64,000 bases of DNA, from assembly GCF_036417845.1 (NCBI RefSeq), contig NC_090013.1, positions 377,001 through 441,000 on the forward strand. The letters run 5' to 3'. The DNA is from Apteryx mantelli. Lineage: Eukaryota; Chordata; Aves; Apterygiformes; Apterygidae. The position numbers and the translations under genes are program-made. The notes under the pieces are model-generated. The model was not told the origin of the DNA, did not search any database, and worked only from the letters and a program-made list of their open reading frames with translations. Below, in pieces: positions 1-64,000 of the stretch (position 1 is its first letter; every line of letters begins with the position of its first letter).

Positions 1-886
1 TCAACCGGCTGGGCGAGACCGAGCGCGTCGTGGAGGTGCTGGTGGACTGTGAGTGCAACGGGAGCCCGGCGGGATGCACCGGGGTGGGATGCAATGGGGC
101 AGGATGCAATGGGGCAGGGCGAACCGGGACGGAATGCAATGGGGTGGGATGCACCAGGGTGGGATGCGGGTAGGATGCTCTGCGGCAGGATGCAATGGGG
201 CGGGATGCACAAGGGTGAGATGCAATGGGGTGGGATGCAATGGGGCGGGATGCAATGGGGCAGGATGCACCAGGGCGAGATGCAGGCAGGATGCAGGTGG
301 GATGCACTGTGGCAGGATGCAATATGGCGGGATGCATTGGGGAGGGATGCAGGGGGGGGGGATGCACCAAGGTGAGATGCAGGCAGGATGCACCGGGGCA
401 GGATGCAATGGGGGGGGGGGGATGCGGGTAGAATGAGCTGGGGCGGGATGCAGGTGGGATGCAATGGGGTGGGATGCACTGGGGGCAGGACATGTGTGGG
501 ATGCACCAGGGCGGGATGCAGGCGGGATGCACTGGGGCGGGATGCACTGGGGTGGGATGCACTGGGGCAGGATGCAATGGGGCAGGATGCAATGGGGCAG
601 GATGCACCAGGCAGCCCCGCTGACCTCCCCCCCCCCCCCCCGCTCTCCTGCAGACTACGACCCCCCCGTGCTCCCGGCCGTGCTGCCAGTCGTGGCCGTG
701 CTGGTTGCTGCGCTCCTCGCCGGGATCATCTACGGCATCTACTACCGCAAGAAGAAGATCCAAGAGTATGAGCTGCGGAAGAAGCAGCGGCAGCTGGAGA
801 TGCAGCAGCTGGAGATGCAGCCCCTGTCTGGACACTCGCCGGAGGCGGCCGCTTCCAACGGATCGGCGCCGGCGGCCGGGCCGTAG
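1..886 (+). CDS. ICAM5: ICAM-family adhesion receptor, last two exons (3' end only)
   Basis: Two exons are seen: 1-48 (5' part outside the window) and 654-886, joined by a GT donor at 49-50 and an AG acceptor at 652-653 after a C-rich tract. The first gives NRLGETERVVEVLVD, the end of an extracellular Ig-like domain. The second gives a Tyr-Tyr-Asp-Pro-Pro linker, a hydrophobic transmembrane helix of about 25 residues, a stop-transfer YYRKKK and a short cytoplasmic tail that stops at 884-886. The RKKKIQEY juxtamembrane stretch resembles the RKIKKY/RKIREY type of ICAM tails that bind ERM and alpha-actinin proteins. The tail holds a small internal repeat, QLEMQ twice. The family call rests on the tail and on the position next to ZGLP1, FDX2 and RAVER1; the member name (ICAM5) rests on synteny only. 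No canonical AATAAA was seen downstream before 2600. Confidence 0.75.
60..612. repeat. 15-bp-class minisatellite in the last ICAM intron
   Basis: Nearly the whole intron is a tandem array of units such as GGGATGCAATGGGGC and GGGATGCACCAGGGC, with variation and G-runs up to about ten. It keeps several frames open on both strands, which produces spurious Met/Cys- or Pro-rich reading frames. The array stops just before the C-rich tract and AG acceptor of the last exon. Confidence 0.85.
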
Positions 887-1589
887 CGGGGGCTGGTGGG
901 GTCGCCCAGGATGCTCACACCCCCCCCCCCCAGCAGCACCCCACGGGACATGCTGCCCCACGGCGGTGGGGAAGGACTCAGGGTCGAGCCCAGGTGTCCG
1001 GGTGGGAAGTGCCAGGGGGTCCCAGCTCCGGCCCTGCTCCCGGCGGGGCCATGTGGAGCAAAGCGTGGGGCCAATGCACAGTGCCTGTGGGCGGGATGGC
1101 ATCCCGGCATTGCCCTGGCCAGCGCTTCCTGCTCCGCGGCCGGAGGGGTCGGATGATGCCGGGACGGTGCCGAGCCGCGGCCGGGGTTGCGCCGGTCCTG
1201 GAGCAGCTTCCTTAGCCACACGCAGCCAGCAAAAAAGCTTTTGTGCTGGGGAACCTGTCGGTGTTCGCTCCATTGAGGGAGGGCTGGGAGCTGTTTGGGG
1301 AGTGGGAATGGCGCCAGGAAACGGGAGCCCGGAGCGGGGTCTCTCCGTGGGGAGCGGGGGCTCCAGCTGCAGCTCTGGCCCAGCTGGGCCTGGAGCCACC
1401 GGCTGCCGTGGGATCCAGCCCGGAGCTGCCAGCTGCCACGGGATCCAGCATGTCCCGGGGCCTGGAGCGCCAGGCGGTGGCCAGCGCATGGTGGGGGGGG
1501 TCAGTCATCCTCGGCAGAGCCGCATTGCCCCGGGAAGGGGCCATGGATGGAGCCAGGGCCGGAGGCAGGGATAAGGGCTGGAGCTGAGG

Positions 1590-1810
1590 TTCGGATATGG
1601 AGGGTGGAGCTAGGTCTGGGTCTGGGAAATGGAGCCAGGGATAAGGGCTGGGGATGGAGTACGGAGCAGGGGATGGGGATGGGGCAGAGCTGGGGGCTGG
1701 AGGCAGGGATAAGGGCTGGGGATGGGCATGGAGCAGGGCTGGGGCTGGGGGCCAGGGCCAGGGGAGGGCTGGAGCCAGGGAAAGGGACTGAGCCGGAGTC
1801 GGGGCCAGAG
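1590..1810. repeat. Purine-rich minisatellite (GGGATAAGGGCTGGGG type)
   Basis: Degenerate tandem units such as GGGATAAGGGCTGGGGATGG and GGAGCAGGG run through this stretch. The plus strand is strongly G/A-rich. No coding signal is supported. Confidence 0.7.
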
Positions 1811-2034
1811 CTGGCGTCCCGGAAGCCGGGGGGGAGGCGGCCGCGCACCATCGCTGCCGAGGAGGTGGCGTGGGCCGGCGGTAGCGCTGCACCGCGCTGC
1901 GTGGGCCGTGCACAGCTGTGCAGCCGAGCCAGCTGCCGCTGCGCAGGGGAGTCGCGCCGGGCTGCCGTGGGGGACGGGGAGGCGGCGAGGGGCGTCCCAC
2001 CGGCCGCACGGCTGGGGCTCGGATGGCACGGCGG

Positions 2035-2375
2035 CATGCACACGCAACGCTCAGCTGTGTGCACACACAGCGTGCCTGCATGCACACGCGACACACCTGC
2101 ATGCACGCATGACATGCCACCTGTGTGCAATGCACACCTGCATGCACACGCAACGCACAGCTGTGTGCACACACAGCGTGCCTGCATGCACACGTGACAC
2201 ACCTGCATGCATGCATGACATGCCACCTGTGTGCAATGCACACCTGCATGCACACGCAACACACAGCTGTGTGCACACACAGCGTGCCTGCATGCACATG
2301 CGACACACCTGCATGCACGCATGACATGCCACCTGTGTGCAATGCACACCTGCATGCACACACAATGCACGGCTG
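2035..2375. repeat. 106-bp tandem repeat of alternating purine/pyrimidine
   Basis: ACACAGCGTGCCTGCATGCA recurs at 2065, 2171 and 2277, so the period is 106 bp with about three copies. The unit is rich in TGCATGCACAC and CACCTGTGTGC, alternating purine-pyrimidine of the kind that favours Z-DNA. Because 106 is not a multiple of three, the Cys/His-rich frames across it shift from copy to copy and are not genes. Confidence 0.9.
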
Positions 2376-3024
2376 CTCTGTGGCTGCTGTGCAGCCGGAC
2401 CGGGATTCAGGCTGGGATTCAAGCTGGATTTGGGCTGGGTGCTGCCGTCCAGGGCTCTTTCTGCAGGCGGGCACAGGCTCCCCGCGGGGCTCAGCTCAGG
2501 CTGCGATTTCCTTTTGTCGTCGTTTCCGCTGCTTTTTGGTTTCGAAGGCCGCCGTGCTCAGCCCCCCCCCCCCAGACTTCATAAAAGGGGAAAGAGCAGA
2601 ATCTGCATCGGAGCATGTTTAGGGGAGCCTCAGACGTCCGGATGAGCACCAGGACCCGGCAGGATCCACCTGGCCAGTGGCTCCCGGGGGCTCCGGAAGA
2701 GCCTTGGCCCCGGGGCCTTTTCCTGTCCCCCTGCCCTCGGAAACTGCCGCGGCTTTTCCCCACGCTCCTGCTGCTGCTGCTTATTCACCCCTTCCCACCC
2801 CTTCCCAGCCCATCGTGCCACCATCCTGGCACCTTGCGTGCAGCCCCGCAGGGATTGGGAGCCGGGATGCTGCACGGCGGCACGCTGCTCCGCTGCGGCG
2901 GCCAAGAGAAAAGCCGGGAGACGAGGGCGGCCGGGCGCCCGCTCCGGAGCGCTGCCGCTGCTTGGGAAGCAGCGAGGGAAGAGGGGGAGCGGCGGCGGCT
3001 CTCCGGCTCCGTTTTTTGCCGGAG

Positions 3025-6000
3025 TCACCTTCTCCCGCTCCTCGGCAGGGCTCCCGGCGGCTGCAGCGCCTCCCCGCAGTTGGAGCAGCGCGAGCAAGGC
3101 TTTCCGCTCCTCCGGGGAATGTTCCAGCAGCGCCGGCACCGCAGCCGGTACTTCTTGTACCTGCGGGAACGGGGCGGGAGGGCGTCAGGGCGGTGAGGCC
3201 CCGCTGCCGCCGAGGATGCTGCTGCCGCCGGGAAAGCGCCCGGGCAGCTCCCGCGCTGGGCTCACCGGATGCCGCAGGCGTTGCAGAGCCGCGTCCCGGC
3301 CTCGGCGATCCGCCACAGCGGCGTCCGCCGCGTCTTGCAGGAGGCGCAGCGTCGGCTCCCTGCGGAGTGGACGGTGGTGGGAGCGCCGCCGTGGAAAACC
3401 TGCAAATCCGCCTCTCCCAGCCAGCCGAGCCGAGCCAAGCCATGGGCCAAGGCCGAGCGGGATACCGCAGCCATGGGGGGCTCCAGCTCCCGTCCTGTCC
3501 CATTCCATTCCCATCCCTGTCCCTGATCCCTGTCCCCATCCCCATCCCATTCCATTCCCATCCCTGTCCCTGATCCCTGTCCCCATCCCCATCCCATTCC
3601 ATTCCCATCCCTGTCCCTGATCCCTGTCCCCATCCCATTCCATTCCCATCCCATCCTCATCCCTGTCCCCGATCCCTGTCCCCATCCCCATCCCATTCTA
3701 TTCCCATCCCTGTCCCTGATCCCTGTCCCCGATCCCTGTCCCCATCCCCATCCCATTCTATTCCCATCCCTGTCCCTGATCCCTGTCCCCATCCCATTCT
3801 ATTCCCATCCCTGTCCCTGATCCCTGTCCCCATCCCATTCCATTCCCATCCCATCCTCATCCCTGTCCCCGATCCCTGTCCCCATCCCCATCCCATTCTA
3901 TTCCCATCCCTGTCCCTGATCCCTGTCCCCATCCCATTCCATTCCCATTCCATTCCCATCCCATTCCCATCCCTGTCCCTGATCCCTGTCCCCATCCCAT
4001 TCCATTCCCATCCCATTCCCATCCCTGTCCCTGATCCCTGTCCCCATCCCATTCCATTCCATTCCCATCCCCATCCCTGTCCCTCATCCCTGTCCCCATC
4101 CCCATCCCATTCTATTCCCATCCCATCCCCATCGTTACTCCGTGTGAGGGGCGAGTCCTCCTCGGAGCTGCTGGCCACCCCAAGCTCCCCAGCGAAGGCG
4201 CCGCCGGTGCTGCCCTCCTGGCTCCGTTTCCAGCCGGCCTCGCTGTGGATCAGCAGGATTAACCGAGCTTTGCCAGGATGCCGGAGCCCGACGGTGCAGG
4301 GAGGGCTTTTCCCAGTGCACTGACACGTGCCCATCCCGGCGCGACACCAGCCCCATCCCCGGGGGCAGCTGAGGCCCCCGACACCAGCGGCTGATCGGGG
4401 TTGTCCTGCCGCCCCCTCTCCCGCCCTTCGGCATCGCTGGCAGTGGGATGCGAATGCAGCAGCAGGAGGGTGCACGGTGCAGCTGGGGAGCCCGGGGCTG
4501 CTCCGGACGGATGGGCGCTGCAGTCCGGGGTGTCTGGGAGTGCTCCGGATGGACACACGGTGCAGCCAGGGAGCCCAGGGGTGCGTCTGGACAGACAGAC
4601 GGACGCTGCAGCCAGAGAGCCCAGGAGTGCTCCAGACGGACATACGGTGCAGCCGGGATCCGGAGGTGCATATGGCCAGGGAAGACAGTGCAATGGGGGG
4701 TGCCCAGAGATGCATCCGGGGAGTGACCGGCCGGAGAGACGGTGCAGCTGGGGCACCCAGGGGTGCATCCAGACAGACGGACAGAGCAGCCAGGGTGCCC
4801 AGGGGTGCATCCAGACAGACGGACAGAGCAGCCAGGGCACCCAGGGGTGCATCCGGAGAGGGACTGGCCGGAGAGCAGTGCCACTGCAGCCCAGGAGCCT
4901 GGAGGTGCATCCAGCTGGGCACACAGCGCAGCCCAGGGTGCGTGGGGATGGCCAGGGGTGCATCCAGACAGACGGACGGTGCAGCCCAGGGGTGCCCAGC
5001 TGGACAGACAGTGCAGTCCAGGGGTGCATCCAGACAGATGGACACACGGTGCAGCCAGGGTGCCCGAGGGTGCTCTGGTTGGACAGGCAGTGCAGTCCGG
5101 GCTCCAGGGGTGCATCCGGACGGATGCACGGTGCAGCCAGGGGCGCCCAGAGATGCATCCGGGGAGCGAGCGGCTGGAGCGACGGTGCAGCTGGGACACC
5201 CGGAGGTGCATCTGGACAGACGGACACACGGTGCAGCTGGGGCGCCCGGGGGAGCACCCGGACGGACACGCGGCACGGTCCGGGGGCGCAGGGGCGCGCG
5301 CCGGGGGCCGGTACCTGCCGTCGCGGGCGGTGACGAGGAGCCGGTAGCCGTCGGGGCTGCGGGGGCAGAGGCGCAGGCGCAGGCGCAGCGTCACCCCCCG
5401 GAAAGCGGGGTCGCGGGGCTCAGCACCCCGACGCGGGGCCGCCTGCTTGCGGGGCCGCCGGCGCCCCGGGCCCCCGGCCAGGTGCCGGCACTGGAGGCTG
5501 ATGAGGCTCAGGGCGTCGGGGCCGGCGATGCCGGAGGGTCCGGGGGTGCTGGAGGGTCCGGGGGTGCCGGCGGGGGGCGGCTCGGCGGGCCCGGGGGGCC
5601 CCTTGGGGGGCGGCTCGGGGGGCTCCAGCAGCCGCGCCGACTCCTGCAGGAAGGTGAGGCCGAGCCCGGCGGGGGCCGGGGGTCCCGACGGCGGCTCCGC
5701 GGCCCCGCTGCGCCCGGCAGCGGCCGTCAGGGGGGAACCGGCAGCGGCTCCGGGACCCCCCCCCGGTGCTGGGAACCCCAGGTCCCCCCGCCCCGGTCCA
5801 CCCGGTGCCCCCGGTTCCACCTGTGCCGCCCCCAGTCCCGGGTCCCCCCGCCCCGGTCCACCCGGTGCCCCCGGTTCCACGCGTGCCGCCCCCAGTCCCG
5901 GGTCCCCCCGTCCCGGTCCACCCGGTGCCGGTGCTCCCAGTTCCCCCCGGTTCCCCCGGTCCCGGTTCTCCCCGTACCCTGCTCCTACCTGTCCCCCCGG

Positions 6001-6234
6001 GCCGGGCCGGGCCGCCTCGATCCCGATCCCGATCCCGGTCCCGGTCCCGGCCCCTCCCAGCTCCCCCCGGTCCCGGCTGCCCCGGTCGCACCTGGCGGCG
6101 GCGGCGGCGGCGGCGGCGGCCCCGGGGCTGCCGAGCTGCGGCGGCGCCGCGCAGGGCTCGGGCTCGAGGCAGAGGAGCCGCTGGAGCAGGGAGAAGTCCG
6201 GGAGCTGCCCCTCGAGGAAGAGCTGCTCCGCCAT
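3025..6234 (-). CDS. ZGLP1: ZGLP1, GATA-like zinc finger protein 1
   Basis: Five exons fit on the minus strand: 6234-6092, 5707-5315, 4242-4139, 3359-3266 and 3160-3025 (stop at 3027-3025). Phases close to about 289 aa, near the human length of 271. Exon 4 encodes a GATA-type finger, Cys218-x2-Cys221-x17-Cys239-x2-Cys242 with TPLWR in the loop and CNACGIR at the end. Exon 5 continues YKKYRLRC and has further CxxC pairs. The family is a nuclear regulator acting in germ cells and gonads, where it opposes GATA factors and drives oogenic or meiotic programmes. The start MAEQLFLEGQLPDFSLLQ precedes an alanine run. The least certain point is the exon 2 acceptor: an alternative AG at 5770-5769 is out of phase, so the 5707 acceptor is preferred. 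Exon 3 rests on splice phase and an acidic SSSEEDSP stretch. Most introns are minisatellite. Confidence 0.85.
3266..3359 (-). CDS. ZGLP1: ZGLP1 exon 4: the GATA zinc finger
   Basis: The exon is bounded by a CTCCGCAG acceptor and a CCG/GTGAGC donor. It encodes SRRCASCKTRRTPLWRIAEA followed by GTRLCNACGIR. The spacing and the central TPLWR match GATA fingers, and the split codon before YKKY matches the human gene. Confidence 0.92.
3485..4135. repeat. C-rich minisatellite (CCCATCCCATTCCATTCC / CCCTGATCCCTGTC)
   Basis: About 650 bp of ZGLP1 intron 3 consists of CCCATCCC, ATTCCATTCCC and CCTGATCCCTGTCC units in higher-order blocks of roughly 45-60 bp. The plus strand is nearly free of G. The array reaches to within four bases of the exon 3 donor at 4138-4137. 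Confidence 0.9.
4470..5280. repeat. Minisatellite in ZGLP1 intron 2 (GGTGCATCCAGACAGACGGA)
   Basis: Units built on GGTGCATCC, CAGACAGACGGAC and GTGCAGCCAGGG recur at 40-60 bp intervals through the intron. They create long spurious frames on both strands. Only the exons at 5315-5707 and 4139-4242 on either side are supported. Confidence 0.85.
5765..5945. repeat. Three-copy 60-bp repeat in ZGLP1 intron 1
   Basis: CGGTCCACCCGGTGCCCCCG with its flanks recurs three times at about 60-bp spacing, separated by CCGCCCCCAGTCCCGGGT. It lies just upstream of exon 2 and makes the acceptor choice hard to read. Confidence 0.8.
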
Positions 6235-6856
6235 GGCCCGGACCAGCCCAGCACCGGCCCCGCCGAACCGGCACCAGCACCGGCACCGGCCCCGGCACCG
6301 CCCCGGCTAAAGCGGCAGCACCTGCGCGGGGGGGGGGGTTGGGCCGGGCTCCCCCCGCCCCGGACACCGGGGCCCCTCGGGGGAGGGGGACAGTGTAGCG
6401 GGGAGGGACCTCCCAGGCCGGGGCAGGACCCGGTGTGGGGTTGGGACACCCCCCCCCCGGGCCAGGACAGGACCTGGTATGGGGCTGGGACCCACCAGGG
6501 CTGGGGCTGGGACACCCCTTATCCCTGAGCCCCATCCCTAAATCCTATCCCCGAATCCCACCCTTGAATCCCATTCCCAGCCCCCAGCCCCAAAACCTGC
6601 CATAAATCCCATTCCCAAACCCTGTCCCTGAACCCTGCTGTGAATCCCATCCCTGAATCCCACCCCAAGCCCCATTCTCGGATCCACCTGTGAACCCCAT
6701 CCCTGAATCCTGCTGTGAATCCGATCCCTGAGCCCCGTTCCTGGATCCCACCCATGAATCCCATCCCAGACCCTGTCCCATTCCAGGACCCCGTCCCGCT
6801 CCCGGCGCTCCGCTCCCCGCCGCCGGCGCAGGGGGAAGCCACCGGCCGTTCAGAGT
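6235..6856. other. ZGLP1 5' flank to FDX2 3' end, with ATCCC-type repeats
   Basis: From 6235 to about 6520 the sequence is GC-rich, with GGGACC and CAGGACC blocks, and should hold the ZGLP1 promoter. From about 6520 to 6790 there are degenerate repeats of AATCCCATCCCTGAATCCCA. No gene is seen. Confidence 0.6.
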
Positions 6857-6862
6857 TTTATT
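6857..6862 (-). terminator. FDX2: Poly(A) signal of FDX2 (AATAAA)
   Basis: The plus strand reads TTTATT, so the minus strand carries a canonical AATAAA about 280 bases after the FDX2 stop codon. Confidence 0.75.
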
Positions 6863-7139
6863 GCCAGCGAGCCGCGAGGCGGCAGACGCGTCCCCGCTCC
6901 GCGCTGCCGGACGCGGCACCCGGCCAGTCCCAAGTCCAACAGCGGAATCGCAAAGCCCGGAGGGAGCGAGGGGGCCGCAGGGACCCTTCCCGGGTCGAGG
7001 AGCCCCGCGGGGGCTGCCGGTGCCCGGCGCTGTCCCCGCCGTCCCGCGGCCGGTCCCCTCCGGTGCGGCCGGGCTGGCGGCCTCCTCGGCGCGGCCGGGG
7101 GGATCCGGCCCCCCGGCGCGGGGCGGCCCCCGCCCCCCA

Positions 7140-10004
<2,865 letters not shown>

Positions 10005-10014
10005 GATGGGCGCC

Positions 10015-10100
10015 GTCACGTGAGCGCCGCGCCGTCACGTGAGCGCCGCGCCGCGCGGCCGGGACGGAGGGGGCGTGGCCGGGACGGAGGGGGCGTGGCC
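10015..10100. promoter_or_regulatory. FDX2: FDX2 promoter: doubled CACGTG boxes and doubled GC boxes
   Basis: GTCACGTGAGCGCCGCGCC occurs twice in tandem with a 19-bp step (GTCACGTGA at 10015-10023 and 10034-10042). It is followed by two perfect copies of GGGACGGAGGGGGCGTGGCC at 10061-10080 and 10081-10100. GTCACGTGA fits bHLH-zip factors (USF, MITF/TFEB CLEAR-like sites), and GGGGCGTGG fits Sp1/KLF. The block lies 11-96 bases upstream of the FDX2 ATG. Confidence 0.6.
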
Positions 10101-10345
10101 TGAGCGAACCCCTGCTACTCCCCTGGGTCCCGCCGCCTGCCGCCTCCCAACCCCCCCCCCCCCCCCATTACGGCTGTAATTAAACCTCCCCGTTAACCCT
10201 CCCAGCGGCCTGGGGGCACCCAGGACCCTTCACAGAGGGGGACACAGGGGTCCCCGCACCCCGGGGCCCCTTCCTGGGCATGGGGGGGGGGGAGAGCACA
10301 CAGGGACCCCCCCCAACTTAGGGGGACAGGGGCCCCCAGGGGGTC

Positions 10346-10685
10346 CTGGAGCGCCAAGCCCTCAAGGCTGCAGCCTGTTTCGTGGTTGCGCTTCGTGTCC
10401 GCTGTGTCGCAGGAGAGACGGGCGAAGCCTCAGGGGCCGGAGCCGCCTCCTCCGCCTGCCCGCTGGGAGATAAGGCCGCGAGCCTTCGCGCCGTGGTGTG
10501 GGACGGCGATAGGGTGCTGCAGAGCTGCTCCGGGAGCCAGCCGCGCTCCCGGGGGACGCGGAGCCTGCAGGACTTCTGTCCCCGCAGCGCTGCCCCTGCT
10601 CTGGGGCTCTTTGGAAGACAAACGCGGGAGGCAGGAGCGCGCGAGCTTGCTGGGAGCACCGAGCAGAGCGGGAGGGTGCAACAGC
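10346..10685 (+). repeat. 340-bp inverted duplicate, copy A
   Basis: This segment matches the reverse complement of 40966-41305 over 340 bp with about ten scattered substitutions and no gap, roughly 97% identity. Outside the ends the similarity stops at once. It lies between FDX2 and the RAVER1 3'UTR. It carries open frames on both strands but matches no family I recognise. Confidence 0.9.
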
Positions 10686-10746
10686 AGCCCCTCTGCAGCG
10701 CGTACAAAGAAAGGGGAGGGGAGATGATGCCCAATATAAATATAGC

Positions 10747-10752
10747 TTTACT
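10747..10752 (-). terminator. RAVER1: Candidate variant poly(A) signal (AGTAAA) for RAVER1
   Basis: The minus strand reads AAAGTAAAGC here, followed by AT-rich sequence and then CCCCTCCCC. No canonical signal lies between here and the stop codon 1.2 kb upstream. The call is weak and positional. Confidence 0.25.
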
Positions 10753-11973
10753 TTAGGAAGGCAGAGTGTCCAGCTGGAGGGGGGCATCGCGCCCACGACA
10801 GCCACAGCAAAAACAGACAGTCTCGACAGTAAAAACATGGCAGCAACTATAAAACCAAGGCGACCCGCCGAGAGGAGAAAGGGAATACGAAGCAGAACCG
10901 CAACTCCCGCCCGGGGAAGGCAGCGGAGGGGGCCCCGGGGCCGGGCGCCCGCTCACCGGCCCGGCCAGCACCTGAGGGCCGGGGTGGGAATCCGCTTCGG
11001 GTCTCGGCCCAGGGTGCGATGCAGCCATCTCCACGCAAAGGCTGTGAGAAAGTCCGAGAAAACGTCCCTCCCTCCAGAAGGGAAACCTCTGGAGCAAGAA
11101 ACGTGGGCCCAGGATGAAGAAATTTGTAAAATCAGTTACCCTGTGTCCCTCTCAAGAGACCAGGGTCCCTGTTCCTAGCTAGTTTAAAAAGCAAATAAAA
11201 AAATAAAATAAAACAAAAACAAGCATGAAATGAAAAAGGCAACTTACAAGATTTCATTACCAAAAAAAGTGTAAAATCTCAGAGTCTTAATTCTTAAAAA
11301 AAAAAAACAAAACAAAACAAAAAACCAACACACACGCACACAACTGAAATGTATAGGAAGAGTCGGGGGCCAAGATGCCCAGCTCAGCCCTGGCCTCTGC
11401 GGATTCCCGCGCCCAGGCGGCCGCAGGGCAGAGGGGACGGGGGAGCGCGCTTACATTCCTCACCGGAAGCAGCAGGTTAAGGCAGGGAGCACGCGGTTTT
11501 CCTTGGCCCTGCGGAGCCCCTGGCGCGGGACCGAGCGCCCCAGGAAAGGCGGCTCCCGGGTGCTGCTCTCGGAGCACGGCGCTCCCCCCGGAGAGGCACG
11601 GCAACGCCGGGCACCGGCGGGACCTTCGGAAGGATCCACCTACCCAGCTGGAGCAGACGGATCCCCGGAAGGGAGGGGAAGGTACGCGGAGGACACTGGC
11701 GCAGAGCAGAGCTGCCTCGCGGAGCGTCCCTCGGAGGCAGGGATGTCCGCTCCGGAAAGAGCCACGGGGTAGAAGATGCCCGTCCTCTGGTGGGAAGCGT
11801 TGGGTTAAACCTCTGCTCCACCACTTGCCGAGGGCAGCCAAGTCTTTCATAGCACACTTTTAAAACCTCAAAAAAAAAAAAAAAAAAATCAAAGGACTAA
11901 CATTAAAAAAAAAAAGTTTGTACAAGATTTACACATTGGATGAGGGAGATCTAGTGCTTCGGCAAGGAGGGGG

Positions 11974-14900
11974 CTAAAATATCCTCTTCCGCTTCAGGTA
12001 GGAGTCTGCGTAGTGCCCGCCGAGGCCCTGCGAGTGCTGCCCGACGTAGCAGCCCTCGGGGCTGGGCTCCGGGGAGGGCAGCAGGTGGGAGAAGGCCCGC
12101 TTCTGGCCGCCGACGGGGGTCTGGAAGAGAGAGACGCGGCGGTCAGCCCGGGAGGAGCGGCACAGGGACGCCGGCGAGCTCGGGGGCGGCGTGCTCCGCT
12201 CTGACCTTGGAATGGGAGCTGTGCGAGTGGCTGTTTGGTCCTAAGCCCAGGATACTGTCTCCAGAGCCCACCGGTGGCATCCCAACGGCCTGGAAGAGGA
12301 GGGAAGGGCACCGGTTAGCAGCACGGGCCTGGCCGGGGCGATTACCCCACCAGGCTGCTCCCAGCGGCCAGAGCGGAGTATTTCCAGGCCCGCAGGACGC
12401 CGGTGGGAAGATCCCTCGCGGCCGCTGGAGACTGAAGCGGCAGCCCACCTTGTTCAGGTGACTCTGCTTAAGCCCCGCTTGAAGGCCACTGGTGAAGTAC
12501 GAACTGGGAGATCCTGAGTAGAAGGGCGGCAGCGGGGGCCCCAAGGCGCCTCGCTCGAACCCCGGTGATGCTGCTGCTGAGATCTGGAAGAGAAACGGCT
12601 CCACGTTACAAGCGAGGACAACCACGGACCCTAGAGACAGGGCCGGCACCAGCATCGGCGTCTCGCTAGCTTCCCCACCCTTCCCTGGGCTCCTCTTTGC
12701 CGGTTAGATCCCCTTAATGCTCAGGAGGTTTACCTTGTGCCTGCTGTGCCCAAAGCCACCCAGGATGGGCCCGGCGTGGTCTCTCGTCTGGGGATAAATT
12801 CGGGATCCCAAGTCCTTCCGGGAGAGGAGACAGACAGACGTTAGAGGAGCCGGGCGCTGCAGGCAGGGAGGGCCTTCTCTTGGCTACGCAAGGAGGGAGC
12901 AGCCAGGCCCCAGCTCCGAGAGCAGGAGGATCCTTCCCACCAGACCTCCAGAGCCAGGGGGATGGACGGATACCCACCGGCTGGTAGTCAAAGGCATAGC
13001 TGTCTCCTGCCAGCCCAGGGGAGGGTAGCAACGGGTCGGACTGTGAAATCCTGGGGTTGGAGACGTTTCCCAGCACTCCAGCCTTCAGATTAAACGCTTT
13101 GTTGGCGCCACCTACAAGCAGAGCGTTACCCGTCGGCAGGGAGGCAGGGCGCCAGGCAGGGGTGGAGCTGGCTCCCGTTCAGAGCCGGCTGTGCAGGAGG
13201 CAATCCGCCCGGAACAGGCCTGCTCCTCCCTGCCCTTCACCCCCAGGGAGAGGCAGCTCCGCCACGGAAATTCACAGCCCCAAGGATTTCCTGCTCCGCT
13301 TGGAGGAGCCATCCCCAGAGGGATGGCTGGAAACAGAGGGAGCGGGACAGCCAACGGCGCTAACGCATCCCTTCCCCCATCGCTCCGGTCACGCACGGCG
13401 GCGTCCCCAGCACCCACCTCCCAGGCTGTTTGCCGGAAGGAGACTGTGCAGGTTTAGGTAAGGGTTGAGAGGGATCTTGAAGTCTTTGGGCGGCTCCCCC
13501 AGCAGCGAGACCTACGAGGAAAACGGCCAAGGGAATCAGACTGCACCCCAAGAGGCAGGAAGGGAAACCAGCATTAAATTACAGCGGAGGACCGTGACGG
13601 TCCGCCGCAGCGCAGAGCCTGGAGGTGCCGCTGACTTAAGGGACGCGCCGAGACACCAGAAGCACCACGGCACGGCAGGGGCAGGACGGGCCGGCTGCCG
13701 ACAGAGCCGATCTCTTACCCCGGATGCGGGAGGCCCGTTCTCGCTCTGCTTTGGTTTCTGGAGGCCACTGATGACGGATCCCAGAATGGAGGTGGTGAGG
13801 CCCTGCAGGGCAGGCGGCGTTACCGTCGGAGGGGGCAGCTGGGGCACCTGCGCGCCCATCACAGAGCTCTCGCGATCGACCCCCACGGGTCCCAGGAAAG
13901 GCGCCAGGGGCACGTTTCCAGAAGGCAAAATAGGTGACTTCACGTGCCCCTGTGCCATGTCGCCGGCCAAGGGGCCGCCTGGGGAGAGAAGAACAGCGAT
14001 GGCACCGCTTCACAGGCGCCGGCACCCGGCTCCGTCTGGGCTTTCAGCCTTTCTCCCCCTCTCCTCCAGGCCACACGAGCTGCCTTCCCCAGAGAGCGGC
14101 TACAGCCTCATCTAGCGCTGGCATCCACCGCTCGTGCTCCATCAAGGCAGATAAACCCAAGTCCAGCTACCTCCACTCCTCCCACCCACCTCGGGGGGTC
14201 CCTGGGGCCTTCCCACCCCCACGGCACAGGGACCGCCGGGTCTAGGGTCTCAAAGCCGCACCAAGCCCGGCGATCCCCGCTCGCGCCCCTTCCCCGCGCT
14301 CGAGGGGAAGGGGAAGCGACACCTGGCTCGCAGCAGGGGCCGCAGGGCCGGCGCCTCGGAGCCGAGCCGTTACCTGAGGGAAGCTCCGGCAGGAGCTGGC
14401 CGGCAGGCTGGGCTGGGGCGCTCGCCAAGCCCAGGGCGCCGTGCGTCAGGGAGCTCAGAGGAGAGTCGCCCAGGATCCCGGGCTTCTGCAAACAACAGCG
14501 GGAGATCAGCCCCGGGCGCGGCGCCGGGGCTGCACGCCGGGGACGGAGCCGAGCCATGGGAGCGCTGCAGGAAGCCGGCCCGTCTGCGGCACGAGGCACA
14601 CTTAGAGCGGAGCGTGGGACCCTAAGCTACGGAGGCATCGGAACGGCTCGAGGCCGCAGGCAGCAGCTGGCCGCCTGGTTAGGAAGCGCCTCACAGTCCG
14701 ACGGCTCAAACAGCTTCCCCTTCCGGACCCCGCTGCCGTGCCGAGGGCTGGAGCGGGGAGCGAAGGCCCTCCCGAGACCTGGGCACAGGGCAGCCATGAG
14801 GAGGGGGGTTCCACACGTTGCTGGACAGTGCAAGCGCATCGCCCAGTCGCTCTGCAGGAAGGAGGCAGCAGAAATTGCAGCGCTTGTGGGAACCAGCCAG

Positions 14901-17900
14901 CTGCTCAGGGGAGCGGACGAAACCTGGCAGCGAGCGCTCAGCTCAGCAGGCAGCACGCAGACGCGCAGGACTCGAGATCACCACCGTTAGCTAAAGCTCA
15001 GCACGCACACACTGCACGGCTCAACTGCTCCGGCAAAGCACAAAGAGGAACACGCCACAGCCACCACTTGTCTCTCTATTGACGCATTTGCATTTCAAAG
15101 CTCTCCCTGGAGGGCCCAACAGGGAGACGGGCTACAATTTCATGGTTCCTTAAGCAGCAAATACAGAGAAGAGCATCAGGGAGCTACTTCCCAGTTCAGC
15201 ACCCGCTTTTCTTCAAACCGGGCCGTTGAGAGCCGGAACAAAGGTCCCCATCCACCTGCCCTGGGTGGGAATTGCCTGCTGACCTGGTAAGCTCAGAGTG
15301 AGTCCAAGAGAGACACGTGCTCACCTCTCCTCACACCCCCAGCGCCGCCCCGACGCCTCTGCGGCCCAAGCCAAGCGAAGGGAGCAGCTGGTCCGAGGCT
15401 CCTGAGCGGAGGCGGAGGCCAGACGGGCTGCCCAGCCGGACCCCCGCGCCCCTCGGAGAGGAGCCGGCCAAGCCGCGACTGCCCACAGGCCCTTGCCGAG
15501 CTCCCCAACAGGCTCGGAGCTGCGTGCTCCAAGGCGAAGAGGAACACGCTGGAGCAGCGGCTTGCTTCTCCCCCGCAAGCCAGGGCTGGAGACCGCTCCG
15601 GCGTACCGGAGGGGTCCTCCCGCAGGGCTTCCCTCTCCCGGGCCCGGCCGTGGTCGCTGCCTAGTCCTAAAGGAGGATCTAGGCCAGGCGCTGGGGGAGT
15701 CCTGGCGCTGCCCCTCCGCACCACGCACACGGCACAGCACGCGCAGGCTGCCTCCTACCGCTCACATGGAATACGGCTTGGTTTTCCTTGTTCTGCAGCA
15801 GCTGTGTCCAGACCTGGTTCTGCAGTAACAGGGAGTTCCCAAGCAATGCCTTCTGGGGCAGAAAGCACAGCGAGAAAGACCAGAAAGACAGAGGTCACTC
15901 AGAGGAGGGAGGTGAAAAACCAAGCGCGCTGTGGTTCGAAATGAAGCAAGAGATGCAGGGACAGCAAGAAGCAAACCAGGCGGATTTCTAAAGTGGTGAG
16001 GAGTTCTGACTCCTTTCTCTGTTTGAGTGTCTGGCACCTGGGGAGAAGCAACCAAGACATTCAGAAGACACCACTGAGGTGCACGAGCCTGACTGGAGAT
16101 ACTGGGCAAGGCGGACATCGGGGGTGCTCACGTCGACCATGCAAAATGGCCACACTAATGTGGAAATCAGCAACCAGTAAAAGTCTGGCAGTGGCACGAG
16201 TCTGTCCTGCAGAAAGGCACAGCTAAAATACCTAAAAAGGTGCACGTACACAAAACAAGACGACCGCCTCGTCATTAAACAGCGAGGTTTGAGACACCTC
16301 TGTACACCTGCCGCCCCAGAGGTACGAGCAGATTCACTTCACCTCACGGGGCGACACGGCCGGGAGCGCAGCGGGTTCGGGAGCGCTCTGTCACTACAGC
16401 GGCGGACGTCTCGTGGCCCCAGAGCCAAGGGGAGCGCGCAGCAGCGAAAGCGCCGCTTACCTGCTGAGCCTGGGTTTGGTTCTGCAGCGCCAGCTGGAGG
16501 AGAGCCGTGGAGAGGGCTGGGTTGGTCACGAGCGGCACGGAGGGAGCAGCACCAAGGATCCCTGGAGAGAAGAGAAGCGCGATGAACCGCCTGCCGCAGC
16601 GCGGACACCCACCGCCTTTGCTCTTCGCCCGGGAGCCAGGCACGCAGCCTCACCCTGTTTTCCTCCGACAGCTCCATGAAGCAGGGGGTTGAGCAGCAGC
16701 TGGAGTGAAGCAGGATTTCCCAGACTGTTGAGAATCTGGAGGATATTTGGTTCGGGCAGGAGCCCTTTCCCACGATTCAGCGCCTTAAAAAAAAGCAGCA
16801 AGTCAAGAGCAGGCACCTGGTTTCGAGGCTTCCACCACAAGAGGCCATGGAGAACCTGCCGACTTCACCCTGCGCTCTCAGCGAGATCGCACCCCAGTGT
16901 TTTGTTGGAGCGCAGGGAGGGAGGGAATCGCTGACCCAAAGCAAAGCCGAGGCCCTTGCATCCCTGAGGTCCCTGAAAGCCCTGCAGCAGCCATACAGTC
17001 AGCTGTCGCTATCGGCCGTCTACACCTTGGGGTGTGCAGGATGTGTAAGGCTCAAAGTGCACATGGAGGGAAAACAGACCCTTCCAGAGGTTCTGCCTTC
17101 GCAAACTGACGCTCGAAGGGGCAAACCAACAAGCGCGGCACGTGACAGGCAAGGCTCTCTATGCAGAACAGCCGCTCAGTTTCTGCGGCAACGAACATTT
17201 TGCCGTGAATTCTGCTCCTGTGCACAGGAACCGCCACCTTAGCAACAGGAGAATTTGTGCCCCACTTCCTTCAACCAGATCCTGAATCTGGGAGCACTAG
17301 CGCGCCGGGGTTTCTGTGCCGGCTAGCCCCTGCAGCGTGCAGTAGATGCCCAGAAGCAGGAGCTACAGGCAACAGAAGGAAGCGTCGTAGGTGATCCAAA
17401 GGGAAGTCTGCTCGGATTGGGCATGCTGCCAGCGAGCCGAACTACAACAGCCTGTTCTGGGCTGGATACCCAACCCCGGGAAGGTTCAAGGAGCGGCCGC
17501 TGCGACCTGTCACGGATGACAGCAGGCTGAGCAGGGGAGAGGGTGCGAGGAGGAGCTAACCAGGGTTTGCTCCAAGAGCCGTACGCGCAAGCCTTACTGT
17601 TGCCTGCGCAGCGATCAGCGCGGCCAACATGCTGCGCCCAGGAGGGCCGGGGGCGCAGAAGGAGACTCGGACGTGGTTCCCGGCGAGCGGCAAACCATCT
17701 GTAGCCTGCTGGACCATCTCCGCCACCTCTGCTGACTCATACTCCAGGACCGCGAAGCCTTTCAGCTGGCCATCCTGACCGTACGCCAGCTACACAAAAA
17801 CAAAGCCGTGAAGAGGAGGCTTAGCACAACGGGAAGGGAGCGCACGGACTGCCAACACGCAAAGGCCGCAAAGCCGGAGAGGTCCTCGCGTGCTGCTCCG

Positions 17901-20900
17901 AGCCAGCAGGACCCCGGGGCTCAGCGCTCTCCGGGCTGTCGGCCTTCCCAGCACAGGGTCAACCCGGGCGTCAGCGTGAAGCGCAAAGCACCTGGATCTC
18001 AGCAGAGAGGATGAGAAGCGCTCGCGGAGACTGCGCCCCAGGGAAAGTGCCGCCTCCCCCGCCCGGCACTCACCTGACAAAACGTCGGCGCACAGGCCGC
18101 GGAGAAGACCTGCCTCAGCTCCTCGAGGTCCGTGTAGTTATGGGGCAGCTTATCCACGCACAAGCACTTGGAATGGATGAGGTCTAACGTCAGCTGGTTG
18201 ACATCCGTCCAGTGGACGTACAGAGTCCGTGTGCCTAGCTGCTTGCCCAGGAGGTCAGATTTTGCTCTGGCCGCAGAATCCTTCTTCATGTATTCCACAA
18301 AGCCATAGCCTTTGGAGTGTCCCGTCTTCTCGCTGTAAACGAGGAAGCAGCGCTCCAGGTTCCCAAAGGGCCGGACCAGCTCCTCAAACTGCTGCTGCGT
18401 GTAGAGCTGCGGGAGGTTGGCGATACACAGCAGCGCATCCGTGGGCTGCAGCTGCACCGAGATCTCCTTGTCCCGGAGTTTGCTCAGGTGGAATTTCTTG
18501 ATGGCGGACTCCGCCTGCTCCCCGTTGAGCAGGGTGACAAACGCTGCAAGAACAGACAAGCCCAGAGCAAAGCGTTAAACCGGGAAACGCAGCGAGATGC
18601 CGCCGCACGTCTCCGCAAGGCCGCTCACACTCGGATCCGCGCTCTCAGTCTCGTTTTGCCCGTGGATGCAAAGCCACCAGCCCAGCCGTGGGGACCGGCG
18701 AGCGGGGTCGATGCGCAGAGCGCTAAGCTCCAGCTAACTGGGGGTAACCTGCCCTTCCGGCCTCCCCGCAACACTGGCACGCTCTGTTAGTGCCCAAAGC
18801 CCAGACAACGTTTCATGCACTCATGCTTCTCTCGGACAAGGCAGGAGCCTGACCCTAAGCACTGTTTAAGCCACCGAGGTCTCTGCTAGTGCTGGCTGGT
18901 TAAATCAGACGTGACAACTCTCAGACTTGGAGAACTTGTAAAGCGAAGACTCATGCAACGTGTCGGATGGCCCTTTCCCGGTGTTGCATGCTCCTGAGCC
19001 TCTGGGGAAACGACGGGGCCTGGGACGGTACCTCCGGCGACACCCGCCACAGAACGGCCACGGGCGGCCTCGGTCCTTCGTCCCAACCGCCCGCCCCTCA
19101 CGCATCCGGCCGGCCGGCCGAGCGCCCAGCATGACAGCAACCTCATGCAACTCCAGAAGCTTTTCCTGTCCACGGGAACCTTCAAGCGCGAGAGGCTGGC
19201 GGAGCGCTCGCGGGAGTGCAGCCCTGAGGGGCCGCCGGGAGAGCGCCAGGGACTCGGCCGAGAACCCTCGGTTCAGCAGTGAACAGGAAAAGCGTCCCTG
19301 CGGTTTCGTAAAGCAACGCAATCCCATGCTGCACGTACAAAGTCTCCCGGGGCTCTAAGCCCCACAGCTTCTAATTTTCCGACTGACGACACTAGCCACC
19401 TCACAAATAGGATCCAATGTGCACAACTGAAGAAAAGACCATACACAAGGCACAGTAAGAGCGGGACATTTATACAGAACAAGATCAGAGCGCTAGGTGC
19501 TCGGGTACGCGCTCGAGGTAAGACCGCGGCTCCTGGAAGCGCGGGCCCGGCCTTCCCCGAGGAAACGAGGAAGCGAAAGAGCCGCCGGGAGATGCAGCGG
19601 GGTGCGGAGGGCCGGCTCACCCGCACGGCGCCCCGTGGGGGCCGAGTCCCGGGGGCTCCCGGCTACGGCCTTCGCGCAGAGCTCCCCGTCACGGGAGACG
19701 CCCGCTTCGCAAGAGCAGCTTACTCACCAGTCCCTTTGTATTTGTCCACAAAGCAGTATTTAAGTTCGTAGTCGCTCAGCAGATCGTGAACTTCCTGTAT
19801 AAACAGAGTTTAAAAAAAAAAAAAAGAAAGTCAGCTACCAGGGAGAACGAAGCAGCAGCAGGACCCTCCGCATCCAGCCCCCTCCCAGGGAAAGTGCAAA
19901 CCCAGCCCAGGCGCAGACCCGCGTTTCAGCTTGCGGCGCTGCAGAGACTCGCTGCCACCCAGCGACACCTCGTTGCTCCACGCGGGGTGGAGAAATTCCG
20001 CTCCGGTGAGCGCTTCTGAGCCCTCATCCCGCAGGGAAGAGCTGCCGGGATCGCCGACAAGAAGCCACGGCCGGTTCCTTCCCCCCTGCGCAGCAGGGAG
20101 CGAGCTGGTCCCAGCCGGCCGCGGCGCCGGCCAGGAGGGAGGCGGCACCTGCCAAGGCAGCAGGGCCGCCGCGGGCTGAGCAAACACAGCCCAGCAGAGC
20201 TGCTCCGGGGCTGGGCGAGGCGGGTCCGGGCTTCGCAGGAAAGCAGAGGCTCGGGCAGGGCTCGCGGCCGCCTGAACTGGAAACCGCCTGGCGCGTGGAG
20301 TTTATCCCTCGTAAAAATCACCTGGGACACAGGGATTCTTGCAAGGTACCCCAGAGGCGCGCTTTCACCTGCTCTGCTCCCAAACACGCTGGAAGAAAGC
20401 CAAGCACGCCTGTTCCAAAATCAGCACGCAACCCCAACCACCTCCTGGTCCTAATCGCGCTTGGAGATTAACACAACACCGCACGCTAAAAAACTGCCTT
20501 TCAAATCAGTGTTTCCCCGCATCTTCAGAGCGCCCACAGGCAACTCCCCGAAGGGAGCAGCGTCACCTCAGCCGTCCCCACTTTAACGCCCCGAGGGCCT
20601 TTAGCACTGCCTAGGCCCGTCAGCCGGAAGGCTCCGACGCTATAAACCGCTTATTCCCCAACGAGGACGCGGCAAGGGCCGGGCAGCGCGCTGCACCGCT
20701 GCCGCAGGCAGCATCTTCGAACCGGTCCTTCAGCACGCTGGCAGCGCTGCAGCCCGAGGCCTTGCTCAAGACTTTGTCCTCATCTAAGTGCTGTAAAATG
20801 ATTTACGGGCCTCGAGCCTCTCAGCCGCTGCCAGCAGACAATTAACTCCATTTTAGGGAGTGGAAAAAAAAAAAAAAAAAACAGGCGCAGATAGGGAAAT

Positions 20901-23282
20901 TACTTCAGCGCTGAGTTCACAGGAAACGGCGCAGCACAAAGCAGAATCCAAAAATCCAGACGCCAGGTCCCTACTCCAGCCGCGGTGCCGCGTCCCTCGG
21001 AGAAACACCGCGGGGAGAGCGGAAGCAGAGCCGTGCCTGGACTGCGGCACCCCGCAGCCGCGAGCGAAGCGCTGGAGATGCCCCAGAAATGGGGTTCACG
21101 AGGACTTCCGCAAAGCCCCGCTGCCCTCCCGAACCTCATCCAAGCTCCCGCACACGGAGCCCACCGGGAGCACAAGCCACGCTGGAAAAAGCGAGCAAAG
21201 TCTGCTACAAGAGATGGGCGCTCCAACCACTGAGGGATAAATGCAAACATTCACCACGTTTTTAACAGCTCAGATCAAGCTCAGTAAGATTTCTGACTGC
21301 AAAACGGGTTCTTTGGTTGGCCCGTGAGCTTTCGCTAGTGAAAGGAGCGGCTTGCTGTGACTTTCAAGGTTCGTTTGAAGAAGATGCTCAGGACACATTA
21401 AACAGGGCTGGTTGCTTCCCGGAGGCCTGCTCAGAACCAGATGATCCTATTCAAGCGCTAACGGGAACCTGTTCCTCCCTCAGGAGCTTTGGGAGCCAGG
21501 AGAGGACCAAGCCGTGGTGCAGCAGAGACAGACTTCCCGCATGGTAACGCGCCCAGCGCTCCCCAGGAGCAACCTCAAATCCGGATTCAAAGATCCCGAC
21601 CAGTAAGTTGGATATAAAGGACGCCAAAGCAGTCAGCACAGTACAAGAGAGAGAACGAGACTTTCCACTCCGCTATTCGCAGCGGGACACAGCGGGAAGG
21701 GCTCCGGGAAAGGACGGGTGACCGGAGGGAGAGAAGCCGCGCTGCAGAAGAGCCGGACGCAGGGGGAGGCAGCTCGCACGCCCACGCTGCGGGGGTGTCT
21801 CCAGCCCCCCACTTTTCCGTCCAACTTCAGTAACGGCTGTAACCTCCCCAGCACTGGGAATATTAAACATTTCGGAGCTGTGTCGACGCTCCGCTCATTC
21901 CAGCGGGCGCTGGCTGAGCCGCTGCAAGGAGGAAGAGTGAGGCTGAAGGGGAGCGGCAGGGCACTTGGCACGTGAGAAAAGGTCAGCAGGCATTTGTGAA
22001 GGCTGCAAATCTCGGCTTTCCCGGGCGTGGGAAGGACCAGGGCTCAAATCTCAGCCAAGGAACAGCCATCGGAGAGGCAAACGGAGCAGCACGCTATCAC
22101 TGGACGTAAACAGACCACGCAGCTGCAAGGTTACATCACCCAGCGCCGGCACGGAAGGAAAAGGAAACGGCCTCGTCGCCAGAGGGTTAAACCAACAGAG
22201 CCGGGGACACGGCAGCTCGGAGCCGGCAGCCAGGGCAGAGTTCAAAGAGCTCCGCAGGATCACCGGAGACCCGGACGCTGGATCCGCTGCTGCTACGGGA
22301 CTGCAGCCCTGCCCCAGCTGCCGGCTTCCAGACCCGCCTCCCGCACGCATGTCTCGCCCAGAGAGCCACGACTGCCCCGTCCTGCTCCCCCCCGCTGCTT
22401 CTGTGTCCCCCCCCCCCCAAACCTGCCCCCCACCCACGACCTCCAACCCCCGTTCCCGTGGCCCCCATGGGCCCTCCCCAGTCCTAGAGGACCCTCACAA
22501 GGCCTCACCCCTCCCCATGGCCCCCAAAAGGCCTCAACCCTCCCCTCAGTCCCCAGCTGAGCTCCCAGCCCCACTGACCCTCCTCAGGCCCATGCTTAGC
22601 CCCACCGGCTCCCCAACTTAGGTCCAGGTCCCAACCCCTCTCTCAGCCCCAGCCCCATAGACTCCCCTCCCACCTCAGCTGCAGGCCTGGCCCCACGGAC
22701 CCTCCCTCAGCCCCAGCCCCATAGACCCCCCCCTCTGGCTGCCTCAGCCCCAGGTCCCAGCCTCACAGATCCCCCCCCCCTTCAGGCTCAGCCCCAGCCC
22801 CATGGACCCCCTTCCCACCTCAGCACCAGGCCCAGCCCCACAGAACCCTCTTAGACTCAGCCCCACACCTGACCCCGACCCTGGCCCCAGTCTCATGGGT
22901 CCCCCCTCAGCCTCAGCCCTCGCCCCAGCCCCACTGAACCTCCCTCCCGCCTCAGCTCCAGCTCCAGCCCCGGCCCCACGGACCCCCCTCATCTCCAGCC
23001 CCAGGCTCCGGCCCCCCTCAGGTTCAAGTTCAGGCCCCCCCCACCCCGGTGCCCGACCCCGGCCCGCACCTGGTTGCTCACGTCGGCCGGCAGCCCGCGG
23101 ATCAGGACTTTGCGGCGGTTGCGGAACTGCCGGGCGCTGCGCTCCAGGCGGCTCCGCACCTCGGCCGGGTCGAGCGCCGGCAGCTCCTCCTCGGGGGCGC
23201 GGCCCAGGCCCAGGCTCGGCCCCGGCAGCTCCGGGCTCGGCACCACCACGGCGCCCGCCGCCGACACCGCCGCCGCCGCCAT
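11974..23282 (-). CDS. RAVER1: RAVER1, ribonucleoprotein PTB-binding 1
   Basis: Fifteen coding exons fit: 23282-23070, 19794-19728, 18543-18074, 17789-17598, 16783-16654, 16561-16461, 15852-15766, 14485-14374, 13978-13719, 13511-13418, 13111-12978, 12814-12734, 12583-12449, 12289-12206 and 12120-11974 (stop 11976-11974), about 768 aa. Three RRMs are visible. RRM1 has KVLIRGLP and KGTAFVTLL, RRM2 has LLCIANLP and KGYGFVEYM, and RRM3 has CLCVDKLP and KGFAVLEYE. Four motifs of the PTB-binding [SG][IL]LGxxP type occur: GILGAAP (about 358), GILGDSP (423), SLLGEPP (546) and SILGLGP (704). The end is basic, YLKRKRIF. The family is a nuclear co-repressor of PTB-regulated splicing that can also bind vinculin and alpha-actinin. 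The ATG sits in AAGATGGCGGC, a typical YY1-type start context. Confidence 0.95.
15766..15852 (-). CDS. RAVER1: Probable cassette exon of RAVER1 (29 codons)
   Basis: An open block of exactly 87 bases has a CTGCCCCAG acceptor and a CAT/GTGAGC donor, and it begins and ends in phase 0. It encodes [20 protein letters not shown] then NKENQAVFH. It lies between the exons for [11 protein letters not shown] and KPGILGDSP, which are contiguous in the human protein as I recall it. Skipping it keeps the frame. It is Leu/Gln-rich and could extend a helix next to the PTB-binding motifs. Confidence 0.6.
19795..23069. other. RAVER1: RAVER1 intron 1
   Basis: This 3.3-kb intron has no supported exon. From 22370 to about 23040, next to exon 1, it is a degenerate C-rich repeat of CCCCAGCCCCATGGACCCCC type. 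The rest is unique-looking GC-rich sequence with one 18-base A-run near 20864. Confidence 0.6.
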
Positions 23283-23349
23283 CTTGGGCACCCGCCGCCT
23301 CCTGGGACCATCGAGAGGCAGGCAGCGGAGAGAGAGGCGCCAACACGCC

Positions 23350-23560
23350 GCCGCCCGATTGGCCCGCCGCGACCGCGCCCACGCGGCAGCACCCGGGGCG
23401 CTCATTGGACAGAGCGAAAAAAACAATCCGCCAGCACCGACGCCGACCATTGGGCAGAGCGAGCCCACCGGCCCCTCATTAGCATTTCGCCTCCTGATTG
23501 GCCAGAACAGGACGAGCCTCGCTTTCACCGCCCCTCGACCCTTACTGGCTTATTGGGACC
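23350..23560 (-). promoter_or_regulatory. RAVER1: RAVER1 promoter with five CCAAT boxes
   Basis: ATTGG on the plus strand (CCAAT on the RAVER1 strand) occurs at 23358, 23404, 23449, 23497 and 23552, with steps of 46, 45, 48 and 55 bases. The array begins about 75 bases upstream of the ATG in a CpG-rich region. It fits an NF-Y-driven housekeeping promoter. No TATA box is apparent. Confidence 0.65.
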
Positions 23561-23589
23561 CCGCCCCTCTTCGAGGACACGCCCCCTCG

Positions 23590-24110
23590 GTCTAGAGCGC
23601 CCCCACCCTATAGTGACCCCAATGACCCCTTGCCCTACAGTGACCCCGAACCCCCTGCCCTATAGTGACTCCAATGACCCCTTGCCCTACATTGACCCCA
23701 AACCCCCTGCCCTACAGTGACCCCAATGACCCCCTGCCCTACAGTGACCCCAATGACCCCTTGCCCTACAGTGACCCCGAACCCCCTGCCCTATAGTGAC
23801 TCCAATGACCCCTTGCCCTACATTGACCCCAAACCCCCTGCCCTATAGTGACCCCAATGACCCCTTGCCCTACAATGACCCTGAACCCCCTGCCCTATAG
23901 TGACCCCAATGACCCCTTGCCCTATAGCGACCCCAAACCCCCTGCCCTACAGTGACCCCAATGACCCCTTGCCCTACAGTGACCCTGAACCCCCTGCCCT
24001 ATAGTGACCCCAATGACCCCTTGCCCTACAGTGACCCCAATGACCCCTTGCCCTAGAGCGACCCCAAACCCACCTGCCCTATAGCGACCCCAGCCTCAGC
24101 CCCCCCTTCC
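23590..24110. repeat. Minisatellite between RAVER1 promoter and TYK2 3' end
   Basis: About 19 units alternate between TAGTGACCCCAATGACCCCT and GTGACCCCGAACCCCCTGCC, each ending in TGCCCTATA or TGCCCTACA, with a step near 27 bases. It fills the whole spacer between the CCAAT array and the end of TYK2. Confidence 0.9.
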
Positions 24111-24195
24111 CCCAGGTGCCCTGAGTGCTGCTGCCCCACACCCCCAGGAAACGCGGGGTGCCGGATGCCGAGAGGAGACGGGGGCCGTTACATCC

Positions 24196-24201
24196 TTTAT
24201 T
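24196..24201 (-). terminator. TYK2: Poly(A) signal of TYK2 (AATAAA)
   Basis: The plus strand reads TTTATT, a canonical AATAAA on the minus strand 1.6 kb after the TYK2 stop. It implies a long 3'UTR across 24200-25802. No competing gene is seen in that interval. Confidence 0.7.
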
Positions 24202-25802
24202 GGGAGCGGGGCCCAGAGGCTGCCGGCTCCCCACGGGTGCCAGGGGGCACTGGGGGGTCCCGGCCCCACGGCCTGGAGCAGCAGGGCCGCAGCGCCGCAC
24301 GGGCCCCACACGCAACGCGACAGAGCAGGCAATAAATAAAGGGGGAAGAGGGGAAAACAGCCTCCGCCGTGCCTCGGCCCCCGGCGCCTCTCCCCGCCGG
24401 CAGCGCCGATCCCAAAAACGCTCCGTGGGAGCAGGCGAGCAGGGAAGGGGATCGGAGACCCGGCCGAGAGGGAGGCAAGCGGGGAGGCACCCCGCCCGCC
24501 CCCAGGGAAGTTTCCCAAGCCGTTGGGGAGAGGAAATGCAGCGGAGACACCGAACTGCAATAAAGTGCCAAATTATTTTGCTAAAATCCACCTTCCCCGG
24601 TGGGGGGCTCGGGTGGGCGGGCGAAAGGCTGCCCCAATTCCTACGGGAAACGGGATCCAGGCATCGCGGTGAGGAAGGCGAGAGGCTTGTGCCGAAGGCG
24701 ACAGGCACGGAAACGTCACCGGGAGCCGGGAAGGGGCTGCAAACCCCACTCCCGTGGGCTCCGTGCAGCTCCGGCGCCGGCACCTCCAACCCCAGGGAGG
24801 GGAAAGCGGCACCGAGGCGGAGGGAGGCGAGGCAGGTGCAGTCCCGCAGCCCGGAGGGGTTTAAGGCTGTAAATCGCCCCCGCGCTGCCCCAGTCTCATT
24901 CACAGTGTTGGGCTCGGCCCGAGCAGGGAAGGGGCGACAGGGCCGGAGCGCCGGCCGCCCCGGGAGGCACACGGAGAGGCGGCGCAGCGCGGCAGGGGCC
25001 GGGAGAGGCACAGAGCGGAGGGGGCCGCGCCGCGGGCAAGGCCCTTCTCCCTTCTCCCGCTTGCTGCTCTCCCGGGGCGGCCACAGGAACAGGACGGGAG
25101 GCACCGAGCGTCAAGTACCGCCAGGAGGCGAAGGGGCAGCCGCCGGACGCGGCTCGCCGGGAGAAGATCCCGGGGCAGGCAGGCAGGCAGGCGGCTGTCA
25201 GTCCTGCTTTCCGTGCAGGCAGGGACGGATCACAGCTGGCTGCTTCCACCCAACGCGCCGTCCTCCTCCTCCTCCCAGCAGCCCTCCACGGCACGGCGAA
25301 GCCGCCTGGCTCCGAGGACAGAGCGGCTCTTTCCGCAGGAGCCGGCTCCCCACAACATCCCTTTTCACGTTCGCTCCGCAGCCGGCGTCCAGCGTTTCAG
25401 AGTCCCATGGGGGAGGCGTTTCGGCCCCAGCTGCTGCCTCTCCCCGCGGCCTTCGCCATCCGCAGCAGCAACTGGAATATTCTTTTCCTGCACCAAAATC
25501 CACCCAGTGACCAGAGAGCTAAAAAACCCAGGCCGAAGCAACAGGTCCAGAGCTCAGGAGCAGCGGCTGAAGTCTTGTCCTCCACAGCTGCTTCCGTGAA
25601 ATTTATGGAAGGGGAGAGTCCGAAGGGGGACGCAGCTCTCCGGGGTCCGGCGGAGCAGGCAGCAGCAGGCACTGGGGTCCCAGCACTCCCCAGTTCATCC
25701 ATGCAGGCTGTCCCATCCCAGGGCTCCCGCATGCAGAGTCCCTCCGCTCCAGCGTCCAGGCCCGCTGCGCTCCTTCCTCCAGCGAGTTCCGCAGCATCGT
25801 GC

Positions 25803-40258
<14,456 letters not shown>

Positions 40259-40284
40259 GTCGACGGCCCTCGAAGATCCCCCAG
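40259..40284 (-). other. TYK2: TYK2 5'UTR part of the first coding exon
   Basis: A CTTTCCAG acceptor at 40286-40285 precedes 26 noncoding bases and the ATG at 40258. The exon is therefore spliced to an upstream noncoding exon. The initiator is chosen because MSLCHCAVKH leads in frame into GGGLKVCLHW, the start of the FERM domain in human TYK2. Confidence 0.6.
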
Positions 40285-40965
40285 CTGGAAAGCAAGGGAA
40301 GCAGAGAGAAAAACAACTAGTGCTATGAGGGCAAGAAGCAGCCCGCCGCAGGACAGGGCGCCCTCCGCCTCGCTGCTGGGCGGGTTCCCCGCTGCGACTG
40401 CAGGGCTCTGCTCGGCGGAGGCACGCGGGGCTACAAACCTCGCCGTCAGATGAAGCATAACTCGGTCCCGATCTTCAAATGCTCTGCACGCCGCGTGACC
40501 CAGGCCAAGGCAGAGGTGGGGGACGTTGTATCACCTGCACGGGGAAGCGATTTGTCTGAGACGCGGAGCGATCAGCGACAGGAGCAGGGGGAGACGAGAC
40601 CCCTTCGCGCGGAGCTCTGGCTGCCGGATTCCTCTGCGCCGACGCCGGCCCCGCGGCGGCGGACGGGTCCCGGAGCCTGGCTCCAGCTCCTCCTTGCTCC
40701 CCCACACCACAAACACCACTCCCACCCCGTTAGCTCAACCCACAGCCCCTTGCTCTGCCCTCGGCGCTTCTCCCTCCGGCAGCCTGCTGCAGCGCAGGCT
40801 GTAGAACCGAGGGCAAGATTTGGAGCTTATTCCTCATCAGACATGCAGCCAAGCGTCGTCGTCTTTGCTGACTAAAGACAGAGACCTCAATACACGGCTC
40901 TCTACTTCCTCTGATGGTGATAAACACCCGAGTCAGCAGGGAACTCCCGCAGAGGGCAGCCAGAC

Positions 40966-41305
40966 GCTGTCGTACCCTCCCGCTCCGCTCGGTGCTCCCA
41001 GCAAGCTCGCGCGCTCCTGCCTCCCGCGTTTGTCTTCCAAACAGCCCCAGAGCAGGGGCAGCGCTGCGGGGACAGAAGTCCTGCAGGCTCCACGTCCCCC
41101 GGGAGCGCGGCTGGCTCCCGGAGCAGCTCCGCAGCACCCTATCACCGTCCCGCACCACGGCGCGAAGGCTCGCGGCCTTATCTCCCGGCGGGCAGGCGGA
41201 GGAGGCGGCTCCGGCCCCTGAGGCTTCGCCCGTCTCTCCTGCGACACAGCAGACACGAAGCGCAACCACGAAACAGGCTGCAGCCTTGAGGCCTTGGCGC
41301 TCCAG
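40966..41305 (-). repeat. 340-bp inverted duplicate, copy B
   Basis: It is the reverse-complement partner of 10346-10685, lying within TYK2 intron 1. The copies agree for 340 bp without an indel. Differences include AAGGC/AAGCC, GTCT/GTCC, CGCCGGG/CGCTGGG, GGTGAT/GGCGAT and GGCTGT/GGCTCT; most are transitions. Confidence 0.9.
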
Positions 41306-44079
41306 CGCTTCTCCCGCTCCCCCTCGCCGTGCCCAAAGAGTCCGAATTGCTCGGGAGCTGCGCTCGCGCACGCTTCTCCGTGGGGCTCACTGTAACCAGC
41401 GCTGCTGGGGGCAGAAGCAAACAGCCCTGCAGAGCAAACCCCAACGCCTGCAAGGGAAGAAAGCTTCGTGCCTTCTGAAGCATTAAGCCTATCCACCCCC
41501 CTTTTGCAAACTTTCTCCCCATTTCTCCGTTGTCGGCTGCAACGGGATTCCTCCCACCCTACACGTGCTGGACAAACCAGGTAGACCAAATAAGCAGGCC
41601 CAGCTCAGAGGCGTCCCTCGTTGGGGTGTCCGCGCTGCTAGCGGGAAGCTCTTGAGCTTTCCCGATTGCCTCAGCCCAGGTGCGTGGTGAAAGTAAATAC
41701 CTGGCTCCGCTCTGGGCAGCGTGCAATCCGGGCCGTGTTTACTCTGGCTTGGGCAAGGAAGAGAGGACAAGGTACCAAGAGGAGCAATTTTCTAGGAATT
41801 CCTCACACGTGTGCAACCGTAGCCAGGGGAACCTGCCGAAGGGAGGGAGCCCTGCCCGCGCCTTGCCCAGCTGCTTAAGGAAAGCGCCTCTCCAGACCCT
41901 CTCAAAGCAAAGCATGTGACAGAATTACTTCAACTTCCGGCCAGAGGCACAGAAAGATCCCGAAGCCGATCCTTGGCAAATTTCCCCCATCCCTCCTCAT
42001 GAGGCGAACAGAATCCGAAACAGGCGGCGGGTTCCTCCTCTCCAGCGCCCCGCTTCCTCATTTCTAGAAACCGAGCAGCCGAAGGGCTGCCGTCTTCCCC
42101 ACCTCAGCCCGGCCTCGGGATCGCAGCCGGAGGAGCAGGCAGTCCTCCTCAGTCGCAGCGTGCTCCCATGCCACCGGCACTCCTGCACTCCAAAGCGGAT
42201 CAGCAGGAGCCGCGGGCACTCAGCAACTCCCGACAAAAGTTACAGGAAGCTTTAAAAGGCTTTTTCTGCACCCGAGCTTGCTGTCAGCAGCAGCAAAGGG
42301 AGCAGTCCACTGCAATCGGTTCTAGGGAGCAGGCGCTCGGAGGGTTTTCTCCGGCCTTAGAGTTGCCGCATCGGCAGCTGACACGGATACAGAGAGGGCT
42401 CAGAAGATTTCGGGGCCCAGGGCACGAGCGCTGCGCGCTACAGATGAAGGCAAGCAACACTTACGAAGCAGTTTGAATCTCCCCAAGCTACAGGCTGCCA
42501 AGCAAAGGGCCGATCCCCCCATCCTCTCCTGCAACGGAGAAGCCTGGAGGGATCCTCGCACAGCGGAGATCCAGCCTTCCCGGTGCGAGATCAGCTGCCT
42601 TTCGTAACGGGGCAAGCGCTGATGCTGCAGGGCACGAACCTTCCCGCTTTCGCCCCGAGCGGGGCTGCACCAAGGCTCCATCCTCCGCAGCCGTGGTTTC
42701 TCTCACCCGTGCAAACCCCGGGAATGCCAGGCTCCAGGCGCAGGCCCGGAGGTAGAGCCAAGCCTGTTACCAGCCACATTCTGCAGCCTCAGCACAGCTG
42801 CGCTCTCGAAAGATGTGGTTTGTGGAATTTAGCCCATCTGCACTGGAGATTCGCAGCCATTCAGCTACGCCAAGGCCCTCGTCTCGGGGTCAACGGCCCA
42901 AGGCAAGCGTGAACTCAAAGTTCACGTCGCAGAGGAGGAAGGGAAGGGCAAGGGCTGGATTCAAGCTACGCGGCCGCTCGCTCCGCTCCGACCGGGGGCT
43001 TCCTTAAACTTCAGAGCATCCTTCCAAAACCTGCATCTCCCTGGCATCTGGAAATCGCACAGAATCAGTTCTTAAACAGACCTTATTAAACCAGCGCAAA
43101 CCAGAGCAGCTTGTTTCAGTTCACGAGGAGGCTGTTTTAACGTGACTCCCAACAACCGAAAGCGAGCCGGGTTTGACCCCAAGCAGGAGCGCTGTCTCTC
43201 TTGCTGTTTGCATCCCCCGATATGGATTTCAAGCGGCTTCAGGTTCAGCCAGAGGCGTTTCTTTCCACACAGACCCGCTTCAATCCCTCAAGCCCCTGGT
43301 TGCGTCCCTGTTCTAGGAACGGTTGCCACAGGACTGTCTTCTGCAGCACCACGGAGGAAAAAAAAAAAAAGCCTTAGCAGATGCCAAAGGCTTTTACTCC
43401 GCTCCCAAAACACTGCACCCATCCACCCTGCAGCAAACACACTCATTTCGAGCCTCCGTCCCGAGCGAGAGCCAAATCGCCTCCCTGGGGGCTGCTGCCC
43501 TCTCGTTTCTGCCTGGCGCAGGTTTCGCTCTGCAGTCAGCTGTTGACTCATAGTTTCGCAGATCACAAGGCCAGCGGGGACCGTTTAGTCTGTGGTCACC
43601 CAGTATGACCTCAACCTACCGTTTAAGCTGCCAGCCCCAAGAACAACAGTCCCCAAGCCGCAGCCCGGGGCGACACCTCATCCAAGGGACCTTCCACCCC
43701 GAGCTGTGGCCACAGGAAATCGGGAGAGTTAAAGCCGAGGTCGGCAGCAAGAACAAAACGTAGCGCCGGCCCCGGTTTGCTCCCCAGCCCCGTGTTTCTA
43801 ACCCAAGATTGGAAGCTACAACACGTGTTTTCCGCGCGTTCCCGGCGTTGCAACGGCACCGTCCCCTCCAGGGGAGCCGAAGGAGCCCCCGGGACGCCGC
43901 AGAGGTCTCTGGTCGCGCGGCTGCCTGCCGGTCGGAGCAGCCGCTCGGCAGCGCAAACACGGACCAAAGTCCAGCGCTTCCGCGCGTGACCCAGCAGAGG
44001 AGAGACGGGCGCTTGCCGGGACACCAGGGAGCGCCCGGAGCGCGGAGCCGGCACCTTCCCGCCGCCCCCGGCCCCCCAA

Positions 44080-45240
44080 GCTGTGCCCCCCTCTCTGGGG
44101 CCGCCGGGACCCGCTCTCCTCTGCCCCACACGCCTGTGCCCCCCCCCCCGGGAGCAACCCATCCTTCGCCCCACACCCCTGAAGCTCTACGGAGAGCCAC
44201 CCCATGGCCCCCCTCGCCCCAGACATCCGTACCCCCACGCCCCGACCCCCGCAGCCCCCACCCTAGACAGCCTCTCACCCCACAGCCCCCACCTCCAGGC
44301 CCCTGACCCCCACCCTGCGGTCCTGACCCCCTTCACCCCACAGCCCCCGCACTCCATATATCCTTACCCCCCCCCTCCTGCCCACACCTCACAGCCCCAC
44401 CACCCTACAGCGTCCCAGCCCCATGTTTCCTGACCCACAGGCAAGCCCCCCAGCCCCCCAGCCCCACAAATCCTGACCCCTCCACACCTTATAGCCCCCT
44501 ACAGCCCCCCAACCCCACGTATCCTAACCCCAAACCCCACGGCCCCCTTATCCCCCATATCCTAATCCCCCCATACTTTATAGCCTCTACAGCCCCCTTA
44601 CCCCCCATACACACCCTACAGCCTCGTAGCCCCACATATTGTGACCCCCTCAAGCTTTATAGCCTCCTACAGCCCCCTAGCCCCACATATCCTGACCCCC
44701 CCATTCCTCACCACTTCGCCCAAAGCCTCCTAGCCCCACATATCCTGATGCCCCCATACCTTATAGCCCCCCAAGGCCTCCTAGCCCCATACCCTGACCC
44801 ACATACACACCCCACAGCCCTCTAGCCCCAAATACCCTGCTCCCCCAGCTCCCTAACCCTACATACCCTGTCCCCACAGCCCCCTAGCCCCACATACCCT
44901 GACCCACACACACCCCACAGCCCTCTAGCCCCACACACCCTGACCCACACACACCCCATAGCCTCCTAACCCCACATACCCTGACCCACACACACCCCAC
45001 AGTCCTCTAGCCCCACATACCCTGACCCACACACACTCCACAGCCCCCTCGCCCCGCATACCCTGACCCACACACACCCCACAGCCCCCTAGCCCCACAT
45101 ACCCTGACCCACACACACCCCACAGGTCCCCAGCCTCACATAACCCTGACCCCCACACACCCCCCAGCCCCACATACCCTAACCTCCCCCCACCCCCCGG
45201 CCCCTAGCCCCACATATCCTGCCCCCCCCAGCCCCGCAGC
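44080..45240. repeat. C-rich minisatellite CAGCCCCCTAGCCCCACATA type
   Basis: Units of CTAGCCCCACATACCCTGAC and CCACACACACCCCACAGCCC become regular between about 44780 and 45180, with a step near 47 bases. The array decays toward 44080. It lies directly downstream of the putative TYK2 exon 1. Confidence 0.85.
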
Positions 45241-45300
45241 CCCCTAGCCCCGCACACGCGGGCCCCCGGCCCCACACACCGGGGCGGCCCGGCCCCACCG

Positions 45301-45560
45301 ACACGTACCGGGCCCCGCGCCCCCGCCGGCCCGGCCGCCGCTCGGGCTCCCTCCGCCCCGCAGAGACACCGCCTCCCATTGGGCCCGAGAGACGCGCGCG
45401 GCCATTGGCCCGCCGCCGCCCTGCGGACACGCCCCCCACCCCTTCGCCCCATGGGCGGGGCGCGGGGCGGAGCCCCGCCCAGGGAAGGGCCGGCGGCGGC
45501 GCCCATTGGCTGCGGGGCGGGGCGGGGGCGGAGTCGCAGCTGGATGGAGAGGCGCAGCCC
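45301..45560 (-). promoter_or_regulatory. TYK2: TYK2 CpG-island promoter and putative noncoding exon 1
   Basis: On the minus strand a GC-rich segment ends in GGGGCCCG/GTACGTGT, a good donor with exon end at 45309. It is a plausible partner for the 40286-40285 acceptor. CCAAT boxes on the same strand lie at 45378-45382, 45404-45408 and 45505-45509. No TATA box is seen. The exon start is not defined. Confidence 0.5.
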
Positions 45561-45790
45561 GAGGGCAGCGGGCACAGCTGGGCGAGGGCACCGCGCCGCA
45601 GCTGGGCGGGCTATTAAGCCACAGCTGGAGGAGGACACAAAACCAGAGGTGGGGGCACAGCTGGGTGAAGCCACTGACCAAAACCAGGGGCACAGCTGGA
45701 TGGGGCAGCAACAGCTGGATGCAGCCCTTAGACCACAGCTGGCAGAGGGCATTGAGGCGCAGCGGGGGTCTGGCTGGGCAGCACAGCTGT
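45536..45790. repeat. Degenerate 12-bp-register repeat with nine CAGCTG boxes
   Basis: CAGCTG occurs at 45537, 45575, 45599, 45622, 45658, 45693, 45712, 45736 and 45784, mostly within GGCACAGCTGGG contexts. Most steps are near 12, 24, 36 or 48 bases. The block lies immediately upstream of the TYK2 CpG island. Confidence 0.75.
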
Positions 45791-46741
45791 AGGGGTGTTA
45801 ACCCATGGCTAGAGCTGCAAAACAGCCTCCCCGGGGGAGCAGGTACCAGGGTGCTGGGGAGCTCCCTTCCAAGGAAGCCCCTGGCAGAGCTCCATCCCTC
45901 TCCCCCCACATGGGCTCCCGCCGGCACCAGGACCCAGAGCCCAGGCGGGAGCTCACAGCCAGGCCAAACGCGGCTTGAAGCGCAACCACACGCGCCGAGG
46001 GAGAAGGGCCCCAGAGGGAAAGCTGCCTACAGAGCAAGCTTCACCTCTGCCACCAAGTGAGTGACATTTTAATTAAGCCATCCACAGGGAGGTGGCCTCT
46101 CTTCCCCCCTACTTCCCCTTCAGCTACTTCTGTTCCCTTCCACATCCTCGCTTTGGTCCCAACTCTTGCCCTTTTCCCTCAAGGGCCGTAGCCTTTGCTC
46201 CCTAGGGAATGACCTCTTGCCCCATGACCGCAGCAGCTCCAGCTCAGATGAAATGGAGCAGGAAGAGCAGTTGCAACAACACCCAAGCTTTTAATCTAAA
46301 AAAAGCCAATGTTGGGGGGCCCAAACGGGTGCCTGGAACTGCCCTCGAGAGGGAAGCAGTCCCCAGCCTCTGACCCCACAGCCCCGTCCGATGCTCCCTC
46401 GAGAGGCCCTGTGCACACAGCTGGCCTGGCTCTGACAACTTGTCACTGCCACCTACCGACAAGAGCATCCTCCAGGCCAAGGAACTCCCGCGGTCCCCGG
46501 CCACCTCCGTCCCTGCCTGCCCCCCACGCTGCCAGAACTGGGAAACAGGCCTCGCACAGGGTATGGAAACGGAGCATCAGAAACTGGACCAGTTGCGAGG
46601 AGAAACTGAAAACTCCGGTAAGTTCCCAGCACCTCCCTTCTCCTTTCTGACTCTGTTCAGGAGCACAGCAAACACCGCCCCGTTGGTATCCCTCCCCGGG
46701 GCCTTGGCCAACTCCACCGCACACGCGGATACTTCAATCTC
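45791..46741. other. Spacer between TYK2 promoter and CDC37 3' end
   Basis: About 950 bases of mixed-composition sequence hold no convincing gene, array or transposon. The CDC37 transcript should end just below the AATAAA at 46742. Confidence 0.5.
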
Positions 46742-46747
46742 TTTATT
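46742..46747 (-). terminator. CDC37: Poly(A) signal of CDC37 (AATAAA)
   Basis: The plus strand reads TTTATT, a canonical AATAAA on the minus strand 366 bases after the CDC37 stop. The distance is ordinary for this gene. Confidence 0.75.
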
Positions 46748-47112
46748 CAGGTAATAGCCGTACTGGTTACCAAGAGATACAACGGCATGTGTAACTATTA
46801 CACTGACCAGCGCAAGACCTACAAGCCTAGACTGCCATGCCACACCCCGTGAGCTTGCACCCGACGGAGGATTGAACGGGGAACTCCCCCAGCCTAGCAC
46901 AGGGGCTTCCGTCTGCTCCCCAATGGCAACGTGGGGGTCGGGGTGGACACCAAACGCTGGCTAGTCAGCCGGCGAGCAGCTCACACATTCACCAAGTGTC
47001 TAACGTGTGTAAAGCGTGTGTCTTCAGAGGGACGAGTCGGTAGGAGAGGAGGAGGAACAGGACTGTGGGAGGGAGGAGGAGAGTCCGCTTTACGCCTTTT
47101 CCAGCCAGTAGT

Positions 47113-50100
47113 TCACGGGTTCCCTTTCTCCTCATCACCGCTCTCCTTCTTGATTTCTTCATAGACAGCCTCGGCCCCGTCTCCTCCCTTCTCGGCCCCC
47201 TCCGCTGTCTTGGCGTTGGGCACCCAGAGCCCAGAGTCGATGCATCGCTGCATGTGGTACTTGGCTTCCTGGAAGAGAGACAAAGGTATCAGCAAGGCCC
47301 TTGCGCTTCCCACGGCCTGCTCCGTGCTCCGCCTGCTCCGCTGCCCTTTGCCAGCCCAGCGCTCACCCCGGAGAGCGCCACAGAGACGAGCTGTGAGCTG
47401 CGCACACTCGCACACCCGCTTTCCCCTGCTGCGGCAGCATCCCCACAGCCCCCACGCTGCTGCGAGCGCAGCTCTCTAGGTCTAGGGGATACTCACGGTT
47501 GGGTCCATTTTGCTGATAGTGTCCTGCAACATCTGAACATCTTTCACATCAAAGCATTTCTGCAGCTCCTGCAAGACCGGAACGGAGGAAGATGAGCCAA
47601 TATTGGTCTCTACTACTTTCATACCTGAGCAAACAGGTTACCAACCCTACTACAACATCAGAACGCAGCAGCTCAACCTCGCACAGCTACGACATGCAGC
47701 TGGGAGAGCAGCAGAGGCAGCGCTGGTGCTCACTGCCCCACAGAGCCCGTGTCACCTCCCAGCTCCCACTTTTACAGCAGTTGAGACTAAAGAAAAATAC
47801 AGGGTCTGCCACAGACCGCCCGTTTGGGTCTTGCACAGGCCAAGCAAGAGACTTTTCTGCCTCAATCTATCTCCACGGCACAGCGCGATACTCACAGGAG
47901 GGAGGGACTCGTACACCTCCACAGGGTCGAGCCCACCAGGGCCCAGCCGTTTCTGCCGCTCTTCCTCTTCGTATTCTTTCATAGCCTTCTCTATGCGCAC
48001 CTTGGCTCGTCCCCGCACCCGCTCCTTGAAGGCCTCCAGCTCATCGTTAAAGCCCTCCATGTACTGCTGGTCAGCTGTCTGGAGCGAGCAGGGAGGGCAG
48101 CGGGTTAGGGGAAGCGTTCAGCTCCTAGCCCCAAGGAGGCCTGCGGCAGGGACCGCTTCGGGCCCGCATCCCCCTGCTCGTCCTAGGGAGAGGGCTCCCA
48201 CCCAGCCGCATCCCCGCAGCTTCGCCTCGCCTCCCCCAGGGCCGTGAGCCCAACCGTTTCCTCAAGCCTGGCCGAAAAAAGGGACCGGCTGGAGGGAGGG
48301 AGCCGCGTTCACCACCAGCAGCATTTGCTCAGGCATCACTGTGGGGGCAGCAAACACTGAAAGACGCCGTGCCAAGACCCACCGCAGCGCACAGGACGAA
48401 GAAGCGTCACCCCCAGGAACCAGAAAGCAGCTTGCCCAACGGGGAGAGCTCCAATCTCACCTTGATCTTTGTGAAGAACTGCCGGAAGCAAGCCCTGGGA
48501 TCCACCTTCAAGCTCTTGGCCAGCTCCAGGATGAACTGCATGACGATAGTCTGATGGGCCACCTGCTCCATCAGGGCATGTTTCTGCAGCGGAGGGAGAA
48601 AGGGCAGATAAGGACCGGCAGTTCACTCGCCCCGAAGACGTGCACCTATGCGGCCCCTCGGCAGGGGAGGGCACGCCAGGTTCCAGCAGGATCCCTGAGT
48701 CACGAAGGACAGGCTCATCCCCGGCCCCTTTCCCTCGGGGAAACGGGAAAGCGGATCCCAGCTGGCCCGGAGCCACGCCAGGCGGGTCCACTGCAGGGAA
48801 GCTCTTGGCATTTCTGACAGGAAAAAAGCCTGTCGCAACAGGGCCAGCTGGACACAGGCTCTGGGAGCCCTGCTTCCTGCAGCAAAGGGACAATGCGGTC
48901 CCTCCTGCGCGGTGCGGAGCTGGCAGCCAGGCCGGTTTTATCCCTCCCTAGCTAGCAAGATTCCAGCTACAGTCCCAACTGCATTGCCAGCCCAACTGTC
49001 TCACCTCTTCCACCTCCAGATCGATGCACCAGATGACTAAGTAATTGGCTGTCTCCTCGCACACGAGATGAGGGTTATCAGACAGATATTTCTGGCTGTC
49101 ATCCCAGCGCCGCAGCATGCCTTCAAAGCAGGACAGCCCCAGTTAGCAGTGTAATATTTCCACTTTAAAAAAAGAACACCCTCTAAACCTCGCGCTATTG
49201 TCTTCAGCGAAGGGGGAGAGGAGGGATGACTCATCCCAAGTTTAGATCAACCTGCCCTCCCCTCCCCGCCAATTGCATTTAAACCGTCACAAACAAAGGC
49301 AGAGCATGAAGTTTTGCTCCAGCTGGGCAAGCAGGAAAAAGAACTTGTGAAAAAGCACGTCAAGTCATCAACCGACTCCGGTGGCCTCCCCTGCCGCACA
49401 CTTGTTAGGCAAGCAGAAGCTTCACTTCGCAGTTGAGCATCTCAAACAGCAAAGCGAGCACCTGGACTCAGCAGACGAGGCGGGGAGGGGGCTGGGAGAG
49501 CCGTTTCCACCAGCACGAAGACCCTGCAAGGGCCCAGGGCTCTGGAGCCCTCACCTACGCTCCGCTAACTCACCAAAGTGTTTGATCTGCTTCTCGTTTC
49601 TCTCCACAAACGTTTTGTGTTTCTTCTCTTTCTGTTCCTCCGTTTCTTCCTTCTCCTCCGGTTTAACGTTGAACACGCTCTGCGGAGAGCAGAAGGACGT
49701 TAGCAGATCTTGCGTCACTCAGTCGCAGGCCCAGTGACGCAGGCCGGAGGCGAGGGGGACTTCCCCACCGCCAGACCCACCTTGCTGAAGCCATCCTTGC
49801 TCAGGGTGTCTACATTCCAGGGCATGTTCTTCTCCTTCTTCCTCAGCTCCTCTAGCTTGTTTTCCCAGCTCTTCTCTTCATTTTTCAGCTGCTGGGCTTC
49901 AGCTTGGAGCCTCTCCAACTCCCCTTTCCCACTCTCCTGGTCTGCCACCTCCAGCTCTTTCATCTTCTTCTGGCACTCTGCTAGTTTCCGTTTGCATTCC
50001 CTGCACCCCTTATCCAGCTCCTCTTTTTCCTTCTGGAACTGCTCCATCCTCTCCACTCGAGCCTGCAGGCAACAATTTACACTTTTAGGACCCTCGGGAG

Positions 50101-52914
50101 AGAAATTAATAGATAGTCTGGAAGACCGCAGTCACGAAGCAGCAAGAGCAGCCTCTCCAATGCACCCGGAGCCCACGGGACTTAGGATCACCCCTATGAC
50201 AGCCGACACGAGCTCAGAGCAGGCGGCTCTGGCTCTCCAGGCCTGCGCTGCGAGGTGCTTCCTGGGGAAGGGGGACGGATCTTCTACCTCCCCTGGAGCT
50301 GCCAAGGATTGAAACCTCTTCAAGGCAACAGCGAGATATTTCTGTTTATCGCTAGCCATCTTCCACACCCCATTAGCAGCCTGACCCGGGCTCTTTAGCC
50401 ACATTTCTCCCGTGACACCGACACGCCCGCAGAGCCTCTCTACGCTGTTAGATAACGGCTCGCTGCAGCGTAGGAGACGCGCGCTCCAGGAAGCCTGACA
50501 CACTTTCCCAGATCGCCGTTATTCTTTGTGGAATACGCTGAAGAACGAGAAGTCACATACCCTCCCCCATACGCAGCTACATTAGGAGCACAAGGTGAGA
50601 ACAGACGCATCTTTCCTCAAAAATATCTCTTTCTAGAAAAATCAGGAGGCAGAAGAGCTGCGTTCCCTCCACGCGCCGCTCCACAGGACAGACCTGGAGC
50701 GGACCCTGCGCCACGACACAGTCTAATCGCAACGTCAGGCCTACGCTCACCTGCCTCAAGCAAGTCCTTCAAGCCGAGTGCTGGTATTTTGTTTGAATTG
50801 GAAGCGGGGGCAATTTAATTGGCGTGCCAGCTTCATTATTCTTCACTGTCCAGCTTCTAGCCACCCGTCCCTTCCTCCCACAGCCTGTGCTGCTAACCCC
50901 AAATACCCTATTACCTGGAGAAAGGGTTTTCGAGTCCCTAAGGATTTTGTCCGTTGAGACCGGCCAGCGCAGGGCTGTGCACCTCCTCCACACGAGGCGG
51001 GGACCTTCCCGCCTTCCTATCCAGGGCCCTCACAGGAAACGGGAAGAGCTGCCTTTGCTGCTTCTCCGCTTGTTTGGGGTAAGAACACTTTCAGCGGAGG
51101 AAGCCAGCTGGGAGCGCCTGGACTCCCTGCATTCATTCTTTACCTCTAAAGAAACTCGCAGTTTCCTCTCCTCACATCTGCGGGAGGGGGAACCCACGGA
51201 AGCAGCGCACACACGCGCTTAGCGGTGTGCCGGTATCCCACGAATCTGCCTCTCAGTCACTGCCTCCTCCTGCGGGTCTATTGCCCGTCCTCCACGGGCA
51301 GGGGAATCGCAGCAGGAAGAGAGAGTTTGCTAGAAGCACAGGGAGCTGTCGGAGCTCGGCACGGCCCGTTCAGCCACAGCCGTGAAACCCGCACCACAGC
51401 GGCGGGATACGAAGCTCCGAGTCCCGAGAACGGCCACCGTCCCCAGGCCCAGCCCCAGGTGAGCTTGGCCACCGCCAGCTTCTCCCGAGGGAAGCTGGGT
51501 TCTCCCCAGCGAGCATCACCTAAACGACAAGCTAGGGTGGCACACGGCAGAGCCGAGGGGATAAATCCGTCATTTGGAGAACGCAGGCAGAAGGCTGACA
51601 CACGGAGCTCACAGGGCTCTTCGCCACAGCGCTGCTTTGCAGCGGCAGACGATTCACTTCCACCGACGCCCAGGCCCGCTCTGGGTGGCGTTAGCAGCGC
51701 AGGGCCACAGAAAGTCTCACTAACGGGTCCCACTAGCTGCCAAGGCCACCACGCCGCTATCGGGTAGGAGAGCTTGTCACAGGCTTGTTAAGCTCCTACC
51801 GCAGTGACTTGGCCAGAGGGCAACATCTCCCTGGGCCCAGGAGGTGAGACAGGGCAGGCGCCAGCCTGGGGCCTCCCGGGAGCTGCCCCGGACCCTGGGA
51901 AGGGCCTGGGGCCTGCTTGCTCCCAGGGCCTCAGGCAGCGTTCCCCAAGGAGACCTCCTGGAAGGGCCCTGGGGGAGAGGGGGAGACCCAGACCCAGCCA
52001 CCATGGAAGAGGGGCCCTGGGGGACTGGTCCCCACAAGGACAGGAGTCACAGGGAGCCGGTCCACACAGGGATGGGGGTCAGAGAGAGACCCCAGCGAAG
52101 CCCACATGGGAATGGGGGTCAGGGGGAGCCCCTGGCCCAGCCCCCATAGGGACAGGGGGCAGCAAGAGACCCCAGCCTGGCCCACATGGGGATGGGGGTC
52201 AAGAGGGAGCCCCTGGCCCAGCCTCCATGGGGACAAGGGGCAGCAGCAGACCCCAGCCAAGCTCACACGGGGATGGGGGGCAGGGGGAGCCCTTGGCCCA
52301 GCCCCCATGGGGATTAGAGTCAGGGGGGAGCCCTTGGCCCAGCCCCCATGGGGATTAGGATCAGGGGGGAGCGCCTGGCCCAGCCCCCATGGGGATGGGG
52401 GGCAGCAGCAGACCCTAGCCAGGCCCACACGGGGATGAGGGGCAAGGGGAGCCCCTGGCCCAGCCCCCATGGGGATGGGGGGCAGGGGGAGACCCCAGCC
52501 AGGCCCACACGGGGATGGGGGTCGGGGGAACCGGTCGCCACAGGGACCACGGGGGAGCCCTCAGCAGTGTCACCACGGAAACGGGGCCACAGGGAAGCTG
52601 GTTGCCATAGAGACAGGGGACCACAGAGGAGCCCCCAGCCCGGGCCCCACAGGGAAGGGGGCCCCGGGCACCTGGCCGCCATGGGGACGGGGGTCACGGA
52701 GAAGCCGGTCGCCATGGGAACGAGGGGTCACGGAGAGCCCCGCCCCGCCCCGGCCCAGCCGCCGCCGCCGACGGAGGGGGGGCCGCGCCCGCCGGCCGCC
52801 CCGGGGCCCGACCTGGTGCCGCCACCGGAAGAGGCTGGCGGTGTCGATGTTGGGGTGCGTCTCGTCCTCATCGTCCGACACCTCGATGTGGTCCCACACG
52901 CTGTAGTCCACCAT
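47113..52914 (-). CDS. CDC37: CDC37, HSP90 co-chaperone for protein kinases
   Basis: Eight exons fit: 52914-52813, 50062-49781, 49679-49574, 49120-49005, 48583-48461, 48078-47896, 47568-47497 and 47268-47113 (stop 47115-47113). They give 379 aa against 378 in human. The N-terminus [20 protein letters not shown] keeps Ser13, the CK2 phosphorylation site needed for kinase loading. A charged coiled coil follows (about 37-110, with [20 protein letters not shown]), then [15 protein letters not shown]. The HSP90-binding core has [28 protein letters not shown] and [20 protein letters not shown]. The C-terminal part has [20 protein letters not shown] and [15 protein letters not shown]. The protein works in the cytosol, recruiting client kinases to HSP90. 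The acidic C-terminal tail is the least conserved part and ends GDEEKGNP. Confidence 0.97.
50063..52812. other. CDC37: CDC37 intron 1
   Basis: This 2.75-kb intron is unique-looking from 50063 to about 51980. From there to about 52700 it is a minisatellite (separate entry). No further exon is supported. Confidence 0.6.
51985..52700. repeat. Minisatellite in CDC37 intron 1 (CCCCATGGGGATGGGGGTCA)
   Basis: About 700 bases carry repeats of CCCCATGGGGATGGGGGTCA, GGGGGAGCCCCTGGCCCAGC and GGGCAGCAGCAGACCCCAGC with a step of roughly 40-65 bases. The array runs to about 110 bases from exon 1. Confidence 0.9.
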
Positions 52915-52974
52915 GGCGCGGCCGCGCTCCAGGCCCGGCTGCTCCGGCCTCTTCTGGAAACCTCCAGCGCCCGC

Positions 52975-53145
52975 GCCCGCCCACTTCCGCCCGCACACGC
53001 GCGCACTTCCGCCCGCGGCGCGCGCCGCGCCTGCGCGCTGCCCCGCCGCGCCGCGCCGCTCGGGGGAAGAACCCGGAAGCGCCGCGCTGCGGCGCCACCA
53101 GTGCGCATGCGCGGCCGCCTCGCCCTGCACAAAAATGGCGCGCCT
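52975..53145 (-). promoter_or_regulatory. CDC37: CDC37 CpG-island promoter with ETS-type sites
   Basis: GCACTTCCGCCCGC-type elements occur twice (ACTTCCGC at 52983-52990 and 53005-53012), and CCGGAAGC lies at 53073-53080. AAAATGGCGCGCC at about 53132 resembles a YY1 site. The block lies 70-230 bases upstream of the CDC37 ATG and has no TATA box. Confidence 0.5.
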
Positions 53146-53374
53146 TTTAAAGAGACACGCACACGCGAAACGGGGATGGGGGCGGGGCTCCGGGTGGACC
53201 CCAAAAGCCCGAGGGGGGGCGGGGGGTCGTTTCCCCTCCCCCAAAAAGGGGTCTGCTCGGGCCCAGAGCCCGGGGCGCAGCCGGGGCCCGCTGTGGCTGG
53301 CAGGCAGCGATGCACACGGCGCTGCACAAATGGGGTGGATGGATGGACGGACACCCCGACCGCCGGCCTGGCCG

Positions 53375-53835
53375 ACTACCTTGACCACCCCGACCCACCA
53401 TCCCGACCCACCACCCCGTCCAGCCACCCGGACCCACCACCTTGACCACCCCGACCCTCCATCCCGACCCACCACCCTGTCCAGCCACCCGGACCCACCA
53501 CCTTGACCACCCTGACCCACCATCCCGACCCACCACCCCGTCCAGCCACCCGGACCCACCACCTTGACCACCCCGACCCACCATCCCGACCCACCACCCC
53601 GTCCAGCCACCCGGACCCACCACCTTGACCACCCCGACCCACCATCCCGACCCACCACCCCGTCCAGCCACCCGGACCCACCACCTTGACCACCCCGACC
53701 CTCCATCCCAACCACCCTGACCCACCATCCCGTCCAACCACCTTGACCGCCCCAACCCACCACTCCAACCCTCCATCCCGACCCACCACCCCATCCGGTC
53801 ACCCGGACCCACCACCTTGACTACCCTGACCCTCC
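53375..53835. repeat. 61-bp minisatellite in the CDC37/PDE4A spacer
   Basis: TCCCGACCCACCACCCCGTC recurs at 53401, 53462, 53523, 53584 and 53645, an exact 61-base step. More diverged units continue to about 53835. The repeat is C/A-rich on the plus strand. Confidence 0.93.
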
Positions 53836-53904
53836 ACCCCATCCCTCCATCCCGTCCTGCCATCCCAAGCTGCCCCCCGGCCGCCCCCCCCGGACCCCAC
53901 ATCC

Positions 53905-54260
53905 CAGCCCAGGATGCCTGGCGCTGGGGGCATCCCGTACTGGGGCTGCATGGGGGGTACTCGGTACCGGGGGTGCATTGACGGTACCGGGGGTGCACGG
54001 GGGGTACCTGGGGGTGCCTGGTACCAGGGGTGCATCGGGGGTACTCGGTACTGGGGGTGCACGGGGGTGCCCGGTGCCGGGGGTGCATTGACGGTACCGG
54101 GGGTGCATTGGAGGTACTCGGTACCGGGGGTGCATTGGGATGCCCGGTGCCGGGGGTGCATTGACGGTACCGGGGGTGCATTGGGGGTACTCGGTACCGG
54201 GGGTGCATTGGGGTGCCCGGTACCAGGGGGTGCATTGACGGTACCGGGGGACGCCCGGTG
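53905..54260. repeat. GGGGGTGCATTGACGGTACC repeat
   Basis: Short tandem units mix GGTACCGGGGGTGCATTG, ACGGTACCGGGGGTGCA and GGGTACTCGGTACCGGG. It adjoins the 61-bp array and a CpG island to its right. Confidence 0.85.
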
Positions 54261-54289
54261 CCGGGGGGGGGGGGAGGGGGCCGGTGCCC

Positions 54290-54690
54290 ACGCGGTGCCG
54301 GGAGCTCCCGGTGCCCCCCTCCCCCGCCGCCCCCCCGCGCCGGTTCGCTCCGCCCGAGCGGCTGCGGGAGGCGCCGCCGCCGCCGGCACCGGGCTGCGCT
54401 CGCCGGTACCGGGCGGCGCCGTAAACAAAGGCGGGTGGATGCGGCGGAGCCGCCGGCGGCGAGGTACGGACCGGGACCGGGACAGGGACGGGGACCGGGA
54501 CCCGGGAACGGGACCAGGGCCGGGATCGGGACCGGGATGGGGATCGCGATCGGGAACGGGGCAGGGATCGGGACCGGGACCGGGGCAGGGACCGGGAACG
54601 GGAACGGGACCGGCGGCGGGGGGCCCTTCCCCTCCCTGCCCTCCCCTGCGCGGCCGCGGCGCTCCGGCCCGCCGGGGCCCGGCCCCGAGC
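54290..54690 (+). promoter_or_regulatory. PDE4A: CpG island with possible noncoding PDE4A first exon
   Basis: The sequence is very CpG-rich and contains GCGGCGAG/GTACGG, a good plus-strand donor with its last exon base near 54463. This could be a noncoding first exon joined to the acceptor at 56934-56935. Downstream to 54620 come GGGACCGGGAC repeats. No transcript evidence is available, so the call is tentative. Confidence 0.35.
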
Positions 54691-54699
54691 AGCCCCGGG

Positions 54700-55145
54700 G
54701 GCACCGGGCGTCCCGGAGGGACCGAGGGGGATGCAGTGCCCCGGGGGGACCGGGCATCCCGCCGGGACCAGGTATCCCGGGGGCACCGAGGAGGATGCAG
54801 TGCCCCGGGGGGACCGGGCATCCCGGCGGGAACCGGAGCGGGTGCAGTGCCCCAACGGGACCGAGCATCCTGGAGGGATCAGGTATCCCAGCTGGACCAG
54901 ACATCCCAGCAGGACCTGGCATCCCGGTGGGACTGGGCATCCTGCCAGGACCGGGGCAGGGGGGACGCAGTGCCCCAGCGGCACTGGGCATCCTGGCGGG
55001 ACCGGGGGGACCAGGGGGGTGCAGTGCCCCGGGGGGACCCGGCATCCAGGCAGGACCGGGCATCCTGGCGGGACCAGGGGGATGCAGTGCCCCGGTGGCA
55101 CCGGGCATCCTGGCAGGACCAGGCATCCCGGCTGGGAGAGCCCCG
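54700..55145. repeat. Repeat of GATGCAGTGCCCCGG and CCGGGCATCCCGGCGGGACC units
   Basis: Units of about 45 bases combine GGGATGCAGTGCCCCGGGGG with GGGCATCCCGGCGGGACC. The frames open across it are periodic artefacts. Confidence 0.8.
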
Positions 55146-56935
55146 GGATGCGGCGCTCCGGGGTTCCCACGGCTGGTCCCAGTGCAGGGTCCCGGGAGCG
55201 CCCCGGGAGCAGCGGGGCTGGGGGGGCTGAGCCCTCCCCGTGCCGCTCCACCAGGACACGGACGCTCCATAGGGATGATCCGGCTGCGGCGGGTCCCCCT
55301 GCTCTGCACCCCGCCGACTTGCTGTGCCGAATCCCCCCCACCGGCTTCTCCCCTGCCGGGAACAGCATCGGCTCCGCCGCGCCGGGATGGCCCCGGGTGC
55401 TCAGCACCCCCGCGGAGCCAGAGCCGGAGCCGGAGCCGGAGCCAGAGCTGGAGCCGGCAGGGCCTTGCCGGAGCCACGGCCGCTCGCCCTCACTCAGCGG
55501 AGCCTCCCGGCTCCCGGGGTGCCCACGGAGCTGCCAGCGGCTCCCCCCAGTGCCATGCAGGCCTGCTTTCCTGGCGGAAGCCGGACCTGGATCTGGGCAT
55601 CCCATGGGAAGCGGGAGTGTGCCGGTGCCAGCCCAGGTGCGCGGCTCGGAGCCTGCCGGTGTTCCCGGGTGCCAACGGGTTGCTGCTGCCCGGGAAGAAG
55701 CGTGAAGCTCCTCCAGGTGGAAAAAGAGATGGAGCCGGGAGCAGCCGGTCCCCTCACCGCAGGGGATTTCGGGATGCTCCGGCCCGCGGCATCCCAGCCC
55801 TCCAGCCGCGCTGCCGGGACCGTCCCGGTGGGGATCCCCGGCCAGGGCTGGGGCCCAGGCATCCGAGCGGGATGAGGGACACAGCTGCAAGCACTGCAGA
55901 GCAGCCCCTCTCCGCCCGGACAACCCCAAATCCCAGCGGCCGGAGAGGCCCAGCCGGGGACGGACACGAGACACCGTTTCTTCGTCCCGGCTAGCCACAC
56001 GTGGCCACTTCCGCTGCCGGCTCCGGCTTTGCCGCGTCGCGGCACGGCGGCGCCTCCAGAGCCCGAATCCCCCGCGGCGCTCGGCCACGGAGCGAAGCAA
56101 TTCGTTATCCAGAAAACAACCCGGGGCCGCGGCGCGGGGCAGCGGCGGAGGCTTCTCGATGCGCAGAGCCGCGCCGGGGATTTCTCGCTCCGGGGAGGAC
56201 GGGGCGAGATGGACGGGGGTCGTTCCCGAAGCCCCGCGGCCGGCAGCCACGCGCAGGCACCGGGACGCTGGGTGCTCGCTGCCTGCCCGGACACGCACCG
56301 CCCCGTGCGCCCCAGGGAGCCCCCGGACACCTGGGTCCCTCGTCCCGCTCGGATGCCCAGGTGCCGCTCGGATGCCTGGGTCCCTCATCCCGCTCGGATG
56401 CCCAGGTGCCGCTCGGATGCCTGGGTCCCTCATCCCGCTCGGATGCCCAGGTCCCGCTCGGACGCCTGGGTCCCTCATCCCGCTCGGTGCCATGGGGCCT
56501 CGGGGCTTCGCTGGTGCTGCCCCGTCCCCACCGCGCTCCAGGATCCCCCATCCCCAGGGATCCCCCATTCCCGGCAATGTGCGACCGGGAGCTCCCGGCC
56601 CCCCAGCCCAGTGCTGCAGCTGGGATCCCCTCGTCGCCGGCCCGGCCACGCGGTGCTGCGGGAAGTGATGCCGGGGTTTCCTTGGCAACCTTGGCCGGGA
56701 GGAGCCAGGGTCTCCGGCAGCATCCAGGGTCTCCGGGAACGGAGCCGGAGCGGGGGGGCAGCACCTCGCCGGGGCAGCGGGGTCCTGGCCTGCCGCAGCC
56801 AGCGCCCTGCTGGACACTGCTGCAATGAGCGTGTGGGTGCTCAGCCCCGCTCCGGCTGCTCCGTGCCCGGCTCCACAGGGGTCCCAGGGCGCCGGCGGCA
56901 GGACGCAGCCCTCACGGCGCCGCTCTCTCTTGCAG
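55146..56935. other. PDE4A upstream region
   Basis: This is GC-rich sequence without a supported exon. A three-copy repeat of about 46 bases (CCCGCTCGGATGCCCAGGTG plus GATGCCTGGGTCCCTCAT) lies at 56335-56490. It may be an intron of PDE4A if the noncoding exon near 54.4 kb is real. Confidence 0.45.
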
Positions 56936-57074
56936 GCGCCCCGGGACGAGCGGGGTGAGCCCGGCCCCCCGCGCCCCCCGCGCCGCCCCCCCCATGGCCC
57001 CCGCGGCCTAAGCCCTGGCGCTGGGCGGCCGCATGAGGAGGAGCCGGAGCGCCCTGGCCGTGTCCGCGGAGCAG
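56936..57074 (+). CDS. PDE4A: PDE4A alternative first coding exon, PDE4B1-like start
   Basis: A CTCTCTCTTGCAG acceptor ends at 56935 and a CAG/GTGAGC donor follows 57074. The ATG at 57033 opens 14 codons, MRRSRSALAVSAEQ, ending in phase 0. This lines up residue for residue with MKKSRSVMTVMADD, the start of mammalian PDE4B1 as I recall it. The bases 56936-57032 would be 5'UTR. The exon pairs with 57843-58099. Confidence 0.72.
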
Positions 57075-57329
57075 GTGAGCGCGGCGCCGGGGGCAGCGCC
57101 GGGGGCTGCCCGGCTCCCGGCACAGCGGCGCCCGCCGCCTCCGGGGAGGGCAAGCGCGGGGCAGAGCCTGGCCCCCCCCCGGGAACTGCTCCGGGCCGGG
57201 CGTCCCTCCTCCCTGGGGCAGCGCCGGCTGCTCCCCCTGGGAAGGGGAGCCGGCAGCTGCCCCGGGCCATGGGCCTGGAGCAGGCTTTGCCCAACCCGTG
57301 TCGGCCAGGGGGAGAGCGTGGAAATGCGG

Positions 57330-57660
57330 GTGGTGGGTGCCCGTGGGTGCACATGTGTCTGTGTGTGTGCACATGTATGTGTGCGCATGTACGTGTGTGC
57401 ACATGCATGCACGGCTGAGTGCGCACGTGTGTGTGTGCATGTGTGCGCATGCATGTGTGTGTGCATGGCCGTGTGCACGCGTGTGCATGCATGTGCACGT
57501 GCTTGTGCAAGCGCACGTGTGTGTGCATGTGTAGCAAGAGCATGCACACACCTGGCTGAGCATCCGTGTGTGCATATGTGTGTGTGCGCACACACGTGCA
57601 TGGACACACGTGTGCACCTCTGAGCGTGCACGCGTGTGCTTGGCATGTGCATGCGCCCGG
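57330..57660. repeat. Alternating TG/CA tract, Z-DNA-prone
   Basis: About 330 bases of the intron are built from GTGTGTGTGCACATGTATG, GCGCATGCATGTG and ACACACGTGCATGG, nearly perfect purine-pyrimidine alternation. The many short Cys/His/Val frames are consequences of this. Confidence 0.85.
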
Positions 57661-57842
57661 CCAGCGGGGCTGTGCCAGCGGCTCGGCCGGGGCCGGTGCA
57701 TCCGGGCTGGCACGAAGGACACGGGCGGGGGGCAGCGGCCGTGCCGGTGCCCTCCTCACCCGGCCCCGCTATCCGCTGCGGAGCCCGCGGGGGCACCGGG
57801 ATGCTCCGGCTCCGCTGACCCGGTGCCCGCCGCCCTCCGCAG

Positions 57843-57846
57843 CCTT

Positions 57847-57884
<38 letters not shown>

Positions 57885-58099
57885 GGGCGCTGCAGCCGCT
57901 GCCGCCCGCCGTCTCCGGGCATGCTGGGGGCCGACCTGCGGCGCGGCCGCCGCCGCCGCCTCTCCGCCACCCTCCAGGTGCCCCCCCGGCAGCCCTCGGA
58001 GCGGCCGCGCTCGCCGGAGCCCGACAGCGTGCCGCGGCCCACCACGCTGCCGCTGCGCGCCCCGCCGCGCATCGCCGTCACCCGCGCCGAGCCCCGCAG
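57843..58099 (+). CDS. PDE4A: PDE4A second exon of the B1-like N-terminus
   Basis: The exon starts after CCCTCCGCAG and ends CGCAG/GTAGGG, entering in phase 0 and leaving in phase 2. It encodes an EPP repeat, then LGADLRRGRRRRLSATLQVP and SVPRPTTLPLRAPPRIAVT. PDE4B1 has LGIDLWRGRRCCSGNLQLPP and RPTTLPLTTLPSIAITT in the same order, and PDE4D7 has a related block. Phase 2 equals that of the classical PDE4A long exon at 61547, so both can splice to the same common exon outside the window. The N-terminus of PDE4 long forms sets location and partners of the cAMP phosphodiesterase. Confidence 0.75.
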
Positions 58100-61000
58100 G
58101 TAGGGGGGCGACGCGGGGGCTCCCCGCGGGGGAGAAGCCGGCGAAGCCCCGGGCGACCCTCGGCGAGCGCCCGCCCCCTCCGTCTCCCCGTGCGACCGGT
58201 GACGGCAGCGTGTGCCGCCGCCCCGGCGCCGCAGCCCGGCGGGGAGCGGGCGGCGCGGGCAGCAGCAGTATTTTTAGCAGCCTGGCTTTTCGGGGGAGCC
58301 CCAGGAATAGCTCGGCAGGCTGCGGGCGGCCCTGCCGGCGAGGCGGCGCGGCGCTCCCGGGCGTTCGGCCGCGGTTAACCGCGCAGCCCCCGCCGATCCG
58401 GGGGAATCCGCGCTTCGGCACCGGAGAGCGGCTTGCAGCCCGCGGGATTCCCGCGTGGCTCCGCGCGTCCGTCCCGGGATCCGCGCGGCCCCTGCTGCTG
58501 CGGTGAATCATCCGCCGAAATTTCCAGGGTGTGTTTGTGCCTGGGCCCGGCCACCCCCCGGCCCCCCCCCCCCGGCTGCGGACGGCCCGGGGCGCCCCAC
58601 GGCGCGGTGCTTCCCAGCGGGACATTCGCGGTGCCACTTGCAGGGGGAGGAAACTCATCCTGCCCGGCGCCCGGCTGCCCAGCACCTCCTCGACCCGCTC
58701 CCGGCCTCGGCCCCGCTCCGGCCCCCCGCGGCTCGGTGCCCCCGTCGGCACGGCCTGGCCCCCACGCAGGCTGGAGCCCTCGGCATGGCACGGCGCGGGG
58801 TGCCTTGTGCACGGGGTCTGTGCAGCGCCGTGCACCGGGGGGGGGGAACATAATCCTGGTGCTGGGGGTCTGTGCAGCGCCGTGCACCGGGGGGGGGAAC
58901 ATAATCCTGGTGCTGGGGGTCTGTGCAGCGCCGTGCACAGGGGGGACCCTAATCCTGGTGCTGGGGGTCTGTGCAGCGCCGTGCACCGGGGGGACCCTCA
59001 TCCTGGTGCTGGGGGTCTGTGCAGCGCCGTGCACAGGGGGGGACCCCATCATGGTGCCGGGGGTCTGTGCAGCGCCGTGCACGGGGGGGACCCTAATCCT
59101 GGTGTTGGGGGTCTGTGCAGCGCCGGGCACCAGGGGGGGACCCTCATCCTGGTGCTGGGGGTCTGTGCAGTGCCGGGCACTGGGGGGGACCCTCATCCTG
59201 GTGCTGGGGGTCTGTGCAGCGCCGTGCACGGGGGGGGACCCCAATTCTGGTGCTGGGGGGTCTGTGCAGCGCCGTGCACATGAGGGGGGACCCTAATCCT
59301 GGTGCTGGGGGTCTGTGCAGTGCCGGGCACTGGGGGGGACCCTCATCCTGGTGCTGGGGGTCTGTGCAGTGCCGGGCACTGGGGGGGACCCTCATCCTGG
59401 TGCTGGGGGTCTGTGCAGCGCCGTGCACAGGGGGGGACCCTATGGCGGTGCCGGGGGTCTGTGCAGCGCCATGCACATGAGGCGGGACCCTAATCCTGGT
59501 GCTGGGGGTCTGTGCAGCGCCATGCACATGAGGCGGGACCCTAATCCTGGTGCTGGGGGTCTGTGCAGTGCCATGCACATGAGGGGGGACCCCAGTTCTG
59601 GTGCTGGGGGTCTGTGCAGCACCGTGCACCAGGGGGGACCCCAGTCCTGGTGCTGGGGGTCTGTGCAGCACCGTGCACGGGGGGGACCCCAATCCTGGTG
59701 CTGGGGGTCTGTGCAGCGCCGTGCACAGGGGGGGACCCCAGTTCTGGTGCTGGGGGTCTGTGCAGCACCGTGCACAGGGGGGACCCTATGGCGGTGCTGG
59801 GGGTCTGTGCAGTGCCGGGCACTGGGGGGTGACCCCAATCCTGGTGCTGGGGGTCTGTGCAGCGCTGTGCACGGGAGGGGGACCCCATCATGGTGCTGGG
59901 GGTCTGTGCAGCGCCGGGCACTGGGGGGGACCCCAATTCTGGTGCTGGGGGTCTGTGCAGCGCCGTGCACCGGGGGGACCCCAGTTCTGGTGCTGGGGGT
60001 CTGTGCAGCGCCGGGCACTGGGGGGGGCCCCAATTCTGGTGCTGGGGGTCTGTGCAGCGCCGTGCACATGAGGGGGGACCCCAGTTCTGGTGCTGGGGGT
60101 CTGTGCAGCGCCGTGCACATGAGGGGGGACCCCAGTTCTGGTGCTGGGGGTCTGTGCAGCGCCGGGCACTGGGGGGGACCCTAATCCTGGTGCTGGGGGT
60201 CTGTGCAGCGCCGGGCACTGGGGGGGGCCCCAATTCTGGTGCTGGGGGTCTGTGCAGCGCCGTGCACATGAGGGGGGACCCCAGTTCTGGTGCTGGGGGT
60301 CTGTGCAGCGCCGTGCACATGAGGGGGGACCCCAGTTCTGGTGCTGGGGGTCTGTGCAGCGCCGTGCACCGGGGGGACCCCAATTCTGGTGCTGGGGGTC
60401 TGTGCAGCGCCGTGCACATGAGGGGGGACCCCAGTTCTGGTGCTGGGGGTCTGTGCAGCGCCGTGCACCGGGGGGACCCCAATTCTGGTGCTGGGGGTCT
60501 GTGCAGCGCCGTGCACGGGGGGGGACCCCAATTCTGGTGCTGGGGGTCTGTGCAGCGTCGTGCACGGGGGGGACCCTAGTTCTGGTGCTGGGGTCTGTGC
60601 AGCGCCGTGCACCGGGGGGACCCCAATTCTGGTGCTGGGGGTCTGTGCAGCGCCGTGCACGGGGGGGGGACCCTGTTGGTGGGATCTGGGGTGGGGGGTT
60701 CCCCGGGGGGGGGGGATTCCTGCCGGAGGGGCGTTCCCGGGGGGGGGTTTCCCGCTAGGGATTGTCGAGGAAGGGATCCCTGCGGAGGGGATCCCGGGGG
60801 GGGAGGGGGGATCCCTGCCGGGAGATGCCGCCGAGGGGGTCCCCGGCGGGGGGTGGGGGGTCCCCGGGCGGAGCCGCGCCCCCGGGGGAGGCCGGTCCCG
60901 GGGGAGGGGGGGGCCGGCGGCTGCGCCGGGGCGGGGGGAGGCGCCGAGCCGGGAGCGCAGAGGAGGCGGCGGCGGCGGCGGCGGCGCGGAGCGGAGCGGA

Positions 61001-61275
61001 GCGGAGCGGGCGAGGCGGCGGCGGCGGCAGCGGCGGCAGCGGCACCGGGATCGGGATCGTCCCAGCCGGTGCACGGGGCCATGCGGAGCCCGGCGCCGGG
61101 CAGAGCCGCCGCGGCTCCCGCCGCCGCCACCGCGCAGCGCTAGGAGCGGAGCCGGGAGCCGGGAGCCGGGAGCGGAGCCGGGAGCCGGGAGCCGAGCGGA
61201 GCCGAGCCGCCGCCGCCGCCGCCCCCGCGCCCGCTGCTCCCGGCGCTCCCCGCTGCTCCCGGCGCTCCCGGCGGG
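58100..61275. other. PDE4A: PDE4A intron and promoter region of the classical long form
   Basis: From 58100 to about 58800 there is GC-rich unique sequence, then a 1.85-kb minisatellite, then from about 60690 a G-rich and CpG-rich stretch with GAGCGGAGCGGAGCGG near 60990. That stretch is the likely promoter and 5'UTR of the exon starting at 61276. No additional exon was recognised. Confidence 0.55.
58820..60670. repeat. 50-bp minisatellite (CTGGTGCTGGGGGTCTGTGC) in PDE4A
   Basis: Roughly 36 head-to-tail copies of a unit read CTGGTGCTGGGGGTCTGTGC AGCGCCGTGCACNGGGGG GACCCCAATT. Early copies start GGGTCTGTGCAG near 58867, 58918, 58967 and 59017, a step of about 50. Variation falls at a few sites (CGTGCAC/CGGGCAC, AATTCTGG/CATCCTGG). 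The long open frames across it are shadows. Confidence 0.95.
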
Positions 61276-61547
61276 ATGGAGCCGCCGTCGGGCTCCAGGA
61301 AGAGCCTGTCGCTGTCGCTGCCGGTGCCCCGCGAGGGCCCGGCCACGCTGAAGCCCCCGCAGCACCTCTGGCGCCAGCCGCGCACCCCCATCCGCATCCG
61401 GCACCGCGGCTACTCCGACACCGACCGGCACCCGCCGCGGCCCATGGAGCGGGCCGACGCCGTCGACACCGGCGACCGGCCCGGCCTCGGCCGCTCCCGC
61501 ATGTCCTGGCCCTCCTCCCTCCACGGCGCCCCGGGCGCCGGCAAGCG
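61276..61547 (+). CDS. PDE4A: PDE4A classical long-form first exon (PDE4A4/5 type)
   Basis: The ATG at 61276 opens 90 codons and two bases, with donor GCG/GTAGGT at 61548. The protein reads [20 protein letters not shown], then [36 protein letters not shown] and [17 protein letters not shown]. It follows the unique N-terminus of human PDE4A4 (rodent PDE4A5) almost throughout. PDE4A hydrolyses cAMP, and this segment directs binding to SH3-domain kinases and other partners. UCR1, UCR2 and the catalytic domain lie beyond the window. The exon ends in phase 2. Confidence 0.95.
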
Positions 61548-64000
61548 GTAGGTGCCGCGGCGCCCACGGGGGGGTCCAGGCGGGGCGGCCGGGGCCCGGT
61601 CCGGGGGGGCTCCTTGGGGCTGCCGGACCCCGACGGGGCGGCCGGGGGGGGGGTGCGACCCGGGCCGGGGGGGGGGGGTCCCGGGGCTGCCAGGTCCCGG
61701 CTCGGTGGGGGGCTCCTTGGGGCTGCAGGGCCTCAACGGGGCGGCCGGGGGGCTGCGTCCGGTCTGGGAGGGGTCCCCGGGGCCGCCGACCCTCGACGGG
61801 GCGGCTGCAGAGCTGCGTCCTGGTCTGGGGGGGTCCCGGGGCTGCCGGGTCCCGGCTCGGGAGAGGGTCCCCGGGTCACCAAACCCCGGCGGGGCGGCTG
61901 CAGGGCTGCGTCCTGGTCTGGGGGGGTCCCGGGGCTGCCGGGTCCCGGCTCGGGAGAGGGTCCCCGGGGCCGCCAAACCCCGGCGGGGCGGCCGCGGAGC
62001 TGCGTCCTGGCAGGGGGATGTCACCGAAATCGACGGGGGGGGCGGTTCCCGGGGGCCGCCAAGTCCCGACGGAGCGGCCGGGGGGCTGCGTCCCGGCGTG
62101 GTGAGGGCTCCCTGGCGCTGCTGGACCCCGACGGGGCGGCCGGGGGGGGGGCTGCGTCCCGGCACGGAGCGGGGGGGCTCCCCAGGGAGCAGGCGTCTGG
62201 CCCAGCCTCCCCCCGGGCCCCCGTCTCCGCTAACAGGCGCCGCGAGGCTCCGAGGGGCTTTTCCCACCTCGCCGGCTGCAGCGTCGGCCGGGGATGCTCC
62301 GGGCACGGGATCTCCTTGCATGCCGGCTGCAGCTCCCGGCTGCCCGTGCGGTGCCTGCACCTCCGGCTCAGCCAGCATGAGCTCTGGCTGCTCCAGAGGA
62401 ACGGGAGCCTCCCGCCCCAACGAGGTTTCCGGGAGCAGCCGGGCCGGCCAACGCAGCCTCCCTGCCGGCGCTCCGACGGGGCGGGCTGGTTCCCGCTCCG
62501 GGGGCGGGAGGCTCCGTTGGATCCCGGCCGCGTTCCCACCGTGGGGCCGGCCGCTGGGCCACGGCCTCGACGTGCGGGCGGGATCCCGGCCGTCGCCATC
62601 CGACGGGGCCGGCGCTCGGTGCCGGGAGCTGCCGGAGCACCCGTGTGCCGGCGCCGTGGCCGCTCCGCGCTCGCCGGTGGCGTTCCCAGGCACGCGAGCT
62701 GGGAGCGGGGACCGGGATCGGGCTCTCGGCAGACGCTCCGGGTGGGGGAACGCCGGCGGCGGCTCCGCAGCGTCCCCAAGCCCCGTCTGGGCACGCAGCT
62801 TGTGCCGGCAGCTGGCGGCTGGGGAAGTTCAGCCGAGCTTTTCCGGGGAGGAAAAGCGACTTGTGAATCGCTGCCTGGTGGCTCGTAGTAACACGGCGGG
62901 AGCGTGTGCGAGGCGCCGCGTCCTTCCGGCGGTGCGGAGGGGGAAGCGGCACCTCCGGCCCCGCCAGCCGGATAATTTATGCACACGGAGCGCAGCAGAT
63001 GGTCCGGGCTTGTTCTTCCCTCCTCTCCTCTCACCCGCCGCTGCCGAGGAGGGAGCGGATCCCGCCAGGCGCCGGGGCCGGGGCCGCTCCGGGACGGGTG
63101 GTCTGGCACCTCCGTGGGGCCGGGAGGATCCGGGGGATCCGCGCGGTGAAACATCCCGCCGCCTTAGCGAGCAGAGTGGGCTGCAGCGGCTCGACGGAGC
63201 CTCCGACGGGCGGGAATAGCTGCCGGCGGAGAGGCGGCTCCGGAGGGGAGCGGCATGCCACGGCTCGGATGCCCGGGTCCCCTCCGGTGGGGCTGCGCGG
63301 AGGCGTCGAGCATCCCGCCGGAGCGCCGCCACCGACTTCCCGCGCCGCTCCGGACCCGGCTGCTCCGCCCCTTTGCCACCCCGCTCCCGGCCATCCCGGC
63401 GCCGGGCTCGTTAGCAGCGCCAGGCTCGTTAGCGGCGCCGGCCGGGAAGCACCGGCGGGGACCGGCTCGGCGCTGTGCTTCCTTGTTGATCCCTGCTCTC
63501 GGCGGTTGGCTCGGGCGGGCGGGACGGGGGCACGGCGCGCTCCCGCTTCGCGGATCCGGCGCTGTTTACCCCCAACACGGCGCCGCCGAGCTCCGGCCGG
63601 GCTTTGCTCCGGGCAGACGTCGGGAAGGGAGGCGCCGCTCGCCGCGCCGGCACGGGGCGCCGGGAACGTCTGCGGCTTCGCCCTTCCCAGAGAGGCGCCC
63701 GGGCGCCCGGGGTCGAGCTTGTTCGCCTCGATCCAGGCGACGGGAATCCCGGCTCCGCGCCCGCCCGCCTGCCGGCAGGATCCAGCTGGGGCTCCCGGAG
63801 GCTTTTCCGCTGGCTCCCGCCCCCGCGCGGGCCAGGCCCCGGCGAGTCGCCGCGTTAAGAGGCTGCCGCGGCCTCCCGGCCCTTTCCCAAATTAATTCCT
63901 TCTGCTTAATCCGTTTCCTTTTAGGAAACAACAGCAACAAAACAAAAATGGAACAGCCGCGGGTCTCCGGCCGCTCCGCGGGCTGGCGGCGGTGCCGTCC
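61548..64000. other. PDE4A: PDE4A intron downstream of the long-form exon
   Basis: From about 61600 to 62170 lies a degenerate G-rich repeat of GGGGCTGCCGGGTCCCGGCT and CCCCGACGGGGCGGCCGGGG units. From 62170 to 64000 the sequence is GC-rich without a supported exon. A CTTTTAG at about 63934 resembles an acceptor but leads into A-rich sequence with no recognisable PDE4A coding. Confidence 0.5.

Follow-up and report, generated by a model that had tools for sequence, protein, structure and literature searches.

A two-exon alternative start at the PDE4A locus of a bird-like genome, most likely the counterpart of mammalian PDE4A8

PDE4A is the gene of a cAMP-degrading enzyme, and at its locus in the genome studied here there is a two-exon start of the kind found in PDE4B1 and PDE4D7. 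Very probably the two exons form an alternative 5' end for a long form of PDE4A. They would correspond to mammalian PDE4A8 and be paralogous to the starts of PDE4B1 and PDE4D7. The start is genuine and ancient, and PDE4A8 mostly removes its novelty. What appears to be new is the extension of the start beyond mammals to a bird-like genome, the evidence for a common ancestry of the A, B and D starts, and the presence in a PDE4A start of what reads as a PDE4D7-like PKA motif, RRLS. In the open-licence literature, no publication describing a PDE4A start in birds was found.

Locus and exon structure

The window, i.e. the whole stretch of 64,000 nucleotides that was analysed, is positions 377001-441000 of contig C36 (1.33 Mb) in a genome of 1.5 Gb, judged bird-like from this GC-rich contig and from the arrangement of the genes. 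The relevant features of the window are given below in window positions.

25806..28848, minus strand: TYK2 kinase-domain exons, by match to the human TYK2 kinase domain
47215..52914, minus strand: CDC37 exons, 7 tblastn segments with 81-100% identity to human CDC37
56926..56935, plus strand: acceptor-like tctcttgcag, before the start-codon exon
57033..57074, plus strand: coding segment of exon 1, MRRSRSALAVSAEQ, with 14 codons, ending in phase 0 at donor GTGAGC
57075..57842, plus strand: intron, 768 bp, GT-AG, with a TG-rich simple-repeat stretch (read by eye)
57843..58099, plus strand: exon 2, 257 nt (85 codons + 2 nt), leaving in phase 2 at donor GTAGGG
57924..57986, plus strand: conserved block LGADLRRGRRRRLSATLQVPP, from alignments with same-genome PDE4B1 and PDE4D7
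57954..57965, plus strand: RRLS (serine codon 57963-57965), similar to the PKA site that surrounds Ser42 in human PDE4D7
58035..58082, plus strand: conserved block RPTTLPLRAPPRIAVT; same-genome PDE4B1 has RPTTLPLLTPPSIAIT and PDE4D7 has RPTTLPLRIPPLIAIT
61276..61547, plus strand: A4/5-type first exon, 272 nt, phase 2, donor GTAGGT, by match to PDE4A4

The exon at 61276 is 62% identical to human PDE4A4 over 116 columns. Upstream of it lie CDC37 and TYK2, and the human gene order is TYK2, CDC37, PDE4A. An A4/5-type first exon with these two genes as neighbours identifies the locus as PDE4A, in support of the assignment made in an earlier note on this DNA, and the two-exon start sits at this locus. 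CDC37, on the minus strand, and the PDE4A start at 61276 are divergent, in a head to head arrangement. The remaining PDE4 genes are found on other contigs: PDE4B on C8, PDE4D on C44 and PDE4C on C30, the last being so named because it adjoins RAB3A, part of the PDE4C neighbourhood in human.

Two side observations concern other first exons. The first exon of PDE4C (L040:5496-5843) is A4/5-like, so the A4/5-type start also seems to predate the split between PDE4A and PDE4C. A short frame beyond the window, MHFSFSDEDVKWHRL (L032:5354-5415, corresponding to C36:446354-446415), resembles part of the human PDE4A10 start, HFPFSDED, with an E-value of 0.09. This frame is possibly a third PDE4A first exon.

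Exon 2 is directly preceded by ...CTCCGCAG, with the AG acceptor of the intron, and its exit phase at 58099 is 2, as is that of the A4/5-type exon at 61547. The phases that had been proposed for this start, 0 between the two exons and 2 on leaving the second, equal to the exit of 61276-61547, are confirmed on the sequence. The start codon at 57033 has a weak context, with C at -3 and A at +4. Because an acceptor-like site ends just before 56936, there may be a non-coding leader exon further upstream; in PDE4B1 of the same genome, a comparable acceptor-like TTTCTTTCAG is found upstream of the ATG. It can be added that exon 2 opens with a PEPPEPPEPPEP stretch derived from CCGGAGCCG-type repeats (57843-57884), which is seen neither in PDE4B1 nor in PDE4D7 and is perhaps a lineage-specific repeat expansion.

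Comparison with the starts of PDE4B1 and PDE4D7

The PDE4B1 start of the same genome (C8) has the same exon plan as the two-exon start in the window. Its first exon, MKKSRSVMTVTADE, also consists of 14 codons, ends in phase 0 and aligns without gaps; it is followed by GTAAGT, where exon 1 in the window is followed by GTGAGC. Its second exon (236 nt, L043:5937-6172) exits in phase 2 as in the window, the blocks come in the same order, and 37 of the 90 aligned residues are identical. PDE4B1 differs in having RRCCS where the window has RRRRLS, and in a shorter spacer that lacks the proline-rich stretch with which exon 2 of the window begins, and it is a separate gene from PDE4A. Exon 2 of PDE4D7 in the same genome (C44; 236 nt, L044:5891-6126) has the phase-2 exit as well, and shares with the window the RRLS and RPTTLPLR-PP-IA-T blocks, 24 of 62 aligned residues being identical. 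Between the second exons of same-genome PDE4B1 and PDE4D7, 30 of 63 aligned residues are identical. Judged by the PDE4B1 of this genome, the window pair belongs to the PDE4B1/PDE4D7 type: it has two coding exons, a first exon of 14 codons ending in phase 0, and an exit in phase 2.

The first exon of PDE4D7 is a different matter. The first 14 residues of human PDE4D7 are little like exon 1 in the window, with a score of 11. In the same genome, an exact pattern for this human start gave 0 matches. L045 and L044 together cover about 16 kb upstream of exon 2, and in neither of them does any of the five top-ranking ATG frames listed have a GT donor behind it. At PDE4C, no B1-type exon pair was matched in the 30 kb upstream (L038-L040), either by human B1/D7 queries at an E-value of 1 or by same-genome B1/D7 queries at 0.01 with the filter on, and the region upstream of PDE4C is absent among the 62 matches listed genome-wide for human PDE4B1.

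The likeness of both window exons to these starts exceeds chance. Exon 1 was scored without gaps (BLOSUM62) against its counterpart in same-genome PDE4B1, and reached 37. The top score in 400 first-order resamplings of 53001-57842 was 14 when a GT donor was required, and 23 in a further 400 resamplings of 53001-57842 when it was not. Within the window itself there are 429 stop-free 14-codon ATG frames on the plus strand, among which the runner-up to exon 1 scores 19, and 538 on the minus strand, where the top score is 20. For exon 2, the score was 127 against same-genome PDE4B1 (shuffle maximum 58) and 88 against same-genome PDE4D7 exon 2 (shuffle maximum 55), with 1000 residue shuffles in each case. 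When human PDE4B1 was searched against the whole genome, 62 matches were listed, with 61 of 79 candidates scored. Among the 62 listed, three begin in the isoform-specific N-terminus, namely those at PDE4B (C8, E-value 1.7e-31), at the window (1.6e-5) and at PDE4D (C44, 0.16). A local search with the filter and the composition correction off gave E-values at the window of 3.2e-10 for human PDE4B1 and 1.5e-6 for human PDE4D7.

One search points the other way. With the low-complexity filter on and an E-value of 0.01, same-genome PDE4B1 and PDE4D7 gave no match to the window exons, in a run that masked exon 2 even from the window's own protein. The conserved blocks, in matching order and beyond chance, are not recovered under this filter. 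The joined exon product had 0 matches up to an E-value of 10 in a PDB sequence search, and scanning 4 translated stretches against Pfam returned 0 families. Taken together, the frames, the splice sites and the above-shuffle scores bear out the claim of the earlier note that two exons here encode an N-terminus of the PDE4B1/PDE4D7 type, with the same blocks in the same order.

The pattern of codon changes points in the same direction. Across 76 codons aligned between the window and same-genome PDE4B1, 36 residues are identical and only 9 codons are, and the differences at codon positions 1, 2 and 3 number 36, 22 and 58. The GC content at third positions (GC3) of exon 2 is 0.98 in the window, 0.37 in PDE4B and 0.50 in PDE4D. 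So many identical residues with so few identical codons suggest that the protein was kept while silent sites shifted to G or C. This speaks for protein-level constraint on the exon pair, i.e. for coding use over evolutionary time, present expression being a separate matter.

Probable correspondence with mammalian PDE4A8

The long PDE4A forms of mammals, PDE4A8 among them, had been said to lack this start. This is not supported by PMC2929239, which in the parts cited here describes a PDE4A8 N-terminus made up of two exons that the pig, cow, dog and marmoset genomes have conserved and that are poorly conserved in mouse. In a figure-legend list of that paper, PDE4A8 heads the PDE4A 5' exons, ahead of the A4/5-type. 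When pig and marmoset ESTs were searched for PDE4A8, according to the same paper, PDE4B1 orthologs and no PDE4A8 ortholog came up; PDE4B1, it adds, likewise has two N-terminal exons. Human PDE4A8 has been described in brain and pituitary, according to the portion of a review, PMC6433792, cited here.

The start in the window resembles PDE4A8 in its two-exon N-terminus and in its position 5' of the A4/5-type exon (the mammalian order being that of the figure-legend list in PMC2929239), in a comparison made by exon number, order and description. Because PDE4A8 has two exons, is listed first and had EST searches that returned PDE4B1 orthologs, the window start is most likely its counterpart; this orthology rests on order, exon number and the wording of PMC2929239. 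As for the homology of PDE4A8 to other starts, nothing is stated in the parts of PMC9949383 and PMC11820465 cited here, and the part of PMC13095499 cited here mentions neither PDE4A8 nor PDE4B1.

A different reading would be that the PDE4A start is truly absent from mammals and that PDE4A8, with its two exons in a similar place, is unrelated to it. The descriptive nature of the comparison leaves room for this, and the title of one reference speaks of rapid evolutionary change in human PDE4A8. However, an unrelated start would also have to have two exons, to be named first among the PDE4A 5' starts and to draw PDE4B1 orthologs in EST searches, all of which PMC2929239 describes for PDE4A8 in the parts cited, and we regard this reading as unlikely.

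Predicted transcript and PKA site

If the two exons are the PDE4A8 counterpart, a promoter upstream of 56936 would start a transcript in which exon 1 is spliced to exon 2, and exon 2 joins the common UCR1 exon in phase 2, with this start replacing the A4/5 exon. The product would be a long PDE4A with a targeting N-terminus of ~100 residues, which would alter targeting within the cell.

It is also conceivable that exon 2 is used alone, with transcription from within or just before it and translation from an internal ATG at 57921, so that the N-terminus would be shorter and lack exon 1. This ATG is in frame and stands immediately before the conserved block LGADLRRG, and the CpG observed/expected ratio is 0.94, 1.10 and 1.12 in three 250-bp steps across 57751-58500. 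Yet the likeness of exon 1 to PDE4B1 exon 1 goes far beyond that of the resamplings, and the two have the same length, phase and GT donor, which makes it quite unlikely that exon 1 is bypassed.

In the predicted two-exon product, serine 55, within RRRRLS, may be a PKA site acting like Ser42 of PDE4D7. That residue lies in an RRLS motif and is phosphorylated by PKA, and its ablation raises activity, as described in the part of PMC4346272 cited here; the phospho-mimic S42D failed to reproduce the inhibition (same source and part). By analogy, an N-terminal PKA switch in PDE4A is a prediction only.

The missing PDE4A core

In the 62 kb that follow the A4/5-type exon, the UCR1, UCR2 and catalytic exons of PDE4A were not found. 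The downstream region searched was C36:441001-501000, which contains N runs at 447737-447936, 465460-465589 and 500169-500246. When the whole genome was searched, a UCR1 query from PDE4A (6 of 6 candidates scored) matched only at C8, C44 and C30, and a catalytic-stretch query (19 of 19 candidates scored) gave strong matches, 90-92%, only at PDE4B, PDE4D and PDE4C. Longer genome-wide queries, with candidates partly scored, agree in finding copies of PDE4B, PDE4C and PDE4D only. The exit phase of exon 2 suits joining to UCR1; the PDE4A UCR1 exon itself was not found in the assembly. KEAP1 is the next gene after PDE4A in human; here, with 71 of 217 candidates scored, none of its hits longer than 100 residues exceeded 43% identity.

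A run of 200 N (C36:447737-447936) is located 9.2 kb past the A4/5-type exon, inside a 10-kb stretch of 75% GC. That the PDE4A core and KEAP1 are both missing from the same place is consistent with a gap in GC-rich sequence. The core is thus probably located in an assembly gap of this GC-rich contig, true loss being less likely but possible. Three publications about genes missing in birds and about KEAP1 do not mention PDE4A in their main text. Loss of the core in this lineage, with the 5' exons left as non-working relics, would agree with the UCR1, catalytic and KEAP1 searches, but the two sets of first exons have open frames and intact splice-site dinucleotides, the residues of the exon pair are constrained and the N run in its GC-rich surroundings suits a gap, and we consider such loss very improbable.

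Origin of the start and implications

The exon plan and the blocks common to the A, B and D starts argue for a common origin, contrary to the conclusion given in the cited part of PMC2929239 that each PDE4 gene acquired its amino termini independently, by sequence drift. The species list in the Methods of that paper, as cited, includes no bird. The three starts probably do have a common origin, judging from one genome and human sequences, and the exon pair would then predate the separation of PDE4A, PDE4B and PDE4D. The earlier note had suggested that this may be an ancestral PDE4 promoter, kept here and lost or unnoticed in mammals. Its first half stands in so far as an origin before the PDE4 genes separated is probable, while "lost or unnoticed" is most likely wrong in view of the PDE4A8 described in the cited parts of PMC2929239. 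A wider reading, which we hold tentatively and find nearly balanced, inclining slightly against it, is that a PDE4 N-terminal module older than the A/B/D split, with a PDE4D7-like inhibitory PKA site, was kept in bird-like PDE4A, and that mammalian PDE4A8 is its eroding remnant.

If true, this ancestral-module reading would contradict an independent origin of PDE4 amino termini by drift, and PDE4A, PDE4B and PDE4D would have one ancestral two-exon start in common. A second PKA switch, at the N-terminus, would be added to PDE4A. Both the N-terminal PKA site and isoform-specific targeting would be old, and not later inventions of single genes, and the window exons would serve as a reference for reading the fast-changing PDE4A8 of mammals.
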